From: Gemmatimonadaceae bacterium
Lineage (GTDB): Bacteria; Gemmatimonadota; Gemmatimonadetes; Gemmatimonadales; Gemmatimonadaceae
Assembly (NCBI GenBank): GCA_030835125.1
Contig: JAUQWM010000069.1
Location: 1-64,000 of the forward strand
Length of the DNA: 64,000 nt
Reading direction: 5' to 3'
Below are positions 1 to 64,000 of the stretch, piece after piece. The notes under the pieces are model-generated. The model was not told where the DNA came from, made no database searches, and saw only the letters and a list, made by a program, of their open reading frames with translations. Positions within the stretch are counted from its first letter, which is position 1. The number at the start of each line of letters is the position of its first letter. The position numbers and the translations under genes are program-made.

Positions 1-3
1 TCC

Positions 4-30
4 CAACTCTCAACTCTCAACTCTCAACTC
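4..30. repeat. Heptanucleotide tandem array (CAACTCT)n
   Basis: Nearly four copies of the 7-bp unit CAACTCT run from the window edge. The array covers the stop codon of etfA (24-26) and probably continues outside the window. It belongs to the family of 7-bp arrays seen at many gene boundaries here. Confidence 0.85.
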
Positions 31-1001
31 CGTTTCGCCACCCGGATCGCGGCGGTCAGCGCCGGTACGACCTCGAACACGTCCCCGACGATGCCATAGT
101 CCGCCACCTTGAAGATCGGGGCGTCCTTGTCCTTGTTGATCGCGACGATCGTCCGCGAGGTGCGCATGCCGGCCAGGTGCTGGATGGCCCCCGAGATGCC
201 GACCGCGACGTACAGGTCGGGACTCACCTGACGGCCCGTCTGGCCGATCTGGTCGCTGTGCGGTCGCCAACCCTCGTCGGTCACGGCACGCGTGGCACCG
301 ACGGCGGCGTTGCCGAACGCTTCCGCGAGGTCCTCGACGAGCTTGAAGTGCTCGGCGGACCGGAGCCCGCGTCCGCCGCTGATGATGACGGGCGCCTCGG
401 CGAGATCGAGTTTCCGGGAATCGCCCTTGATCGACTCGGTCACCAGCACCCGCGACGCCGACGGATCGCCGACTGGTGGCGCGTCCTCCACGCGGCCGGC
501 TCCGTTGGTGGCTACGGCCGTGACCGCGCCGGGACGGAGCGAGACGACGGCGGGGGTCGCGTTGAGTCGCAACGTGGCGACGACCTTGCCGGCGTATGCG
601 TAATGCGTGACGACGGTCGCGTCGCCGTCCACCGCGATCGACAGCGCATCCGACGCGATCGGCACGCCAAGCCGTGCCGCGACGCGCGGCCCGAGGTCCC
701 TGCCCTGCGCCGACGCCGCGAAAAGGACGGCGCGATACCCACCCGCCGTCGCCCGTGCCGCGACCAGCGCAGCCAGCGCCTCGGCGTTGTATTCCGCCAG
801 CGCCGCATGCGCCGTCACGTAGACGGCATCGGCGCCGTGGGCGCCTAACGACGTTGCCTGCGCCCCGATCCCGGCGGCGCCCGCCAGGACCGCGTGTACC
901 TCCCCGCCGGCCGCGAGTGGCCGCGCGGCCGCCAGCAGCTCGAACCCGACCTTGCGCACCTCACCGGCGCGCGACTCCGCCACCACCAGGATGTTCGGCA
1001 T
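24..1001 (-). CDS. etfA: Electron transfer flavoprotein, alpha subunit
   Basis: The 325-residue protein is the large, FAD-binding ETF subunit. It accepts electrons from acyl-CoA dehydrogenases and passes them to the quinone pool through ETF-quinone oxidoreductase. The N-terminal half has the adenine-nucleotide-like fold starting [10 protein letters not shown]. The C-terminal FAD domain shows SGGRGL near residue 210 and, further on, [19 protein letters not shown] and the [11 protein letters not shown] block typical of EtfA. Length is normal. The ATG overlaps the etfB stop by one base (TGATG), so the two are translationally coupled. The stop codon lies inside a heptamer array. The acyl-CoA dehydrogenase at 10937-12118 is a plausible electron donor. 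Confidence 0.95.
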
Positions 1002-1753
1002 CAGAGGACCTTCGCCTCCTCGCGGAGCAGGCGGACGAGTTCCGGCACGGCGGCCGCTCCCTCGCCGATGATCCGCCCGGCCTGTCGCTCGGGCGGCAAC
1101 TCCATCTTCGTGATCGCCAGGCGCGCTGCGCCGAGCTGCGCGGGCTTCACGTCCATGGGTTTCTTCTTGGCGGCCATGATGCCCTTGAGCGATGGGTAGC
1201 GGGGCCGCGCGATCCCTTCGTCGATCGATGCCGCCGCCGGCAACGGGAACGAGACGATCTCGGCGCCGCCCTCGACCTCACGCCGTGCCGTGCCCTTCCC
1301 ATCCTCGATCGTCAGCTTCGTGCACGCGTGCACCATCGGGAGGCCTGACAGCTCGGCGGTCATCAACCCGACCGCGCCGCTGGCCGAGTCGGCCGCGTGC
1401 TTGCCGAAGAGGACGAGGTCGTACCCGCCGTCCTTCAGCTCGGCGGCCAGCGCCTGTGCGATCGCAAACCCGTCCGCGGGGATGCTGTCAACCTTGAGCT
1501 GCACCGCGCGCGCCGCGCCCATCGACAGCGCCTTGCGCAGGGTTTCCTGGACGGCGTCGGGCCCGAGCGAGATCACGACGACTTCGCCGGCGCCGAGGCG
1601 CTCGGTCAGCTGCAGGGCGAACTCCACCGCGTACCCATCGAAGTCCGACATGTCGAACTTGAGCCCCGTCTCGTCCACGGCCGTCCCTGAGGCGGCGATC
1701 CGGAACTTCACGTCCATCTCGGGGACGCGCTTGATGCAGACGGCGATCTTCAC
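1001..1753 (-). CDS. etfB: Electron transfer flavoprotein, beta subunit
   Basis: The 250-residue protein is the small ETF subunit, which binds AMP and docks on acyl-CoA dehydrogenases. It begins MKIAVCIKRVPEMD, as usual for EtfB. The region near residue 180-200 (ARPRYPSLKGIMAAKKKP) matches the EtfB signature and recognition loop. It is the first gene of an etfB-etfA operon transcribed leftward and lies 45 bp after the DinB-like gene on the same strand. I see no convincing promoter in the short gap. Confidence 0.95.
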   Translation of the reverse strand: MKIAVCIKRVPEMDVKFRIAASGTAVDETGLKFDMSDFDGYAVEFALQLTERLGAGEVVVISLGPDAVQETLRKALSMGAARAVQLKVDSIPADGFAIAQALAAELKDGGYDLVLFGKHAADSASGAVGLMTAELSGLPMVHACTKLTIEDGKGTARREVEGGAEIVSFPLPAAASIDEGIARPRYPSLKGIMAAKKKPMDVKPAQLGAARLAITKMELPPERQAGRIIGEGAAAVPELVRLLREEAKVL

Positions 1754-1798
1754 GTGGCGGCGTTGGCTCGAGGAAATCGGGCCAGAATACTAACAGGT

Positions 1799-2281
1799 TC
1801 AACCCCACGCCCCAATCAGGCGACGCACCGCGACCACCTGCCCGACATGGTAGGCCGCATGATCCACCGCCACGAGGATTGTCCGCAGGTACGTCTGGCC
1901 ATCGCCCCATGGGATCGGCGCCGTGAGGTCGAACCCGGGCCGCAGGGCGAAGTCCTTCAGCCGCTGCCGGTCGCGCCGCACCGCATCGATACTGCGCTCC
2001 CACGCCGACTCCGAGGGCGGGACCGGCGAGGGTGGCCAGTAGTCATCGGGCCACTTCGGTGCCTGGTACGCAGGCGACTCCATGAAGTCCGCGAGGTCTT
2101 CCTGCGCGATCCGGATGTGCTCGACCAGTTCCCACGCCGAGTGCGGGAACCCATCGGGCCGCACGCCGCGCAAGCCGGGTGACAGGTCGGCGACGGCGGC
2201 ATCGAACGTCGCGTGGGCTTCCTGCCAGTCGAGCGACCGCGCGACGATATCGCGCCAGGGGGTCATCGGGTCGGTCACCAT
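1799..2281 (-). CDS. DinB-like (DUF664-type) four-helix protein
   Basis: The 160-residue protein looks like the DinB/YfiT-like fold, a four-helix bundle that usually carries three metal-binding histidines. Candidate ligands are the histidines in SAWELVEHIR (near residue 50) and in DHAAYHVGQ near the C-terminus. Proteins of this fold include thiol transferases and many of unknown function, so no substrate is proposed. The open frame extends further upstream, but the ATG at 2281 (MVTDPMTPW) matches the usual start of the family; an ATG at 2266 is an alternative. Confidence 0.75.
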   Translation of the reverse strand: MVTDPMTPWRDIVARSLDWQEAHATFDAAVADLSPGLRGVRPDGFPHSAWELVEHIRIAQEDLADFMESPAYQAPKWPDDYWPPSPVPPSESAWERSIDAVRRDRQRLKDFALRPGFDLTAPIPWGDGQTYLRTILVAVDHAAYHVGQVVAVRRLIGAWG

Positions 2282-2389
2282 GCGCACGCTCCGGTTGCGT
2301 CCTCGTCGGAACGTATGGTCTGCGGGCGTACCACGGGGCGCAACCGCGGGAATCCCACCAGCGCCGTCGCGGACGCGTAACTTCTCACC

Positions 2390-3166
2390 ATGCATGCGAC
2401 GTCCAGGCCGGTAGCCCTCGTCACCGGTGCATCGTCCGGGCTTGGGCGGGAATTCGTCCTGCAGCTGGCCCGGACGGGCCACGATCTCGTGCTCGTGGCG
2501 CGCGACGCCGATCGCCTCGAATCGCTCGCCGACGAACTCCGGAACAAACACGGATCCGTCGTTGAAGTGATGGCCGCGGACCTGGCGGTCGACGCTGACG
2601 TGACGCGCCTGGTCGCCCGAATCGATCGTTCGCCGATCGACCTCCTCGTCAACAACGCCGGATTCGGGACCCGGGGCAGCATCGCCCGCACGTCGCGCGA
2701 CGGGCAGGAAGCGATGCTCCGGGTGCATGTGCTGGCGGCGCATCGGCTGGCCCAGGCGGCGGTTCAGGGAATGGTCGGCCGGGGAAGCGGCGCGATCATC
2801 ATGGTCTCCTCAATTGCCTCGTTCCTGACAAGCCCGGGAAACGTGAATTACGCCGCTACGAAGGCCTGGCAACGCCTGTATATCGAGTCCCTGTCGCTGG
2901 AGTTGGCGGGCAAGGGGGTGTATGCGCAGGCGCTTTGCCCCGGCTATACGCATACCGACTTCCACCAGCGAGGCGGGATGGACAAGACGAGGGTGCCCGG
3001 CTGGTGGTGGATGACCGCGGACCGGGTCGTCGCCGATTCCCTTCGTGCCGTGCGGAGGCGTCGTCCGGTGGTAGTGATCCCGGGGCTGGGGTACCGGTTG
3101 GCGGCGCTGGCGCTCCGGTTCATGCCCCGCTGGGCCTGGCACCTGGTGATCCGGTCTCGGCGGTAA
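2390..3166 (+). CDS. SDR family NAD(P)-dependent oxidoreductase
   Basis: The 258-residue classical short-chain dehydrogenase has the cofactor glycine motif TGASSGLG (12-19), NNAG (88-91), the catalytic serine in MVSS (about 140), and YAATK (Tyr154, Lys158). It resembles the DltE/YqjQ-type SDR subgroup, whose substrates are mostly unknown. The C-terminal 40 residues are arginine-rich and hydrophobic and may contact the membrane. It stands alone and diverges from the DinB-like gene. Confidence 0.9.
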   Translation: MHATSRPVALVTGASSGLGREFVLQLARTGHDLVLVARDADRLESLADELRNKHGSVVEVMAADLAVDADVTRLVARIDRSPIDLLVNNAGFGTRGSIARTSRDGQEAMLRVHVLAAHRLAQAAVQGMVGRGSGAIIMVSSIASFLTSPGNVNYAATKAWQRLYIESLSLELAGKGVYAQALCPGYTHTDFHQRGGMDKTRVPGWWWMTADRVVADSLRAVRRRRPVVVIPGLGYRLAALALRFMPRWAWHLVIRSRR

Positions 3167-3252
3167 GTGGGCCCTGGAATGCGGATCCGGGTGTTGCCCC
3201 GTGCGCCCGTTCGCCGTATCGTCGTGCGCATCACCCCTCGTTTGGAGCGTCC

Positions 3253-3693
3253 ATGCGCAGATTCCTGCTCGCTGTTCCCCTTGTGTTCGCTTGTGCGAAG
3301 GCGGAGACGCCGCCGGCCGACTCTGCCGCGATGGCCACTCCCGCGCTGACCGAGGCCGACGTGGCCGGCACGTGGACCGGGACGATCATGATGGAAGGTT
3401 CCGACTCGGTCATGGCGCACTGGACCGACATCTGCGGCGCCGGAACGTGCCGGCTGACCACGCAGGAGAGCCCGAAGGACACCGTCAGCTCGACCTACGT
3501 CATCGCAGGCGACAGTGCCGTGGGCACGTCGCCGGCCTACGCTGACCCACAGATGGGCGGCACCATGGTGACCGACCACTGGGTCGCCCGCGTGAGCGGC
3601 GGCACCGTGACCGGAACCGGCATGATGCGGCTCGCCGACAAGCCGGACTCGGTCGTGATGCGGTACCGCTTCACCGGCACCAGGCAGCCCTGA
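3253..3693 (+). CDS. Putative exported lipoprotein of unknown function
   Basis: The 146-residue protein starts with a signal peptide (MRRFLLAVPLVFACAK) whose Cys14 could be lipidated, although the box VFAC is not perfect. The rest is a small beta-rich domain with GTWTGTIMMEGSD and repeated threonine/aspartate strands, as in proteins that score antinutrient or stress responses in this phylum. No enzymatic motif is visible. The start ATG was chosen because it opens the signal peptide; the frame stays open upstream. A strong bidirectional terminator follows. Confidence 0.7.
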   Translation: MRRFLLAVPLVFACAKAETPPADSAAMATPALTEADVAGTWTGTIMMEGSDSVMAHWTDICGAGTCRLTTQESPKDTVSSTYVIAGDSAVGTSPAYADPQMGGTMVTDHWVARVSGGTVTGTGMMRLADKPDSVVMRYRFTGTRQP

Positions 3694-3706
3694 CCGGCTC
3701 GAGAGG

Positions 3707-3743
3707 AAAGGCGCCGGGTCCCTCGTGGGGACCCGGCGCCTTT
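3707..3743. terminator. Bidirectional intrinsic terminator
   Basis: A perfect 16-bp inverted repeat (arms 3707-3722 and 3728-3743) with a 5-base loop begins with AAA and ends with TTTT. It sits between the convergent genes ending at 3693 and 3766 and can stop transcription from both sides. Confidence 0.9.
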
Positions 3744-3765
3744 TCGTTCCGGTCCGGCGCGCCGC

Positions 3766-4986
3766 CTAACGTCTTGGCACCAGCTTGAGCAGCTTGCCGC
3801 TGGTGCTGTCGGTGAGGATATAGAGCGCGCCGTCGGGGCCCTGACGCACGTCGCGAACGCGTGGCCGTGGCTGCAGGTCCCGCAACAACCGCTCCTCGCC
3901 GACGATGCGATCGCCTTCGAGGGACAACCGCACCAGGTCGTTCGTCGCGTGCCCGCCCACGAACAGGCTGCCGCGCCACGCCGGGAACAGGCTCCCCGTG
4001 TAGAACGCCATCCCGCTCGGCCCGATGACGGGATCCCAGTAGTACGCCGGCTGCTCCATCCCTGCCTTCGCCGTGATGCCGCCGGTAATGGGGCCCCCGC
4101 GGTACTCGATGCCATAGGCGATCGTGGGCCACCCGTAGTCCTTCCCCTTGCGCACGATGTTGATCTCGTCGCCACCACGCGTGCCATGCTCGATCGCCCA
4201 GAGCTCGCCGGTCGTGGGATGCAGCGCCGCCGCCTGCGCGTTGCGGTGCCCGATCGACCAGATCTCGGGACGCACGTTGGTGCGCCCCACGAAGGGATTG
4301 TCGGCGGGGATGGTCCCGTCCCGGTTCACGCGGGCGATCTTGCCGATGAGCACGTCCAGGTTCTGCGACTGCATGCGCCCCGCGGTGAGGGAGCGATCGC
4401 CCTGGGTAATGAACAACGTGCCGTCGCGACCGAAGACGAGCCGGCTCCCGAAGTGGGCCTGCGAGTTCATCGGCGGCACCTGGTGGTAGATGACCTGGAT
4501 GTTCTCGACGCGCGGAGCGGCGCCATCGACGAACCGGCCGCGCGCCACCGCCGTGTTGTTCATCCCGCCTTCCTGCGGCTCGGCGTAGCTCCAGTAGACC
4601 AGGTTGTTGCTGGCGAAGTCGGGATCGAGGGCCACGTCGAGCAGGCCACCCTGGCCGCGGGCGGCCACCGCCGGCAGCCCGGCCACCGGTGCGGACCGCG
4701 CGCCGTCCGCGCCAAGCACGAGCAGGCGCCCCGGCCGCTCGGTGACCAGGATCTTGCCGTTAGGCAGGAAGGCCAGCGCCCACGGCGTGTCGAGCCCGTC
4801 GGCAACCGTCACCACCTCGAAGGCGACCCCCAGCTTCCGCTCGGGGGCATCGGTCTGGCCGGCAAACGCCGGGACCTGGCTGGCGCCATTCGCGGGCCGG
4901 GGATCGACACCCTGCGCCCATGCGCTCGCCGCCGGCAGGCCGGCCAGGCACAGCACTCCGGCTGACGTCCACATCGCACTCTTCAT
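3766..4986 (-). CDS. PQQ-dependent aldose sugar dehydrogenase-like protein
   Basis: This 406-residue exported protein belongs to the soluble glucose/sorbosone dehydrogenase family (E. coli YliI type), a six-bladed propeller that oxidises aldoses with PQQ in the periplasm. It has a signal peptide ([24 protein letters not shown]). Family blocks visible are [49 protein letters not shown] and [23 protein letters not shown]. The start at 4986 was chosen because GGAGG lies nine bases upstream; ATGs at 4995 and 5004 are in frame. Its stop codon falls inside one of the over-represented GCCTAACG octamers. No PQQ biosynthesis genes are in the window. Confidence 0.88.
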
Positions 4987-5175
4987 TTCGTTCATCCTCC
5001 GCATGCGTTCACGAACCTGGGGGTCCAGCGCTGTCGTGGAATTTACGGACCGGCGCCTGCGCGTGCGCCGCGTGGCGGTCGCGGCCGCACTGGACGGCGC
5101 CCGGCGGCGAGGGCAGCTTCCGGGCGTGACGAACCGAGCGGCACCAGTGGTCAACGCACACCCGGGCGACGACGA

Positions 5176-8100
5176 ATGACCGACGCCGTCCGCGAGTCAC
5201 TGCAGCGCGCCCTGGGTCAGGCCTACGTCCTCGAGCGCGAGCTCGGCGGTGCCGGCATGTCGCGGGTCTTCGTGGCCCGGGACGTGGCGCTCGACCGCAA
5301 CGTGGTCGTCAAGGTGCTCTCGCGCGAGTCGACCGCCGGGGTCAGCGGCGACCGCTTCCGGCGGGAGATCCAGGTCATCGCCCGCCTCCAGCATCCGCAC
5401 GTCATGTCGATCCTGTCGGCGGGCGTGGCCGACGGGGACCTGTACTACGTGATGCCGTTCATAGGCGGCGAGACGCTCCGCGCGCGCCTGGCCCGCGAGG
5501 GACCGATGGCGATCGGCGACGCATCGCGAGTCCTTCGCGAGGTGCTCGATGCCCTGGCCTTCGCCCACAAGCACGGCGTGATCCACCGCGACATCAAGCC
5601 GGAGAACGTGCTCGTCGAAGCCGGTCATGCGGTCGTCGCCGACTTCGGCATCGCCAAGGCGCTGCGCGAGTCGGGGACGATGACGTCCGCCGGCGTGGCG
5701 CTCGGGACCCCGGCGTACATGGCGCCCGAAGCAGGCCACCGCCGATCCCTCCGCGGACCATCGCGCCGACCTGTACTCGGTGGGGGTGCTGGCCTACGAG
5801 CTGCTCACGGGGACGCCGCCGTTCACCGGGAACACGCAGCAGCTGATCACTGCGCACATCGCGACGCCGGCGCCTCCGCTGCGCGAGCGCCGGAGCGACG
5901 TACCGGAGCTGCTCGCCAGCCTGGTCGCGCGCGCCCTGGCGAAGGACCCCGCCGAGCGCCCGCAGAGCGCCGACGAGATGATCGCCGCGCTCGATGCCGC
6001 GGTCACCCCCGGTGGCACCGCCGCGGCGACCGCGAGCGTGCGCCCGGTGGTGCCGGTCCGCCGGGCGGGGCGCTCCCTGCGGCCCGTGGCGTTTGGCGCG
6101 GTGACCCTGGCGCTCGTCCTCGTCGCCGCCGGCGCCTGGTGGCGTTCCGCCAGCGCCTCGCGCCCGGTGGTTGCCGAGGGCGCCGACATCATCGCCGTGA
6201 TGCCGTTAGGCGCCGTGTCGGACACCTCGCTCGCCCGGCTGGGGCAGGACCTCGCCGTCACGCTCAGCACGAACCTGGACGGGGTCGGCTCGCTGCGAAC
6301 CGTCGACGCGGTCACGCTGCTGATGCGCGCCCGCAAGCTGCCAGCGCCAACCCCGCTCGCCGATGCCCAGGGACTGGCCAGCGAACTCGGTGCCCTGAGC
6401 GTCCTGAGCGGAACGCTGATCCACGAAGGCTCGAACGTGCGGGCGACCGTTACGCTCACCCCGGTGAGCGGGAGCGAGGTGCTGGCGCGCGCCACCGCGA
6501 TCGCACCTCCCGGGCAGATCGACCTCCTGACGGACTCGCTGACCTGGGCCGTCCTGCAGCAGGTCTGGCGCAAGGGGACGCCGCCGTCGCCCGTGCTCAC
6601 CGGCCTCACCACGAAGTCGATGGATGCCCTGCGCGCCTTCCTGGACGGGGAGCGCGCATTCCAGCGTCTCGATACGCCCGAGGCGCTGGCGTCGTACCAG
6701 CGGGCCCTGGAGCTGGACACGATGTTCGCGCAGGCGTACCTGCGCCACGACTACGTCAACAGCTGGAACCTCAGTCCGGTCGACGAACGGATCAGGTCAC
6801 GGCTGCTCTCGCTCGTGGACCGCCTGCCTGAACGGGAACGCCTCTGGGTGGAGACGAGAGGGCTTGGACTCCCGGTTCCGGAAAAGGTGGCGAAGTGGAA
6901 GGCAGCGGCGCAGCGGTTTCCCGACTACCCGCCGCTCCTCATGTCGGCGGCCGACCTGATCATCCACTCGGGGCCGATTTACGGCATTCCGATCTCCGAA
7001 GCCCGCCCGATCCTCGAACGGCTCGACCAGCTCGTGCCTGATCATGGCGACACGAAGTTCCACATGGCCATGGTGGCAATGGTCGTCGGGACGCCGCACG
7101 AGTTCGTTGACGCTGCCGAGGCGGTTGCCCAGTTGACGAATGGAGTGTGGGCCACGGGGTTCCGGCTGGACGCCGCAATCGTCAGGGCGCGGCTCGAAGG
7201 CAAGCCGCTGCCGACGCCCGACAGCATGTTTGCGCTGGCCAGATCGATCGTCGAAGATGCACGCAAGAACCCGGTCGCCGCTTTCATCGCGGGGAGCCTC
7301 GGGATGGGGGACTCGGACATCGGCTACCGGCTCGACGCCCTCGACTCCGTTCGCAAGGCCGGCATCTACCAGGGCGACCTGTTACGGGCGTCAACGTTTG
7401 GCGAAGGGTTGTCCCGGATCTCGCGGGGCGAATGGGACGCCGGCCTCGATGCGCTCCAGCGTACTGAAGGATCGTCTCTGCCGATGTCGGCCCGGATCAC
7501 CAGTGCCCGGATGGCCGCCCTCGGGGCCTGGCTTGGCACCCTCGGAGGAGCCAGCGCCGACTCGATACTCAGGCGCGTCCGCGCGCTTCGCGGCGCCGAG
7601 GACGTGACGGCGGACCGGATCGAACTGGCCTGGGTCGATGGCGTGATCGGCAATGCGCTGGGCGATGAGCCGCGCGTCAGGTCCGTCGTCTCCCGGCTTC
7701 GTGCCGACCGGGCTCCCCTGGCCGCCACGGCAGCCCGATCGCTCGACGCCCTCTGGCGCTACCGCACCAACGAGCAGGAGGGAGCAGACAGCCTCCGGGC
7801 CATCAGCGATGACGTGATGCACAGCGGCGGCTCGTTCATGGCGATGGAGGCGCTCGACCGGCTTCTCGTGGCGCGCGCGCTGCGGAAGCGGGGGCAGCCG
7901 GCGGACGTGGAGCGGTACCTGATGTGGCCCGATGCCGCCCCGAACCTTCCACGCTCGAGCTCGGTGACGATCGCGATGACACCGCTGGTCGCGTATGAGC
8001 GGGGCGTCGCCCTCGAGGAGGCGGGCCAGCGTGAGGCGGCCGCCTACCAGTACCGCCGGGTGCTTCGTACCCTCGACAAGCCGCCAGAAGGGCTTCGCTA

Positions 8101-8176
8101 CGTCCTCGACGACGCGAAGTCGCGCCTGGCGAAGATCGAGCAGACGGACGTTCCCGCCGCGAAGACGGTGAAATGA
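5176..8176 (+). CDS. Serine/threonine protein kinase with TM and repeat region, interrupted by a +1 frameshift
   Basis: The N-terminal part is a Hanks-type kinase with a glycine loop (GGAG, 24-27), Lys46, HRD (137-139), DFG (156-158) and GTPAYMAPE. At about 5731 one extra G after the codon for the final Glu of MAPE shifts the frame. In the other frame the sequence continues as [20 protein letters not shown], exactly the expected kinase continuation. The restored protein would be about 999 residues: kinase, one TM helix (about 6077-6146), a FlgO-like segment starting [10 protein letters not shown], then TPR-like helices. The upstream frame carries most of the catalytic residues, but the C-lobe is lost without correction. 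The cause is either a sequencing error, a real mutation, or frameshifting. The stop overlaps the next gene by 4 bp (ATGA). Confidence 0.85.
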
Positions 8177-9540
8177 CCGGACACACCTTGCTCGCCGGGC
8201 TCCTGTTCGCCATGCCGGCGGCGCTGCCGTCACAATCCATGCCCTCCGACAGCGCGGTGCTCGCCATCCTCAAGGCGCGCGTGGATACCGGCCGGTATGC
8301 GGGCCTCGTCGTGGGACTCGTCGCACCCGACGGTCGGCAGCAGGTAACGGCCTATGGGCCGCGCGCGGGCGTGACCCCGTTCGACGGCAATACCGTATTC
8401 GAGATCGGCTCGATCACCAAGGCGTTCACCACGGCCATCCTTGCGGACATGATCGCGAAGGGCGAGGTCGCCCTCGAGGATCCCGTCGCCACGCACCTCC
8501 CCGCCGGCACGAAGATCCCCGGGCGCGACGCACGCCAGATCACGCTGCTCGACCTGGCGACCCAGACCTCGGGGCTGCCGCGATTGCCCGGTAACCTGGC
8601 CGTCACCGACCCGCGTAATCCGTACGCCGCGTACACGACGGCACAGCTCTTCGACTTCCTCGCCGGATACACACTCCCCCGCGCAATCGGGGCACAATAC
8701 GAGTATTCCAACCTCGGGATGGGACTGCTGGGGCAGGCGCTGGCCCACCGTGCGCGGATGGACTACGAGGCCCTCGTCACCGCGCGCGTCCTCGCGCCGC
8801 TGGGCATGCACGACACCCGCGTCACGCTCACGCCCGCCATGCAGCGCCGCCTCGCACCCGGGCACGACGAGGCGGGGCAGGTGGCTGGACTGTGGGATCT
8901 GCCGGCGCTGGCCGGCGCCGGGGCGTTGCGCTCGACGGTGAACGACATGCTGCGTTTCGTCCGCGCAAACGCTGATCCCACGAGCCAGCCGTTAGGCAGG
9001 ACGCTGTCGATGACGCACGCCGGCCGCCGCCCCGGACCGGCGCCCACGGTCACCATCGGCCTCGCCTGGCACCGCCTGGCGGCGCCGTCGGGGCGTACGC
9101 TCGTCTGGCACAACGGCGGCACCGGCGGCTACCGGAGTTTTGCCGGCTTCGACGAGGCATCGCGCCTCGGCGTGGTCGTGATCGCGAACTCCGCGGTGAG
9201 CGTGGACGACATCGGGTTGCACCTCCTCGACGCCTCGATCCCGCTGGCCCCGATCCCGAAACAGCGCGTGGCGATCAGCCTGTCGCCCGACGTCCTGCAG
9301 CGCTACGTCGGTACCTACGACCTGGCGCCCACCTTTTCCATCGTCATCACCCGCGTGGGTGACGCGCTCTTCGCGCAGGCCACCGGCCAGCCGCGCTTCC
9401 CCCTCTTCGCCGAGTCGGAGGTCGATTTCTTCCTGCGGGCCGTGGATGCGCAGGTGACGTTCACGAAGGATGCATCCGGCGCGGTCACGGGGCTCGTCCT
9501 CCATCAGGGCGGACAGAACCTGCCGGGGCGTCGGCGGTAA
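8173..9540 (+). CDS. Exported serine hydrolase, class C beta-lactamase/AmpH family
   Basis: The 455-residue protein has a signal peptide ([21 protein letters not shown]) and the penicillin-recognising fold: SITK (Ser80, Lys83), YSN (178-180) and HNGGTGG near residue 314, in place of KTG. It may act on cell-wall peptides, D-peptides or esters. The last 100 residues form an added beta domain common in these hydrolases. The ATG overlaps the kinase stop (ATGA), so it is coupled to the kinase gene, suggesting a link between the sensor kinase and an envelope hydrolase. Confidence 0.9.
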   Translation: MTGHTLLAGLLFAMPAALPSQSMPSDSAVLAILKARVDTGRYAGLVVGLVAPDGRQQVTAYGPRAGVTPFDGNTVFEIGSITKAFTTAILADMIAKGEVALEDPVATHLPAGTKIPGRDARQITLLDLATQTSGLPRLPGNLAVTDPRNPYAAYTTAQLFDFLAGYTLPRAIGAQYEYSNLGMGLLGQALAHRARMDYEALVTARVLAPLGMHDTRVTLTPAMQRRLAPGHDEAGQVAGLWDLPALAGAGALRSTVNDMLRFVRANADPTSQPLGRTLSMTHAGRRPGPAPTVTIGLAWHRLAAPSGRTLVWHNGGTGGYRSFAGFDEASRLGVVVIANSAVSVDDIGLHLLDASIPLAPIPKQRVAISLSPDVLQRYVGTYDLAPTFSIVITRVGDALFAQATGQPRFPLFAESEVDFFLRAVDAQVTFTKDASGAVTGLVLHQGGQNLPGRRR

Positions 9541-9585
9541 GCCGGGGCGCTGAATCCGGGGCATCGTTTCGCCCGTACTCAGCGC

Positions 9586-10134
9586 ATGACCCAGGCCGAC
9601 CGCATCACCCTCGAGGAACACCGCGCGTACTTCGCGCAGAGCCCATTCCTGGCGATGCCGATTGCCGGCGCGCTCGCCTGGACCGCCATCGGTATTGCGG
9701 GCGCGCTCCTCCCCATCCCCTTGGCCGCCTGGGCGCTCTTCATCGGCACGGGGATGATCTTCTCGCTCGGTCTCGTGGTGGCGAAGTTCACCGGCGAAGA
9801 CCTGCTCGGCAAGCGACGGCCCGGCAACCCGTTCGACGCGCTCTTCATGCGGTCGGTGGTGATGGCCTGGCTCGTCTTCGCCATCGCGATCCCGTTCTTC
9901 CGTCTCGAGCCCACCTCGCTGCCATTGACGGTGGGCATCCTGGCAGGGTTGATGTGGCTCCCGTTCGGCTGGATCATCCAGCACTGGGTCGGGACCTTCC
10001 ACGCCGTGTCGCGCACGGTCCTGTGCCTCGCCGCCTGGTACGCGTTCCCCGAGGCGAGGTTCGTGGTCATCCCGGCGGTGATCGTGGCGATCTACGCCGT
10101 GACGATCGTGGCCCTGCAGCGGAGGCCGCGCTAG
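9586..10134 (+). CDS. Multi-pass membrane protein, DUF7010-like
   Basis: The 182-residue protein has about five to six hydrophobic helices and a cytoplasmic N-terminus (MTQADRITLEEHRAYFAQSP). The segment WLPFGWIIQHWVGTFHAVSR followed by PEARFVVIPAVIVAIY resembles DUF7010 proteins, from memory and not by search. Function is unknown. Its TAG stop overlaps the stop of the opposite gene by four bases (10131-10134). Confidence 0.7.
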   Translation: MTQADRITLEEHRAYFAQSPFLAMPIAGALAWTAIGIAGALLPIPLAAWALFIGTGMIFSLGLVVAKFTGEDLLGKRRPGNPFDALFMRSVVMAWLVFAIAIPFFRLEPTSLPLTVGILAGLMWLPFGWIIQHWVGTFHAVSRTVLCLAAWYAFPEARFVVIPAVIVAIYAVTIVALQRRPR

Positions 10135-10403
10135 CGACCGTTGGAGAGCTGCAGGATGATGACGGGAATGATGATCACGAGGAACCAGAAGCTGATGGCC
10201 TTCAGGATCCGTCCCCGGGACCAGCGCCCGGATTCGTGGAGGTAATAGGTGCCGGGGGCGCCTTCACGGATCACTCCCGCCTCCACCAGCGGCTGCAGGG
10301 AGTCCTGCAACTCACGCGGAAGGTCCGCCTGCGCGATCGCGTTGGCCGCGCCCACGGCTCCCACCCTCCGCATCGCCTCACTGGCCATCTGCGCCAACGG
10401 CAT
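10131..10403 (-). CDS. Small membrane-anchored protein, unknown
   Basis: About 90 residues with a soluble helical N-terminus (MPLAQMASEAMRRVGAVG), a middle part resembling a short winged-helix or leucine-rich linker (LPRELQDSLQPLVEAGVI), and a C-terminal TM helix. The frame is open further upstream to 10496, but that extension is only a translation of the heptamer array, so I place the start at 10403. No good ribosome-binding site is visible, which leaves the start uncertain. Confidence 0.5.
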   Translation of the reverse strand: MPLAQMASEAMRRVGAVGAANAIAQADLPRELQDSLQPLVEAGVIREGAPGTYYLHESGRWSRGRILKAISFWFLVIIIPVIILQLSNGR

Positions 10404-10450
10404 GTCAGGATTGACATTCGCTCCGCCTGAACTCGGGCTGCCACGTCCGG

Positions 10451-10492
10451 ACCTCTGACCTCGGACCTCGGACCTCGGAGTTCGAACCTCAC
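10451..10492. repeat. Heptanucleotide tandem array (ACCTCGG)n
   Basis: Six successive 7-bp units, three of them exactly ACCTCGG, the others one to four changes away. It reaches the stop codon of the DCC-family gene at 10489-10491. Confidence 0.85.
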
Positions 10493-10914
10493 TCAAGAAA
10501 CCTCGGCCGCGCGTCCACCGGGGGAACGTGGCACGCCTCGTGGCCGAATGGCAAGCGGTGCCGGTGGCGTGCGACGAGGTCGTACATGCCGTCGCGAATG
10601 AACCGCGGCACGACGCGCCCGATCACGGCGACGCGCCAGGCGCCTCCGAGGTAGCGCGCGATCTCCAGAATCGCGTCCGATCGCACGCGGACGGTGTTGT
10701 CCGCGGGATTGTACCAGACCACCGTGTCGACGGGCCCCGGGCCCGCGCCCGCGAGCACGCGCGCGGCAAGCCGCCCGTGCAGGGACGCGAAGCGCAGGTC
10801 GTGCGCGGTCTCGTGCCGCAGCACGAAGCGCACGGTCGCGCTGCAGAACCCGCACCGATCGTCGTAGAACAGGACCGGAGGCTCACCGGCCCGCCCACCA
10901 CCGCCCGTGGTCAT
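10489..10914 (-). CDS. DCC family thiol-disulfide oxidoreductase (DUF393)
   Basis: The 141-residue protein has the DCC signature: VLFYDDRCGFC around residues 14-24, containing the DxxCxxC redox centre, and the later DAILEIARYLG segment. DUF393 proteins are thioredoxin-fold enzymes with poorly known partners. It follows the acyl-CoA dehydrogenase by 22 bp on the same strand and is probably cotranscribed. Confidence 0.85.
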   Translation of the reverse strand: MTTGGGGRAGEPPVLFYDDRCGFCSATVRFVLRHETAHDLRFASLHGRLAARVLAGAGPGPVDTVVWYNPADNTVRVRSDAILEIARYLGGAWRVAVIGRVVPRFIRDGMYDLVARHRHRLPFGHEACHVPPVDARPRFLE

Positions 10915-10936
10915 GCGCCGGCGATCCGCCGCGCCC

Positions 10937-12118
10937 TCAGGAGAAGGCGCTCAACCCCGTAATGGCCTGGCCCAGGACCAGCGAATGCACGTCGTGCGTG
11001 CCCTCGTACGTGTAGACGCTCTCGAGGTTCGCCATGTGCCGCATCGACGCGTATTCGGCCAGGACCCCCACCGCACCTAACAAGCGCCGTGCCTCGCGCG
11101 CGACGTCGGTCGCCATCGAGACGTTGCTCCGCTTCGCGAGCGACACCTGCTGCGGCGTCATCGTCCCGGCGTCCTTCAGCCGGCCCAGGTGCAGCGACAG
11201 CAGCTGTCCCTGCACGATCCCCGTCAGCATCCCGGCCAGCCGCTGCTGCTGGATCTGGAAGCCGCCGATCGGGCGGTCGAACATGACGCGGTTCTTCGCG
11301 TACGACGCCGCCTCCTCGAAGCACGCCATCGCCGCGCCGACCGCACCCCACGAGATCCCGAACCGCGCCTGCGTCAGGCACATCAGGGGCGACTTGAGCC
11401 CCCCGGACCCGGGCAGGATCGCATCGGCCGGCAGGTGCACGTCACTGAAAACCAGTTCACTGGTGTCCGACGCGCGCAGCGAGAGCTTTCCCTTCTGGTC
11501 TCTCGCCGAGAATCCCTTCGCGTCCGTCGGCACCAGGAATCCCCGGATGGACGATGCGTCGGTGTCGCCGTTGGTCTTGGCCCAGACCACCGCTACCCTC
11601 GCGGTCGAGCCGTTCGTGATCCACATCTTGGCGCCGTTGAGGATCCAGGTGCCATCGGCCTGCTCCCTGGCCATCGTGATCATGCCGGCCGGGTTGGATC
11701 CGAAGTCCGGCTCGGTCAGGCCGAAGCATCCGATGACCTCGCCGCTGGCCATTTTCGGCAACCACGCCGTCTTCTGCGCCTCGCTGCCGAACGCGAAGAT
11801 CGGGTACATCACCAGCGCGCCCTGCACCGACGCGAACGACCGCACGCCGCTGTCGCCCCGCTCCAGCTCCTGCATGATCAGCCCATAGGAGACGTTGTTC
11901 AGTCCGGCGCAGCCGTACTGCTCCGGAAGGTTCGCGCCGAAGACGCCGAGGGCCGCCATCTCGGGCACGAGTTCCTTCGGGAAGCGGCCCTGGACGTAGC
12001 AGTCCCCGATGATGGGCAGCACGCGCTCATCCACCCAGCGGCGGACGGAGTCCCGGATGGCACGTTCCTCCTCGGAGAGGACACTGTCGATGTCGTAGAA
12101 GTCGCTGGTCGAAGGCAT
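10937..12118 (-). CDS. gcdH: Acyl-CoA dehydrogenase, glutaryl-CoA dehydrogenase type
   Basis: The 393-residue flavoenzyme shows the full acyl-CoA dehydrogenase layout: helical N-domain, a beta-barrel with CFGLTEPDFGSNP and WITNGS (FAD/substrate contacts), and a C-terminal helical domain. YTYEGTHDVHSLVLGQAITG carries the catalytic glutamate in the context typical of glutaryl-CoA dehydrogenase, which converts glutaryl-CoA to crotonyl-CoA in lysine/tryptophan catabolism. Electrons would go to the ETF encoded at 24-1753. Substrate is inferred from family resemblance. Confidence 0.88.
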   Translation of the reverse strand: MPSTSDFYDIDSVLSEEERAIRDSVRRWVDERVLPIIGDCYVQGRFPKELVPEMAALGVFGANLPEQYGCAGLNNVSYGLIMQELERGDSGVRSFASVQGALVMYPIFAFGSEAQKTAWLPKMASGEVIGCFGLTEPDFGSNPAGMITMAREQADGTWILNGAKMWITNGSTARVAVVWAKTNGDTDASSIRGFLVPTDAKGFSARDQKGKLSLRASDTSELVFSDVHLPADAILPGSGGLKSPLMCLTQARFGISWGAVGAAMACFEEAASYAKNRVMFDRPIGGFQIQQQRLAGMLTGIVQGQLLSLHLGRLKDAGTMTPQQVSLAKRSNVSMATDVAREARRLLGAVGVLAEYASMRHMANLESVYTYEGTHDVHSLVLGQAITGLSAFS

Positions 12119-12130
12119 GGGGGTGCGGTG

Positions 12131-12505
12131 TCAGGTGAGCCCGCTGGCGCGCTCGCCGGCAGGGGGATCGTATGCGCGCCGGCGCGGTGACGCCAACTGC
12201 GCCAGCCAGGCGGCCGACGCGGCAAGCACCGCCGGATACAGCAGGGTGGCCAGGAAGGGCGCCCACCCGGGGAGTCCCATGGCGCCCCCGAGCTTCCGCC
12301 CGAGTGCAAGGACCGGATAGCCGCGCAGGACATACACGATCAGGACGCCACCCCACGCGACGACCGCCGCCGCCGCGACGGTCCGCGCCGCCCGACGCGG
12401 CCAGGCAGCGCCGACCACGACCCCGGCGCCAAGCAGCGACAGTGTCGGCGCGCCGATCCACGTCCCGCCGGCGATGATCGCGACGCCGACGAGGAAGCCC
12501 CTCAC
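12131..12505 (-). CDS. Small multi-pass membrane protein, unknown
   Basis: About 124 residues with three or four hydrophobic helices (FLVGVAIIAGGTWIGAP, AVVAWGGVLIVYVL, FLATLLYPAVLAASAAWL). The GTG start was chosen because it overlaps the TGA of the penicillin acylase gene as GTGA, indicating coupling; a longer upstream frame lies inside the acylase gene and is rejected. I do not recognise the family. Confidence 0.6.
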   Translation of the reverse strand: MRGFLVGVAIIAGGTWIGAPTLSLLGAGVVVGAAWPRRAARTVAAAAVVAWGGVLIVYVLRGYPVLALGRKLGGAMGLPGWAPFLATLLYPAVLAASAAWLAQLASPRRRAYDPPAGERASGLT

Positions 12506-14961
12506 TTCGCGCTCCGCGTCAGGCGCAGTCGTGCCGTTGCCGCGAACCCGGTATCGCGCGGCGCAAGGAGCGTGTCGAGCGTTCCCGTTCGCCAGCGCGG
12601 CAGCCGGTCCGCATAACGATCGCTCGCCGGGTTGCCGCTCTGGCCCCCGGGGTACGTGCCCCACGCCCGCACCGTATCCCCCAACTCGACGACCATGCGC
12701 CAGCTCGGGCCGTGACCGCCCGCCGACGCCGGGTTGAGCGTGCCGGGACCGCCCTGGATGGAGATTCCGGTCTCGGAAAACGCCGGGATATCCAGCAGGT
12801 GCATGACCCTGGTCGCGCCGACACGGCCCCAGCGCCAGCCGCCCTGGTCCCGTGGGCCGAACCGCCTGGTGAGGGAATCATGAGCCGCAACCAGCGCGGC
12901 GCTCACGACCGCATCCCGGTCCTCGACGACGCCTGCCGTCCGGCGGTCGTCCCACCACGCACTCGACGAGTCCTGCAGCAGGTTCAGCAGGATGGCGGTG
13001 CCCGGCGTGGCCACGCGCGCGCCGCCGTCCGGCGCGAGTTCATCCCATGTGCGCGCGGTGAGCTGCCGCATCGCCGCCTCGAACAGCGCCACGTGATCGT
13101 CGTCAGGCAGGTAACGGCGATCCCAGGCCGCGAGCCAGGCAGCGGCGGAATCCAGCCCCGGCGTCGCGCGGCCCTGCTGTCGCATCCGCGCCGCCGCGCC
13201 CAGGAACGCCGGCACGAACCAGTCGGCCCGCGCGCTCCCGGGATCGGTCTGCCAGCGCATCATCGTCTCCGGGGTGACCGCCGTGTCGCCACGCAGCAGC
13301 GCATTGAGGTGCAGCGCCCTCCAGGGGTCGAAGTCCGACTCACGGCCGAAGTACCGGGGCTGCTGCCTCGGATCGAGGGGCGCCTGGTTCGCCGACGCGA
13401 CGAACCCCTGCGCGGGGTTGAAGGCCTGCGGGTACTGGTCCAGCGGCCAGAACCCACGCCAGTCGTTGGCGCTGCTGCTGCCGTCCTGGATCACCCAGCC
13501 GCGTGCGCCCTCCGGCCTGATCGGATAGTGGCCGGTGGAGCGGATGGCGATCGAACCCTGGCGGTCGGCGACGAGCATGTTCTGCGCGGGGGCGCCGAAT
13601 CCCGTCGCCATGATGTCCAGGAAGTCGCGCGCCGACGTGGCCCTGGCGACATCGAGGAACACGGTCTGGCTCAGGACCGGTTCGAGCACCGTCCACCGCA
13701 TCGAGGTCCACCCGTCCGCGGACCGTGACATCGGGCCGCGGTGCGTGAATCGCAGCGTGTCCACGCCGATCTCCTCGCCGTGCTTCCCCCGGTACCGCTC
13801 GACCTGGATGCGGAGGGGCCTCCACGCGCCGTCGAGGCGGTACTGTCGCGGATCGTTCGCGTCGTCGACGGTCTCCCGATAGAGGTCGAGGACGTCCGCG
13901 CCGGTGTTGGTGAAGGTCCAGGCCAGGTCCCGCGTGAAGCCGATGACGATCCCCGGCGCGCCGGGAATGGTGACGCCGTAGACATCGAGCACCCCGGGCA
14001 CCACGAGGTGTGCCTCGTACCACAGGCTCGGGAGCGTCATGTCGAGGTGCGGGTCGCCGGCCAGCAGCGCCCTCCCGGCGGCGGTGCGCGACGGCGCCAC
14101 TGCCCAGTTGTTGCTGGCAAACGACGGGGACGGCTCTCCGTCCCCGGGCGCCACGGGCCAGAGCGCGGCGAGGCCACGCGCCCCCGGCGCGGGTGCGCCC
14201 GGCGGGGGCAGGGTCCGGAAGTCGAACCGCGGCGCCGGGGACCCGTTAGGCTGGATGGGCTCGACGATGGGCCCGTCCTTCGGGAAGAGCGCCTCGGCGG
14301 CCGCCTCGCCGACGAGGGATGCGGCGGCCGAGTACGATCGCTCGGCCGAGCCGAACGCGAGCGTCCAGCCCATCCGGGCGAACAGGTGCAGCGTGTTGCC
14401 CGGCGACCACCGCTCGGGGCTCACCCCGAGCAGCCGGTACTCGAGCGGCACGTCGCCCGGGCGCAGGCCATCGATCCAGGCATTCACGCCATCGGCATAG
14501 GCGTCAAGGATGGCTCTCGCCCGTCCGCCGGCCGGCAGTGCCTCGGTGATCGCCGCGGCCGACGCGGGGAGGCCCAGCCGCCGCATCTGGCGATCGGTGG
14601 GAAGCGCGACGGCTCCCGCCCACTCGGTCAGGCGGCCCGACGCGGCGCGGGCCTGCACCTCGAGCTGGAAGAGCCGGTCACGCGCGACGACGAAGCCTAA
14701 CGCGCGAATGGCGTCGGCCTCGGTGCCGGCGAAGATGTGGGGCACGCCGCGCCGGTCGTACCGCACGTCCACCGGGCCGTCCAGGTTCGGGATCCCGCCG
14801 ACGGCGTCAGCGGGCAGGTCGGCCCGTGCCGCGGCCGCCCAGGCGCCGTTGAGCGGATCGAGCAACGGGGACAGCGGCGGGATGGACGCCGTGCCCCGGG
14901 TCCCGATCCAGCCGAGCGACAGGCCGGCGAGGGCAACGACAGTCAGGAGGACGTTCCGCAT
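12502..14961 (-). CDS. Penicillin acylase family protein (Ntn hydrolase, S45)
   Basis: The 819-residue precursor has an N-terminal signal/anchor segment. Residues 65-240 form the alpha subunit (DVRYDRRGVPHI, RDRLFQLE). The beta-subunit nucleophile is Ser283 in ASNNWAV, followed by LAGDPHLDMTLPSLWYE. Such enzymes self-cleave and hydrolyse amides such as acyl-homoserine lactones, penicillins or N-acyl amino acids in the periplasm. Substrate cannot be told from sequence. Length is normal. It is coupled to the small membrane gene behind it. Confidence 0.92.
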   Translation of the reverse strand: MRNVLLTVVALAGLSLGWIGTRGTASIPPLSPLLDPLNGAWAAAARADLPADAVGGIPNLDGPVDVRYDRRGVPHIFAGTEADAIRALGFVVARDRLFQLEVQARAASGRLTEWAGAVALPTDRQMRRLGLPASAAAITEALPAGGRARAILDAYADGVNAWIDGLRPGDVPLEYRLLGVSPERWSPGNTLHLFARMGWTLAFGSAERSYSAAASLVGEAAAEALFPKDGPIVEPIQPNGSPAPRFDFRTLPPPGAPAPGARGLAALWPVAPGDGEPSPSFASNNWAVAPSRTAAGRALLAGDPHLDMTLPSLWYEAHLVVPGVLDVYGVTIPGAPGIVIGFTRDLAWTFTNTGADVLDLYRETVDDANDPRQYRLDGAWRPLRIQVERYRGKHGEEIGVDTLRFTHRGPMSRSADGWTSMRWTVLEPVLSQTVFLDVARATSARDFLDIMATGFGAPAQNMLVADRQGSIAIRSTGHYPIRPEGARGWVIQDGSSSANDWRGFWPLDQYPQAFNPAQGFVASANQAPLDPRQQPRYFGRESDFDPWRALHLNALLRGDTAVTPETMMRWQTDPGSARADWFVPAFLGAAARMRQQGRATPGLDSAAAWLAAWDRRYLPDDDHVALFEAAMRQLTARTWDELAPDGGARVATPGTAILLNLLQDSSSAWWDDRRTAGVVEDRDAVVSAALVAAHDSLTRRFGPRDQGGWRWGRVGATRVMHLLDIPAFSETGISIQGGPGTLNPASAGGHGPSWRMVVELGDTVRAWGTYPGGQSGNPASDRYADRLPRWRTGTLDTLLAPRDTGFAATARLRLTRSAK

Positions 14962-15008
14962 GACCGGAATTTAGTCCTCGCTCGGGGAACCGTCGGGGCG
15001 GTCCGCCA

Positions 15009-15842
15009 TCAGTCGTGCCGCGGAAACTCCTTGCGTGGCCCGACCGATAGCGTGTGGTCACCCGACGACCAGACCAGCGTTTCGACGGCGATTGACTGGC
15101 GGGTGATCGTCACGACGTTGACCGACGAGGGCCGCCCCCCGCGGGACCGGTTCGACACGGTGCCGGCCGTCGAGACGACCGTGCCGCGCCGCGTGTGCTC
15201 CACGAAGTGGATCGCCTCCTGGTGGTCGTGGCCGCAGAGGATGAGGTCGACGCCGATCTGCGCAAACGCGCCGAGGATGCGCGGCGTATGCTTGAGGCCG
15301 TGGCGCCGCGACAGCTCGCCCTTCACCGGGTTGTGGTGCATCACGATCACGCGCGCGTCGTCAGGCGGCGACGCCGTGAACTCCACGTGCGCGCGCTCGA
15401 CCTGCCGGCGTCGCAGGTGCCCGATGATCGAGATATCGCGCAATCGCCACGTGAGCGTGCGGCGGCTCACGCCCTGGGACGTGTTCAGCCCGACGAACGT
15501 TGCCCCGGGGACGCGCAGCACCGGCTCGAGTTCCTCGTCGATGTAGCGGCGGTACGGCCGGTAGATCGCGTCATCGCCGCGCACCATCATCGGGGACTTC
15601 CACCACTGGACGTCGTGGTTGCCCGGGACCACGATCACGAGGCTCACCTTCGCCGCGTCCCGGAGGAAGACCCTCGCCCGCTGGAACTCCCCGGCACGCG
15701 CGCGCTGGGTGATGTCCCCGCTCACCGCCACCACGTCGTAGCGATCGCGCGCGATATGCTCCTCGATGGCCTCGATCAGGTGGTGATCCGCCGGCATGCC
15801 GAAATGCAGGTCCGAGACGTGGAATACGCGGACCGCGTTCAT
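15009..15842 (-). CDS. Calcineurin-like metallophosphoesterase (CpdA-type)
   Basis: The 277-residue protein has all metallophosphoesterase blocks: DLHFG (near 11), SGDIT (near 41), GNHD (near 73), HHNP (near 168) and GHDHQ (near 203). The order and length fit class III cyclic-nucleotide phosphodiesterases and related enzymes acting on phosphodiesters with a dinuclear metal centre. It has no signal peptide and so is probably cytoplasmic. Confidence 0.88.
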   Translation of the reverse strand: MNAVRVFHVSDLHFGMPADHHLIEAIEEHIARDRYDVVAVSGDITQRARAGEFQRARVFLRDAAKVSLVIVVPGNHDVQWWKSPMMVRGDDAIYRPYRRYIDEELEPVLRVPGATFVGLNTSQGVSRRTLTWRLRDISIIGHLRRRQVERAHVEFTASPPDDARVIVMHHNPVKGELSRRHGLKHTPRILGAFAQIGVDLILCGHDHQEAIHFVEHTRRGTVVSTAGTVSNRSRGGRPSSVNVVTITRQSIAVETLVWSSGDHTLSVGPRKEFPRHD

Positions 15843-15867
15843 GGCCCCCTGCCTTCGACAGGCCGGT

Positions 15868-15900
15868 TCTCAACCCTCGACCCTCGACCCTCGACCCTCA
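15868..15900. repeat. Heptanucleotide tandem array (CCTCGAC)n
   Basis: Five units of CCTCGAC or a one- to two-base variant. The last bases form the stop codon of the isocitrate dehydrogenase gene (15898-15900). Confidence 0.85.
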
Positions 15901-16914
15901 CGAGATGTGCGAGATCACGGCGTCCGCGAACTGGCTCGTGGTCGCGGTGCCACCCAGGTCCTTCGTCAGGATCCGGCCGGCCTTGATCGTCGCCTCGAGA
16001 GCGCGCCGGATCCGGTCGGCGCGGAACCGGTCGCCGACGTGGTCCAGCATGAGGCAGGCCGCGAGGATCAACGCCGACGGGTTCGCGATCCCCTGCCCCG
16101 CGATGTCGGGGGCGGTGCCGTGCACGGCCTCGAAGATCGCCGCGTCCTTGCCGATGTTCGCGCCGGGCGCGAGGCCCAGCCCACCCACCAGTCCCGACAC
16201 CAGGTCCGACAGGATGTCGCCAAACAGGTTCGTCGTCACGATGACGTCGAACTGTTCGGGCCTGATCACGAGCTGCATCGCCGCCGCGTCGATGATGCGT
16301 TCATCATACGCGACCCTCCCGTCATACTCCCGCGCGACGCGCTGGCCCACCGAACGGAACAGCCCCTGCGAGTACTTCAGGATGTTCGCCTTGTGGACGA
16401 GCGTCACCTTCTTGCGGTTGTGCCGAAGTGCATACTCGAACGCATATCGCACCACGCGCTCGGAGCCCACGCGCGTCACCAGCGCCACGGACTCGGCCGC
16501 GGCCTGCGGGTCGTCGCCGATGCGGATGTAGTGCTCGAGTCCCGCGTACAGGCCCTCGGTGTTCTCGCGGATGAGCACGATGTCGACGCCCTCGAACCGC
16601 CCGCCGGGGACGATGTCCCGCGCCGGACGCACGTTCGCGTAGAGGTCGAAGGTCTGCCGGAGGGCGACGTTGACCGACCGGTACCCTTCCCCGATCGGCG
16701 TCTCGAGCGGGCCCTTGAGCGCCAGGCGGGTGCGGCGGATCGACTCGAGTGTCTCGTCAGGCATGGGCGTCCCGCGCGCGGCAACCCCGGCCGCGCCGGC
16801 GACCTGGCGCTCCCAGTCGAACGTGGCGCCGGCGGCGGCGAGGACGCTGATCGTCGCCTCGGTGATTTCCGGCCCGATGCCGTCACCGGGAATGAGCGTA
16901 CAGGGGATGGGCAT
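15898..16914 (-). CDS. NAD-type isocitrate dehydrogenase (isocitrate/isopropylmalate dehydrogenase family)
   Basis: The 338-residue protein has the decarboxylating dehydrogenase signatures: IPGDGIGPEI (8-17), LKGPLETPIGEGYRSVNVALR (substrate loop), RENTEGLYAG, and the metal/cofactor motif TTNLFGDILSDLVSGLVGG. GTAPDIAGQGIANP closes the cofactor site. The short length and NTEGLYAGLEH are like the mitochondrial-type NAD isocitrate dehydrogenase of the TCA cycle; homoisocitrate or isopropylmalate dehydrogenase are alternatives. It follows a lipoprotein gene by 33 bp on the same strand. Confidence 0.85.
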   Translation of the reverse strand: MPIPCTLIPGDGIGPEITEATISVLAAAGATFDWERQVAGAAGVAARGTPMPDETLESIRRTRLALKGPLETPIGEGYRSVNVALRQTFDLYANVRPARDIVPGGRFEGVDIVLIRENTEGLYAGLEHYIRIGDDPQAAAESVALVTRVGSERVVRYAFEYALRHNRKKVTLVHKANILKYSQGLFRSVGQRVAREYDGRVAYDERIIDAAAMQLVIRPEQFDVIVTTNLFGDILSDLVSGLVGGLGLAPGANIGKDAAIFEAVHGTAPDIAGQGIANPSALILAACLMLDHVGDRFRADRIRRALEATIKAGRILTKDLGGTATTSQFADAVISHIS

Positions 16915-16946
16915 GGGGGGCAGCGGTTGGGAACGGGGGCGGGGCG

Positions 16947-17588
16947 TTATCGAGGTGAAATCAGGTCGGCGAACCGGCGTGCGAGATCCGCGGCCAACTG
17001 CGGATTGAAGGCGGCCGCATCGTCGCCGACGATGTCACCGATGAACACGAGTCGCGAGGCGCGCAGGTCCAGCACGGCCACCCGCAATACCAACCGGCCG
17101 CTGGCCGGCGTTGCGCCCGGCTCCACGCGGATCTCCAGCGGCACCAGGGCGTGCCGGGCGTCATGGAACCCGGCGAGCGTCCGCAGTTGCGTCGCCACCG
17201 GCTCGGGGATTTCCGCGTCGCGGTTCCGGACGAGCACGCGCACCGCGTAGCCGGCCCGGATGTCCTTCGGGGCCAGCGCATACTGCGGGTTGCGCCTCGC
17301 GGTGCGCTCCATGTCGGCCGGCATCGCCCAGGTCGTCGCGATCCCTCGATCCCGCAGGACCGCATCCAGCGCGCTGTCGGCGCGGGCGCGAAACGCCTGT
17401 TCGTCGCCGATGACCGACGCCCACGCGAATCCGGGGGCGGCGGCGATCGATTGCACCGGCAGGAAGAGCAGGCGCATGGTCGCGAACGACGCCAGCGGCT
17501 GCTCGTCGACCGGGATCGACGGGGGCGTCGCACGCCCGCCACCACAGCCGGCCAGGACGAGTGCAGCGATGAGTGTGCGTCGGTTCAC
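16947..17588 (-). CDS. Putative lipoprotein of unknown function
   Basis: The 213-residue protein begins with a signal peptide ending in the lipobox LAGC (Cys15) and then GGGRATPP. The body has alternating strands and helices (MRLLFLPVQSIAAAPG, ADSALDAVLRDRGI, RLVLRVAVLDLRASRLVFIGDI), which resembles periplasmic proteins that assemble a curli-transport-like or CsgG-like fold, but I cannot assign it. Possibly cotranscribed with the downstream dehydrogenase. Confidence 0.7.
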   Translation of the reverse strand: MNRRTLIAALVLAGCGGGRATPPSIPVDEQPLASFATMRLLFLPVQSIAAAPGFAWASVIGDEQAFRARADSALDAVLRDRGIATTWAMPADMERTARRNPQYALAPKDIRAGYAVRVLVRNRDAEIPEPVATQLRTLAGFHDARHALVPLEIRVEPGATPASGRLVLRVAVLDLRASRLVFIGDIVGDDAAAFNPQLAADLARRFADLISPR

Positions 17589-17676
17589 GGGATCTCGAAG
17601 GGAGGCGGTAAGTTAAGCCCCCTGCTGACCATGGTGTAGCGACACGGCGAGCCACCCCGATTGGCCGACCCCGGCT

Positions 17677-17716
17677 TTGCACGACTGCCGGTGCAGCGTC
17701 GATCGCGGTCGTGCAA
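17677..17716. repeat. 9-bp inverted repeat between two genes
   Basis: TTGCACGAC (17677-17685) and GTCGTGCAA (17708-17716) are perfectly complementary with 22 bases between. It lies 36 bp after the DUF885 gene and about 90 bp before the lipoprotein start, both leftward. It could be a transcript-end hairpin or an operator; there is no T-tract. Confidence 0.4.
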
Positions 17717-17751
17717 CCGGACCGGTGCCGCGGCCGACTTTCGGGGGAGCC

Positions 17752-19491
17752 CTATCGAATCACCGGCATCGTGTCCCCCGGCAGCATCAGCATCCGGTGC
17801 GCGCGGATGGGCGCGATCCCGTTCGACATCACGCGCTCGTGGAAGTCGCGCAGGCTGAACCGGTCGCCCGCCGTTGCCGCATAGTCCGCCCGGAGCTCGA
17901 GGATCCCGCGCTTTCCCAGGAAGTAGCCGCCATACGTCGGGTCGTACGTCGCCCGCTCCGCCTCACGCTTCGCCGCCGGCGCCGCGACGTAGGCCTGCTC
18001 CTCGAAGCACCGCTGCGCGTCCTCCAGCGTCCACTGCTTCGTATGCACCCGGATGCCTGACAGCAGGCGGCAGATTCGCGTCATGGCATCGCTGAGCTGC
18101 GCCAGCCGGAACCGCGGATCATTGTCGGCAAACCCTTCGTCAAGGACCATCTGCTCCGCGTAGTGCGCCCAGCCGTCCTGTCCCGACGAGGGCTGCGGGA
18201 ACGGGTTCAGCCCGATCCAGATACGCCGCACCTTCCCCGGCGTCCGCCGCATGTAGACGGAATGCAGCCAGTGCCCGGGAATCGCCTCGTGCGCCGACGT
18301 GTTCTCCAGTGAGGCGTAGTTGTAACGCTCGAGCCAGGCATCGGCCTCGGCGCCGGGCATGTCGAGGGGTGGTTCGGTGATGTAATAGACGCTGCGCACC
18401 GGGGTCGCCTCCAGCGGTGGCGACGCATGCATCGAGGCGAAACCGAGGTCGAACGGAAGCGCCGGCTCGACACTCACGCGCTCGTCAGGCGGAAGGGCCG
18501 CGATGCCCTTCGCGACCACGAATGCCGCCAGGGAGTCCACGATGGCGCGGGTCGCGGCGACGACACCTCCGGGCGCCGGATGATGGCGTCGCACCTCGAG
18601 CCACACCGCGACCGGATCACGTTCCGGCGCCAGCCGGGCCGCCGTGGCGCGAAACTCGGCCTGCGATGCCGCCAGTTCACGCTCTCCGATCGCCAGCATG
18701 GTATCCAGCGGCGTGTCGATCAGGTCCTCGGCGCGATACCGCCGCGCGAGGTTGTCGGCGCCGATGGCGACGTCGCCCGTCGCCCGCGGGATCAGGTCCT
18801 TCTCCAGCCAATCGACGTACGACGATATCACCGGGATGGCCTGGTCGGCGGCGCGGCGCAGGGAGTCGCGCAGGACGGTGTTGGAGTCGGACGCGAAGGC
18901 CAGGTCGAGGTCGCGCCCGAGCATGTCGACGGCTCCTCGCATCATCGCCAGACCTCGTTCGGCAAGGAGGCGGGGCGGGTTCTGGAGATTCGCCCGCGCG
19001 TCGGTCAGGAATGCGGGCACCTGCCCGAGCTTGCTGATGATGCGGCGCATCCTCACCGCTGCCGGGTCGCTCTCCATGGCCATGAGGTTGTGCACCCCGT
19101 CGGACAACGCCGAGGCGTAGAGCATCGGGTTCCGGCGCCAGTTCTGCAGCGTTTCCTGCTCGAGCAACCATCCGTCGATGATGCCGGCAAGGATGACCCG
19201 GTCCACCCGTTCGTCAGGCGTGAGCGCCAGCGTGTCGAACGCGGCCAGGGTTTCCGCGTCCCGCTTGAGCGCCGCGATCTCGTCGCCGATCGCGGTGGCC
19301 GAGAAGGCGTCGAGCAGGTCGTCGTGCTGGTGCAGCCCATTCCCCGCCGCAATGGACGGATGCCGCCGCGCGAAGTCGTCGAGATACCGGTCCACGAACC
19401 CGGCAAAGGAAGGCTGCTCCGGCTGGCAGGCCGGGATCGTCAGGCAGACGGAGGCGGCGAAGGCGCGGAGGCGACGGGACCGAGCTGGCAT
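17752..19491 (-). CDS. DUF885 family protein, probable exported zinc metallopeptidase-like
   Basis: The 579-residue protein starts at MPARSRRLRAF, a signal peptide with a lipobox-like PAC at Cys21. The family hallmark HEAIPGHWLHSVYMRR (HExxxxH-type, near residue 395) is present, and so are the flanking EPPLDMPGAEADAWLERYNYASLENTSA and DEGFADNDPRFRLAQL. DUF885 proteins resemble M32-type carboxypeptidases; the substrate is unknown. The frame opens 39 bases earlier, but without a signal peptide-like start. Confidence 0.85.
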   Translation of the reverse strand: MPARSRRLRAFAASVCLTIPACQPEQPSFAGFVDRYLDDFARRHPSIAAGNGLHQHDDLLDAFSATAIGDEIAALKRDAETLAAFDTLALTPDERVDRVILAGIIDGWLLEQETLQNWRRNPMLYASALSDGVHNLMAMESDPAAVRMRRIISKLGQVPAFLTDARANLQNPPRLLAERGLAMMRGAVDMLGRDLDLAFASDSNTVLRDSLRRAADQAIPVISSYVDWLEKDLIPRATGDVAIGADNLARRYRAEDLIDTPLDTMLAIGERELAASQAEFRATAARLAPERDPVAVWLEVRRHHPAPGGVVAATRAIVDSLAAFVVAKGIAALPPDERVSVEPALPFDLGFASMHASPPLEATPVRSVYYITEPPLDMPGAEADAWLERYNYASLENTSAHEAIPGHWLHSVYMRRTPGKVRRIWIGLNPFPQPSSGQDGWAHYAEQMVLDEGFADNDPRFRLAQLSDAMTRICRLLSGIRVHTKQWTLEDAQRCFEEQAYVAAPAAKREAERATYDPTYGGYFLGKRGILELRADYAATAGDRFSLRDFHERVMSNGIAPIRAHRMLMLPGDTMPVIR

Positions 19492-19771
19492 CGGCGAATC
19501 GGGTGACTGGGGGCGGGGAGGCTGGTGCAAAGACTACGTCCCGCGGGTGGACACGCCATAGGCGCGAGGTTCGAAGAAGCCGGCGATTGGTCGTTGACCA
19601 CTCCGGAACCGCGTCCCATGTTCTGCCAGCCAAGGGACGGGCATCAGGCATCAGGCATCAGGCATCAGGCATCGGACCTCGGCATCAGGCATCGGGCATC
19701 AGGCATCAGACCTCGGCATCAGGCATCAGGCATTCCTCACAGCGACCCGCTCTGTTTACTCCAATTCCCCC
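19492..19771. other. 280-bp divergent intergenic region dominated by a heptamer array
   Basis: This gap separates the leftward DUF885 gene from rightward cstA. Its centre is the 13-unit heptamer array at 19641-19731. I see no clear sigma-70 promoter on either strand and no RNA gene. Confidence 0.6.
19641..19731. repeat. Longest heptanucleotide array (GCATCAG)n with ACCTCGG units
   Basis: Thirteen uninterrupted 7-bp units. Four GCATCAG units are exact; later ones drift to CATCGGG and ATCAGGC, and two ACCTCGG-like units are embedded, showing that different heptamer types can be mixed in one array. It lies between divergent genes. Confidence 0.9.
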
Positions 19772-21838
19772 ATGCGTCCACTGCGTATCCTGATCTGGGT
19801 CCTGGTTTCCCTCGCGGGTGCAGGTGCCTTTGGAGTCCTCGCCCTTGGCCGGGGAGAGCACGTCAGTGCGGCGTGGCTCCTCACGGCGGCCGTCTGCACC
19901 TACGTCGTCGCCTACCGCTTCTACAGCAAGATCATCGCGGCGAAGGTGTTCGCCCTCGATGCCAACCGGTTGACGCCGGCGGAGCGGTTGAACGACGGGC
20001 GCGACTTCGTGCCGACCAATCGCTGGATCGTCTTCGGCCACCATTTTGCCGCCATCGCCGGACCCGGCCCGCTCGTCGGGCCGACCCTCGCCGCGCAGTT
20101 CGGCTTCCTGCCCGGTGCGATCTGGATCATCGTCGGCGTCGCCCTCGGGGGCGCCGTCCAGGACTTCGTGATTCTCTGTTCGTCGCTTCGCCGCAACGGC
20201 AAGTCCCTCGGCCAGATGGCCAAGGAGGAAATCGGGCCCGTCGCCGGGTTCACCGCGCTCGTCGCCGTGCTCGGCATCATGATCGTGCTGATCGCGGTCC
20301 TGGCCCTGGTGGTGGTGAACGCGCTCGGCGAGAGCCCGTGGGGCATCGTGACCGTGGGGTTGACGATTCCCATCGCGCTCCTCATGGGCGGCTACATGCG
20401 GTGGATCCGTCCGCATCGCGTCCTCGAGGCGACGGTGATCGGGCTCGTGCTGCTCGTGGTGGCGCTGTTCCTCGGCCGAGCGGTCTCGGAGAATCCCGCC
20501 CTGGCACCGATGTTCACGCTCAGCCGCGCCAACCTGGCGTGGTTGATCATGATCTACGGGTTTGCCGCGTCGGTCCTGCCGGTGTGGCTGCTCCTGGCGC
20601 CGCGCGACTACCTGTCGGCGTTCGTGAAGATCGGGGTGGTCGTGGCGCTGGCCCTGGGGGTGCTGATCGTCCTGCCGCCCATGCAGATGCCCCGCGTGAC
20701 GCAGTTCATCGATGGCACGGGCCCGGTGTTCGCCGGCAAGCTCTTCCCGTTCTGCTTCATCACCATCGCCTGTGGGGCGATCTCCGGATTCCATGCGCTG
20801 ATTTCCTCGGGGACGACGCCCAAGCTGCTGCAGCATGAGCCTGACGCGCGGTTCATCGGGTACGGCGCCATGCTGACGGAGTCGCTGGTCGCCATCCTGG
20901 CGCTCATCGCGGCCTGCGTGCTGACCCCCGGTGAGTACTTCGCGATCAACTCACCGGCGGGGATCATCGGGACGACCCCCGAGTCCGCGGCCGAGGCGAT
21001 CCGCAACTGGGGATTCGTGCTGGACCCGGAGGCGTTCAGGCAACTGACGTCGAGCATCGGTGAGGAGCGCCTCCTGTCGCGCACCGGCGGCGCCCCGAGC
21101 CTCGCGGTCGGCATGGCCCACCTGTTCTCGGGCGTGCTCGGCGGCCCGACGGCGCTCGCCCTGTGGTACCACTTCGCGATCATGTTCGAGGCGCTGTTCA
21201 TCCTGACGACGCTCGACGCCGGCACGCGCGTCGGCCGGTTCATGCTGCAGGACCTCCTCAAGCATGCGTGGGCCCCGCTGGGCAAGGTCTCCTGGTACCC
21301 GGGCGTCGTCTTCACCAGCGCCATCTTCGTCATGATGTGGGGGTACTTCCTCTACCAGGGCGTCATCGACCCGTTAGGCGGCGTCAACACCCTGTGGCCC
21401 CTGTTCGGCATCGCCAACCAGTTGCTCGCCGCGGTCGCGCTGTGCGTGGGCACGACCGTGATCATCAAGATGGGCAAGGCGAAATACGCGCCGATCACGA
21501 TGCTGCCGCTCGCCTGGCTCCTCATCGTGACGATGACCGCCGGCTACCAGAAGATCTTCTCGCCGGATCCGAAGCTCGGCTTCCTCGCTCGCGCCAACCT
21601 CTACGATTCGACCCTCGCGGCCGGTACCCTGCCCCCGGGCATCACCAGCACCGAGGTCGCCCAGCGGTTCATCTTCAACGACCGTGTCGACGCGGCGGTC
21701 GCTGCCTTCTTCATGATCGCGGTGATCATCATCATCGCCGACAGCGCGCGGCAGTGGTACGCCGTGGTTTCGGGTCGCATGCCCGCCGTGTCGACGGAGG
21801 TCCCGTTCGAGCCGCGTACGGCCGTGGCAGGTGACTAG
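19772..21838 (+). CDS. cstA: Carbon starvation protein CstA family, pyruvate/peptide transporter
   Basis: The 688-residue protein has about 16 to 18 TM helices. It begins with the CstA N-domain, including RFYSKIIAAKVFALDANRLTPAERLNDGRDFVPTN, then GHHFAAIAGPGPLVGPTLAAQFGFLPG, which is the diagnostic CstA block. CstA/BtsT proteins import pyruvate with protons when carbon is scarce. In proteobacteria cstA is followed directly by ybdD (yjiX); here the ybdD homologue sits 4.7 kb downstream. Confidence 0.95.
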   Translation: MRPLRILIWVLVSLAGAGAFGVLALGRGEHVSAAWLLTAAVCTYVVAYRFYSKIIAAKVFALDANRLTPAERLNDGRDFVPTNRWIVFGHHFAAIAGPGPLVGPTLAAQFGFLPGAIWIIVGVALGGAVQDFVILCSSLRRNGKSLGQMAKEEIGPVAGFTALVAVLGIMIVLIAVLALVVVNALGESPWGIVTVGLTIPIALLMGGYMRWIRPHRVLEATVIGLVLLVVALFLGRAVSENPALAPMFTLSRANLAWLIMIYGFAASVLPVWLLLAPRDYLSAFVKIGVVVALALGVLIVLPPMQMPRVTQFIDGTGPVFAGKLFPFCFITIACGAISGFHALISSGTTPKLLQHEPDARFIGYGAMLTESLVAILALIAACVLTPGEYFAINSPAGIIGTTPESAAEAIRNWGFVLDPEAFRQLTSSIGEERLLSRTGGAPSLAVGMAHLFSGVLGGPTALALWYHFAIMFEALFILTTLDAGTRVGRFMLQDLLKHAWAPLGKVSWYPGVVFTSAIFVMMWGYFLYQGVIDPLGGVNTLWPLFGIANQLLAAVALCVGTTVIIKMGKAKYAPITMLPLAWLLIVTMTAGYQKIFSPDPKLGFLARANLYDSTLAAGTLPPGITSTEVAQRFIFNDRVDAAVAAFFMIAVIIIIADSARQWYAVVSGRMPAVSTEVPFEPRTAVAGD

Positions 21839-21855
21839 GAGGGGTGAGCGCCGGA

Positions 21856-21873
21856 TGCCGCCAGGCGGCGGCA
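21856..21873 (+). terminator. Short hairpin after cstA
   Basis: TGCCGCC and GGCGGCA form a 7-bp stem with a 4-base loop 18 bp after the cstA stop. No T-run follows, so its activity as a terminator is uncertain. Confidence 0.35.
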
Positions 21874-21961
21874 CAAAGGCTGACCGAATGGCTCAGTCCG
21901 CGTAAGGCAAGGATGGCATCGGGCGGGGTATGGGTCCGGTCCTCCTTACACGGAACGAGCC

Positions 21962-22615
21962 ATGAGACGGAACAGCATCGCGCCGCTGGCGCTGGTGATC
22001 ATCGGGGTATCGCAGCTCTGGGCGTGTGCCTCGTGGAAGAATCGCGAGAAGGGAGCCGCGGTCGGCGCGGCGGCCGGCGGCGTGATCGGCGGGGTCATCG
22101 GGAACCAGACCGGTTCCACCGCTCGCGGCGCCATCATCGGAGCGGTGGTCGGTGGTGCCGCTGGCGCGGTCATCGGTCACCAGATGGACCAGCAGGCGAA
22201 GGAGCTGCAGCAGAACATCCCGGGCGCCACCGTCACCCGCGTGGGCGAAGGGATCGCGGTGACTTTCGCGTCGGGCTTGCTCTATGATTTCGACTCGGAC
22301 GTGGTCAGACCCACGGCGGCGCAAAACCTGCGGGCGCTCGCGCAAAGCCTCGGCAAGTATCCGAACACCGACATCCTGATCGTCGGCCACACGGACGCGA
22401 CCGGCCCGGACAGCTACAATCAGGGACTCTCGGAACGCCGCGCGAGGTCGGCGCAGAACTTCCTCGTTGGCGAGGGCGTTGCGCCAGGACGCCTGCGTTC
22501 AGCGGGTCGCGGGGAGACCGAGCCGATCGCCTCGAACGACGACGAGGCCGGTCAGTCGCAGAACCGCCGGGTCGAGGTCGCGATCTACGCGAACGCACAG
22601 GCCAGAAAGCCGTAG
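21962..22615 (+). CDS. Glycine-zipper OmpA-like lipoprotein (copy 1)
   Basis: The 217-residue lipoprotein has a signal peptide ending LWAC, a glycine-zipper of repeated GAxxGGxxG units (about 34-75, with the segment TGSTARGAIIGAVVGG), then a peptidoglycan-binding OmpA domain. The latter shows LYDFDSDVV, VGHTDATG and NQGLSERRA and ends NRRVEVAIYAN. It would anchor the outer membrane to the cell wall. It is about three-quarters identical by eye to the copy at 28330-29001. It converges on the M48 gene 29 bp away. Confidence 0.9.
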   Translation: MRRNSIAPLALVIIGVSQLWACASWKNREKGAAVGAAAGGVIGGVIGNQTGSTARGAIIGAVVGGAAGAVIGHQMDQQAKELQQNIPGATVTRVGEGIAVTFASGLLYDFDSDVVRPTAAQNLRALAQSLGKYPNTDILIVGHTDATGPDSYNQGLSERRARSAQNFLVGEGVAPGRLRSAGRGETEPIASNDDEAGQSQNRRVEVAIYANAQARKP

Positions 22616-22644
22616 GCGCCGACTCCTGGCGCTCCCTCCCGGCT

Positions 22645-23469
22645 TCAGCGTGTCGTTTTCGGTGAGGGTGGCAGCGACATCAGCCGTCGCCGGAAGCTCT
22701 GAAAGGCTGGCGTATCCCTGGTCAGGCGCTGCACCTGGCTCGCCGGATGCCGGGCGATCTCCGCCCGGGTCATCTCGATGCGCTCTTCCTCCAGCGGGTG
22801 GCTCGCGAAGAAGGCAGACAACCGGTCGGGATTCGACTTGCGCTCGTCGAGGAGGATCTGGAACATCGACGGAACCCCCTCCGGCGAGATCCCCGCACGG
22901 ATCGTGGTCGCCACGGCGTCTGCATCGGCCTCGGCTTCGTCACTGCGGCTGAACTTCGCGAAGAGCGCGCTGCCGCCGACGTTGATGGCGGCCTGGCCAG
23001 CTCCGCTCTGGCACGCGCTGGTCAAGGTGCACAGCAACGCCACACCGACGTTGGCCCCCTGGGCCTGCTGGATCTGCTGCACCGAGTGCCGGCGTGTAAT
23101 GTGCGCGATCTCGTGACCGAGCACGCCGGCCAGTTCGCTCATGGTGGTGGCGCGTTCGATGAGCCCCCGGTTCACGTACACCCAGCCTCCCGGCACGGCA
23201 AAGGCGTTGATCTCCCTGCTGTCGACGATCGTGAAGTGCCAGCTGAGTCCCCGGCTGTCGGTCGCGGCCACGAGCTGGTTGCCGAGCGACGTCATGTAGT
23301 TGTTGAGCGCCGCATCCCGCACCAGCGGGAGTTCTGCGTTGACCTGGGCCGCGGTGTTGGCGCCCAGTTCGACTTCCTGTTGCTGGGAAATGCCACAGGC
23401 GGCCGCCGCGATGACGCCGAGCGTCGCAATGCCGCGGCTGGCGCGCCACGTGGATGGCAGAGTCTGCAT
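22645..23469 (-). CDS. M48 family metalloprotease, exported (copy 1)
   Basis: The 274-residue protein has a signal peptide followed by CGISQQQEVELGANTAAQ. The zinc motif GHEIAHITRRH (near 135) and the third-ligand region SDEAEADADAVATTI are intact. Such BepA/LoiP-like proteases degrade misfolded outer-membrane proteins. It is paralogous to 26951-27781 and paired with a paralogous OmpA lipoprotein. Confidence 0.9.
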   Translation of the reverse strand: MQTLPSTWRASRGIATLGVIAAAACGISQQQEVELGANTAAQVNAELPLVRDAALNNYMTSLGNQLVAATDSRGLSWHFTIVDSREINAFAVPGGWVYVNRGLIERATTMSELAGVLGHEIAHITRRHSVQQIQQAQGANVGVALLCTLTSACQSGAGQAAINVGGSALFAKFSRSDEAEADADAVATTIRAGISPEGVPSMFQILLDERKSNPDRLSAFFASHPLEEERIEMTRAEIARHPASQVQRLTRDTPAFQSFRRRLMSLPPSPKTTR

Positions 23470-23630
23470 GAAACCTCTCCCCGTTCCGGTTCAGAGGTCA
23501 CGTACACCCCCGGATCGACTCCGTGCTTCGTCACCGTCCTGATCAGAGCGCCGCCCCGGTTGCTGAAACCCCGGGAGGCCCCTGTCGTATGGGTTGCCAA
23601 TATGACGGTAACCCCTCACGCGGACCGACG

Positions 23631-24026
23631 ATGAAGAACGCCACGCTGCTGACCATCATGTCACTGGTCTCGATCCTGCTCATGACGCTGCACATCACGG
23701 ACGACATCGTGCGCGGGATCTCGCCGGCCGCCGCTGAAAACGTCGGTGCCGTCGCCATCTTCGTGGTCTGGCTCGTCGGAACGCTGCTGCTCACCGAACG
23801 GCGCCTGGGGTTCGTCATCATGTTGCTTGGCGGGCTCTTTGCGGCGGCGATGCCAGTCCTTCACATGACCGGGGCCCGGTACGCGGCGATCGCGACGTCG
23901 AGCGGCGGTTTCTTCTTCATCTGGAGCCTCATCACCGTCGGGACGACGGGCACGCTCGCCGCCCTCCTTTCGGCCCGCGCGCTGTGGCGTTCGATGGCTC
24001 CATCGCGGCGCGACGCGCGTTCCTGA
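23631..24026 (+). CDS. Four-helix membrane protein, unknown
   Basis: The 131-residue protein has four hydrophobic helices (LLTIMSLVSILLMTLHI, VGAVAIFVVWLVGTLLL, FVIMLLGGLFAAAMPVL, FFFIWSLITVGTTGTLAALL) and a basic tail. The ATG at 23631 starts MKNATLL. Function is not recognised. It is 122 bp upstream of the S9 peptidase gene. Confidence 0.65.
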   Translation: MKNATLLTIMSLVSILLMTLHITDDIVRGISPAAAENVGAVAIFVVWLVGTLLLTERRLGFVIMLLGGLFAAAMPVLHMTGARYAAIATSSGGFFFIWSLITVGTTGTLAALLSARALWRSMAPSRRDARS

Positions 24027-24148
24027 GGCATTCACCCTCGCAAGCAGGTCGGCGGGACGCCGTTCATCCCTGGCCGGTGGCGGGTCGTGCGGCATCTCCC
24101 CACATTGGGGCGTCCGCACTGGCTCACGCCTTCCGAGTTCCAGCCAAC

Positions 24149-26491
24149 ATGAAGCCGAAATCGATCTTCCTCGTCGCCGCGCTCGTCGCGCCGGCCATCG
24201 CCCACGCGCAAGCCAGCCGGTTCGACCTCACCATCCCGAACATCATGCGGGGACCGGAGCACTATGGCCGCGAGCCCCAGAACCCGCGCTTCACCCCCGA
24301 CGGCCAGTACCTCTACTTCAACTGGCTCCCGCCAGGCACCGACTGGCGCGAGACGCTCAAGCCCTGGCGCGTTCGCGCGCAGGCTGGGGCGACACCGGAG
24401 CGCGTGACGGCCGCCCACATGGACTCCGTCGGCCCGTCGCTCGCCCCCGGCGCCACCTCGCGCGACGGACAACGGCGGGTCGTGTCCTGGAACGGTGACC
24501 TCTACCTGGTCGACCTTCGCGCCGGCACCACGCGACGCCTGACCGACACGCCGGCGATCACCGAGAGCAACCCCACGTTCGCCAGCAGCGCCAATCGCAT
24601 CTACTTCCTGCGCGACGGCATGAACGTCCTGTCGCTCGACCTCGACGCACCGCTGATCCGCCAGGTGTCGGACATCCGCCCGGGTCCGGCCCCCGCCGAC
24701 CCGCGTGCGACCACCGACAAGCAGCGCGCCGCGCTCGAGGCCCAGCAGAAGCAGCTCTTCGGCGTCATCCGCGACCAGGTCCGGCAGGACTCGATCAATC
24801 GCGCCGACCGCCTGGAGCGCGACGCGACGCGCCTGAAGACGCTGTACCTGGGCCAGAACGAGCGCGTGACCGGACTCACCGTGTCCCCCGCCGGGAACGC
24901 ACTGATCGTCACCACGACCATAACGACGGCCGGCGCGCGCCAGACCATCGTCCCGAACTGGATCACGCTCAACGGGTACACCGAGGACCTCACCGTCCGC
25001 ACCAAGGTGGGCGACGTCCAGAACGGCGGCCGCGCCGCGTTCATCGCCCTCCCCTCGGGGGAGGTGCAGTGGCTCAGGCCAATCCCGCGTGACTCCGCCG
25101 AGGTGCCGTCGATCACGGCGGTCCTTGGCTGGAACGATGCCGGCACCCAGGCGCTGCTTTTCGCCGAGCGGCGGGACTTCAAGGAGCGATACTTGCACCG
25201 GATCGACGCCGCCGGTGGGCGCCTGACGACGATCGACACCGTGCGGGACTCGGCCTGGGTCGGCGGACCGTGCTACCCCTGCGGCGGGTTCATCCCCGGC
25301 AGCGACAAGGTCTGGCTGGTGAGCGAGGCCGACGGGTATGCCCACCTGTACACCATGAACCCCGATGGCAGCGGCCGGCAGCAGGTGACGCGAGGCCAGT
25401 GGGAGGTGGAGGACGTGCGGATCTCGCACGATCGCCGCTTCTTCGAGTTGCACACCAGTGAGGCTTCGCCCTTCGAGCGGCACTTCTACCGGGTGCCGGT
25501 CACCGGCGGGCCCGCCGAGCGCATCACCACCAACGAGGGTGGACACACCGTGGTGGTGTCGCCGAACGGCCAGCTGATTGCGGATGTGTACTCGCAGGCG
25601 AACCGGCCGCCCGAACTGTTCGTCGGCGCGTACCAGGCGGGAACGACGCTGTCGCAGCTCACCACCTCGCCGACGGCGGAGTGGCTCGCGCACCGGTGGC
25701 TCAAACCGGCGATCGTGCGGATCCCGGCGTCGGACGGCGTGCAGGTGCCGGCGCGGATCTACCGGCCGCGCGATGTCGGGGCGCGACCGAACGGGGCGGC
25801 CGTCATCTTCGTGCACGGCGCGGGGTACCTGCATAACGTGCACAATTTCTGGTCCACGTATTCGCGCGAGTACATGTTCCACCACTTCCTGGCGTCCAAG
25901 GGCTACGTCGTCCTCGATATCGATTACCGTGGCTCCGCCGGGTATGGCCGGGACTGGCGGACGGCCATCTATCGATGGATGGGCGGCCGGGACCTGCAGG
26001 ACCAGGTGGACGGTTCACGCTACCTGCGGAAGGAGTTCGGCATCCCTGCCGAGCGGGTGGGGATCTACGGCGGGAGCTACGGCGGGTTCATCACCCTGAT
26101 GGCGCTGTTCACCGCACCAAAGGACTTCGGCGCCGGCGCCGCCCTGCGATCGGTCACCGACTGGGCGCACTACAACCATGGCTACACCGGCCGCATCCTG
26201 AACCTGCCGCAGGACGACACGCTCTCCTACCGCCGCTCATCGCCGATCTTCTTCGCGGAGGGCCTCGAGGATCCGCTCGTCATGCTGCACGGCATGGTGG
26301 ACACGAATGTTCACTACCAGGACATCGTCAGGCTGTCGCAACGGCTGATCGAGCTGGGAAAGACGGGGTGGGAGCTTGCGTCCTACCCGGTCGAGAATCA
26401 TGGTTTCGTGAGGCCGGATTCGTGGACCGACGAGTATCGACGTATCTTCGACATATTCGAGAGGACCCTGAGACCAGGAGCCAGGCGATGA
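24149..26491 (+). CDS. S9 family prolyl oligopeptidase-like peptidase, exported
   Basis: The 780-residue protein has a signal peptide (MKPKSIFLVAALVAPAIAHAQ), a WD40/TolB-like propeller, then an alpha/beta-hydrolase domain. The catalytic triad is visible: Ser in GIYGGSYGGF (near 648), Asp in MVDTNVHYQD, and His in ENHGF. It would cleave oligopeptides, probably at dipeptidyl or acyl-peptide sites, in the periplasm. The frame is open upstream, but the start at 24149 is the first signal-peptide-like ATG. Confidence 0.92.
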   Translation: MKPKSIFLVAALVAPAIAHAQASRFDLTIPNIMRGPEHYGREPQNPRFTPDGQYLYFNWLPPGTDWRETLKPWRVRAQAGATPERVTAAHMDSVGPSLAPGATSRDGQRRVVSWNGDLYLVDLRAGTTRRLTDTPAITESNPTFASSANRIYFLRDGMNVLSLDLDAPLIRQVSDIRPGPAPADPRATTDKQRAALEAQQKQLFGVIRDQVRQDSINRADRLERDATRLKTLYLGQNERVTGLTVSPAGNALIVTTTITTAGARQTIVPNWITLNGYTEDLTVRTKVGDVQNGGRAAFIALPSGEVQWLRPIPRDSAEVPSITAVLGWNDAGTQALLFAERRDFKERYLHRIDAAGGRLTTIDTVRDSAWVGGPCYPCGGFIPGSDKVWLVSEADGYAHLYTMNPDGSGRQQVTRGQWEVEDVRISHDRRFFELHTSEASPFERHFYRVPVTGGPAERITTNEGGHTVVVSPNGQLIADVYSQANRPPELFVGAYQAGTTLSQLTTSPTAEWLAHRWLKPAIVRIPASDGVQVPARIYRPRDVGARPNGAAVIFVHGAGYLHNVHNFWSTYSREYMFHHFLASKGYVVLDIDYRGSAGYGRDWRTAIYRWMGGRDLQDQVDGSRYLRKEFGIPAERVGIYGGSYGGFITLMALFTAPKDFGAGAALRSVTDWAHYNHGYTGRILNLPQDDTLSYRRSSPIFFAEGLEDPLVMLHGMVDTNVHYQDIVRLSQRLIELGKTGWELASYPVENHGFVRPDSWTDEYRRIFDIFERTLRPGARR

Positions 26492-26504
26492 CCCGTCCTG
26501 ATCC

Positions 26505-26539
26505 GCGCCGTGCGCCGTGCGCGAGGCACGCTGCGCCAT
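26505..26539. repeat. Heptanucleotide array (GCGCCGT)n running into a start codon
   Basis: Five units, two of them exactly GCGCCGT, then GCGCGAG, GCACGCT and GCGCCAT. The last unit supplies the first two bases of the ybdD start codon (26538). The array lies between the S9 stop and ybdD. Confidence 0.75.
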
Positions 26540-26762
26540 GAAGGGCCAGGGACCTACGCTGGATGCCGGCGGATTCAGCCTCGCCGACCAGGTGCGTCGT
26601 GTCGCGAGGGTGGTGCGGACCATCATCGGAGCCCCGGACTACGAGCGATACGTCGCGCACGTGCACCAGTGCCACCCGGGCCAGGCGGTCATGTCGCGCG
26701 AGGAGTTTGCGCAGAGCCGCCTGGACGCGCGCTACAACCAGCCCGGCAATCGCTGCTGCTGA
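26538..26762 (+). CDS. ybdD: YbdD/YjiX family protein (DUF466)
   Basis: The 74-residue protein matches the YbdD/YjiX family: GAPDYERYVAHVHQCHPGQ (near 34), MSREEFAQSRLDARYN, and the terminal Cys pair NRCC. In E. coli YbdD and YjiX accompany CstA and BtsT and are needed for pyruvate transport. Here it is separated from cstA by four genes and follows an S9 peptidase. The start was set at the ATG nearest the family N-terminus; upstream codons only translate the heptamer array. Confidence 0.9.
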   Translation: MKGQGPTLDAGGFSLADQVRRVARVVRTIIGAPDYERYVAHVHQCHPGQAVMSREEFAQSRLDARYNQPGNRCC

Positions 26763-26950
26763 ACCTCGAACGCACGCGTCCGCTGACCGGCGAAACGGCC
26801 GAGAGGAACGGGGAGCGCTGGTGATTTCAGCGCGTTACTACTCCTGGCGCCAGAAGAACCCGATGCCGAACGCAGGGTCCGCGCGGACCGAAAGCGTGCC
26901 CGACGGGGAGGCTCTCTCTTCCTGATCGGCAGCCGGACGCCCCCGGTCGA

Positions 26951-27781
26951 TTACGGCTTCTTCGGGGTTGGCGATGCCGGCAGGGCGAGCAGGCGGCGAC
27001 GGAAGCTCTGGAACGCGGGCGTGTCCTTCGTCAGGCGCTGGAGTTGCGCCGCAGGATACGTCGCGATCCGGGCCTGGGTCGCCGTGATGCGCGATTCCTC
27101 GAGCGGATGGGACGAGAAGAACGCCTCGAGCCCGCCCGGATTCGACTGGCGCTCGTTCAGGAGGAGCTGGAACATCGACGGAATGCCGTTCGGCGAAATG
27201 CCCGCCTTGATCGTCGTTGCGACGGCCTCCGCATCCGCCTCGGACTCGTCACTCCGGCTGAACTTCGCGAACAGCGCGCTGCCGCCGATGTTGATGGCGG
27301 CCTGACTCGCGCCGCTTTCGCACACCCCGGTGAGGGTGCATAGCAGCGATACGCCGACGTTCGCCCCCTGCACCTGCTGCATCTGTTGCACAGAGTGACG
27401 ACGCGTGATGTGGCCGATCTCGTGCGCAAGGACGCCGGCCAGTTCGCTCATGCTGGTGGCTCGCTCGATGAGTCCGCGATTGACATAGACCCAACCGCCA
27501 AGCACCGCGAATGCGTTGACCTCCTTGCTGTCAACGACCGTGAAGTGCCAGGTGAGGTTCCGGTCGTCGGTCACCGACGCGAGCTGGTTGCCGAGCGTCG
27601 TGATGTAGTTCACGACTGCCGCGTCCCGGACCAGCGGCAGCTCGGCGCTCACCTGTGCCGCCGTGCTGGCGCCAAGCTCCACTTCCTGCTGCTGCGTGAT
27701 GGCGCAGGACGCAGCCAGCACAGCCGACAGGGAAATAGTGAGGCCCTGGAGCGCGCGCACCCTGGAGACGATCGTCTGCAT
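26951..27781 (-). CDS. M48 family metalloprotease, exported (copy 2)
   Basis: The 276-residue paralogue of 22645-23469 has a signal peptide, CAITQQQEVELGAS, the zinc motif HEIGHITRRH and the ligand region SDESEADAEAVATTI. It is leftward and divergent from the second OmpA lipoprotein gene, so the pair is arranged differently from copy 1. The frame stays open to 27946, but the signal peptide starts at the ATG at 27781. Confidence 0.9.
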   Translation of the reverse strand: MQTIVSRVRALQGLTISLSAVLAASCAITQQQEVELGASTAAQVSAELPLVRDAAVVNYITTLGNQLASVTDDRNLTWHFTVVDSKEVNAFAVLGGWVYVNRGLIERATSMSELAGVLAHEIGHITRRHSVQQMQQVQGANVGVSLLCTLTGVCESGASQAAINIGGSALFAKFSRSDESEADAEAVATTIKAGISPNGIPSMFQLLLNERQSNPGGLEAFFSSHPLEESRITATQARIATYPAAQLQRLTKDTPAFQSFRRRLLALPASPTPKKP

Positions 27782-28080
27782 GCTCACCTCTTCGTGGCGA
27801 TCCTCCGAAGCGCTGCCGCTGAACCGTACCGGAGGACCGGTACCGGCGCCATTGGCCTTCGGGGGGGTGAGGGCACGGTGGCAGCCGGGAGAACCCGTGG
27901 CTGTAGGGGCTGTCCTTGCCGCGGTAGGCAATGTCCCCGACTTCACCGCGTCCGGCTGGCGTCAATGCTATGAGGGTCAGCGCCCGTGCATCGATGCACT
28001 GTCAGCTTCAGGCGTTGGTTGTCGCCGGGCGGTTCACGTTCCGTTGTCCCGGCCAACAGGGATACACCGGGGGACTAGAC
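27782..28080. other. 299-bp intergenic region with a 14-bp palindrome
   Basis: This is the longest gap without a gene. It holds GTGCATCGATGCAC, a perfect palindrome at 27986-27999, about 95 bp before the small membrane gene. I see no convincing open reading frame or sigma-70 promoter. Confidence 0.5.
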
Positions 28081-28230
28081 ATGCTCATGACACTCGCACT
28101 CATCCTGATCGTCCTCTGGCTGCTCGGGATGGTCACGTCGACCACGATGGGCGGCGTCATCCACGGGCTGCTCGTCATCGCCATCGTGGTCTTCCTGGTT
28201 CGCGTGATCCAGGGTCGCCGGATCGTGTAG
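28081..28230 (+). CDS. Lmo0937-type small membrane protein (DUF5670)
   Basis: The 49-residue protein reads LALILIVLWLLGMVTSTT then GGVIHGLLVIAIVVFLVRVI and ends GRRIV, which is the typical Lmo0937/DUF5670 pattern of two TM helices. Family members are found near stress genes; the function is unknown. GGGGGA lies a few bases upstream of the ATG. Confidence 0.85.
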   Translation: MLMTLALILIVLWLLGMVTSTTMGGVIHGLLVIAIVVFLVRVIQGRRIV

Positions 28231-28329
28231 GCAGTCCGTGTCCGCCCTGGCGGGCGCTGATAGTGAAGGGACCACACCAATCAAACCACCAGCGGAACGG
28301 ACCCGTCCGCGCCGCCCGGGGAGGGGCTC

Positions 28330-29001
28330 ATGCACACCATCGCACGCTCGAACGCCCGACGGGGCGCACGCCTCGCGCTCGCCACGTTGCTCGCGCTGGA
28401 ACTGACCGCGTGCGCATCCCTCAGCCGCAAGGAGAAGGGAGCGGTCATCGGGGCTGCGGCCGGCGGGACGGCGGGCGCCGTCATCGGCCACCAGACGGGA
28501 TCCACCGCTCGCGGCGCGATCATCGGCGCCGTCGTCGGCGGCACTGTAGGCGCCATCATCGGGCACCAGATGGACCAGCAGGCCAAGGAGCTCCAGCAGA
28601 ACATCCCGGGCGCCACCGTGTCCCGTGTCGGTGAAGGCATTGCCGTGACCTTCGCCTCGGGCCTGCTGTACGACTTCGACTCGGACGTCGTGAAGGCCGA
28701 AGCGGCGAAGAACCTGCGGGCGCTGGCCGCGAGCCTGGGCAAATACCGGAACACCGACCTCATCATCGTCGGCCACACCGATGCCACGGGCACGCTGGCC
28801 TACAACCAGGGCCTGTCGCAGCGGCGCGCCACGGCCGCGGCTGACTTCCTGACGGGCCAGGGCGTGAGCCCGGGACGGCTCCAGGCGGTGGGGCGTGGCG
28901 AGACCGAACCGCTGTCACCTAACGACACGGAGGCGGGGCGCCAGCTGAATCGTCGCGTCGAAATCGCCATCTACGCCAACGCGACCGCCCGCAATCCGTA
29001 G
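28330..29001 (+). CDS. Glycine-zipper OmpA-like lipoprotein (copy 2)
   Basis: The 223-residue lipoprotein has the lipobox LTAC (Cys28), a glycine-zipper segment, and an OmpA domain with LYDFDSDVV, VGHTDATG and the C-terminal NRRVEIAIYAN. It is a close paralogue of 21962-22615. A hairpin shared with the convergent micropeptide gene follows. Confidence 0.9.
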   Translation: MHTIARSNARRGARLALATLLALELTACASLSRKEKGAVIGAAAGGTAGAVIGHQTGSTARGAIIGAVVGGTVGAIIGHQMDQQAKELQQNIPGATVSRVGEGIAVTFASGLLYDFDSDVVKAEAAKNLRALAASLGKYRNTDLIIVGHTDATGTLAYNQGLSQRRATAAADFLTGQGVSPGRLQAVGRGETEPLSPNDTEAGRQLNRRVEIAIYANATARNP

Positions 29002-29038
29002 TCCCGGACGCTCGCTCCTTCACGACCTCATGACGACG

Positions 29039-29072
29039 GCGCGCGGCCACCGACCATCGATGACCGCGCGCC
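29039..29072. terminator. Bidirectional terminator hairpin
   Basis: GGCGCGCGG (29039-29047) pairs with CCGCGCGCC (29064-29072). It separates the rightward OmpA gene from the leftward micropeptide gene. The T-tract is weak (TTCCTC). Confidence 0.6.
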
Positions 29073-29089
29073 TTCCTCGTTGCGCTGCT

Positions 29090-29164
29090 TCAGCAGCAGC
29101 CGGTACCGGACGGACAGGGACAGTCGTCGCCACACCCGGTGCACGTGCAGGTTTCGTCCATCAT
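29090..29164 (-). CDS. Cysteine-rich 24-residue micropeptide, candidate mini-metallothionein
   Basis: A 24-residue peptide (Met-Met-Asp-Glu-Thr then Cys-rich) has seven cysteines in the pattern CxCxxCxxxCxCxxxxxCC, with two acidic residues and no aromatic. This is a metal-thiolate composition. GGAGG lies 8 bases upstream of the first ATG (29164). The ATG overlaps the TGA of the MerR gene by four bases, so translation is coupled. A second in-frame ATG follows at once. It is far shorter than known bacterial metallothioneins (about 50 residues and up). I infer that it binds soft metal ions; the role and metal are untested. Confidence 0.7.
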   Translation of the reverse strand: MMDETCTCTGCGDDCPCPSGTGCC

Positions 29165-29754
29165 CGTACGTTCCTCCTGGAAGCGGTTGAAGGTGCCGCC
29201 GGGGACGTTCCGCGCTTCGCGACCAGCCGCCCCGGCGACGGCGATCGCTTCTTGCCCTGGACCGCGCCCTCTCCACTCGCGTCCTCGAGGGCCTCGACCA
29301 GTGGACAGTCGAGCGCCCCGCGCGGATCACGCGGCGCGGCACAGGCGCGATCGCAGTCCTTGAGGAGCTTCCCCAGCGCGCCCCGGAGGGCGCCGAGCTC
29401 ACGGATGCGGCGATCGATTTCCCGCATCTTGGCATCGGTGGCTTCGCGCAGTCGCGACGGCGCGGTACCGGACCAGGCTCGCTCCCGGAGATGGATCAGT
29501 TCCTCCACCTCGGCCAGCGTGAATCCGAGCGACTGGGCGCGCCGGATGAACCGCACCAGCCGCACCGCCCCGTCGTCGTACTCGCGATAGCCGCTGGCGC
29601 GGCGTCCGACCGGCCGCAAGAGCCCTCGACGTTCGTAGAAGCGCAGGGTGTCGGCGCTCACGCCCGTCGACGATACAACGTCCCCGATACGGAGGACGGT
29701 GCCCGGGCTCTGCGCGACCCGGCGCTCGCTTGTGCCACCTGGCTGGGATCTCAT
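29161..29754 (-). CDS. MerR family metal-responsive regulator
   Basis: The 197-residue protein has the MerR winged-helix (LRIGDVVSSTGVSADTLRFY, GRRASGYREYDD) and a dimerisation helix. Cysteines in KDCDRAC and LDCPLVEAL resemble the metal loop of CueR/ZntR/HmrR-type sensors. The residue aligned with Cys79 of ZntR is not Cys, which fits a monovalent-metal sensor better, but the loop is longer than in CueR. The C-terminal 40 residues are a basic disordered tail. The ATG at 29754 is only 7 bases after the -10 box. It drives the coupled cysteine-rich peptide. Confidence 0.88.
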   Translation of the reverse strand: MRSQPGGTSERRVAQSPGTVLRIGDVVSSTGVSADTLRFYERRGLLRPVGRRASGYREYDDGAVRLVRFIRRAQSLGFTLAEVEELIHLRERAWSGTAPSRLREATDAKMREIDRRIRELGALRGALGKLLKDCDRACAAPRDPRGALDCPLVEALEDASGEGAVQGKKRSPSPGRLVAKRGTSPAAPSTASRRNVR

Positions 29755-29761
29755 GGAGCGA

Positions 29762-29793
29762 ATCCTAAACCCTGGAGCGCACTCCAGAGTCAA
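29762..29793 (-). promoter_or_regulatory. MerR-type promoter/operator with 20-bp spacer
   Basis: On the minus strand, TTGACT (29793-29788) and TAGGAT (29767-29762) are separated by 20 bp, which is the over-long spacer MerR regulators correct by DNA distortion. The spacer holds a dyad CTGGAGTGCGCTCCAG. It looks like ZntR- and CueR-type operators. The start site would be next to the ATG at 29754, so the mRNA would be leaderless or nearly so. Confidence 0.85.
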
Positions 29794-29865
29794 GGGGTCG
29801 TCCGGTCCACCTGACGTGAGCGCAGGCGAGGAACCTCACTCTGGAGACGAAGCCGACCCCCCGGG

Positions 29866-29907
29866 TAGTCTGACCTCCGACCTCCAACCTCCGACCTCAG
29901 GAGTCAG
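29866..29907. repeat. Heptanucleotide array (ACCTCCG)n
   Basis: About six units with ACCTCCG, ACCTCCA and ACCTCAG. It reaches the stop codon of the PQQ dehydrogenase gene (29904-29906). Confidence 0.8.
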
Positions 29908-31952
29908 GGTAGCGCAAACGCCACGTACGTCCCGCCCGACGGCGCGTCGTTCTTCCCACCGCCGCACGCGATCACCACGTACTGCTTGCCGTTCGCCAGG
30001 TACAGTGACGGCGTTGCGTTCCCTGCCGCTGGAAGCGACGCCTCCCACAACAGCGCGCCCGTCTTCTTGTCGAACGCCCGGAACTTGTTGTCGTACGTCG
30101 TGGCGGCGATGAACAGCAGGCCGTTCGCCGTCACCACCGGTCCGCCATAACTGTCGGTGCCGGTATTCGTGATCCCCTGCGCAGCCAGCTTCGGGTATTC
30201 GCCGAACGGGATCGACCAGCGAATCTCGCCCTGGTTGAGGTCGATGGCATTGAGCGTGCCCCAGGGCGGCGTGATCGGAGGGTAGCCATCGGGGTCGAGC
30301 CAGATCTTCAGCCCCGTGCTGCGATACTTCAGGAAGTTCGGGTTGTTCGACGCGGTGTCGGCGATGTCACGCCCACTGATGAGGAAGTCGGCGAGCGCGT
30401 TCACGGCATTGTTGTCGAGCGAAGCCGCGAAGCCCGGCATCCTGCCGGTTCCCTGCCCGATGACCTGCAGCAACTGCTCCCGCGTCCGCCGGCTCGCCAC
30501 GCCCACGAGCGACGGCGCATCGCGCGAGCCGCGCTGGTCGTCTCCATGGCAGCTCGCACACTGTGACCCATACAACGACCGGTCGCTCCTCGGCACCAGC
30601 CGTTGCAGCCAGGGCATCTCGTTCGAGTTCACGTAGAGGAGCCCCGTCTCGGGGTCGAACGCGGGACCACCCCATTCGCCACCACCGTCGACGCCCGGGA
30701 AGATGATGTTTCCCTCGAGGACGGGGGGATCGTACATCCCGCTCCGGTATCGCCTGAAATCCGCGAGCGCGGCGGCATGCGCCTCCGGGGTGCGGCGCGT
30801 CAGCATGTCTTCCGTCAGGTGCTGACGCGTGAACGGCGGCGGCAGCGTCGGGAAGGGTTGCGAATCCGCCGCCTGCTCGCCCTCGAGGTCCGAGGGCGGC
30901 ACCTTGCGATACGCGATCGGGAAGAGGGACTCGCCGGTGACGCGATCGAACAGGTAGACGTACCCCGTCTTCGTGATCTGCGCGACGGCCTCGACCCGCT
31001 GGCCGTTTCGCGTGACCGTCACCAGCGTCGGCGACGCGGGAAAGTCCCAGTCCCACAGGTCATGCCGGACAGCCTGGAAGTGCCACAGGCGCTTCCCGGT
31101 GCGCGCGTCGAGCGCGAGGAGCGTGTTGGCGAACAGGTTGTCGCCGATGCGGTTCGCCCCGTAGAAGTCGAACGAGGCGGATCCCGTGGCCGCGAAGACG
31201 ATCCCGCGCCGCACATCCACCGTCACGCCCGACCAGGCGTTCGCGCCGCCCGAGACCTTGTACGCATCCGGGGACCACGTGTCGTAGCCAAACTCGCCCG
31301 GGTGCGGGATGGTGTGGAAGACCCAGCGCAGGTTGCCCGTGCGGATGTCATAGGCGCGGATGTGTCCCGGTGTCGACGGGAGCGCTTCCGGAACCGTGCT
31401 CCCGATGATGAGCAGGTCTCCGAACACCACGCCAGGACTGCTCGCGTTGACCGACACGGTCTCCACGGGCCGGTCGAGACCCTCACGCAGGTCCACCATG
31501 CCGTCGACACCGAACGAGGGGATCGGCTTTCCGGTCTTCCGGTCCAATGCCCACAGTCGGTGGCGATAGTTGAACAGCACGCGGTCGCCGGTGACGACGA
31601 CGCCCCGATGCCGGAACCGGCCCGGAAGCGGACTTCCCTGGGCGGGGTCGAAGCTCCAGAGTTCACGCCCCGTCGCCGCATCGAGCGCAAAGGCGCGCAT
31701 CTTCGGCGACGTCGCGTACAGGACACCGTCGATCACGATCGGGTTCGATTGCATCTCCGATCCGGGGAACTCGTCCTTCGTCTCGTAGGTCCACGCGACC
31801 TGCAGGTGCGCGACGTTGGCTGGCGTGATCTGGCCAAGCGTCGAGTAGTGCGTGTTGTTGGTGTCGCCGCCGGCGACGGGCCAGTCACCCGGTCCGCCCT
31901 GGCAGGCCATGCAGGCGAGGACCGCCAGAGCCGCACTGATCCGTGAGGTCAT
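29904..31952 (-). CDS. PQQ-dependent dehydrogenase with cytochrome c domain, lipoprotein
   Basis: The 682-residue quinoprotein has a lipobox-like CMAC (Cys17). The propeller carries [19 protein letters not shown] at the start, the tryptophan-docking repeats [29 protein letters not shown], and [17 protein letters not shown] haem-binding CASCH (near 485) and Met in the following GTGRMPGF indicate a c-type cytochrome insert inside the propeller, so it is a self-contained quinohaemoprotein passing electrons to the respiratory chain. It resembles membrane glucose or polyol dehydrogenases; substrate is unknown. The PQQ synthesis genes are elsewhere. Confidence 0.9.
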
Positions 31953-32018
31953 GGGGCGAACTTACGAGTCGCGGACCCTGCGCGTCCAGCCGACTACCTT
32001 TCAGCAGGAGGTGGACTC

Positions 32019-32669
32019 GTGCTCGTTGGATCAGCCGCTCAGCATCGACCGCAATCCCCCGGCGAGGAGATCGCCAACAGCGTCAGTCACGGCATCGGCT
32101 TCGTGGCCGCCGTGGCGGCGCTGCCCGTCCTGGTGATCGGCGCCCTGAACCACGGCGCCACCGCCGTGGTCGGCGCAACGATCTTCGGCGCAACGACCAT
32201 CCTGCTCTACCTCACCTCGACCCTCTACCACGCCATCGCCCCGAACCGCGCGAAGCGGGTCTTCCAGGTGCTCGACCACGCGGCGATCTACCTCCTCATT
32301 GCCGGCACGTACACCCCCTTCACGCTGGGCGTCCTGCGGGGTCCGTGGGGCTGGACGCTGTTCGGCCTGATCTGGGGGCTCGCCGTGATCGGCATTTTCC
32401 TCAAGTCCGTGCGAGGCATCCGGTACCCCAGAGTATCCACGGCCGTGTACCTCGCGATGGGGTGGCTGGTCGTCATCGCGGCCCGGCCCCTCTGGGAGAA
32501 CGTGCCGGGCTGGGGCATCTTCTGGCTCGCCGCGGGCGGCCTGGCCTACACCGCGGGCATCGCGTTCTACGCGTCGCACCGCATGCGATACGCCCATTTC
32601 GTGTGGCATCTCTTCGTGCTCGCCGGTACGGGCTGCCATTTCGTCGCGGTGTACCGTTTCGCCGCCTGA
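32019..32669 (+). CDS. trhA: Hemolysin III/PAQR family membrane protein (TrhA-like)
   Basis: The 216-residue seven-TM protein has the PAQR motifs: SxxxH in SVSHGIGF, LYHA, DHAAIYLLIAGTYTPF, and the final HFVWHLFVLAGTGCHFVAV, whose histidines bind zinc in this family. TrhA-like proteins affect membrane energetics. A GTG start at 32019 is supported by AGGAGG seven bases upstream. Confidence 0.9.
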   Translation: MLVGSAAQHRPQSPGEEIANSVSHGIGFVAAVAALPVLVIGALNHGATAVVGATIFGATTILLYLTSTLYHAIAPNRAKRVFQVLDHAAIYLLIAGTYTPFTLGVLRGPWGWTLFGLIWGLAVIGIFLKSVRGIRYPRVSTAVYLAMGWLVVIAARPLWENVPGWGIFWLAAGGLAYTAGIAFYASHRMRYAHFVWHLFVLAGTGCHFVAVYRFAA

Positions 32670-32744
32670 CCGGCGCGGCTCGCCTTCGCCGGCCAACGCA
32701 ACCCGGGTCCGGGGTGTCGCAATGTCGACCCACACCCCTCCCCG

Positions 32745-33953
32745 ATGAAACGCCTCCTGCCACTCGCGGCGCTCCTTGCGACCGCTTGCCGTGACGCCGC
32801 TCCAGCGGGGACCGGCATCCGCGTCGACTCGCTCCCTGGCGGCATCCGGCGCACGATCAGCGCGCATCCATCGGATTCCGGCCGGTGGAGCCTCGTGGTC
32901 GCCCGCGACATCCAGCCACCGGAAAGCGATCCCGGCGAACTCGCCAACCCGCAGGACGTCGCCATCACCGACGACGGCGTGGTGTTCGTCGTCGAGGCGC
33001 GCCCGACCACCATCAAGGTCTTCGACCCCGCGGGCCGCCTCACGGCGACCATCGGTCGGGATGGCAGCGGCCCGGGGGAATTTCGCGCCGCGTACATCGC
33101 AGTGCGTGGCGACACGATCGTGGCCCAGGATGCCCAGAACAGCCGCGCAACGTCCTTCAACTGGCGTACCGGTGCCCTGCTGTCCGAGCGCCGCACCGCC
33201 TGCTGCTACTTCTTCCCCATCGGCATCGACGGCGAAGGGAGGGCTACGGTCCGGGCCATGGTCACGGCGCCCGACACGGCGCTGCCTGACGTTCAGGCGT
33301 TCGTGCGATTTCCGCTGGGCGGAGCCGAGGCGGAGACCGTATTCGTTGCCGACGGCGGCCGGGCCGGTGCCGGCGCGCCCTGGGTCATCCGCGAGGGCGG
33401 CCGCGTCCGCATGTCGGTCGTGGTCCCGTTTCAGCCCCGCGCCTTCCACGCCATCGACCCCACGGCCGGCTTGGTCACCGGATTCTCGGGAGAGTACCTC
33501 CTCCGCCGCACCACGACGGGGAGCGACACCACCGCGGTGTTCGGTCGCGAGTGGTCCCCAAGCCCGGTGTCCGGGGCCGAGAAGGCCCGGATCGTGGAGG
33601 AGCGCATCGCGGAGGTGTACCGCAACAACGCTCCCGACATCGCCGAATCGACGATCCGGGCCGCCTTCGACCCCTCGTACATCCCCGATACGCGTCCGGC
33701 CTTCGAGGGCCTCTGGGTCGACGCCGCCGGCCGGACCTGGGTACGCCGCGGTGACACCGATACCACACGGGTAGCGTTCGACCTCTTCGACCAGGTGGGT
33801 GTCTGGCTCGACGTGATCGAGGTTGCGGCCGCGGACTGGCCGCGCTCGACCTGGACGCCGATCGCCCTCGGCCGGGAGCAGGTGGCGGTGCCGCTCGAGG
33901 GCGAGGACGGCCGGCCGTTGATCCGCGTCTTCCGGCTCCAGCGGCGGCCCTGA
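32745..33953 (+). CDS. Six-bladed beta-propeller lipoprotein
   Basis: The 402-residue protein has the lipobox LLATAC (Cys15) and then propeller repeats of the 6-bladed type: DVAITDDGVVFVVEA, IKVFDPAGRLTATIGRDGSGPGEF. The GxGPGEF motif is shared with 37952-39220. Such proteins are abundant and mostly unassigned in this phylum. The last third is less regular. Confidence 0.8.
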   Translation: MKRLLPLAALLATACRDAAPAGTGIRVDSLPGGIRRTISAHPSDSGRWSLVVARDIQPPESDPGELANPQDVAITDDGVVFVVEARPTTIKVFDPAGRLTATIGRDGSGPGEFRAAYIAVRGDTIVAQDAQNSRATSFNWRTGALLSERRTACCYFFPIGIDGEGRATVRAMVTAPDTALPDVQAFVRFPLGGAEAETVFVADGGRAGAGAPWVIREGGRVRMSVVVPFQPRAFHAIDPTAGLVTGFSGEYLLRRTTTGSDTTAVFGREWSPSPVSGAEKARIVEERIAEVYRNNAPDIAESTIRAAFDPSYIPDTRPAFEGLWVDAAGRTWVRRGDTDTTRVAFDLFDQVGVWLDVIEVAAADWPRSTWTPIALGREQVAVPLEGEDGRPLIRVFRLQRRP

Positions 33954-33960
33954 AACGAGA

Positions 33961-33996
33961 ATGCGGGCCGGGAGCGTCCGGTCTCCCTGCCCGCAT
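33961..33996. terminator. Convergent terminator hairpin
   Basis: ATGCGGG/CCCGCAT and GGGAG/CTCCC form a stem with a two-base internal mismatch. It lies just after the propeller gene and before the end of the opposite gene. No long T-tract follows. Confidence 0.55.
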
Positions 33997-34023
33997 CCGT
34001 CCTGAGGGTCCCGCCGGCCGTGC

Positions 34024-34668
34024 CTAACGCAACGCGACCGTCCGGGTCGTCTGGAGCTTCATCGAGGTGCCCGCGGGGAGTACGCCTTCGACGTCGCCCG
34101 TCCCCAACGAGATCACCGTGCCCGCGGCGGCACCGAGCACGCCACCCAGCAGGATCTTGTCGAGGTCACCACCGCTGAGCACCGCTCCCAGCACCGCGCC
34201 GGCTGCGGCCCCGACGCCCGCCTTCTGGATCGTCTCGTTCCGCGTGTCCGCCCCGCGCGTCTGGAGATCGGTGGCGGTCACCTTGGCGTAGAACGGGTGA
34301 CTGGTACCGTTCACGACCAGTCGCTCGAAGTCGACCTTGATCGCGGCGGGTTCGCCCGTCCGGTCGGAATTGTCCAGCCCCGTGATCTTGCCGTAGATCT
34401 TGGAGCCCGCCGGCACCGCCGTGCCGCCGCCGCTGGCGACGATGGCGTTCTCGACGGTCGCGGCGAACGTGTCGCCGACCTTGCTGACCTTCGTCCCGAT
34501 CTCCTGGTCCAGCCTGACGTCGATGGTGGTGCCGGGTGGCAGCGTCCGCGTGTCCGCGGGCGTGGCGCTGACGGCGACGTCTCCGGTCGATTCAATCGTT
34601 GCCTGACGAGCGCAGGCGGCAACCAGCAAGCCGGCGATGAACGCGGCTGCCACGGGTGGCGAACGCAT
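34024..34668 (-). CDS. Glycine-zipper lipoprotein, unknown
   Basis: The 214-residue protein has the lipobox LVAAC (Cys18). A beta domain (RLDQEIGTKVSKVGDTFAAT, TAVPAGSKIYGKITG) resembles the OmpA-like or YjgN periplasmic barrel seen next to glycine zippers. The C-terminal part is a glycine zipper (KAGVGAAAGAVLGAVLSGG, GGVLGAAAGTVISLG). AGGAGG is five bases upstream of the ATG at 34668. The stop codon sits next to a GCCTAACG octamer. Confidence 0.75.
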   Translation of the reverse strand: MRSPPVAAAFIAGLLVAACARQATIESTGDVAVSATPADTRTLPPGTTIDVRLDQEIGTKVSKVGDTFAATVENAIVASGGGTAVPAGSKIYGKITGLDNSDRTGEPAAIKVDFERLVVNGTSHPFYAKVTATDLQTRGADTRNETIQKAGVGAAAGAVLGAVLSGGDLDKILLGGVLGAAAGTVISLGTGDVEGVLPAGTSMKLQTTRTVALR

Positions 34669-34782
34669 CCTGACCTCCTGTGTGTTCGGAATGAACGTAC
34701 GCGTGCTACACGAGGTGCACGGCGATGGCTCATCCGTGACGGCACCAGTCACACAAGCCGCCCTGGCACCCGGGAGCGGGCC

Positions 34783-35103
34783 TCAGCGGACGACCTGACG
34801 ACCCCGCTGGAACACCGCCGCGATCGCGCGGGTGTTCCGGATGTCCGACAACGGGTCCTCCTCGCCGAGGCATGCCGCCGGTCCCGACTCATCGCGGAGC
34901 TGCATGGTGTCCCCGAGCACGCGCCACGCCGCGGCGATGAGCACACCGCGCGGGCTCGTGAACTGCGCCCGGCCCTCGTCGGTGAACTCCACGGTGATCG
35001 CACCCGAGCGCCACGCGCCGGTGGGAGCGGACTGCGCGTGGATCGTGCAGGCCCCACCGAGGGCCATCGCCATCATCGGGGCAATCCATCGCGAACGTGT
35101 CAT
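34783..35103 (-). CDS. Small exported protein coupled to FecR-like gene
   Basis: The 106-residue protein begins with a signal peptide (MTRSRWIAPMMAMALGGACTIHAQ) followed by a short beta-sandwich-like domain (TGAWRSGAITVEFTDEG, WRVLGDTMQLRDE). Its ATG overlaps the FecR-like stop by four bases (ATGA). It is the third gene of the sigma/FecR cassette and may be a sensed or regulated envelope component. Confidence 0.65.
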   Translation of the reverse strand: MTRSRWIAPMMAMALGGACTIHAQSAPTGAWRSGAITVEFTDEGRAQFTSPRGVLIAAAWRVLGDTMQLRDESGPAACLGEEDPLSDIRNTRAIAAVFQRGRQVVR

Positions 35104-36134
35104 GAACCGGCCCCGGGGAGCGCAAGGACAGCGCGCGGCTTGACCAGGCGCCACCGGACGAGGAAGCGCCTGAACGCGCCGCCTGATTCCGTCGACCAGT
35201 GCGGCTCCAGCACGGCCTCCCAGGCGCTGAGGGCAGCCGGATCCAGCGCTGCGGCGCGCTCGACGGTCAGGCCGGTCGGCGGAGGCACGATGGCCGCGAT
35301 CGTCCGGGCAACCACGAGCCGGAGCGTCGAGTCGACGCGCGGCAACAGGTGCCACAGGGTGATCGTGGACCGCTCGTTCGGCTCCGCCAGGAGCACAGCC
35401 AGCGACGCCGAATCGGTCGCGCCTGACGAGAGCGCCGTGGCAGCCTGCCGGAACTCGGGCGAACTGGTGACGGGCCACGGCACGGTGCGCCCGGCCTCAT
35501 CGGTGCCGGCCGCATTCCCGGCCGGGACGAGCGTGGTGTCGGCGTCGTGCACCATTTCGACCGCGCCATACTCGACCTCGATCGACGCGTCACCGTTCTC
35601 GTCGACGCGCAGGGTATAGACACAGCCCAGGTCGATCGCCCGCGCGCGCGCGGGCGCCACCTCGAACACGCGTGGCCTGGCCCAGATCCGCGCGTGCATC
35701 TCGCCACGCTCGAGCCGGAAGCGGTTCTCGAGCAACTCCGCCGCCTCGAGCCGGATCGAAGACGATGGCCCGACGCGCACCTCGCCAATCGAGCCGACCT
35801 TCACCCGCGCCGACGAGCCATCGCCCGTCACCAGGAGGTCACCGGGACGGAGGCGAGTCTTCCGGTCCACCGCCTGGTCCGACACGGTCACGACGCCCTC
35901 GGCGCGCACACTCCACCGGGCGGGTCGCAGGAACAGGGTCAGGCCGCCCGCGATGACCAGCGCCGCGGCGGCGACGGCCGGCCCACGAACCCGGCGCAGG
36001 CGGCTCACGTCATGGCGGTGCACGACCGCCGGCACCTGGTAGCGATACCGGAGCAATGCCTTCTCGAGCGAGACGACATCGGGAGGACGCGTCCCGGCGT
36101 TCGGGTTCCAGAGGTAGTCGGATTCGTCAGTCAT
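35100..36134 (-). CDS. FecR-like anti-sigma/sensor protein
   Basis: The 344-residue protein has a short N-terminal cytoplasmic part, one TM helix (GPAVAAAALVIAGGLTLFLR) and a FecR-type periplasmic domain. The latter contains TRLRPGDLLVTGDGSSARVKVGSIGEVRVGPSSSIRLE and the ARVWE-like RIWARPRVFEVAPARA. FecR proteins relay outer-membrane signals to ECF sigma factors. The ATG overlaps the sigma gene by 8 bp. Confidence 0.85.
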   Translation of the reverse strand: MTDESDYLWNPNAGTRPPDVVSLEKALLRYRYQVPAVVHRHDVSRLRRVRGPAVAAAALVIAGGLTLFLRPARWSVRAEGVVTVSDQAVDRKTRLRPGDLLVTGDGSSARVKVGSIGEVRVGPSSSIRLEAAELLENRFRLERGEMHARIWARPRVFEVAPARARAIDLGCVYTLRVDENGDASIEVEYGAVEMVHDADTTLVPAGNAAGTDEAGRTVPWPVTSSPEFRQAATALSSGATDSASLAVLLAEPNERSTITLWHLLPRVDSTLRLVVARTIAAIVPPPTGLTVERAAALDPAALSAWEAVLEPHWSTESGGAFRRFLVRWRLVKPRAVLALPGAGS

Positions 36135-36768
36135 GCTTCCATCCCAGCGTATCGCGCAGCATCTGCATGCCGCGATGCAGGTTGACGCGCACCGAACCGT
36201 GGGTCAGTCCCGTGCGCTCGGCAATTTCCGGCCCGCTCATTCCCTCCACGAGCCGCAGCAGCAACGTCTCCCGGTATGCCTCCGGCAACGACCGGATCGC
36301 GGCGAGCGCGCGGTCGCCATCGATCTCCGGCTCACTCGCGGGCGCGGGGAGGCCCTCGTCCAGTGGCACGAGCCTGAGGTTCGCCCGCCGGCTCTGCCGC
36401 GCGACGTTCCTGGCGATCGCCATCAGCCAACCCCCGAACGCGCCACGATCCCTGAGCGAATGCAACTGCCGCCACGCAGCGAGGAAGGTCTCCTGGACCA
36501 GGTCCTTGACGTCGTCCGGGGGGGCGTGCGCGAGCACAACCCCGTGCACGGCCCGTGCATAACGCTCATACAGGCCACTGAAGGCCCGCTGATCACCTGC
36601 CAGGGCCGCCGTCACCAGCGCGGTCGACTCCCCACCCGGAGGATCAGGCCTGCGCGGTTCGAGGGCGTCGGGGGCAATCACGGCGGGCTGTGGTGACAGG
36701 GCTGAGGGAGAGCGATCTTGGTTCTGTACCGGGGATGCCGCACGCCGCCCGGGTGTTAACAGCGGCAT
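36127..36768 (-). CDS. ECF-type RNA polymerase sigma factor
   Basis: About 213 residues with sigma-70 region 2 (LYERYARAVHGVVLAHAPPDDVKDLVQETFLAAWRQ) and region 4 (SLPEAYRETLLLRLVEGMSG then GLTHGSVRVNLHRGMQMLR). It would transcribe the cassette for an envelope stress or nutrient signal sensed by the FecR-like protein. The start at 36768 is preferred; the frame opens further up to 36804 and would overlap the divergent gene. Confidence 0.88.
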   Translation of the reverse strand: MPLLTPGRRAASPVQNQDRSPSALSPQPAVIAPDALEPRRPDPPGGESTALVTAALAGDQRAFSGLYERYARAVHGVVLAHAPPDDVKDLVQETFLAAWRQLHSLRDRGAFGGWLMAIARNVARQSRRANLRLVPLDEGLPAPASEPEIDGDRALAAIRSLPEAYRETLLLRLVEGMSGPEIAERTGLTHGSVRVNLHRGMQMLRDTLGWKHD

Positions 36769-36796
36769 CCCCCGAACCGCACAGTAACGCACCCCA

Positions 36797-37888
36797 ATGG
36801 ACATTGCCCGTCAGCGGCTTGCCCGCTCGTTCCTGCTCGGAAGCAACTTCGCTCGCGCCCGGGATGTGGTTGAATCCCTCGGGGCGGTGCAGGCCCAGGA
36901 CTACCAGGGCGCCTTGTGGGCCCTGGGACAGCGCATGTCGCGTGCAGGGCTCGCTGCCGTCGAGCGGGAGGTCAACGAAGGGTCGATCATACGGACTCAT
37001 GTGCTGCGCCCCACCTGGCATTTTGTCCATCCACGCGACCTCCGCTGGATGCTGACGTTGACCGGGCCGAGGGTGAGGAAGGTCATGGCGTCGTACGACC
37101 GGAAGCTCGGCCTGACCGATGCCCTCTACCGGCGCAGCCATGCGGCGGTGACGAGGGCGCTCCGTGACGGCGCATTCCTGACACGCGCGGAGCTGAAGGA
37201 CGTGCTCCTGAAGGCGAAGATCGGCGAACTCGGCGTCCAGCGCGCCGCCCACCTCCTGATGCGCGCCGAACTCGATCAGGTCGTCTGCAGCGGGCCGCGG
37301 CGCGGCAAGCAGTTCACATATGCCCTTTTCGACCTGTGTGTGCCGGCGCAGCCCGACATCGACCGCGACGAGGCCCTGCAACGGCTGACACGACTGTACT
37401 TCAGGACCCGGGGCCCCGCGACCGCGAGCGACTTCTCGTGGTGGTCAGGATTGACCATGGCCGACGTCCGCCGCGGGATCGAGGTCGCGCGGGCGGACCT
37501 GGAGGAAGTGTCTGTCGAGGGCAGGACGTACTGGGTGTCGGGCGACCCGCCGGCACGGACGAGGAGATCGGTCCACCTCCTGCCTAACTACGACGAGTTC
37601 TTCATCGGCCACCGCGACCGCGGGGCGCTCGGCCGCCGCCTGGGGAGCACCGCTACCGTGACGGGCGGCAACGCGTTGATCGCGAATGTCATCGTGATCG
37701 ATGGCCAACTGGTCGGCGGATGGCGCCGGACCATGACCGGCGACGGAGTCACCGTCACGCTGAAGCTGCTCGACACGCTCTCGCCGGGGGAAGAGCGCGG
37801 GCTCGAGAAGGCCCTCGCGCGGTACGGCGACTTCCTCGGTGTCCCCGTCCGGGGCGAACACGTCGCGCGTCGGCACTCGGCTGACTGA
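36797..37888 (+). CDS. AlkZ/YcaQ-like winged-helix DNA glycosylase family protein
   Basis: The 363-residue protein belongs to the HTH_42 (YcaQ/AlkZ) family. It has the family's glutamine motif in VQAQDYQGAL and the conserved RPTWHFV and LLPNYDEFFIGHRDR segments. AlkZ enzymes unhook DNA interstrand crosslinks and alkylated bases; other members may differ. It starts 28 bp from the divergent sigma gene. Confidence 0.85.
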   Translation: MDIARQRLARSFLLGSNFARARDVVESLGAVQAQDYQGALWALGQRMSRAGLAAVEREVNEGSIIRTHVLRPTWHFVHPRDLRWMLTLTGPRVRKVMASYDRKLGLTDALYRRSHAAVTRALRDGAFLTRAELKDVLLKAKIGELGVQRAAHLLMRAELDQVVCSGPRRGKQFTYALFDLCVPAQPDIDRDEALQRLTRLYFRTRGPATASDFSWWSGLTMADVRRGIEVARADLEEVSVEGRTYWVSGDPPARTRRSVHLLPNYDEFFIGHRDRGALGRRLGSTATVTGGNALIANVIVIDGQLVGGWRRTMTGDGVTVTLKLLDTLSPGEERGLEKALARYGDFLGVPVRGEHVARRHSAD

Positions 37889-37951
37889 CGGAAACGCATT
37901 GGCGCCTGTCCGGGTCCAACTCGCAGGTCCCACCGCCTCGCGAGCCCGTCC

Positions 37952-39220
37952 ATGCGCACTGCCTGGTTCCTCATCGCCGTCCTCCCGCTGTCACCAGGAT
38001 TCCGCGCGCCACTTCCGCCCAGGGTCGTCGTGCAGGGTATCGCCGCGGATACCGTGGTCAGGATGGCAGGTGCGCCCGTCCATCCCGGCGTTGCCACCCT
38101 CCTCGAGGAGGTCAGCATCGGCGTCTCCGATGGAGCCGAGGAGTACATGCTGGGCGAGGTCGCCGACATCGCACTCGGCCGGGACGGGTCAATCTACGTG
38201 CTCGACCGGCAGGTCCCGGCGGTCCGCCACTACGACGCCAGCGGCAGGTTTCTCCGGACCATCGGGAGGTCGGGATCCGGACCCGGCGAGTTTCGCGCGA
38301 TGTCGGGCATCGCCACGATGGGCGACGGGCGCCTCCTGCTCTGGGATACCGGGAACTGGCGACTCAACGTCTACGCCGCGAACGGTGACTTCCTCACGCA
38401 GTGGGTGACCCCGAGCGGAAGCAGCGGATCGTCGACGGCGGGGTTCTCCCGCGCCGTCCTGGTCGACACCGCCGGTCGCATCGTCACGCGCAAGACCATC
38501 GTCGACGCGCGCGACATCATGAACCGCCCGACGGTCTGGATCCGGTACCGGAATGACGGTCGCGTGCTGGACACGCTGCACGCGCCGCCCGTACGCGAGA
38601 CCCCGCCGTTGAGCGCGACGTCCGGGCGTGCAGCAGTCAGCATGGGAGTGCCGTTCGCACCACAGCGATTCGTCTCGATGAGTCCCCTCGGCTACCTCGT
38701 GGCGGGGCTCCCGGATCGCTATGCGTTCGAGATCCACCAGCCGGGGCGCGCGGTGCTGAGCGTCCGTCGTGACGTGCAGCCCGCGACCGTGTCTCGTGCC
38801 GAGCGGTCCCGGGAACAACGCCGCGTCGAGGATCGCATGCACCAGACCGACCCGACCTGGAGCTGGAACGGCCCCGCCATTCCGGAGACGAAGCCGCTGT
38901 ATGAGGGCCTGGAGGTCGGGCTCGACGGTCGCATCTGGGTGGCGCTCGTGAAAGAGGTCTCGCCAAGGGTCGGAAGCATGCGATCGGGCGGTGTGGGGAT
39001 GCCGGGCGCGACACCGCCGGCGCCGCGGTCCAGTGAGGCGGACCAGCCGCGGCCGGCCCTCTATGACGTCTTTGAACCCGACGGTCGCTACCTGGGACAG
39101 GTCGGCGTGCCACCGAAGGTCTCGAGCGTCGTCAGGCGCGGCGACCAGGTCTGGGCGGTCGCGTACGACGCTGATGACGTCCCGCGCATCAAGCGGTACC
39201 GGATCGCGTGGGGGAAGTAG
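37952..39220 (+). CDS. Six-bladed beta-propeller protein, exported
   Basis: The 422-residue protein has a signal peptide (MRTAWFLIAVLPLSPGFRA) and propeller repeats (EVADIALGRDGSIYVLDR, GRFLRTIGRSGSGPGEF, VGLDGRIWVALVKE). It is related to 32745-33953. The last 32 bases overlap the 3' end of the opposite transporter gene. Confidence 0.8.
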   Translation: MRTAWFLIAVLPLSPGFRAPLPPRVVVQGIAADTVVRMAGAPVHPGVATLLEEVSIGVSDGAEEYMLGEVADIALGRDGSIYVLDRQVPAVRHYDASGRFLRTIGRSGSGPGEFRAMSGIATMGDGRLLLWDTGNWRLNVYAANGDFLTQWVTPSGSSGSSTAGFSRAVLVDTAGRIVTRKTIVDARDIMNRPTVWIRYRNDGRVLDTLHAPPVRETPPLSATSGRAAVSMGVPFAPQRFVSMSPLGYLVAGLPDRYAFEIHQPGRAVLSVRRDVQPATVSRAERSREQRRVEDRMHQTDPTWSWNGPAIPETKPLYEGLEVGLDGRIWVALVKEVSPRVGSMRSGGVGMPGATPPAPRSSEADQPRPALYDVFEPDGRYLGQVGVPPKVSSVVRRGDQVWAVAYDADDVPRIKRYRIAWGK

Positions 39221-40409
39221 CGCTCGCGATGCCGGGTTCCCCATTCACGGGCCCCGATTCCCGGTCGACGGTCACCAGCAACCCGGTTGCCGCCAGGAGC
39301 GAGAGGCCGGCTCCCATCACGAACGCCGTGGGTGCCCCGAACGCCTGCCAGATCCCGCCAAACAGCAGGGAAGCCGGGAACGCCGCCAATCCGATCGTGA
39401 GGTTGTACCAGCCGAAGGCTGCGCCCCGGATGTTCGCCGGCACCAGGTCCGCCACCAGGGCCTTTTCCACCCCTTCGGTCATCCCGAAGTAGAGGCCGTA
39501 CCCGAGGAACAGCGCCCAGGCGTGCCATCTCGCCGTCGCAAACGCGAAGCCGAGGTACACGGCGGCGTAGATGACCCACCCGGCGAGAATGAGCGGGCGC
39601 CGGCCCAGGCGATCAGAGAGGATCCCGCCAGGCGTGCTCGACGCCGACTTCACCACGTGCAATGCCGCCCACAGGATGGGGACCATCGTCGCCGACACGC
39701 CCAGCTCGGTGGCGCGCAGGATCAGCAGCGCGTCGGTGGAGTTGCCTAACGTGAAGACGAGCAGGACCAGCAGGTAGAGCCAGAACCGGCGGTCCAGTCC
39801 CTGCCGCCGCAGCCCGTCCCTCCGGCGAGCGGCCGGCTCCTCGCGACGCGACTCCCGGACCCCGAACAGCAGCGCGACCATGGCCGCCGCGGCCGGGATC
39901 GCGGCCAGGAGGAAGACCGTGCGGAGGGAGAATCCTCCCCACGCCAGCAACGCGTAGGCCGCGAGCGGGCCCATCACCGCGCCGGCATGGTCCGCCGCGC
40001 GATGGAACCCGAACGCGCGGCCGCGATGCGGCGGCTCGACGGCATCGGCGATCAGGGCATCGCGCGGCGCCCCCCGGATACCCTTCCCCACGCGGTCGAG
40101 GAGGCGGATCGCCAGCACCTGCCCGACTCCCGTCGCCAGGCCGGTGAGCGGACGGACCACGGACGCGATCCCGTACCCCGCGACCACCAGGGGCTTGCGC
40201 CGTGGCAGCCGGTCGGACCACCAGCCGCTGGCGAGCTTGAGGAGGGCGGCGACCGATTCGGCCGCTCCCTCGATGGCCCCGATCGCGAGCGGCCCCGCCC
40301 CCAGGACCGAACTGAGGAAGACGGGAAGCAGCGGGTAGATCATCTCGCTCGATGCGTCGGTGAGCAGCGAGACGGCGCCGAGCGCGATCACCGTGCGGGG
40401 CAAGCGCAT
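39189..40409 (-). CDS. Major facilitator superfamily transporter
   Basis: The 406-residue protein has 12 TM helices, a cytoplasmic motif A equivalent (GWWSDRLPRRKPLV) after TM2 and a second one (GGILSDRLGRRPLILAGW) after TM8. RLLDRVGKGIRGAPRDAL matches the UhpC/tetracycline-like drug exporter group of MFS proteins. Substrate is unknown. Its C-terminus overlaps the beta-propeller gene by 32 bp, tail to tail. Confidence 0.88.
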   Translation of the reverse strand: MRLPRTVIALGAVSLLTDASSEMIYPLLPVFLSSVLGAGPLAIGAIEGAAESVAALLKLASGWWSDRLPRRKPLVVAGYGIASVVRPLTGLATGVGQVLAIRLLDRVGKGIRGAPRDALIADAVEPPHRGRAFGFHRAADHAGAVMGPLAAYALLAWGGFSLRTVFLLAAIPAAAAMVALLFGVRESRREEPAARRRDGLRRQGLDRRFWLYLLVLLVFTLGNSTDALLILRATELGVSATMVPILWAALHVVKSASSTPGGILSDRLGRRPLILAGWVIYAAVYLGFAFATARWHAWALFLGYGLYFGMTEGVEKALVADLVPANIRGAAFGWYNLTIGLAAFPASLLFGGIWQAFGAPTAFVMGAGLSLLAATGLLVTVDRESGPVNGEPGIASATSPTRSGTA

Positions 40410-40430
40410 GGAGAATCGTGGTGAACGCCC

Positions 40431-40486
40431 GGGCAGCTGGCAACGGGCAGCGGACCTCGACCTCCGACCTCACACCTCCAACCTCT
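40431..40486. repeat. Heptanucleotide array (GGGCAGC)n then (GACCTCC)n
   Basis: Eight units in the gap between divergent transporter and peptidase genes. GGGCAGC, TGGCAAC and GGGCAGC are followed by GGACCTC, GACCTCC and CACCTCC units, so two heptamer types are joined in one array. Confidence 0.85.
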
Positions 40487-40533
40487 GGTCGTCCGGCCTT
40501 GAGTATGCCGGGCTTCCCGGACACACTTGAACC

Positions 40534-41691
40534 ATGGATTCCGTGGGCGCGCTTCAACACGCCAGGGACCGCGACGAACTGACGATCGCGGACCAGGTGG
40601 CCATCGCGAGCATTCCGGCGCCAACGGGCGCCGAGGCGGAGCGCGCCGAGTGGATGCTCCGCCGGTTCCGGGCGGCCCGGCTCCGCGACGTCCGCCTCGA
40701 CGCGGTCGGGAACGTCGTCGGCTGGTCGGGGACACCCGGTCGCGCGCAGCCGATCGTCCTCTGCGCGCACCTGGACACCGTGTTCGACTCCCGCGCCCCC
40801 ATCGAAGTGCGCCGCGAGCGCGGCCGCCTTCATGCGCCCGGCATCAGCGACAACGCGCGGGGGCTGGCGACGATCGCCACGCTGGCGGACCTGGCGGGAT
40901 CGGGCGTGTTGCCGGCCCATCGCCCGATCCTGTTCGCGGCGACCACCTGCGAGGAGGGGCACGGGGACCTTCGCGGCGCGCGCCACCTGTTCGACACCGA
41001 GGGGGCCGACGCGCGGGCGGCCATTGCCGTCGACGGTCCCGGCGACGAGCGCATCGTCACCGCAGCGTTAGGCTGCCGCCGGTATCACGTCGCCTTCCGC
41101 GGCCCCGGGGGCCACAGCTGGGGACGGTACGGGACGCCCAACGCCATCCACGCGGCGGCGGCCCTGGTCACGCGCCTGACGGGCTACGCGTCGTACGACC
41201 ACGCCCGGACCGCGCTCACGGTGTCCCGGATCGCCGGCGGCTCCACCATCAACGCCATCCCCGCCGAAGCGTGGATCGAGGTCGACGTGCGTTCGACCAG
41301 CGAGCCTGAACTGGCCCGCCTCGACCAGCACGTGAGGAGGTCGGCCCGCGACGCGGCCGACGAGGAGAACGCGCGCCGCCGCCCCGACGCCGCGCCGCTC
41401 GCCGTGACGCTGACGCTCATCGGGGAACGCCCCGCGGGGGAAGTCTCGCACGACCACCCGCTGGTGCGCGCCGCCGCGGAGGCCACCCGCGGGCTCGAGC
41501 GCCTGCCGGAATTCGCCATCGCGTCGACCGACGCCAACATTCCCCTCAGCCGCGGTATCCCGGCGATCGCGATCGGGGGCGGCGGGGCCGGTGGCGAGAC
41601 GCATACGCCCACCGAGTGGTTCGAGAACCGCGACGGGGCGCGCGGCGTCGCGCGCGCCGCCCTCCTGCTGGGCGCGCTGGCGGATCGTTAG
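40534..41691 (+). CDS. M20 family zinc peptidase
   Basis: The 385-residue enzyme has the zinc motifs of the M20/PepT-like fold: AHLDTVFD (near 70), GISDNARGLAT (near 105), TTCEEGHGDL (catalytic Glu then Glu ligand, near 133) and TPTEWFENRDGA near the end. A dimerisation domain sits between residues 185 and 300 (AFRGPGGHSWGRYGTPNAIHAA). It would trim dipeptides or aminoacylated compounds in the cytoplasm. The stop codon is part of a GCCTAACG octamer. Confidence 0.88.
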   Translation: MDSVGALQHARDRDELTIADQVAIASIPAPTGAEAERAEWMLRRFRAARLRDVRLDAVGNVVGWSGTPGRAQPIVLCAHLDTVFDSRAPIEVRRERGRLHAPGISDNARGLATIATLADLAGSGVLPAHRPILFAATTCEEGHGDLRGARHLFDTEGADARAAIAVDGPGDERIVTAALGCRRYHVAFRGPGGHSWGRYGTPNAIHAAAALVTRLTGYASYDHARTALTVSRIAGGSTINAIPAEAWIEVDVRSTSEPELARLDQHVRRSARDAADEENARRRPDAAPLAVTLTLIGERPAGEVSHDHPLVRAAAEATRGLERLPEFAIASTDANIPLSRGIPAIAIGGGGAGGETHTPTEWFENRDGARGVARAALLLGALADR

Positions 41692-41701
41692 GCAGTCACG
41701 G

Positions 41702-42736
41702 TCATTGGCGGCGCAGCCAGATCACGAGGCCACCCGCGTCACGGGCGCCGGCATGCCCGCCACACCAGACGCCCATGCGGTCGTGGAGCGTGCCGGACCA
41801 GTCCTTCAGGTGGAACTCGAACGCCTCTACTTCCGACGCCATGTACGCGTTGAGCGGCCGCACCAGCGGCTGGAGGCCGTCGATGATCACGCACCGGGGC
41901 GCCGAGCAGCCGGACTCGCGCAGCATCATCTTGCCGGCCAGCGGGGTCCGGATGAGCGCCTGGCACAGGTCCATGTCCGCGTATGGGTCGAGGTCCTCGC
42001 GGGACGCCACGCCCCCGGATGAGAGCTTCCACCGCATCCGGGAGTCGAGCTCGATGAAGGCGAACGTGTCGCGCCCGAAGCCGCTCTCGGCCAGGATGTA
42101 CGCCTCCGGCAGGCCCTGCGGATGCCGCTTCACGCGAATCGTGTCCTCGCGCTCGGCGCGCAGGCTCAGGCTCCCGAAGTACGGCGTGTACCCGACCTTC
42201 CGGACGCGGAGCACGATCGTGCCCTTCTGCGCCTTCAGCAGCCGGAAGTGCCCGGCGGAGTCGGTCCTGACGTGCAGGTCCGCGGCGCCGGCCGCGATCA
42301 CCTCCGCCCCGACCACGGGCTGGTCCAGGTCATCGACGACGATCCCCGTATAGCGCGCCACCGGCCCTCGCTCGCGGATGCGAACCGAGTCGAGCAACCG
42401 CGGCAGCGATTGCATCGTGATGATGATCGGGGCGCCATCCGACGGCAGGCGCACGGCCACCTGCGCGGGCTCGAACCCGATGCGCCTGACGCGAATCGTG
42501 TACTCGCCGGTGCGAAGCGCGGTGATGACGAACTCGCCATTCTGGTCGGCGACGACCCGGCGGTCCCCGGGTTCCAGCCCGACCTGCGCGTACGACACCG
42601 GTCGCCCGTTCTCGTCGCGCACCCGACCGCGAATGTCCTGGGCAAGCCCCTCGACCAGGGGCAGGGAGAGCAGGAGCGCCATCACACCCAGGAACGTGGC
42701 TGGCCCACGTCGTGCAATTCGCGCGCACCCATGCAT
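41702..42736 (-). CDS. Carboxypeptidase-regulatory-like domain protein, exported
   Basis: The 344-residue protein has a signal peptide and two CarboxypepD_reg-like beta-sandwich domains: IRGRVRDENGRPVSYAQVGLE (near 36) and YTGIVVDDLDQPVVGAEVIA (near 128). A C-terminal domain with several cysteines (LCQALIRTPLAG, SGCSAPRC) follows. It is typical of the envelope proteome of this phylum and may belong to a TonB-dependent or adhesion system. Confidence 0.8.
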   Translation of the reverse strand: MHGCARIARRGPATFLGVMALLLSLPLVEGLAQDIRGRVRDENGRPVSYAQVGLEPGDRRVVADQNGEFVITALRTGEYTIRVRRIGFEPAQVAVRLPSDGAPIIITMQSLPRLLDSVRIRERGPVARYTGIVVDDLDQPVVGAEVIAAGAADLHVRTDSAGHFRLLKAQKGTIVLRVRKVGYTPYFGSLSLRAEREDTIRVKRHPQGLPEAYILAESGFGRDTFAFIELDSRMRWKLSSGGVASREDLDPYADMDLCQALIRTPLAGKMMLRESGCSAPRCVIIDGLQPLVRPLNAYMASEVEAFEFHLKDWSGTLHDRMGVWCGGHAGARDAGGLVIWLRRQ

Positions 42737-42827
42737 TCGCGACTCCGGGGAAACGATGGGACCGCTCAGCCCTCCGTCGATTGGGCCGATTACACCGGCC
42801 TCCCACCAACGGTCCAGCTCACTGGCG

Positions 42828-43997
42828 TCATCGAGACAACCGCCGGGCCACCAGCCGTGCGTCGGCGCTGATGTTGGCGATCGCGCCCGTGGTGTCGTAT
42901 CGCATGCCGACGAAGTACAGGTTCGGCTGGTCCGCGCTCGTCACGGCGTCGGTGCGCAGGGCGAACCCCTTCTCGTCCCGCCGCACCAGCGTTCCCAGCG
43001 CGTCGAGCGCCGGCGCGAACCCGGTGGCCAGGATGATGCGGTCGAACGGGGCGCGCGAACCGTCGGCGAATCGTGCGCCGCCCGTCTCGAGCGACTCGAT
43101 GGTGCCGACCCGCAGGCGGACCTTGCCCTCGCGAATGGCATCGACGAGGTGAAAGCCGATGACCGGAACGGCATCGGCGGGCGTCCACGGTGGTCGCGGC
43201 AGGATGGGGGCGCCATGGCGGAATTCCGAGACCCGCTGCATGAGGCGCGAGACACGACGACGGGCGCCGATCGGCAGCCGCCGCATGGCGGCGGCGAGGT
43301 ACTGGATCGGGATGCCGGCGATCGCCCGGGGGACGACGTTCGCCCCGCGCCTGACGAGGATCGTCACGTCGACGCCGGCGCGACCCAGCTCGCTCGCGAT
43401 CTCGCCACCGGAGTTCCCCACCCCGACCACCAGCACGCGCTGGCCGGCACAGGGCCCCGGATTGCGGTAGTTCACCGAGTGGGTGATCGACCCGGCGAAC
43501 GACGCGCGGCCGGGGATCTCCGGTTCGACCGGGTTCGACATGATCCCCGTGGCCATGACGATCGCCGAGGCCCGCACGTCGATCCCCTTCACCATCGCAA
43601 CCCATTCATTGCCATCGCGCCGGAGGGCCGAAACGGTCATCCCGGTCTCGACCTTCAGCCCGGCACCGGCCGCATAGTCTCGCAGGTACGCCACGAACTG
43701 GTCCCGCGTCGGGAACAGCGGCGTGCCATCCGGGAAGTCGCGCCCCGGCAGCGTGGACATGTGCCGCCCGGTGTGGAGCGTCAGCGAGTCATAGGCGTTG
43801 ACCCACGACGTTCCGAGAGTTGGACCGCGCTCCAGCAGGCGATACGCCACGCCCCGCCGCGACAACTCGGCGGCCGTCGCCAGTCCCGCGGGACCGGCAC
43901 CGATGATGACCACAGGCCCGCCCCGTGACGTCACGGCGTTCGTAGTGCCACGTTCATGCCTGACTCCGCGTTCGCGACACGAATCCAGGGGATGCAA
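42828..43997 (-). CDS. Flavin-dependent monooxygenase/NAD(P)-binding protein
   Basis: The 389-residue flavoprotein has an N-terminal FAD motif VIIGAGPAGLATAAEL (near 30), a central NADP motif VLVVGVGNSGGEIASEL (near 185) and the C-terminal ATGF. It resembles flavin-containing monooxygenases and YUC-like enzymes; FxGxxxHSxxY of the family appears as FAGSITHSVNY. It probably oxygenates a small metabolite. The start is set at the longest frame (43997); later starts are possible. Confidence 0.85.
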   Translation of the reverse strand: MHPLDSCRERGVRHERGTTNAVTSRGGPVVIIGAGPAGLATAAELSRRGVAYRLLERGPTLGTSWVNAYDSLTLHTGRHMSTLPGRDFPDGTPLFPTRDQFVAYLRDYAAGAGLKVETGMTVSALRRDGNEWVAMVKGIDVRASAIVMATGIMSNPVEPEIPGRASFAGSITHSVNYRNPGPCAGQRVLVVGVGNSGGEIASELGRAGVDVTILVRRGANVVPRAIAGIPIQYLAAAMRRLPIGARRRVSRLMQRVSEFRHGAPILPRPPWTPADAVPVIGFHLVDAIREGKVRLRVGTIESLETGGARFADGSRAPFDRIILATGFAPALDALGTLVRRDEKGFALRTDAVTSADQPNLYFVGMRYDTTGAIANISADARLVARRLSR

Positions 43998-44044
43998 TCA
44001 AGGGCCGGCAGGGAGGCGGAGCCAGCCCCTGCCTGACCGGACGC

Positions 44045-44071
44045 GACCAATGGGGTCAGACCCCATTGGTC
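44045..44071. repeat. Solitary REP-like palindrome
   Basis: A perfect 13-bp inverted repeat (arms 44045-44057 and 44059-44071) with a single A between, core GTCAGAC. It resembles the GGGGTCAGACCCC REP elements associated with RAYT transposases elsewhere, but no RAYT gene is in this window. It lies between the flavoprotein start and the end of the nucleotidyltransferase gene. Confidence 0.7.
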
Positions 44072-44081
44072 CATTCCCGGT

Positions 44082-45071
44082 CTACGCCTCGTCGGCGCGG
44101 ACCTCGGAATGGTCGCCCAGCGTCACTTCGCCATCGACGCCAGCAACGAACACCTCGTCGCCGATCAGTGACTTGGTGAGGTGCGACCGGACGATCCGGC
44201 CCCCGGTGCCGACGATCGTGTCCCGCAGGGTGGAATGCTCGACGATCGTGCCGGCGCCAAGGGAGACGTTAGGCCCGACCTTCGAGTTGGCGATCTTCAC
44301 GCCGTCCTCGATATAGACCGGCTCGATCACCTGCGACCGGTCGATCCCGGCCGGGATCCGTGCCCGGCCCTTCTCCAGCATGACCCGGTTGGTCTCCAGC
44401 AGCGTGTCGATCTTGCCGGCATCGTACCAGCCCTCGACGTCGATTACCTTGATCCGCGCACCGTGGTCGATCATGTACTGGAACGCATCGGTCAGGAAGT
44501 ATTCGCCCTGGTTCTTGGGCTGGCTGAGCACGTGGGCGATGCCCTCGTAGAGCAGCTTCCAGTTCCGGATGTAATACAGCCCGATGTTGGCGCGCTTCGA
44601 GATCGGCGTCTTCGGCTTCTCGACGATCTTCGTCATGTTGCCGTCGGCATCCGTGACCACCACGCCGAAGCGCTGGTAGTCCTCGACTTCCTTCACCCAG
44701 ATGATGCCGTCGGCGTCGGTCCGGTTGATCACCGACAGGTCGGCGTCGAAGATGGTGTCGACGAAGATGATGAGGACCGGCTGGTCCACGTGCGGGCGCG
44801 CGAGTTCCACCGCGCCGGCGGTGCCGTCCTGCACCTGCTGCTCGATGAAGACCGCCGGGAGCGAGAACGCCTCACGCGTGTACTGCTCGACCTTCTCCTT
44901 CAGGTGCCCCGTGATGTAGACCACCTGCTCGACGTTGCCGAGCTTCTCGAGGTCCTCGAGGATGTACGCCATCACCGGCTTGCCGGCGACCCTGAGCATC
45001 GGCTTCGGCGTGATGTGGGTGTGCGGACGGAGCCGCGTCCCCTTGCCGGCCAGCGGGATGATGACCTTCAT
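44082..45071 (-). CDS. Sugar-1-phosphate nucleotidyltransferase
   Basis: The 329-residue enzyme begins MKVIIPLAGKGTRLRPHT, with the GxGTRLxPxT signature of nucleotidyltransferases. DTIFDADLSV and EKPKTPISKRANIGLYYI contact substrate, and a C-terminal left-handed beta-helix (VYIEDGVKIANSKVGPNVSLGAGTIVE) follows. It would activate glucose- or mannose-1-phosphate for surface polysaccharide or trehalose synthesis. It overlaps the cupin gene by four bases, so the two are coupled. Confidence 0.88.
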   Translation of the reverse strand: MKVIIPLAGKGTRLRPHTHITPKPMLRVAGKPVMAYILEDLEKLGNVEQVVYITGHLKEKVEQYTREAFSLPAVFIEQQVQDGTAGAVELARPHVDQPVLIIFVDTIFDADLSVINRTDADGIIWVKEVEDYQRFGVVVTDADGNMTKIVEKPKTPISKRANIGLYYIRNWKLLYEGIAHVLSQPKNQGEYFLTDAFQYMIDHGARIKVIDVEGWYDAGKIDTLLETNRVMLEKGRARIPAGIDRSQVIEPVYIEDGVKIANSKVGPNVSLGAGTIVEHSTLRDTIVGTGGRIVRSHLTKSLIGDEVFVAGVDGEVTLGDHSEVRADEA

Positions 45072-45541
45072 GGCGCGTTCGTGCCCTCGCGTCCGTAGCG
45101 GTCCTTGAGGCGGACGACGTCGTCGAGTTCCGGCGTGGACACCTCGAGCACGTCGCAGTCGGTCACCGCTTCCATGTAGTGGATCGTACCCGGGGTGATG
45201 CGAAACGAATCGCCGACCAGGAGGTGCACGTCGGTGAGCTCCGGGATCGGACTGCGCCCGGCCACCGGGGTCTCGCCGGTGCCCGCGGTGCGCATCCCCG
45301 AGCCCTGGGATGGACCCGTCGCCTGTGGCCGGTGGCCCGTGGCCTCGCCCTTCGCCACCCAGTACTTGAGTTCCCCCGAGAGCAGGAGGACCGTCTCGTC
45401 CTTGACGTTATGGTACTGCACCGAGAGCGCATGCCCGGCGCGGATGTGCAGGATCTTCCCGACGTAGCGATCGGTCTTCGCCCAGATGGTCTCGTGTCCC
45501 CACGGCTTGGGGACCGTCGTCACCTCGACGCGGCCGCTCAT
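45068..45541 (-). CDS. Cupin, mannose-6-phosphate isomerase type II-like, with a heptamer-array insertion
   Basis: The 157-residue cupin shows the motifs KPWGHETIWA, GHALSVQYHNVKDETVLLLSGE and, after a gap, DSFRITPGTIHYMEAVTDCDVLEVSTPELDDV. It probably isomerises or binds a phosphosugar next to the coupled nucleotidyltransferase. Residues about 66-100 form a low-complexity loop (GEATGHRPQATGP) not expected in this family; its start is a translation of a heptamer array (45315-45349). The ATG overlaps the atpH stop by four bases. Confidence 0.8.
   Translation of the reverse strand: MSGRVEVTTVPKPWGHETIWAKTDRYVGKILHIRAGHALSVQYHNVKDETVLLLSGELKYWVAKGEATGHRPQATGPSQGSGMRTAGTGETPVAGRSPIPELTDVHLLVGDSFRITPGTIHYMEAVTDCDVLEVSTPELDDVVRLKDRYGREGTNAP
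45315..45349. repeat. Heptanucleotide array inside a coding sequence
   Basis: Five units (CCCGTCG, CCTGTGG, CCGGTGG, CCCGTGG, CCTCGCC) lie within the cupin gene. Since three heptamers make seven codons, the frame is kept and the protein carries a seven-residue quasi-repeat beginning ATG. Confidence 0.8.
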
Positions 45542-46080
45542 CGCGCGGCCACGATCCTCGACTTCAGCGTCTTCAGCCGCTTCCGCACCGACCCGTCCAG
45601 CACCTGGTCGCCGACCTTGACGACCACGCCGCCTAACAACTCCGGGTTGACGCTCACGTGGGGCACCACCGTCTTCGAGAACGCCCGTGACAGCTGCGCC
45701 GCGATCATCTGCCGGTCGGCGTCCGACGCCTCGCGCGACAGCGTCACCTGGGCGTGCAACCGGCCCGTAGCCTCATCCACCAGGTTGCTGTACTCGGACG
45801 CGATCTGTGACAGCAGCAACTGGCGGCGGTTCAGGACCAGCTTCTGGAGGAACCGGACCATGGTCTTCGGCAGCTTCCCGGCGAACGCCTTCCCGATCAC
45901 GACGTTCTTCTGCGACGCCGAGACCTGGGGGGCGGCCAGGAAGTTCCGCAGGCGCGCATCACTCTCAATGGCCGTCACCACCCCGTGGATCGCCAGTCCC
46001 CATCCCTCGAGGTCGTTCGCCTTCGTCGCCAGGGCAAGCAGCGCCTCGGCATAGTTCCGCGAGATGGTGATGGCGCGCAT
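45538..46080 (-). CDS. atpH: ATP synthase subunit delta
   Basis: The 180-residue delta subunit of F1Fo-ATPase connects F1 to the b-subunit stalk. It begins with SRNYAEALLALATKAND and ends with the C-terminal domain VNPELLGGVVVKVGDQVLDGSVRKRLKTLKS, which is diagnostic. It is the last ATP synthase gene here; atpA, G, D and C are missing, and the frame overlaps the cupin start. Confidence 0.93.
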   Translation of the reverse strand: MRAITISRNYAEALLALATKANDLEGWGLAIHGVVTAIESDARLRNFLAAPQVSASQKNVVIGKAFAGKLPKTMVRFLQKLVLNRRQLLLSQIASEYSNLVDEATGRLHAQVTLSREASDADRQMIAAQLSRAFSKTVVPHVSVNPELLGGVVVKVGDQVLDGSVRKRLKTLKSRIVAAR

Positions 46081-46631
46081 TACGCCTTCCCGCCCAGCGT
46101 CACCGACCCGAGGAAGTCCTCGACCAGCTTGCGGTTGGCGTCGCTGTCGAGGTTGCGCTCGATGACCTTGCCCGCGCCGGCGATCGCGAGCTCGACTGCC
46201 TCACGACGCAATGCGGCGATCGCGTTGACCTTCTCGGTCTCGATCTCGCGGCGGGCGCGATCGAGCATTTCCTGCTGCTGGGCCTTGGTCTGCTCGAGCA
46301 GGTCGCCGCGGAGCTTCTCCGCGGTAGCGCGCCCGTCGGCGATGAGCTTCTGCGCCTCGCCGCGCGCCTGCTCCAGGCTGGCGCGTTGCTCGGCGAGGAG
46401 GCGGGCCGCCTCATCGAGATCCCGCCGCGCGGCGTCGATCGCCGCCTGCAGGGAGCGCTCACGCGCCTCGACCGCGGCCAGCATCGGCTTGAAGGCGTAC
46501 CGGGACAGCACCACCAGGAGCAGCACGAAGATGACGATCGTCCAGAACATCAGGCCGCCGCTGGGCGACAGGAGGTCGACCTTGCGCTCGGCTTCCTGGG
46601 CGACCGCGGCAATCAGCAGGAACGTGGACAT
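46080..46631 (-). CDS. atpF: ATP synthase subunit b
   Basis: The 183-residue protein has one N-terminal TM helix (GLMFWTIVIFVLLLVVLSRYAF) and a long charged coiled coil (about 50-160), the peripheral stator of Fo. It overlaps atpH by one base. The gap upstream contains a degenerate heptamer array and no clear Shine-Dalgarno sequence. Confidence 0.93.
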   Translation of the reverse strand: MSTFLLIAAVAQEAERKVDLLSPSGGLMFWTIVIFVLLLVVLSRYAFKPMLAAVEARERSLQAAIDAARRDLDEAARLLAEQRASLEQARGEAQKLIADGRATAEKLRGDLLEQTKAQQQEMLDRARREIETEKVNAIAALRREAVELAIAGAGKVIERNLDSDANRKLVEDFLGSVTLGGKA

Positions 46632-46632
46632 T

Positions 46633-46667
46633 GAAGCTGGATAGGAGATGGAAGACGGGAGACGTGA
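46633..46667. repeat. Degenerate heptanucleotide array (GACGGGA-like)
   Basis: Five units (GAAGCTG, GATAGGA, GATGGAA, GACGGGA, GACGTGA) lie immediately upstream of the atpF start codon. Match between units is weaker than in other arrays. Confidence 0.55.
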
Positions 46668-46678
46668 CGCTTCCTGAC

Positions 46679-46712
46679 TGCCGGCGGCCGACCCCGGGGC
46701 CTGCCGCCGGCA
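46679..46712 (-). terminator. Stable hairpin directly after atpE
   Basis: TGCCGGCGGC and GCCGCCGGCA form a 10-bp perfect stem with a 14-base GC-rich loop, seven bases after the atpE stop. There is no T-run. It may protect the 3' end of atpE mRNA and so raise c-subunit yield; it may also act as a weak terminator. Confidence 0.6.
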
Positions 46713-46718
46713 TTCGAA

Positions 46719-47090
<372 letters not shown>

Positions 47091-47166
47091 TCAACGGGAT
47101 TCCCGGGTCATTCGACCCGGTACCTGTCGCACGGAGTGGAGCGAAGACTCCGCGCCCTCAGGAACG

Positions 47167-47222
47167 TGATTCGTGATTCGTGACTCGGCACTTCAGGTGC
47201 AACGCTTTGCGCTGTGCGCTTA
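47167..47222. repeat. Heptanucleotide array (GTGATTC)n and (TGCGCTG)n
   Basis: Eight units fill the end of the atpB-atpE gap and reach the atpB stop codon (47223-47225). It starts with GTGATTC, GTGATTC, GTGACTC and ends with AACGCTT, TGCGCTG, TGCGCTT. Confidence 0.8.
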
Positions 47223-48224
47223 TCAATGGTGCGCCACTCGCATCTGCCCGATGAACACGCTCGTGAGCAGGGTAAAGATGAACGCCTGCAGGAACGACAC
47301 GAAGATCTCGAGCAGCATGATCGCGATCGCCATCAGCAGCGGCGCGAAGCCCACCGGCAGCTTGAAGGCGAAGATCAGGCCGATGAACGCCAGCACGACG
47401 ATGTGGCCGGCGGTCATGTTGGCGAAGAGGCGGATCGCCAGCGCGAAGGGCTTGGTGAACTTCGAGATGATCTCCACCGGCGACATGATCAGGAACATGA
47501 TGACGCGCATGGGCAGCGCCATCTCCCGGTTCCAGTAGAAGACGGTGTTGAGGTAGCCGAGGCCCTGGGACCGGATGCCCGAGATCTCCGTGACCAGCAG
47601 CGACAGGATCGCCATGGTGGCGGTCACGGACACATTGCCGGTGGCCGTCGACCCGAACGGAATGAGGCCGAGGAGGTTGGCGAACAGGAGGAAGAAGAAG
47701 ACCGTCAGGAGGTACGGGGCGTAGGCGTCCCCGTGCGGTCCGACGTTAGGCACGATGACCTCGTTCCGGATGTACAGGACCATGGCCTCGATGCCGGCGG
47801 CGAAGCCCTTCGGCCGGCCGACCGCATGGGTGTGGCGGACGTGGGCCCGGGCGGTGCCGACCAGGATCACGCCGGCCAGGGTGGCGGCCAGCAGCAGCAT
47901 CACCACGTGCTTGGTGGGGGAGAGCTGCAGTTCCAGGGGGCCGATGTGCACCGGGTCCCAGAGGGGACCGCAGCCGTGCTCCCCGACGTGGCGGCCCAGG
48001 CAGACGTGCATGGCGAACGGCGGCTTCCAGAACGGCAGCTCCATCTCGTAGCTGTCCGTGATGTGCGGCGTGATGATGTCGACTTCTTCGGCGGCGGGAG
48101 CGGCGTGTTCGCCCTGCGCCGCGGACGACTCGACGGCGGGAGCGGGCGCGTGGTCCTGCGCGGTGAGGGAGGCGGCGGGGATCGCGAGCGAGAGCGCGAG
48201 CAGCAGGGAACCCAGGCGCGTCAT
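47223..48224 (-). CDS. atpB: ATP synthase subunit a
   Basis: The 333-residue protein has a cleavable-looking N-terminal signal (MTRLGSLLLALSLAIPAASLTAQ) and an extended periplasmic segment with two cysteines (CLGRHVGEHGCG) before the TM helices. The essential arginine is in ALAIRLFANMTAGH. It forms the half-channels for protons against the c-ring. Its ATG overlaps the preceding gene by four bases. Confidence 0.93.
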   Translation of the reverse strand: MTRLGSLLLALSLAIPAASLTAQDHAPAPAVESSAAQGEHAAPAAEEVDIITPHITDSYEMELPFWKPPFAMHVCLGRHVGEHGCGPLWDPVHIGPLELQLSPTKHVVMLLLAATLAGVILVGTARAHVRHTHAVGRPKGFAAGIEAMVLYIRNEVIVPNVGPHGDAYAPYLLTVFFFLLFANLLGLIPFGSTATGNVSVTATMAILSLLVTEISGIRSQGLGYLNTVFYWNREMALPMRVIMFLIMSPVEIISKFTKPFALAIRLFANMTAGHIVVLAFIGLIFAFKLPVGFAPLLMAIAIMLLEIFVSFLQAFIFTLLTSVFIGQMRVAHH

Positions 48225-48568
48225 GTCTTCAGAAAGAGGGGTTCGATCAGGGTCGTCACAAACAGGAACGTCGCCAGCCCGAGGAGCGCGGCCCCCAGCG
48301 GAAGCCCGAGCCCGGGCACCACCAGCAGGGCGAAGATCGCCAGCGCGAGGAACCGCACCAGCACGCCGAGCCCCCATCCCGCCATCACGTTCCTCGTCGC
48401 CATGCCGCGCACGATGAGGAACGCCACCACCTGCACGCCTAACGCCGCTCCCGCGGCCACGGTCAACGCCTGCCGCACCGCCGGCGCGTCGAACAGCAGG
48501 ATCCCGAGGAGCCACGTGGCGGCAATCAGTGCCGCGCACGCTGCCACGAAGAGGAGCGTGCGCCTCAC
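48221..48568 (-). CDS. ATP synthase I-like protein
   Basis: The 115-residue protein has four TM helices and occupies the position of atpI between atpZ and atpB. GTG at 48568 was chosen because it overlaps the atpZ stop as GTGA; a longer frame up to 48703 is rejected. AtpI assists c-ring assembly. Sequence similarity is weak and the name rests on position. Confidence 0.65.
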   Translation of the reverse strand: MRRTLLFVAACAALIAATWLLGILLFDAPAVRQALTVAAGAALGVQVVAFLIVRGMATRNVMAGWGLGVLVRFLALAIFALLVVPGLGLPLGAALLGLATFLFVTTLIEPLFLKT

Positions 48569-48834
48569 GGCTTCCGGCGCTCGTCGTCGCGACGTTGCTG
48601 CTCCATCAGCTTGCGGTAGATCGAGTAGAAACTGGCGCCGGCGCCGGTGAAGACACACACGATCAGGAACAACGGCGAGGTACCGAGCTTCCGGTCGAGC
48701 CACTGGCCGGCCAGGAGGAACAGCAGGATCGAGATCGCAAACTGGAGCCCCAGCCCGGCCATTGCCCCGCCGGACATCGAATCCGGTTGGGACTGGTCGG
48801 AGCGACTGGTCTCTGGCTTACGCTCCGGGTCCAT
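48565..48834 (-). CDS. atpZ: AtpZ/AtpI family protein
   Basis: The 89-residue protein has two TM helices (GLQFAISILLFLLAGQWLDRKLG, LFLIVCVFTGAGASFYSIYRKL) and the WLDRKLG linker of AtpZ. It begins an operon running leftward to 44082. The ATG at 48834 fits the usual length; an upstream extension to 48930 has no support. Confidence 0.85.
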   Translation of the reverse strand: MDPERKPETSRSDQSQPDSMSGGAMAGLGLQFAISILLFLLAGQWLDRKLGTSPLFLIVCVFTGAGASFYSIYRKLMEQQRRDDERRKP

Positions 48835-48844
48835 TGCGGGGCGG

Positions 48845-48873
48845 AATTTAGGACTTTGTGAAATTTTTCGCAA
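48845..48873 (-). promoter_or_regulatory. Candidate sigma-70 promoter of the atp operon
   Basis: On the minus strand, TTGCGA (48873-48868) and TAAATT (48850-48845) are 17 bp apart. The transcript would begin only a few bases before the atpZ ATG at 48834, so the leader would be nearly absent. Confidence 0.5.
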
Positions 48874-48987
48874 GCAACCCGAATCCACACCAACTTTGTG
48901 ACTGTTGGCATTTGCGCGTCGGTTGGTCACCTAACGCGTTTCGCGTCGAACATGGCTCGGATCATTGAGTTATAGCGATACTGGCTA

Positions 48988-49016
48988 TTGACTGCTGACA
49001 TTTCGATCACTAACTT
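48988..49016 (+). promoter_or_regulatory. Candidate sigma-70 promoter
   Basis: TTGACT (48988-48993) and TAACTT (49011-49016) are separated by 17 bp, upstream of the gene at 49089. Confidence 0.55.
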
Positions 49017-49088
49017 CGCCGCGCGATTTCGAGACCTGTCCCGGGTGACGCTCTAATGAGCCAGTCCCGGACTGGCAACCGAGCCAGA

Positions 49089-49538
49089 ATGAACCGATCC
49101 ATCACCGCGGCCCTGATCCTCGTGGCGGGCGTCGCCTACGCCTGCGGACCCCGCGCCCGGTCCTCGGAACCCGAGCGACGGAGTGCAGCTGTGGCCGGTC
49201 CGCCGGTCGCCGCGGTCCTGGACGTCAAGGTGCGTGACGGCATCGAGTTCACCTTCCGGGTCACCAACAACGCCAGCCGGAAGCTCGAGCTTCTCTTCCC
49301 CAGCGGCCAGACGCACGAGATCGTCGTCCTCGACTCGGTGGGAAGGGAGGTCTGGCGGTGGAGCGAGGGCCGGATGTTCACACAGGTCCTCCAGAACCGC
49401 GTCCTCGAGACCCACGCGACCGTAACCTGGGAGGCCGCGTGGCGCTATGCCGTGCCCCCGGGGAAGTACCTGGCGGTGGCCTCGCTCCTGAGCGAGAACA
49501 AGCCGCTGGAGGAGCGCGTAGAGTTCGAGGTCCGGTAG
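49089..49538 (+). CDS. BsuPI-related putative proteinase-inhibitor lipoprotein
   Basis: The 149-residue protein has a signal peptide ending AYAC (Cys19) and a C-terminal immunoglobulin-like BsuPI domain: FTFRVTNNASRKLELLFPSG, EVWRWSEGRMFTQVL and GKYLAVASL. The related B. subtilis protein inhibits intracellular proteases, but the exported form probably does something else. It precedes the MoxR gene by 18 bp. Confidence 0.8.
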   Translation: MNRSITAALILVAGVAYACGPRARSSEPERRSAAVAGPPVAAVLDVKVRDGIEFTFRVTNNASRKLELLFPSGQTHEIVVLDSVGREVWRWSEGRMFTQVLQNRVLETHATVTWEAAWRYAVPPGKYLAVASLLSENKPLEERVEFEVR

Positions 49539-49556
49539 GGCGAGGGGTGGGGCCGG

Positions 49557-50645
49557 GTGACCGCCCGGCAAACGTACTCCGCGCCCGGTGTTAATTTCCG
49601 CGCTCCGAAACCTTCACGGCGTACGCACTTGACCACACAGGCCAGCCCCACACGCACGGCTGACGACCAGCACGACCTCGAGCTGCTCCAGAAGCTCTCG
49701 GTCGCGCGAAAGGCCCTCATCGCACAGATCGGCCGCAAGATCGTCGGGCACCAGGACGTCGTCGAGAACCTCGTCGCGTCCATCCTCGCCGGCGGTCACG
49801 TGATGATCGTGGGCGTACCCGGCCTGGCGAAGACGCTCCTGGTCCAGACCGTCTCTGAGGCACTCGACCTCCAGTTCTCGCGCGTGCAGTTCACGCCCGA
49901 CCTGATGCCGAGCGACATCACCGGCACCGAACTGCTCGAGGAAGACCACGCGACCGGGAAGCGGGTCTTCAAGTTCGTGAAGGGACCCATCTTCGGGAAC
50001 GTGGTGCTGGCCGACGAGATCAATCGCGCCCCGCCAAAGACGCAGGCCGCCCTGCTCCAGGCCATGCAGGAGCGCACCGTCACCGTTGCCGGCCAGACCT
50101 ACAAGCTGCCCGCGCCCTTCTTCGTACTCGCCACGCAGAACCCGATCGAGCAGGAAGCGACGTACCCGCTCCCGGAAGCCCAGCTCGACCGCTTCATGTT
50201 CGAATTGCGGGTGCACTATCCGTCGATCGAGGAGGAAGAGCGGATCGTCTCCTGGACCACGACGGACACCGAGGCGGTCATCCAGCCGGTGCTGACGGGC
50301 GAGGAAGTGCTGGCCCTGCAGCACCTCGTGCGACGGATCCCTGCCCCGCCGACCCTGGTGAAGTACGCGGTGCAGATTGCGCGCTCCACGCGCCCGGGTG
50401 ACCCGAACGCGACCCCGGACATCAAGAAGTTCCTGAGCTACGGTGCCGGGCCGCGGGCGTCGCAGTACTTGGTGTTGGGCGCCAAGGCCCGGGCGGCCAT
50501 GGATGGTCGGTCGGTGCCGGATCTGGACGATATTCGCGCCATCGCCATGACAGTATTGCGCCACCGTGTGGTCCTGAACTTCCAGGCGGAGGCCGAAGGG
50601 GTTTCGGCAGACACCCTGCTCGCGCAGGTGCTCAAGGGCAAGTAG
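49557..50645 (+). CDS. MoxR family AAA ATPase
   Basis: The 362-residue protein has the MoxR features: GVPGLAKT Walker A (86-93), LADEINRAPPKTQAALLQAMQE with Walker B, and ATQNPIEQEATYPLPEAQLDRF (sensor and arginine-finger region). MoxR ATPases are chaperones, usually with DUF58 and von Willebrand A proteins. None is next to it here. The GTG at 49557 opens the frame; TTG at 49629 is a plausible later start. Confidence 0.88.
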   Translation: MTARQTYSAPGVNFRAPKPSRRTHLTTQASPTRTADDQHDLELLQKLSVARKALIAQIGRKIVGHQDVVENLVASILAGGHVMIVGVPGLAKTLLVQTVSEALDLQFSRVQFTPDLMPSDITGTELLEEDHATGKRVFKFVKGPIFGNVVLADEINRAPPKTQAALLQAMQERTVTVAGQTYKLPAPFFVLATQNPIEQEATYPLPEAQLDRFMFELRVHYPSIEEEERIVSWTTTDTEAVIQPVLTGEEVLALQHLVRRIPAPPTLVKYAVQIARSTRPGDPNATPDIKKFLSYGAGPRASQYLVLGAKARAAMDGRSVPDLDDIRAIAMTVLRHRVVLNFQAEAEGVSADTLLAQVLKGK

Positions 50646-50681
50646 GACGCCCGCGCGGGACCGTCTTGCGGGTCCGGCGTC
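50646..50681 (+). terminator. Hairpin after the MoxR gene
   Basis: GACGCC/GGCGTC and GGACC/GGTCC form an imperfect stem with a six-base bulge, immediately following the MoxR stop. No T-run follows. Confidence 0.4.
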
Positions 50682-50710
50682 GCCGAGTTCTCATCACGGA
50701 CCCGGGGGCA

Positions 50711-50742
50711 GGTGACGGCGAGGTGACGCCCCGGAATACCCT
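50711..50742 (+). promoter_or_regulatory. SARP-like direct-repeat promoter
   Basis: GGTGACG occurs at 50711-50717 and 50722-50728, that is a heptamer repeated with 11-bp period (4-bp gap), and TACCCT at 50737-50742 lies 8 bp after the second copy. This matches the geometry of SARP-regulated promoters in actinobacteria. The gene downstream encodes a BTAD protein, so autoregulation is a reasonable inference. Confidence 0.5.
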
Positions 50743-50776
50743 GTCTCATCAGCGAGGCAGGTGACTACCGGGAACC

Positions 50777-53700
50777 GTGAACCTCTCCATCGTTCGTTGC
50801 CGCATACTCGGCCAGGCCGAGATCCACACCCGTGGCATCCGGTTGACGCCCGAGTCCGAGTTGCAGTTCGGACTGGCGTTGTATTTCTGCGCCCAGGCCG
50901 GGCGAGAGGTGCCGCGCGACGAGATCATCCGGCTGTTCTGGCCAGACCAGGACATCGAGGGCGGCCGCCATTGCCTGCGACAGGCGACCTATCGCCTGCG
51001 GGTCCTGGGTGTCGCGGTTCGTACCGGAACGCGGACCACCCGTCTCGAATCGCATTTCGTCGAGGCCGACTACGCCCCCGCCGTCGCCGAAGGGGCGCCC
51101 GCGTCTGCCTTCCTGCGGCTGGCGGATGTCGCGGTGTTGCCGGGATACTCGCCGCGGTTCTCGAGGCCGTTCGCGCGCTGGGTCGAGGACTTCAGGAGTG
51201 ACGTGGGCGGCAAGCTGCGGCGCGGGCTGGTCCGCGCCATCAGTGAGATGCGCGCCCGTGGTCGGTATGCGGATGTGGAGCGGCTGTGTCGCTTCTGCCT
51301 GCGGCTGGACCCGCTGAACGAGGAGGCGACGCTGGCGCTGGCGGAGTCGGTGGCGCTGGCCGGAGGGAAGGTCGAGGCCGTCGGGCTGATCGATCGGTAT
51401 GCGGGTGAGGTAGGTCGGCATCAGGCCGAGTTGCGCGTGCCGGCGAGCCTGTTGAGAGAGCGGATCTCGGACCGGCTGGTCAGGCGCAACCAGGCGGCGG
51501 TGGAGTTACCGATGATCGGGCGGGAGCAGGACGTGGAGCGCGTGCTCTCGGCGTTTCAGCGCCTGCGCGGCAACCGTGCCGTGTCGTACATCGTGACCGG
51601 CGTTGCCGGTGTGGGGAAGACGCGGCTGGCGTCGGAGTGCTGTCGCATGGCGGAGGTGCAGGGGGCACGCGTCCTGACCATCGGAACGCAGCCGAGCAGT
51701 CGCACGCAGGCGCTGTTCGCGGTGAGTGAGCTGGTCGATGGGCTGCTGCAGATGCCCGGGGCGATCGGGTGCGCGCCGGCGGCGCTGGAGTGCCTCCGGG
51801 GGATCTCGTCGCCGGTGCCGATGCGCGAACCGGCGTTGTCGCTCGAGGCGGATGGCGAGGCACGGTTTGCGATGGTCCGGTGGTCGATCCTGGACGTGCT
51901 GGACGCCATCCTGTCGGAGGGTCCCCTGGTGATCCACGTGGACGATGCCCACCAGCTGGACGCGCAGAGCCAGGCGATCCTCCAGGATGCGTTTCGCACG
52001 CATGCCGCGCGGCCGTTGCTGCTGTTGTTCACGATGCGGCAGCCGGACGCGAGCGATGTGGAGCGGTTCGCGCGGCTGGCGGCGACCAGCACGTTGCACG
52101 ACCTGTTGCCGCTGAGCGATGAGAGCTGTGACCGGTTGGTGCACCGGTTCTGCGCCGTGAACGAGGAGGCCGTGGACGATGAGACGCGCGAGCGGATCAT
52201 CCAGTTGTCGGGCGGGAACCCGTTTTTCCTGGTGGAATTGCTGCGGCACCGGTCGGATTTGGTGACCGACGACCTGCCCATCACAGTGCAGGCGTTGCTG
52301 GAGGACCGGCTGGGGCGGTTGTCGCCGATGGCGCTGACCGTGTTGCGGGCGGCGGCGGTGCTGGGGTTGAGTTCGAGCGTCGAGCGGCTGCACCGGGTGG
52401 TGGAGCGGAGGACGAGTGACGTGCTCGGTGCGCTGACGGAGCTGCATGCGGCGGGGATGCTGTCGTCCGCGGACAGCGGGACGCAGTGTCGTCACGACAC
52501 GATCCGTGACGCGGTGCTGGAGCGGACACCGACTGCGGCGCGGGTGTTGCTGCACCGTCGGGCGGCGCGAACGTTAGGCCGCGAGGCATTGCGCGAGGGG
52601 GGTGTTGCGCTGTTGTGGGAGTGCGTTCACCACTGGAGGGGCGCGGGTTCAGCCAAGAACGGAGTGAAGATCGCTCTCCTGCTGTCGCGACGATTGCTAC
52701 GGCTGGGTCTCGCGCGCGATGCCCAAGCTGTCCTCGAGGACGTGGAACCCAGAACCGAGGACGCGGATGATCTGATTAGCGCTCTCCGAGGCCAAGCACG
52801 CTCCGCAAGAATGCTCAGAGACTGGGACAACTTGCGAGCTGTCCTTCAGAGGTGGGAGCGTGCGTGCGTCGCTGCCGGTCACCGGCCAGCGACTCACTCA
52901 CGAATGGAGCTTCTCGGACTAGAAGCTCACTTCTACTCGGCTGACACTTTCTGCACGCTGCCGAAGGACATACGCAAGTGCGTTACATCGCACACAGCGC
53001 ATACGGGTCATCGCCTCGCCGCTGCCGCGCTGTCGCTAATCCAAGCTGACAATCACGGCGAGGAGACGGAAGCAACCTTCGTCTATAACGCGGTCGCGCA
53101 GCTGCAGCCATCGAGTCTGCGTGAGAGGATAGACCGACTCACAGTGGAAGCTGTGTATCATGCCTCCTTCGGCGACGTGAGGCGCGTACCCGATACGCTC
53201 AACGACCTAGTCGATATCACTAGACACGTGCAGCACCCTGTCGCTCGGGCGGTCCTGCTAAGGCGAGCCTCGTGGGGGCTCAGCCGTTTTGGTCCTCGAC
53301 ACCTAGCTCGGGAAGTTCTCGCGGACGCTCTGACGGTATTTGAGCGGTTATCGCTAACGAACCAAGTTGTGTACTGTATGGAGCACCTGAGCTTAATGGA
53401 CCTGCAGGAAGGGCAGTTCGATGCGGTTGCGAAGAGCATCGACGCTCTGCACGGACTTGGCGTTGAAAACCCGACGGAGTTCTACGCTCATGCGATTGAG
53501 TACGAGCTCCGTGTTCGGTTAGCAGTCGAATCTGGTGACTCAAGTCTCCTTCGGGACTTTCAGGTTCGCCGTGAGTATCTAGCGCCGTTCCAGCGGGCAC
53601 CAAGGACACGGCTGAACATCCTTGCGCTGGACCTAGGGGATAGTCTGCTGCGCGGAGCACCCGGCGTCGTCGCGAGCAAATTGGCAGAAGCGGAGGAGCT

Positions 53701-53926
53701 CTTCCCTACTCTTCGCAATCGTTGCGACCAAGACTTTGTCGTGACCGTTATGGCGCAGGCGATGTGTCTCCTCGAACGCTCAGCGGATGCCCAGGTCCTG
53801 ATGAGGGACTACCTGTGCCTATTCCGGCGCGAGAGCGATTTCCTGCTACCTTCGCTACGGCGAGCCGCAACATCGCTTGAGGTGGCGATACAGCTCCGAT
53901 ACGACTCCGAAGTATTACCAGACTAA
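50777..53926 (+). CDS. BTAD/AAA-type transcriptional regulator with a compositionally different C-terminal half
   Basis: The 1049-residue protein has an N-terminal winged helix (to about 100), a BTAD helical domain (about 105-230), then an AAA-type ATPase: Walker A GVAGVGKT (275-282), Walker B VIHVDDAHQLD (near 381). The rest is TPR-like helices. It resembles AfsR/SARP and LuxR-family regulators but lacks a LuxR domain. From about 52640 (residue 621) the codon use changes abruptly toward A/T-ending codons (CTA, TTA, AGA). GTG at 50777 is the start. It converges on the HD-GYP gene, overlapping by four bases. Confidence 0.88.
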   Translation: MNLSIVRCRILGQAEIHTRGIRLTPESELQFGLALYFCAQAGREVPRDEIIRLFWPDQDIEGGRHCLRQATYRLRVLGVAVRTGTRTTRLESHFVEADYAPAVAEGAPASAFLRLADVAVLPGYSPRFSRPFARWVEDFRSDVGGKLRRGLVRAISEMRARGRYADVERLCRFCLRLDPLNEEATLALAESVALAGGKVEAVGLIDRYAGEVGRHQAELRVPASLLRERISDRLVRRNQAAVELPMIGREQDVERVLSAFQRLRGNRAVSYIVTGVAGVGKTRLASECCRMAEVQGARVLTIGTQPSSRTQALFAVSELVDGLLQMPGAIGCAPAALECLRGISSPVPMREPALSLEADGEARFAMVRWSILDVLDAILSEGPLVIHVDDAHQLDAQSQAILQDAFRTHAARPLLLLFTMRQPDASDVERFARLAATSTLHDLLPLSDESCDRLVHRFCAVNEEAVDDETRERIIQLSGGNPFFLVELLRHRSDLVTDDLPITVQALLEDRLGRLSPMALTVLRAAAVLGLSSSVERLHRVVERRTSDVLGALTELHAAGMLSSADSGTQCRHDTIRDAVLERTPTAARVLLHRRAARTLGREALREGGVALLWECVHHWRGAGSAKNGVKIALLLSRRLLRLGLARDAQAVLEDVEPRTEDADDLISALRGQARSARMLRDWDNLRAVLQRWERACVAAGHRPATHSRMELLGLEAHFYSADTFCTLPKDIRKCVTSHTAHTGHRLAAAALSLIQADNHGEETEATFVYNAVAQLQPSSLRERIDRLTVEAVYHASFGDVRRVPDTLNDLVDITRHVQHPVARAVLLRRASWGLSRFGPRHLAREVLADALTVFERLSLTNQVVYCMEHLSLMDLQEGQFDAVAKSIDALHGLGVENPTEFYAHAIEYELRVRLAVESGDSSLLRDFQVRREYLAPFQRAPRTRLNILALDLGDSLLRGAPGVVASKLAEAEELFPTLRNRCDQDFVVTVMAQAMCLLERSADAQVLMRDYLCLFRRESDFLLPSLRRAATSLEVAIQLRYDSEVLPD

Positions 53927-55338
53927 GACGCGACCTTCTGGACTTGCCTCGACTTCCCGACAAAGGTCTCGTACAGCTCGGACCATACCGGGGCTGACAC
54001 GACACGATCGCAAATCGTTGGATCGAACTGCTTCGCTCTGAACCGCAAGAACTCAGCGCGCGCTTCCTCGATTCCGAGTGCCTTTCGATAGGGACGGTCG
54101 GTCGTGATAGCGTCGAGGGTATCCGCAAACATGATGATACGAGATGCCAATGGAATGCTCTCGCCACGGAGACCATCCGGATAGCCGGTCCCATCCCAGT
54201 TCTCGTGATGGTGACGTACTGGCGCCACGATGTCACGCAGGCTCGAAAGGAGACCGACGAGCTGCGAACCTCTAATCGGGTGCTGCTTCATGATCTCCCA
54301 CTCTTCTGGCGTGAGGCGGCCCTCCTTCGCGAGAATGGGACCAAACCGCTCGTCGATCTTGCCGACGTCATGTAGGAGCGCGGCCACGGAGACTCGCTCG
54401 ACTTCCGGCGGACTCAGCCCGATCGCCTTCGCGATGATTTCAGACGCCATTGCGACGCGGCGGCTGTGGCCCGATGTGTAGGCATCGCGCGCTTCAATGG
54501 CCGCGACCATCAGCTCGAGCAACTCCTCGGTCACTGTGGTGAGTTCGACCGTCGTGCGGTACAGTTGTCGAACCAGGATAATCGGAATCGCCATACCGGC
54601 AGTACCGGCAATGCCGAGATTCACACTTAGCCAAGTGACGTAGAACGTAACAACAACATTGACCAGGACGTTGGTCGCGCCCATCCGCAGGTGCGAAGTC
54701 CACAGAGGCACGAACGGTCGCCCCGAACTGATCGAGATCGCTGCGCTGACAAACAAGTTGTTGACGAATTGGACCACCGCCACCAAGAGCACTGTGGGCA
54801 GCAGTAACGCCTTCAGACACGTCACAAAGGACGCGCCTCTCAGCTCTACGAAGGCCGGTCCGCCGGTCCATTGAAGGACCAGAATGGCAATAGAAAGCCC
54901 AAGCGTATGTTGGGCGATATTGAAGACTGCTTTGATGAGCGTGCGTCGGTGCAGCAGCTGCGCAATGACTTCCGCGAAGACGATCATCGCGACGGTGGTG
55001 GCGCTGGGTGCCACCAATACGCCAGCGGCAAACGGAATTACGGCCGCCGATCCTGCGGAATCTTTCGACTGATCGAACGAGAGGAGTTCCGCTCCAAGAC
55101 CGAGCGCGACCAGCATGGCGGCCAGTCCGCTGCCTGCGGGAAAAACAAGCGTCGTTTCTCGAGCCATGATCGCATAGGCAACCATGGCGAGCACAGTCGT
55201 GAGAGCGACAAGCGGGGCAACTCGACGCGAGCCTTCAGCGCCAAGGGCCTTCGTTTGCGCACGTTCGCGCAAGCGACCCCATGGCCTTGGCTGAAGGCGG
55301 AAAGGTAGATGTGAAGTTGCCCTTTGAGTATCCGTCAC
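53923..55338 (-). CDS. HD-GYP domain c-di-GMP phosphodiesterase with N-terminal membrane domain
   Basis: The 471-residue protein has about seven TM helices (residues about 45-260), then an HD-GYP domain. Key residues are GHSRRV, LLHDVGKID, HPIRGSQLV, and HHENWDGTGYPDGLRGESIPLASRI. It would hydrolyse c-di-GMP (or a related dinucleotide) at the membrane. GTG at 55338 overlaps the end of a small upstream frame by GTGA. The base composition is unlike that of neighbouring genes. Confidence 0.88.
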   Translation of the reverse strand: MTDTQRATSHLPFRLQPRPWGRLRERAQTKALGAEGSRRVAPLVALTTVLAMVAYAIMARETTLVFPAGSGLAAMLVALGLGAELLSFDQSKDSAGSAAVIPFAAGVLVAPSATTVAMIVFAEVIAQLLHRRTLIKAVFNIAQHTLGLSIAILVLQWTGGPAFVELRGASFVTCLKALLLPTVLLVAVVQFVNNLFVSAAISISSGRPFVPLWTSHLRMGATNVLVNVVVTFYVTWLSVNLGIAGTAGMAIPIILVRQLYRTTVELTTVTEELLELMVAAIEARDAYTSGHSRRVAMASEIIAKAIGLSPPEVERVSVAALLHDVGKIDERFGPILAKEGRLTPEEWEIMKQHPIRGSQLVGLLSSLRDIVAPVRHHHENWDGTGYPDGLRGESIPLASRIIMFADTLDAITTDRPYRKALGIEEARAEFLRFRAKQFDPTICDRVVSAPVWSELYETFVGKSRQVQKVAS

Positions 55339-55448
55339 AGCGCCTTTGCCACCAGCGTCAGCATTCCGAGTACCTCGGTTTGCGTCAGCGTATAAGAGTT
55401 GCCCCCCACTCCACCTACTAGCTCCAGTTGATCAACGAGAACAGCCAA
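55335..55448 (-). CDS. Candidate 37-residue peptide coupled to the HD-GYP gene
   Basis: A short frame ends at TGA (55337-55335), overlapping the HD-GYP GTG start as GTGA. The C-terminal part reads NSYTLTQTEVLGMLTLVAKAL. It is preceded by two Gly-Gly pairs (ELVGGVGG) that recall double-glycine leader peptides, with Glu and Leu at -8 and -7 of the second pair. The TTG at 55448 is the assumed start; CTG at 55460 is an alternative, and an in-frame stop lies just before. It could be a signal peptide, or just a coupling frame. Confidence 0.4.
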   Translation of the reverse strand: MAVLVDQLELVGGVGGNSYTLTQTEVLGMLTLVAKAL

Positions 55449-55468
55449 GACAGCGTCCAGTTAATCAT
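55418..55468 (-). CDS. Candidate 16-residue leader peptide
   Basis: A strong Shine-Dalgarno sequence (GGGAGGTGA) lies seven bases before the ATG at 55468. The frame encodes a 16-residue hydrophobic, Trp-rich peptide (MINWTLSWLFSLINWS) and overlaps the 37-residue frame. It is the only good ribosome-binding site upstream of the HD-GYP gene, so it is likely translated. Confidence 0.4.
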   Translation of the reverse strand: MINWTLSWLFSLINWS

Positions 55469-55494
55469 CTTGCGTCACCTCCCTTCAGTTAAGT

Positions 55495-55514
55495 CATACT
55501 CGTTTGCGAGTATG
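55495..55514. promoter_or_regulatory. Palindromic site upstream of the leader peptide
   Basis: CATACTCG and CGAGTATG (8 bp each) flank TTTG. Read leftward, TTGCAT at one edge and TTAACT beyond the other are 19 bp apart, so the palindrome would lie in the promoter. It may be an operator or a hairpin. Confidence 0.45.
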
Positions 55515-55677
55515 CAACCTCTGGTCGGCTCCGCTCACCTGCACTTCCATTCCCGCTCTACTTCGCTCAGCGGAAATGGGGGGCGTAGTCTATTGTCGTT
55601 CCATCGTTAGGTAGTCCTGCCGTTCGCGCGCTCCGTCACGGGATCCCACGCACCGCCGGCGCGCAACCAGCGCCGTC

Positions 55678-56451
55678 CTATCCGCGTTTCGGGTTCATCA
55701 GCCACCGGTTCGTCGCATCCAGCACCGCCAGCACGCACGCCGTCTCCGGGCTCTCCTTCACCTCACACGTCCCCGTCAACAGCATCGTCTCCCGCGCCAT
55801 CTGCGCCGTCACCGCCGCAAACACAAACTCACGGTCGAACGCCTCCACCACCCGCGCACCACCCAGGTCCAGCGCCCGCGCCGTGCCGTCGAGTTCCGCA
55901 ATTGCCTTCAACGCCGCCCGCGCCGCCAACTCCATGCGCGAACGTTCGTTCTCCATTCCCTCTGCTTCCCCGGTGTAAGACTGGTCACCCTTGCGTAGCG
56001 TCACGCGGCACGCGATCCCCTTCGCCCGGCTCCGCCGGACCTCCACATCCTCGAAGACCACCACCCGCGCCGTCACGCCGGCCAGCTGACCCACCATCCC
56101 CGGGACCACCGTCGAACCCCCAACCGGGGTCACCGGATGGGTCGCCACCGGGGGCGCCGTTACCTCGACTTCCCCAGGCTTCCGATTCTCCAGCGTCGTC
56201 GCCACCGAGATCTTCCGGTGATCGACCCGCATCCCCAGGTGCGCTATGAGCGCGCTCTCGATGTTCCGGACGGTCTGCTTTGGCGTAACTTCCGCAGACG
56301 TAAGCACATGGATCTCGTCCACGGCCCCGGTGTCGCTGGCGATTATCCTCGCCGCGATCACGCCCGGTAACGTCTGCAGCAGCTCCTCGGCACGCTTGAT
56401 CGGGAGCACACTCCCCGCGATCGCCGTCGACGGCTGCACCTGAGGTGTCAT
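55678..56451 (-). CDS. Conserved-looking protein of unknown function
   Basis: The 257-residue protein has an N-terminal part of about 75 residues (LLQTLPGVIAARIIASDTGAVDEIHVLTSAE), a proline-rich linker, and a C-terminal part with ARVVVFEDVEVRRSRAKGIACRVTLRKGD and AALKAIAELDG. The second half repeats a pattern of strands and helices such as those of small allosteric or dimerisation domains. No enzyme motif or TM helix is seen. It follows the sigma-54 activator by 110 bp on the same strand. Confidence 0.7.
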   Translation of the reverse strand: MTPQVQPSTAIAGSVLPIKRAEELLQTLPGVIAARIIASDTGAVDEIHVLTSAEVTPKQTVRNIESALIAHLGMRVDHRKISVATTLENRKPGEVEVTAPPVATHPVTPVGGSTVVPGMVGQLAGVTARVVVFEDVEVRRSRAKGIACRVTLRKGDQSYTGEAEGMENERSRMELAARAALKAIAELDGTARALDLGGARVVEAFDREFVFAAVTAQMARETMLLTGTCEVKESPETACVLAVLDATNRWLMNPKRG

Positions 56452-56561
56452 CAGTCGGTTGTCTCCCCTGGGACCAATTCTGGCAAATGCCGGATTGGGT
56501 TACAGACGTTTCTCAGGTGCAATCGCTTAGACGATTGTAACACAACAGCTTACGCCGCGCC

Positions 56562-58190
56562 CTATTGTACGGACTTCTCGCCGGTTTCGTCAAGCACCAG
56601 ATCGTCTACCGGCAATTGGTACTCCCGGAGCTTCCGGTACAACGTCCGCTCGCCGATCTGCAACAATTCTGCCGCTCGGCGCCGGTTACCGCCGGTCTCC
56701 CGAAGCGCCACCTCGATCGCCGCCCGTTCCACGTCGGCCATCGACATTCCCGCCCTGATCACCGCCTCATTCGGCGGCCGCGCATGGTCGCGCGGCTCGA
56801 TCCCGGCCCCGACGCCAATCGCCGTCCACGGCGGTCCCGTGGGACCGCGCACTTCACCAACCCACTGACCGACGCCCACAGCCGGCGTCACATTAGTTAT
56901 CCCAAACTCGCCCACCCGCCGGCGTAACTCCTCCATCTGCAGCTTGAGCTCCACCAGGCTGCGCAGGATGAACTCCAGTTCGCGCCCCTCGCTCCCCGCG
57001 CGATCACGCACCACCGGACCGATGTGTACCGGCAGGAAGCGCGTCGCGCCGGCATCGCGGATCTGCGGCGGGATGTCGTCAGGCCCGATCTCACGACCCG
57101 GCGACAGCACCACCATGCTCTCGATCAGGTTGCGCAGCTCCCGCACGTTGCCCGGCCACGGATACTCCACCAGCAACTGCAGCGCGTCGGCCGACAGCCC
57201 GTGAAACGGCCGGTCGTGCTGCTTCGACAGGTGCCGGATGAACCGCCTGACGAGCAAGGGGATGTCCTGGCGACGCTCGCGCAACGGCGGCAGGTAGATC
57301 CGCAGCACGTTCAGCCGGTAGAACAGGTCCGCGCGGAACCGGCCCTCCTCCACGCCTTCGCGCAACGGCGCGTTCGTCGCGGCCACCACGCGCACGTCGA
57401 TCGGGATCTCCTGCGTCCCGCCCACGCGCGTCACCACGCGCTCCTCGAGCACCCGTAACAGCTTCACCTGCGTCGACGAGGGGACCTCCCCGATCTCGTC
57501 GAGGAACAGCGTGCCCCCATGGGCCAGCTCGAACCGGCCGAGCCGCCGCTCGGCGGCGCCGGTGAAGGCGCCCTTCTCGTGCCCGAACAACTCGCTCTCC
57601 AGGAGCGTCTCGGGCAGCGCGCCCACGTTCACCGCGATGAACGGCTTGTTGCGACGCGGCGACAGGCCGTGGATGGCGCGCGCCACGAGTTCCTTGCCGG
57701 TGCCGCTCTCCCCCTCGATGAGCACCGTGCTGGAAACGGGGGCGATCTGCTCGACCTGCACGAGGACCTCGCGAATCGCCTCGGACTCACCGATCAGCCC
57801 TGTCTCCCGCGACAGGTGCTGCCGCCGCAGCAGCTGCTTGATGGCCTCCACCACCTCGTCGAGCACGACCGGCTTGGGGAACACCTCGACGAACCCCGCG
57901 GCGCGGAGCCGGGCGTCGATGGCCTCGTCCCGCACGTCGGCGAAGCCGATCACCGCGATGTCGTCCCAGAGCAGTTCGCGGACGATCTGCACGTTGTGCG
58001 GATCGAGCAGGCCGCCGGTCATCACCACGAGCGCCGGCCGGGCGCGCCGCAACGCCGAGCGGAAGTCGTCCAGCGGCGAGACCATCTCGGTCTCGACCTG
58101 CTCCTCCTCGAGGAGCTTGCCAAGGCGGACCGCCGGCTCGACGTCCGTGAGCGTGACGAGGACCGAGGGGGGACGGGAAACAGGCGCCAT
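56562..58190 (-). CDS. Sigma-54-dependent activator with degenerate receiver domain
   Basis: The 542-residue protein has a receiver-like domain (1-120), AAA+ domain and Fis helix. AAA+ blocks are [21 protein letters not shown] (sigma-54 contact), FLDEIGEVP and [10 protein letters not shown]. The C-terminal HTH includes [19 protein letters not shown]. In the receiver the usual phosphoacceptor strand reads LVVMTGG, without the Asp, although the lysine (FPKPV) is kept. So it is probably not phosphorylated in the usual way. The ATG at 58190 was chosen; earlier in-frame codons belong to the overlapping upstream gene. Confidence 0.9.
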
Positions 58191-58206
58191 GCCGGCTCGC
58201 GCTCCG

Positions 58207-58686
58207 CTAATGGTCGGTGGGCGCGCTGCGGACGATGTCCACCGCGTGCTGCACGATGGGCTCGAGCGCGGCCAGCGCATCGCGAACGCCCCCGGGGGAT
58301 CCCGGCAGGTTGACCACCAGCGCCCGGTTCCGGACCCCGGCCAGTCCGCGGGACAGCGCGGCCCGCGGGAACGCCTCGATCGCGGTGACCCGGATGCGCT
58401 CGGCGATGCCCGGTGCCTCGCGCTCCAGCACCGCGCGCGTGGCCTCGGGCGTGATGTCGCGCGGGCTGAGGCCCGTGCCCCCGGTGGTCAGCACGAGGTC
58501 AGCCGAATCGCCGTCACACCAGGCGAGGAGCATGGGGACGATGCGGGCCGACTCGTCAGGCACCAGCGCACGCTCGACGACGCGATCGCCCCGGGACTCG
58601 GCCCAGGCCACGATGGCGTCGCCGGAAGTGTCGACCCGCTCGCCGCGCGACGCGGCGTCCGAGACGGTGAGCACGGCGATCCTCAT
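58207..58686 (-). CDS. MogA/MoaB family molybdopterin biosynthesis protein
   Basis: The 159-residue protein has the MoaB/Mog signature: VLTVSDAASRGERVDTSG, LTTGGTGLSPRDITPEAT, and LPGSPGGV. Mog adenylates molybdopterin before Mo insertion; MoaB does the same in some bacteria. It is 17 bp from the sigma-54 activator gene. Confidence 0.88.
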   Translation of the reverse strand: MRIAVLTVSDAASRGERVDTSGDAIVAWAESRGDRVVERALVPDESARIVPMLLAWCDGDSADLVLTTGGTGLSPRDITPEATRAVLEREAPGIAERIRVTAIEAFPRAALSRGLAGVRNRALVVNLPGSPGGVRDALAALEPIVQHAVDIVRSAPTDH

Positions 58687-58690
58687 GGGA

Positions 58691-58776
58691 CGAGGTCCGA
58701 GGTCCGAGGTCGGGGGTCCGAGAGGTGCCCGCGGAATGGATCCCTCGCCCCTCGGACCTCGGACCTCGGACCTCGT
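58691..58776. repeat. Two heptamer arrays in inverted orientation
   Basis: CGAGGTC x3 (58691-58711) faces CCTCGGA-type units (58749-58776, CTCGGAC repeats). The two arrays are complementary over about 21 of 23 bases and could form a long hairpin between gcvT and the mogA-like gene. Confidence 0.8.
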
Positions 58777-58785
58777 TCCGTGCCC

Positions 58786-59892
58786 CTACCGGTGAGAGGC
58801 ATTCTTGTAGAACGGCATCTTCACCACGGTGGCCGGCACGCGCTTGCCACGGATCTCCATCTCGAACTTCGATCCCTCGGCCGCCGAGGCTACCGGCAGG
58901 TAACAGGTGCCGATGGGGATGTTGAGCGTGGGGCTCATGGTGCCGCTGCAGACCGTGCCCGAGGGCGTGTCGCCCACGAAGACGGGGTAGCCGTGCCGCG
59001 GGAAGACCTTCTCCGCCGACGTGAACCCGACGAGCTTCCGCGTCAGGCCCCCGGCCTTCTGCCTGACGAGTGCCTCGCGCCCGGTGAAGTCGCCCTTGGC
59101 CAGCTTGACGATCCAGCCCAGGTTGGCCTCGAGCGGCGTGACGGTGTCGTCGATGTCGTTTCCGTAGAGGGCCATACCCATCTCGAGGCGGAGCGAATCG
59201 CGGGCCCCGAGCCCGGCCGGCGTGACGCGCCCATCGGCGGTGAGCGCCTTCCAGATCGTCGTCGCGTGCGTGGGGTCGAAGTACAGCTCGAACCCGTCCT
59301 CGCCGGTGTAGCCGGTGCGCGAGACGATCACGTTCGGCACGCCGGCCACTGACCCGGTGGTGAAGTGGTAGTACTCGATGGGATCGAGCGTGGCGTCGGT
59401 GAAGGGCTGCAGGACCTGCTGGGCCATGGGGCCCTGCAGCGCGAGCAGCGCCGTCTGGTCGCTCACGTCGGTCAGCTCGCAATCGAACGCGGCGGCCTTC
59501 GGCTGGATGTGGGCCCAGTCCTTCGCGGCGTTCGAGGCATTGACCACCAGCATGACATGGTCGGCAAACCGGTAGACGAGGCAATCGTCGACGAACGTCC
59601 CGTTGTCATACAGGAACGACGAGTACTGGACCTGGCCGACCGCGAGTGCGGCGGCGTTGTTCGTCGTGACGCTGTTGACGAAGTCGATCGCTCCGGGTCC
59701 ACGGACGATGAACTCACCCATGTGCGAAACGTCGAACAGGCCCGCGCGTTCCCGCACCGCCTTGTGTTCCGCCGTGATGCCGGTGGGATACTGGACCGGC
59801 ATCTCGAAGCCGGCGAAGGGGACGATCTTGCCACCCAGGGCGACGTGGATGTCGTGGAGCGGCGTGCGCTTGAGGTTCGTTTCGGTAGTCAT
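58786..59892 (-). CDS. gcvT: Glycine cleavage system T protein (aminomethyltransferase)
   Basis: The 368-residue T protein moves the aminomethyl carbon of glycine to tetrahydrofolate. Blocks visible are PLHDIHVALGGKIVPFAGFEMPVQYP, ERAGLFDVSHMGEF, RTGYTGEDGFELYFD and LEANLGWIVKLAKGDFTGREAL. The ATG at 59892 starts MTTETNLKRTPLHD; the frame is open for 490 bases upstream over the peroxiredoxin gene and this is rejected. gcvH and gcvP are not in the window. Confidence 0.95.
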   Translation of the reverse strand: MTTETNLKRTPLHDIHVALGGKIVPFAGFEMPVQYPTGITAEHKAVRERAGLFDVSHMGEFIVRGPGAIDFVNSVTTNNAAALAVGQVQYSSFLYDNGTFVDDCLVYRFADHVMLVVNASNAAKDWAHIQPKAAAFDCELTDVSDQTALLALQGPMAQQVLQPFTDATLDPIEYYHFTTGSVAGVPNVIVSRTGYTGEDGFELYFDPTHATTIWKALTADGRVTPAGLGARDSLRLEMGMALYGNDIDDTVTPLEANLGWIVKLAKGDFTGREALVRQKAGGLTRKLVGFTSAEKVFPRHGYPVFVGDTPSGTVCSGTMSPTLNIPIGTCYLPVASAAEGSKFEMEIRGKRVPATVVKMPFYKNASHR

Positions 59893-59944
59893 GGTCCCAA
59901 TATGCCGGTTTGGCAGGGCAGACGGCAGAGGGCGTTGAATACAG

Positions 59945-59965
59945 GTCGGAGGTCGGAGGTCAGAC
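59945..59965. repeat. Short heptanucleotide array (GTCGGAG)n
   Basis: Three units (GTCGGAG, GTCGGAG, GTCAGAC) between gcvT and the peroxiredoxin gene. Confidence 0.65.
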
Positions 59966-60002
59966 CGGCACCGCGGACCAACCCCCTCTTCCCAGTCCCG
60001 GG

Positions 60003-60470
60003 TCAGCCCTGGAGTTCCTTCAGGGCGGCGAGAACGTCGGCGGGGTGCTCGGCGGGGCTCACTTTCTCGAACGTACGGGCGACCTTGCCGTTCGGATCGA
60101 TGATGACGGTGGATCGCTCGACGCCCATGTACTCGCGCCCCATGAACTTCTTGAGCTTCCACGCGCCGTACGACTCGGCGATCGCGTGATCCGTGTCGGC
60201 GAGAAGCGTGAACGGCAGTCCGTACTTCGCCCTGAACTTCGCCTGCTTCTTCACCGTGTCGGGGCTGGCGCCGAGGACCACCGCTTCGAGTCCCCCGAAC
60301 CGGGGGAAGGCGTCGCGAAACGCGCACGCCTCGACGGTTCAACCAGGGGTATCGGACCGGGGATAGAAGTAGAGCACGACCCACTGGCCACGGAAATCGT
60401 GCAGGGAAACCGTCGTGGCCTCGTCGGTCTCGACCGTGAAGTCCGGCGCCGTCGTTCCCGTGGCGATCAT
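60003..60470 (-). CDS. Selenocysteine-containing BCP-type peroxiredoxin (UGA at the catalytic position)
   Basis: A 155-residue thiol peroxidase of the BCP/PrxQ family, which reduces peroxides with thioredoxin. ATG at 60470 overlaps the argF stop (ATGA). The family sequence runs FRGQWVVLYFYPRSDTPG, then TGA at 60341-60339, then TVEACAFRDAFP. In BCP this position is the peroxidatic Cys in PGCTxEAC, so Sec44 is expected; Cys49 would be the resolving residue. The frame continues without change in bias to the normal C-terminus. A hairpin seven bases after the UGA could be the SECIS. Automatic annotation would split or truncate this gene. Alternatives are a nonsense mutation or a TGC to TGA sequencing error. 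Confidence 0.85.
60308..60331 (-). promoter_or_regulatory. Candidate bacterial SECIS hairpin
   Basis: In mRNA sense, AGGCGT pairs with ACGCCT and CGCG with CGCG around a UUU loop, with one bulged G. It begins seven bases after the UGA and places the loop about 20 bases from it, within the range of bacterial SECIS elements. A second hairpin (CCCCCG loop GUU CGGGGG) follows at 60293-60307. Confidence 0.6.
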
Positions 60471-61375
60471 GCGAGCGGTTCTCCTCCCATCAGGACAGCC
60501 ATGATGGCCTTCTGCACGTGGAGCCGGTTTTCGGCTTCATCCCAGACGCGGCTCTGTGGGCCGTCGATGACGTCGGCACTGACCTCCTCACCGCGGTGGG
60601 CCGGCAGGCAATGGAGGAAGATCGCCCCGGGGGCGGCGCGCCGCATGAGTTCCACGTCCACGGTGTGATCGCCGAAGGCGAGGCTGCGCTCGTCCTGTTC
60701 CGACTCCTGACCCATGGACGCCCAGACGTCGGTGGTCACGACGTCGGCACCGGCGACGGCCTCACGCGGATCGCGCACCAGCTGGACGTCGGCTTCGCGG
60801 CGCGCGCGGCCGAGCAGGGTCGGATCGGGCTCGTAGCCTTCGGGGCACGCGAGGCGGAGCGCGAAGCCGAGCATGCGGGCGGCGTCGATCCAGGAGTTGG
60901 CCATGTTGTTGCCGTCGCCAACCCACGCCACGGTCCTGCCCTCGTGGCCGCCGAGGTGCTGCTGCATGGTGAGCACGTCGGCGAGCACCTGGCAGGGGTG
61001 GTGGAGGTCGGTGAGCCCGTTGATGACCGGCACGGTGGCGTGGTGCGCCATCGACTCGATCTCCCGGTGGGCATAGGTGCGGATCATGATGCCCTGCACG
61101 TACCGGGAGAGGACGCGGGCCGTGTCCTCGATCGGTTCACCGCGACCCAGCTGGGCGTCGCGGGGCGAGAGGAACAGGGCATGGCCGCCGAGCTGGTGGC
61201 ACCCGACCTCGAACGACACGCGGGTCCGTGTCGACGACTTCATGAAGATCATCGCCAGCGACTTCCCGGCGAGCGGGCGTGCGGCGTAGCGGCCGACCCG
61301 CATGGACTCCGCGAGCCGGAGCAGCGCCTCGAGCTCGGGGCGCGTGAAGTCGGGGATAGTGAGGAAGTGGCGCAC
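60467..61375 (-). CDS. argF: Ornithine carbamoyltransferase
   Basis: The 302-residue enzyme makes citrulline from ornithine and carbamoyl phosphate. Diagnostic motifs are SSTRTRVSFE (phosphate loop), HPCQVLAD (near 130), WVGDGNNMANSW and the ornithine motif HCLPAHRGEEV. GTG at 61375 (VRHFLTIPDF) was chosen over the upstream ATG at 61450, which lies in a heptamer array. It is coupled to the peroxiredoxin gene behind it. Confidence 0.92.
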   Translation of the reverse strand: MRHFLTIPDFTRPELEALLRLAESMRVGRYAARPLAGKSLAMIFMKSSTRTRVSFEVGCHQLGGHALFLSPRDAQLGRGEPIEDTARVLSRYVQGIMIRTYAHREIESMAHHATVPVINGLTDLHHPCQVLADVLTMQQHLGGHEGRTVAWVGDGNNMANSWIDAARMLGFALRLACPEGYEPDPTLLGRARREADVQLVRDPREAVAGADVVTTDVWASMGQESEQDERSLAFGDHTVDVELMRRAAPGAIFLHCLPAHRGEEVSADVIDGPQSRVWDEAENRLHVQKAIMAVLMGGEPLA

Positions 61376-61429
61376 CCGTGGCGAGGTCAGGGGTCTGAGG
61401 GCCGGGATCCGGTGGCGGCACTCCGGGTC

Positions 61430-61471
61430 GCCCGGACCCCGGACCTCCACGCCCGGACCGCGAACTCAGAG
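61430..61471. repeat. Heptanucleotide array (GCCCGGA-like)
   Basis: Six units (GCCCGGA, CCCCGGA, CCTCCAC, GCCCGGA, CCGCGAA, CTCAGAG) between argF and hslU. The end includes the hslU stop codon (61466-61468). Confidence 0.65.
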
Positions 61472-62941
61472 GATGTACTTCCGGAGGTCTTCATCTTCCA
61501 GGATCGCCTTGAGTCGGTCCTGGACCATGCCGCGGTTGACGGTGACCGTCTCGATCGACTTGTCAGGCAGCGTGTAGAGCACGTCCTCGAGCAGGGTCGT
61601 CATCACCGTGTGGAGCCGCCGGGCGCCGATGTTCTCCATGCGCTGGTTGGCAATGGCGGCGATGCGCGCGATCTCGGCGACGCCGTCGCTGGTGAAGTCC
61701 AGCGCCGCGGATTCCGACTGCACCAGGGCCGCGTACTGCTTGGTGAGCGCGTTCTCGGGCTCGGTCATGATCCGGACGAAGTCCTCCTCGGTCAGCGGCT
61801 TGAGCTCGACCCGGATCGGGAACCGGCCCTGCATCTCGGGAATGAGGTCGCTGGGCTTGGAGACGTGGAACGCACCGGCGGCGATGAAGAGGACGTGGTC
61901 CGTCTTCACCATCCCGTGCTTGGTCTGGACGTTGGAGCCCTCGACGATCGGGAGCAGGTCGCGCTGGACCCCCTCGCGCGAGACGTCGGGCCCCGAGCCC
62001 TCGGACCGGGCGCCGGCGATCTTGTCGATCTCGTCGAGGAAGATGATGCCGAGGCGCTCGACGCGCTCGAGCGCGTCGGAGGTGACGTCCTCGTGGTCGA
62101 TCAGCTTGTCGTATTCCTGCTCGATGAGGATGCGACGGGCCTCGCTGACCTTCACCGTCCGCTTGCGGCTGCGCCGCGGGAGCATGTCGCGCAGCATCTC
62201 GGTGAAGTTCTCCATGCCCTCGGGCGCACCCTGGGGCGTCATCATCTCCAGCATGGGGGTGGATGCCTGCGAGACCTCGATCTCGACCTCGCGCTGCTCG
62301 AGCTGGCCGTCGCGCAGGAGCTGGCGCAGCTTGTCGCGGGTGCGCTGGTAGCGGTCGCGGGCGGCGTCGGCGTCACGGTCCTGCTGGATGTCGCCGGCCG
62401 GCGAGACGACGAACACGCCGCCGCTGGATCCCGGCGGGGCGGCGGGATCGGTGCTGGGCGGAGCCGCGACCGGCGGCTTCAGGTCGTTAGGTGCCGGCAA
62501 CAACAGGTCGAGCAGCCGCTCCTCGACGCGCTCCTGGGCGAGGTCCTCGACCTCGGTCTCGCGCTCGGTGCGCACCATGTCGATGGCGCTCTCCACCAGG
62601 TCACGCACCATCCCCTCGACGTCGCGCCCGACGTAGCCGACCTCGGTGAACTTCGACGCTTCCACCTTCACGAACGGGGCGCCGGCAAGCCGGGCCAGGC
62701 GGCGGGCGATCTCCGTCTTCCCCACGCCGGTCGGGCCGATCAGGATGATGTTGTTGGGCGAGATCTCGTCGCGGATGCTCTCGGGCGCGCGCTGCCGCCG
62801 CCACCGGTTCCGCAGCGCGATGGCGACGGCCTTCTTGGCGTCGTGCTGCCCGACGATGTACCGATCCAGCTCCGCCACGATCTGGCGGGGCGTGAGGTCG
62901 GCGAGCCGGGCGAGGGCCTGTTCGGTGCGGTTCGTGGACAT
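61466..62941 (-). CDS. hslU: ATP-dependent protease ATPase subunit HslU
   Basis: The 491-residue AAA+ unfoldase has GPTGVGKTEIARRLA (near 60), an I-domain (about 110-240), GIIFLDEIDKI (Walker B) and the C-terminal RKYIL tail used to activate HslV. The ATG at 62941 starts MSTNRTEQ; the further upstream codons translate a heptamer array. I see no ordinary ribosome-binding site, only the array. Confidence 0.95.
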   Translation of the reverse strand: MSTNRTEQALARLADLTPRQIVAELDRYIVGQHDAKKAVAIALRNRWRRQRAPESIRDEISPNNIILIGPTGVGKTEIARRLARLAGAPFVKVEASKFTEVGYVGRDVEGMVRDLVESAIDMVRTERETEVEDLAQERVEERLLDLLLPAPNDLKPPVAAPPSTDPAAPPGSSGGVFVVSPAGDIQQDRDADAARDRYQRTRDKLRQLLRDGQLEQREVEIEVSQASTPMLEMMTPQGAPEGMENFTEMLRDMLPRRSRKRTVKVSEARRILIEQEYDKLIDHEDVTSDALERVERLGIIFLDEIDKIAGARSEGSGPDVSREGVQRDLLPIVEGSNVQTKHGMVKTDHVLFIAAGAFHVSKPSDLIPEMQGRFPIRVELKPLTEEDFVRIMTEPENALTKQYAALVQSESAALDFTSDGVAEIARIAAIANQRMENIGARRLHTVMTTLLEDVLYTLPDKSIETVTVNRGMVQDRLKAILEDEDLRKYIL

Positions 62942-62945
62942 GGCA

Positions 62946-63016
62946 GCGAGTTGCGAGTTGACGAGTTGCGAGTTGCGAGGACGAGACCCCTCAACCCTCA
63001 ATGCTCAACTCATGCC
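62946..63016. repeat. Facing heptanucleotide arrays between hslV and hslU
   Basis: GCGAGTT units (62946-62981) meet CCTCAAC/GCTCAAC units (62989-63016). They occupy almost the whole hslV-hslU gap and cover the hslV stop codon (63010-63012). One unit is eight bases long, which breaks the register. Confidence 0.8.
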
Positions 63017-63555
63017 TCGAGGATCGTGATGCGGTTGTTCGAGTAGATGCAGATCTCGGCGGCGATCTCGATCGAGCGCCTGACGATCTCCGCCGCCGAG
63101 AGCTGCGTGTTGGCGAGCAGCGCGCGTGCCGAGGCCAGCGCATAGGGCCCGCCGGACCCGATCGCGAGCACGCCGTCATCCGGCTCGATGATGTCCCCGG
63201 TCCCGGACAGGATGAAGCTGCTCTCCCGGTCGCTGACGGCGAGGAGGGCCTCCAGCCGTCGAAGCACCCGGTCGCTCCGCCAGTCCTTCGCCAGCTCGAC
63301 CGCCGCACGACGCAGGTTGTCCGGATAGCGCTCGATCTTCTCCTCGAACTTCTGGAAGAGGGTGAGCCCGTCAGCGGCGCTCCCCGCGAACCCGGCCAGC
63401 AGCCGCCCATTGGCCAGGGTCCGGACCTTCTGCGCCGTGGCCTTCATGACGGTATCGCCCACGGTCACCTGGCCATCACCACCGAGCGCGACCTTGCCGT
63501 CGCGACGGACGCTGAGGATGGTGGTGCTGCGAATGCGGAGAGGTCTGCTGGCCAT
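63010..63555 (-). CDS. hslV: ATP-dependent protease peptidase subunit HslV
   Basis: The 181-residue proteasome-like peptidase contains the catalytic Thr region [21 protein letters not shown], and [10 protein letters not shown] near the end. Ten residues ([10 protein letters not shown]) lie before the first of the two Thr, so N-terminal processing is needed to expose the nucleophile. It forms HslVU with the next gene. An upstream extension to 63630 translates a heptamer array. Confidence 0.95.
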
Positions 63556-63593
63556 GGATTGGGCGACGTCCTTGGGGAGAGCCAAGTTAGCCA

Positions 63594-63642
63594 CCGCAGC
63601 GCCGAGCGCAAAGCGCAGGGCGCAAGGCACAAAGCGGCGGGA
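63594..63642. repeat. Heptanucleotide array (GCAAAGC)n
   Basis: Seven units (CCGCAGC, GCCGAGC, GCAAAGC, GCAGGGC, GCAAGGC, ACAAAGC, GGCGGGA) between hslV and the xer gene. Confidence 0.75.
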
Positions 63643-63685
63643 TCCAAAGGCTCCCCCTTGTCCGCCCTGCGCTCTGGGACGCTAC

Positions 63686-64000
63686 CTAGGCCCGGGGATG
63701 CGACTTCCGGTGCACTTCCCGCAGGCGTTCGACGCTCGTGTGGGTGTAGATCTGGGTGGTCGAGATCGATGCGTGGCCCAGGAGCTCCTGGACCGCCCGA
63801 AGGTCCGCGCCGGCGTCGAGCAGGTGGGTGGCGAACGAATGACGCAGCGAATGCGTGGAGAGTCCCGCGCTCTCGTCGAGCCGGTCGAGGAAGGAAGTCA
63901 CGATGAGCTGGATGCCGCGCAGCGACAGCCGCTTGCCGCGGGGGCCGAGAAACCACGCCGCCCTGTCCGCGCGGGGCCCGAGACGTCGCACCAGCTCGTC
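63686..64000 (-). CDS. Tyrosine recombinase XerC/XerD family, C-terminal part (cut by window end)
   Basis: The visible 104 residues are the end of the catalytic domain. [20 protein letters not shown] holds the HxxR pair and [16 protein letters not shown] holds the last histidine and the tyrosine nucleophile. Xer enzymes resolve chromosome dimers at dif. xerC next to hslVU is a common bacterial arrangement, so XerC is more likely than an integrase. Confidence 0.88.

Follow-up and report, generated by a model that had tools for sequence, protein, structure and literature searches.

What is a MerR-type regulator there to control when neither merA, merT nor merP is found in its operon, which therefore does not qualify as a mer operon? 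The question is raised by a stretch of 64,000 nucleotides from a bacterium of the Gemmatimonadaceae (hereafter the window), where four elements follow one another on the minus strand: an operator (29762-29793), a merR gene (29754-29161), a very short, cysteine-dense open reading frame (29164-29090) and a hairpin (29072-29038). Our answer, which we hold with good if incomplete confidence, is that they make up an autoregulated merR-metallothionein operon devoted to the sequestration of a soft metal. As there are neither expression nor binding data, translation of the peptide, its binding of metal, the identity of this metal and the protection that would follow are all inferred.

The operator and its regulator

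The promoter, TTGACT-CTGGAGTGCGCTCCAGGGTT-TAGGAT (29762-29793, minus strand), combines a -35 element, TTGACT, and a -10 element, TAGGAT, with a spacer of 20 bp within which lies the dyad CTGGAG-TGCG-CTCCAG (CTGGAG-N4-CTCCAG), spacer and dyad being computed from the sequence. It is thus the MerR-type operator that the preliminary description had recognized and, together with the MerR helix-turn-helix domain of the protein, it meets what defines the family, an operator spacer of 19-20 bp included. The same design is repeated at two other loci, L046 and L119. The pattern has a single exact match in the genome to which the window belongs (G000), in a search that allowed at most two mismatches and that a quite different operator would escape; nor does this genome contain a MerA above the curated cut-off. 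These two observations leave the peptide as the only evident target: if the regulator acts, via this operator, on anything besides its own gene, the peptide would evidently be it, as far as sequence allows us to judge. The TTG at 29793 that is listed as the start of merR falls within the -35 element; the earliest start codon that can serve is the ATG at 29754, lying 7 nt beyond the -10 element (window 29754-29767). In four loci (the window, L046, L119 and L126) no more than 6-7 nt separate the -10 element from the merR start, and this tight spacing suggests that merR is probably translated from a leaderless, or nearly leaderless, transcript.

The gene (29161-29754, minus strand, with its TGA stop at 29163-29161) encodes a protein that scores above the Pfam cut-offs for MerR_1, MerR and MerR-DNA-bind (PF13411, PF00376 and PF09278). 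Counted from the ATG at 29754, its only cysteines are C134, C138 and C150, arranged as C-x3-C-x11-C (29305-29355, minus strand), so that the MerR protein with metal-loop cysteines announced earlier is borne out. Aligned with MerR, C138 falls at the C114 position and C150 at that of C123, while C134 stands one helical turn ahead of C138; there is no equivalent of C79, a residue which in MerR comes from the other protomer. An AlphaFold model of modest confidence (mean pLDDT 69.7, 55-73 in the loop region), used solely for placing the cysteines, puts C134 and C138 where the long helix ends and C150 where the following helix begins. Curated families do not settle the matter: the NCBIfam scores (ZntR 97, MerR 90, CueR 89 bits) are all far under their cut-offs, and for the Hg(II)-type model, TIGR02051, the 90 bits compare with a required 150.85, the C79/C114/C123 triad being incomplete for want of C79.

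Among 51 regulators placed in a tree, that of the window forms one clade with those of genomes G359, G027, G015, G026 and G280 (support 100/99.9), and a wider group around these six takes in the regulator of locus L126. The three loop cysteines are invariant across the clade, half of whose members (G015, G026 and G280) directly precede a MerA that passes the cut-off (498-505 bits against 454). The MerA proteins found behind this C79-less clade (L115:4269-6365, L116:4578-6482 and L117:3874-5919) display an N-terminal HMA-like CLDC stretch, which a long linker of low complexity separates from the reductase domain. In L050 (the same place as L102), from about position 1500, the MerR frame continues in-frame into a segment with RELMQRHPATRAVFERFGVDTCCGSG, recalling the N-terminal domain of ScdA/RIC; a similar segment makes a separate frame behind merR in L055.

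A gene of 24 codons

The gene that follows, MMDETCTCTGCGDDCPCPSGTGCC (29090-29164, minus strand), has 24 codons, seven of them for cysteine. It shares the four bases ATGA with the merR stop, and a Shine-Dalgarno sequence, AGGAGG (29173-29178, minus strand), sits 8 nt ahead of its ATG, which confirms the good ribosome-binding site and the four-base overlap initially reported. The peptide is 29% cysteine, with two CxC and one CC, has four acidic and no basic residues, and lacks both aromatic residues and histidine. It thereby satisfies the compositional definition of a metallothionein: a very small protein with some 20-30% or more of cysteine arranged in CxC or CC, and few or no aromatics. It is the sole open reading frame of 15-60 residues in the window with at least seven cysteines at a proportion of at least 25%, and no such frame arose when the window was resampled 60 times with a first-order Markov model. 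Searches of curated families were negative, for all six peptides considered in this work with Pfam and for the five examined with NCBIfam, very short queries weakening the power of both. As no curated family matches while the composition is that of a metallothionein, we see the 24-mer as a new variation on a known type, its binding of metal being inferred.

The most telling comparison comes from L046, in a genome of the same family and of a different genus (G359), whose MerR, 61% identical, is the closest relative of that of the window. The frame 3' of this merR encodes MNDLACTCGCGDDCPCGTGCC. All seven cysteines are retained, as are acidic, glycine and proline residues; the two genes differ by indels of whole codons and by six synonymous substitutions in aligned codons, every amino-acid change lies within the first five residues, and the cysteine core has undergone synonymous changes only. 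Absence of cysteine conservation at homologous loci had been named beforehand as something that would refute the proposal; with seven of seven kept at L046, the proposal survives.

Behind the peptide gene a 16-bp hairpin (29038-29072, minus strand; RNA fold -46.5 kcal/mol, z -4.9) probably marks the end of the transcript. Comparable hairpins stand 3' of the L046 and L119 peptides, but since the one of the window has no run of T its function as a terminator is merely inferred. No co-directional gene is found behind the peptide in the window; the gene lying there (28330-29001, plus strand) is convergent and encodes a YiaD-type OmpA lipoprotein.

Related peptides in the family

Counting that of the window, six genera of the family have a MerR gene accompanied by a mini-ORF dense in cysteine. 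In the four besides the window and L046 the peptide is longer, with 31-41 residues and 11-14 cysteines. The one in G027 (L003/L119; MerR 54% identical) has 41 residues and 14 cysteines, and also starts by an ATGA overlap with merR. In G453 (L094/L126) MNSESCCCDCPNCTCGCEPGSPCCGNCCGSK is encoded behind a merR having the C79/C114/C123 pattern and directly ahead of a merT-like gene (PF02411, 37.8 bits for a cut-off of 32.9), so that this locus does qualify as a mer operon. A third, of 33 residues with 13 cysteines, was found in G353 (L129/L132) by searching genomes using the peptides alone; its gene and that of a CadR/ZntR-like MerR are divergent, and the promoter between them bears a dyad. Right behind the peptide gene begins a long receptor-like frame which, by eye and without alignment, looks like the TonB-receptor gene found close to the G027 locus. 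The fourth, in G058 (L028/L136), came to light as an outlier in a control comparison. It also has 33 residues and 13 cysteines (TTG start, GGAGG) and is divergent from its MerR; the promoter presents a -35, a -10 and a 19-bp spacer, with an imperfect dyad of which only the ends, ACCTT...AAGGT, remain. Genes for DUF4198 and HupE/UreJ lie some 400 nt beyond this peptide (DUF4198 and HupE/UreJ_2, L136:5498-7079), an unusual setting that hints at another metal. Two regions, L119:6329-11047 and L132:893-3920, cluster a CadR/ZntR-like MerR, a peptide with 13-14 cysteines and a TonB-dependent receptor or receptor-like frame, with an HMA-CDF efflux gene in L119; they possibly represent a second metal system, not one for mercury, in which the same type of peptide serves.

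How specific is this association? In the 561 kb scanned, on both strands, exactly six open reading frames have at least seven cysteines at a proportion of at least 22%, and each has a MerR-type promoter upstream; these 561 kb having been chosen by MerR or peptide matches, the result tells of the specificity of the neighbourhood, not of a genome-wide frequency. A MerR gene adjoins all five loci that were found by the peptide-based genome searches. Three of the longer peptides have the motif CCCDCP-x-C-x-CGC...CCG-x-CC in common, and those of the window and L046 look like the second half of these longer ones, CTC(x)GC...C...CC. The alignment between short and longer forms is brief, so that common descent of the two groups, judged on these residues alone, is plausible and not proven. 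A model of the longer peptides recovered three clear loci in 177 genomes of the family and no new locus in 345 genomes of the class. Divergent members, such as that of L028, escape this model as well as the seven-cysteine profile, and the counts of peptides are therefore lower bounds. Weak genome matches in G045 and G449, which sit in long frames, were dropped.

Chance, leader, carrier or another metal

That the 24 codons might be an untranslated frame, open by chance, is hardly credible. There are no expression data to oppose to it, and 24 codons are short; but L046 conserves the cysteines, with indels in frame and changes that are synonymous, the strong Shine-Dalgarno sequence comes with an overlap, and nothing similar arose in the 60 resampled windows. 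We rejected it on this null and on the codon-level conservation. Short polycysteine frames of mycobacteria are a precedent for cysteine-responsive leaders, and one may ask whether the present frame, short and rich in cysteine codons as it is, acts as an attenuator, where translation would matter and the product would not. This too is very improbable, because in the window, L046 and L119 the frame is the last in the transcript, followed by the hairpin and then by no close co-directional gene, which led us to discard the idea; a leader would moreover not account for acidic, glycine and proline residues being kept along with the cysteines.

Granting that the peptide is made, it might be a carrier instead of a store, to which a transporter or MerR would hand Hg(II) for delivery elsewhere, or it might damp MerR by feedback. 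The L126 peptide gene adjoins merT, and coupling to merR would suit a one-to-one damper; yet the window operon offers neither a transporter nor a reductase as recipient, and the peptides with 11-14 cysteines resemble stores of several metal ions, so that we consider this role unlikely. The identity of the metal is a more delicate matter. The links with merA and merT make Hg(II) the first choice as the inducing and sequestered ion, an inference towards which we lean without much assurance. The same device might quite possibly work with another metal, even if this is not where our preference goes: the regulator would sense Cu(I), Ag(I) or Au(I), or else Cd(II), Zn(II) or Pb(II), and the peptide would be a thionein, either for copper or for soft metals in general. 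According to a review, discrimination between +1 and +2 ions rests mainly on the residue found at position 77/79 (PMC9909328), and as the window MerR, like CueR, has no cysteine there, Cu(I) and Ag(I) are not excluded. Fungal metallothioneins with seven cysteines bind about six Cu(I) (PMC13107397), and of the NCBIfam models ZntR gives the regulator its highest score, though far under the cut-off. Other peptides adjoin CadR/ZntR-like regulators and CDF or HupE-like genes, so that the metal may differ from one locus to another. Against this stand the three of six clade regulators placed directly before MerA, and the related peptide lying between merR and merT in L126.

Known systems

Fungal family-I metallothioneins have about 25 residues, with a cysteine spacing unlike that of the window peptide. 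Those of Agaricus bisporus and Neurospora crassa resemble the 24-mer in being small and in having the seven cysteines with which they bind some six Cu(I) (PMC13107397). They differ in being eukaryotic and outside any MerR operon, and no sequence match between them and the peptide of the window was found. Among bacteria, SmtA/BmtA, the Pseudomonas metallothioneins and MymT are likewise genetically encoded, cysteine-rich metal binders; with roughly 50-60 residues they are about twice as long. The SmtA gene adjoins that of a metal-responsive regulator, SmtB (PMC7387436). This regulator is an ArsR-type repressor, unlike the MerR associated with the 24-mer, and both SmtA and the Pseudomonas metallothioneins have histidine ligands. 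Zrd of Pseudomonas aeruginosa, a small unannotated cysteine protein controlled by CadR, of the MerR family, has been proposed to be metallothionein-like (PMC12301328); it is larger than the 24-mer, contains two zinc-ribbon Cys4 sites (CXXC-N10-CXXC) and does not share an operon with its regulator. The window has a MerR and its operator in common with mer operons, merA is under the control of sister regulators, and the L126 peptide lies between merR and merT; the window operon differs by its lack of merA, merT and merP and by a regulator without C79.

Searches further afield gave nothing comparable. In PLSDB plasmids, tblastn with three peptides found no match, a weak test because the low-complexity filter may mask such queries. 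In viral contigs the pattern CGDDCPC selected ten contigs, all with other proteins, and two stricter patterns none; one match, in the IMG/VR contig L085 (10899-10919, minus strand), belongs to a signal-peptide-like protein in which the motif CGDxCPC recurs (GCRCGDVCPCGPGCKCGDDCPC), with no link to MerR as far as checked. A sequence search of the PDB returned chance matches only. We know of no described bacterial metallothionein this small, nor of any encoded within a merR operon. The part of the open literature on metallothioneins with Gemmatimonadota, mer operons or MerR that a limited search could reach, with few subscription journals, does not describe the arrangement, and within this limit the group of very small MerR-linked bacterial metallothioneins looks undescribed.

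How the operon may work and what it would mean

We may now propose how the operon works. In the absence of metal, MerR would keep the promoter silent owing to its over-long spacer of 20 bp. Once a soft metal, Hg(II) being the likeliest, had bound the C-x3-C-x11-C loop, the protein would distort the promoter, and both merR and the 24-codon gene would be transcribed by RNA polymerase. The peptide would then be translated, both by coupling through ATGA and from its own ribosome-binding site, its seven thiolates wrapping a single metal ion or a few of them; as a miniature metallothionein it would buffer the inducing metal and thereby reset the sensor. A minimal MerR-controlled metallothionein buffering its inducer is what the preliminary description had proposed. 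Its translation and metal binding remain inferred, and it gains support from the conserved cysteines of L046, the four further MerR-linked peptides, the merT and CDF neighbours and the single copy of the operator; against it, the seven-cysteine form is matched by its profile in two genomes only, of 179 in the family and of 395 in the phylum.

Going beyond the window, it seems to us slightly better than an even bet that these peptides, made on ribosomes and 21-41 residues long, constitute a new family of bacterial mini-metallothioneins, with the smallest that any bacterium is known to have among them, that MerR-type sensors recruited them repeatedly, and that some lineages handle mercury by thiol sequestration under the type of regulator that drives reduction by MerA in sister lineages. 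Were this true, searches for bacterial metallothioneins would have missed a size class lying below the normal cut-offs for open reading frames, and a MerR operator followed by a cysteine-dense mini-ORF would provide a simple genomic handle for finding more members. An encoded soft-metal binder of 21-24 residues, coming with its own inducible promoter, would be useful for biosensing and bioremediation. We would also be witnessing a natural exchange of sequestration for MerA under one type of sensor.
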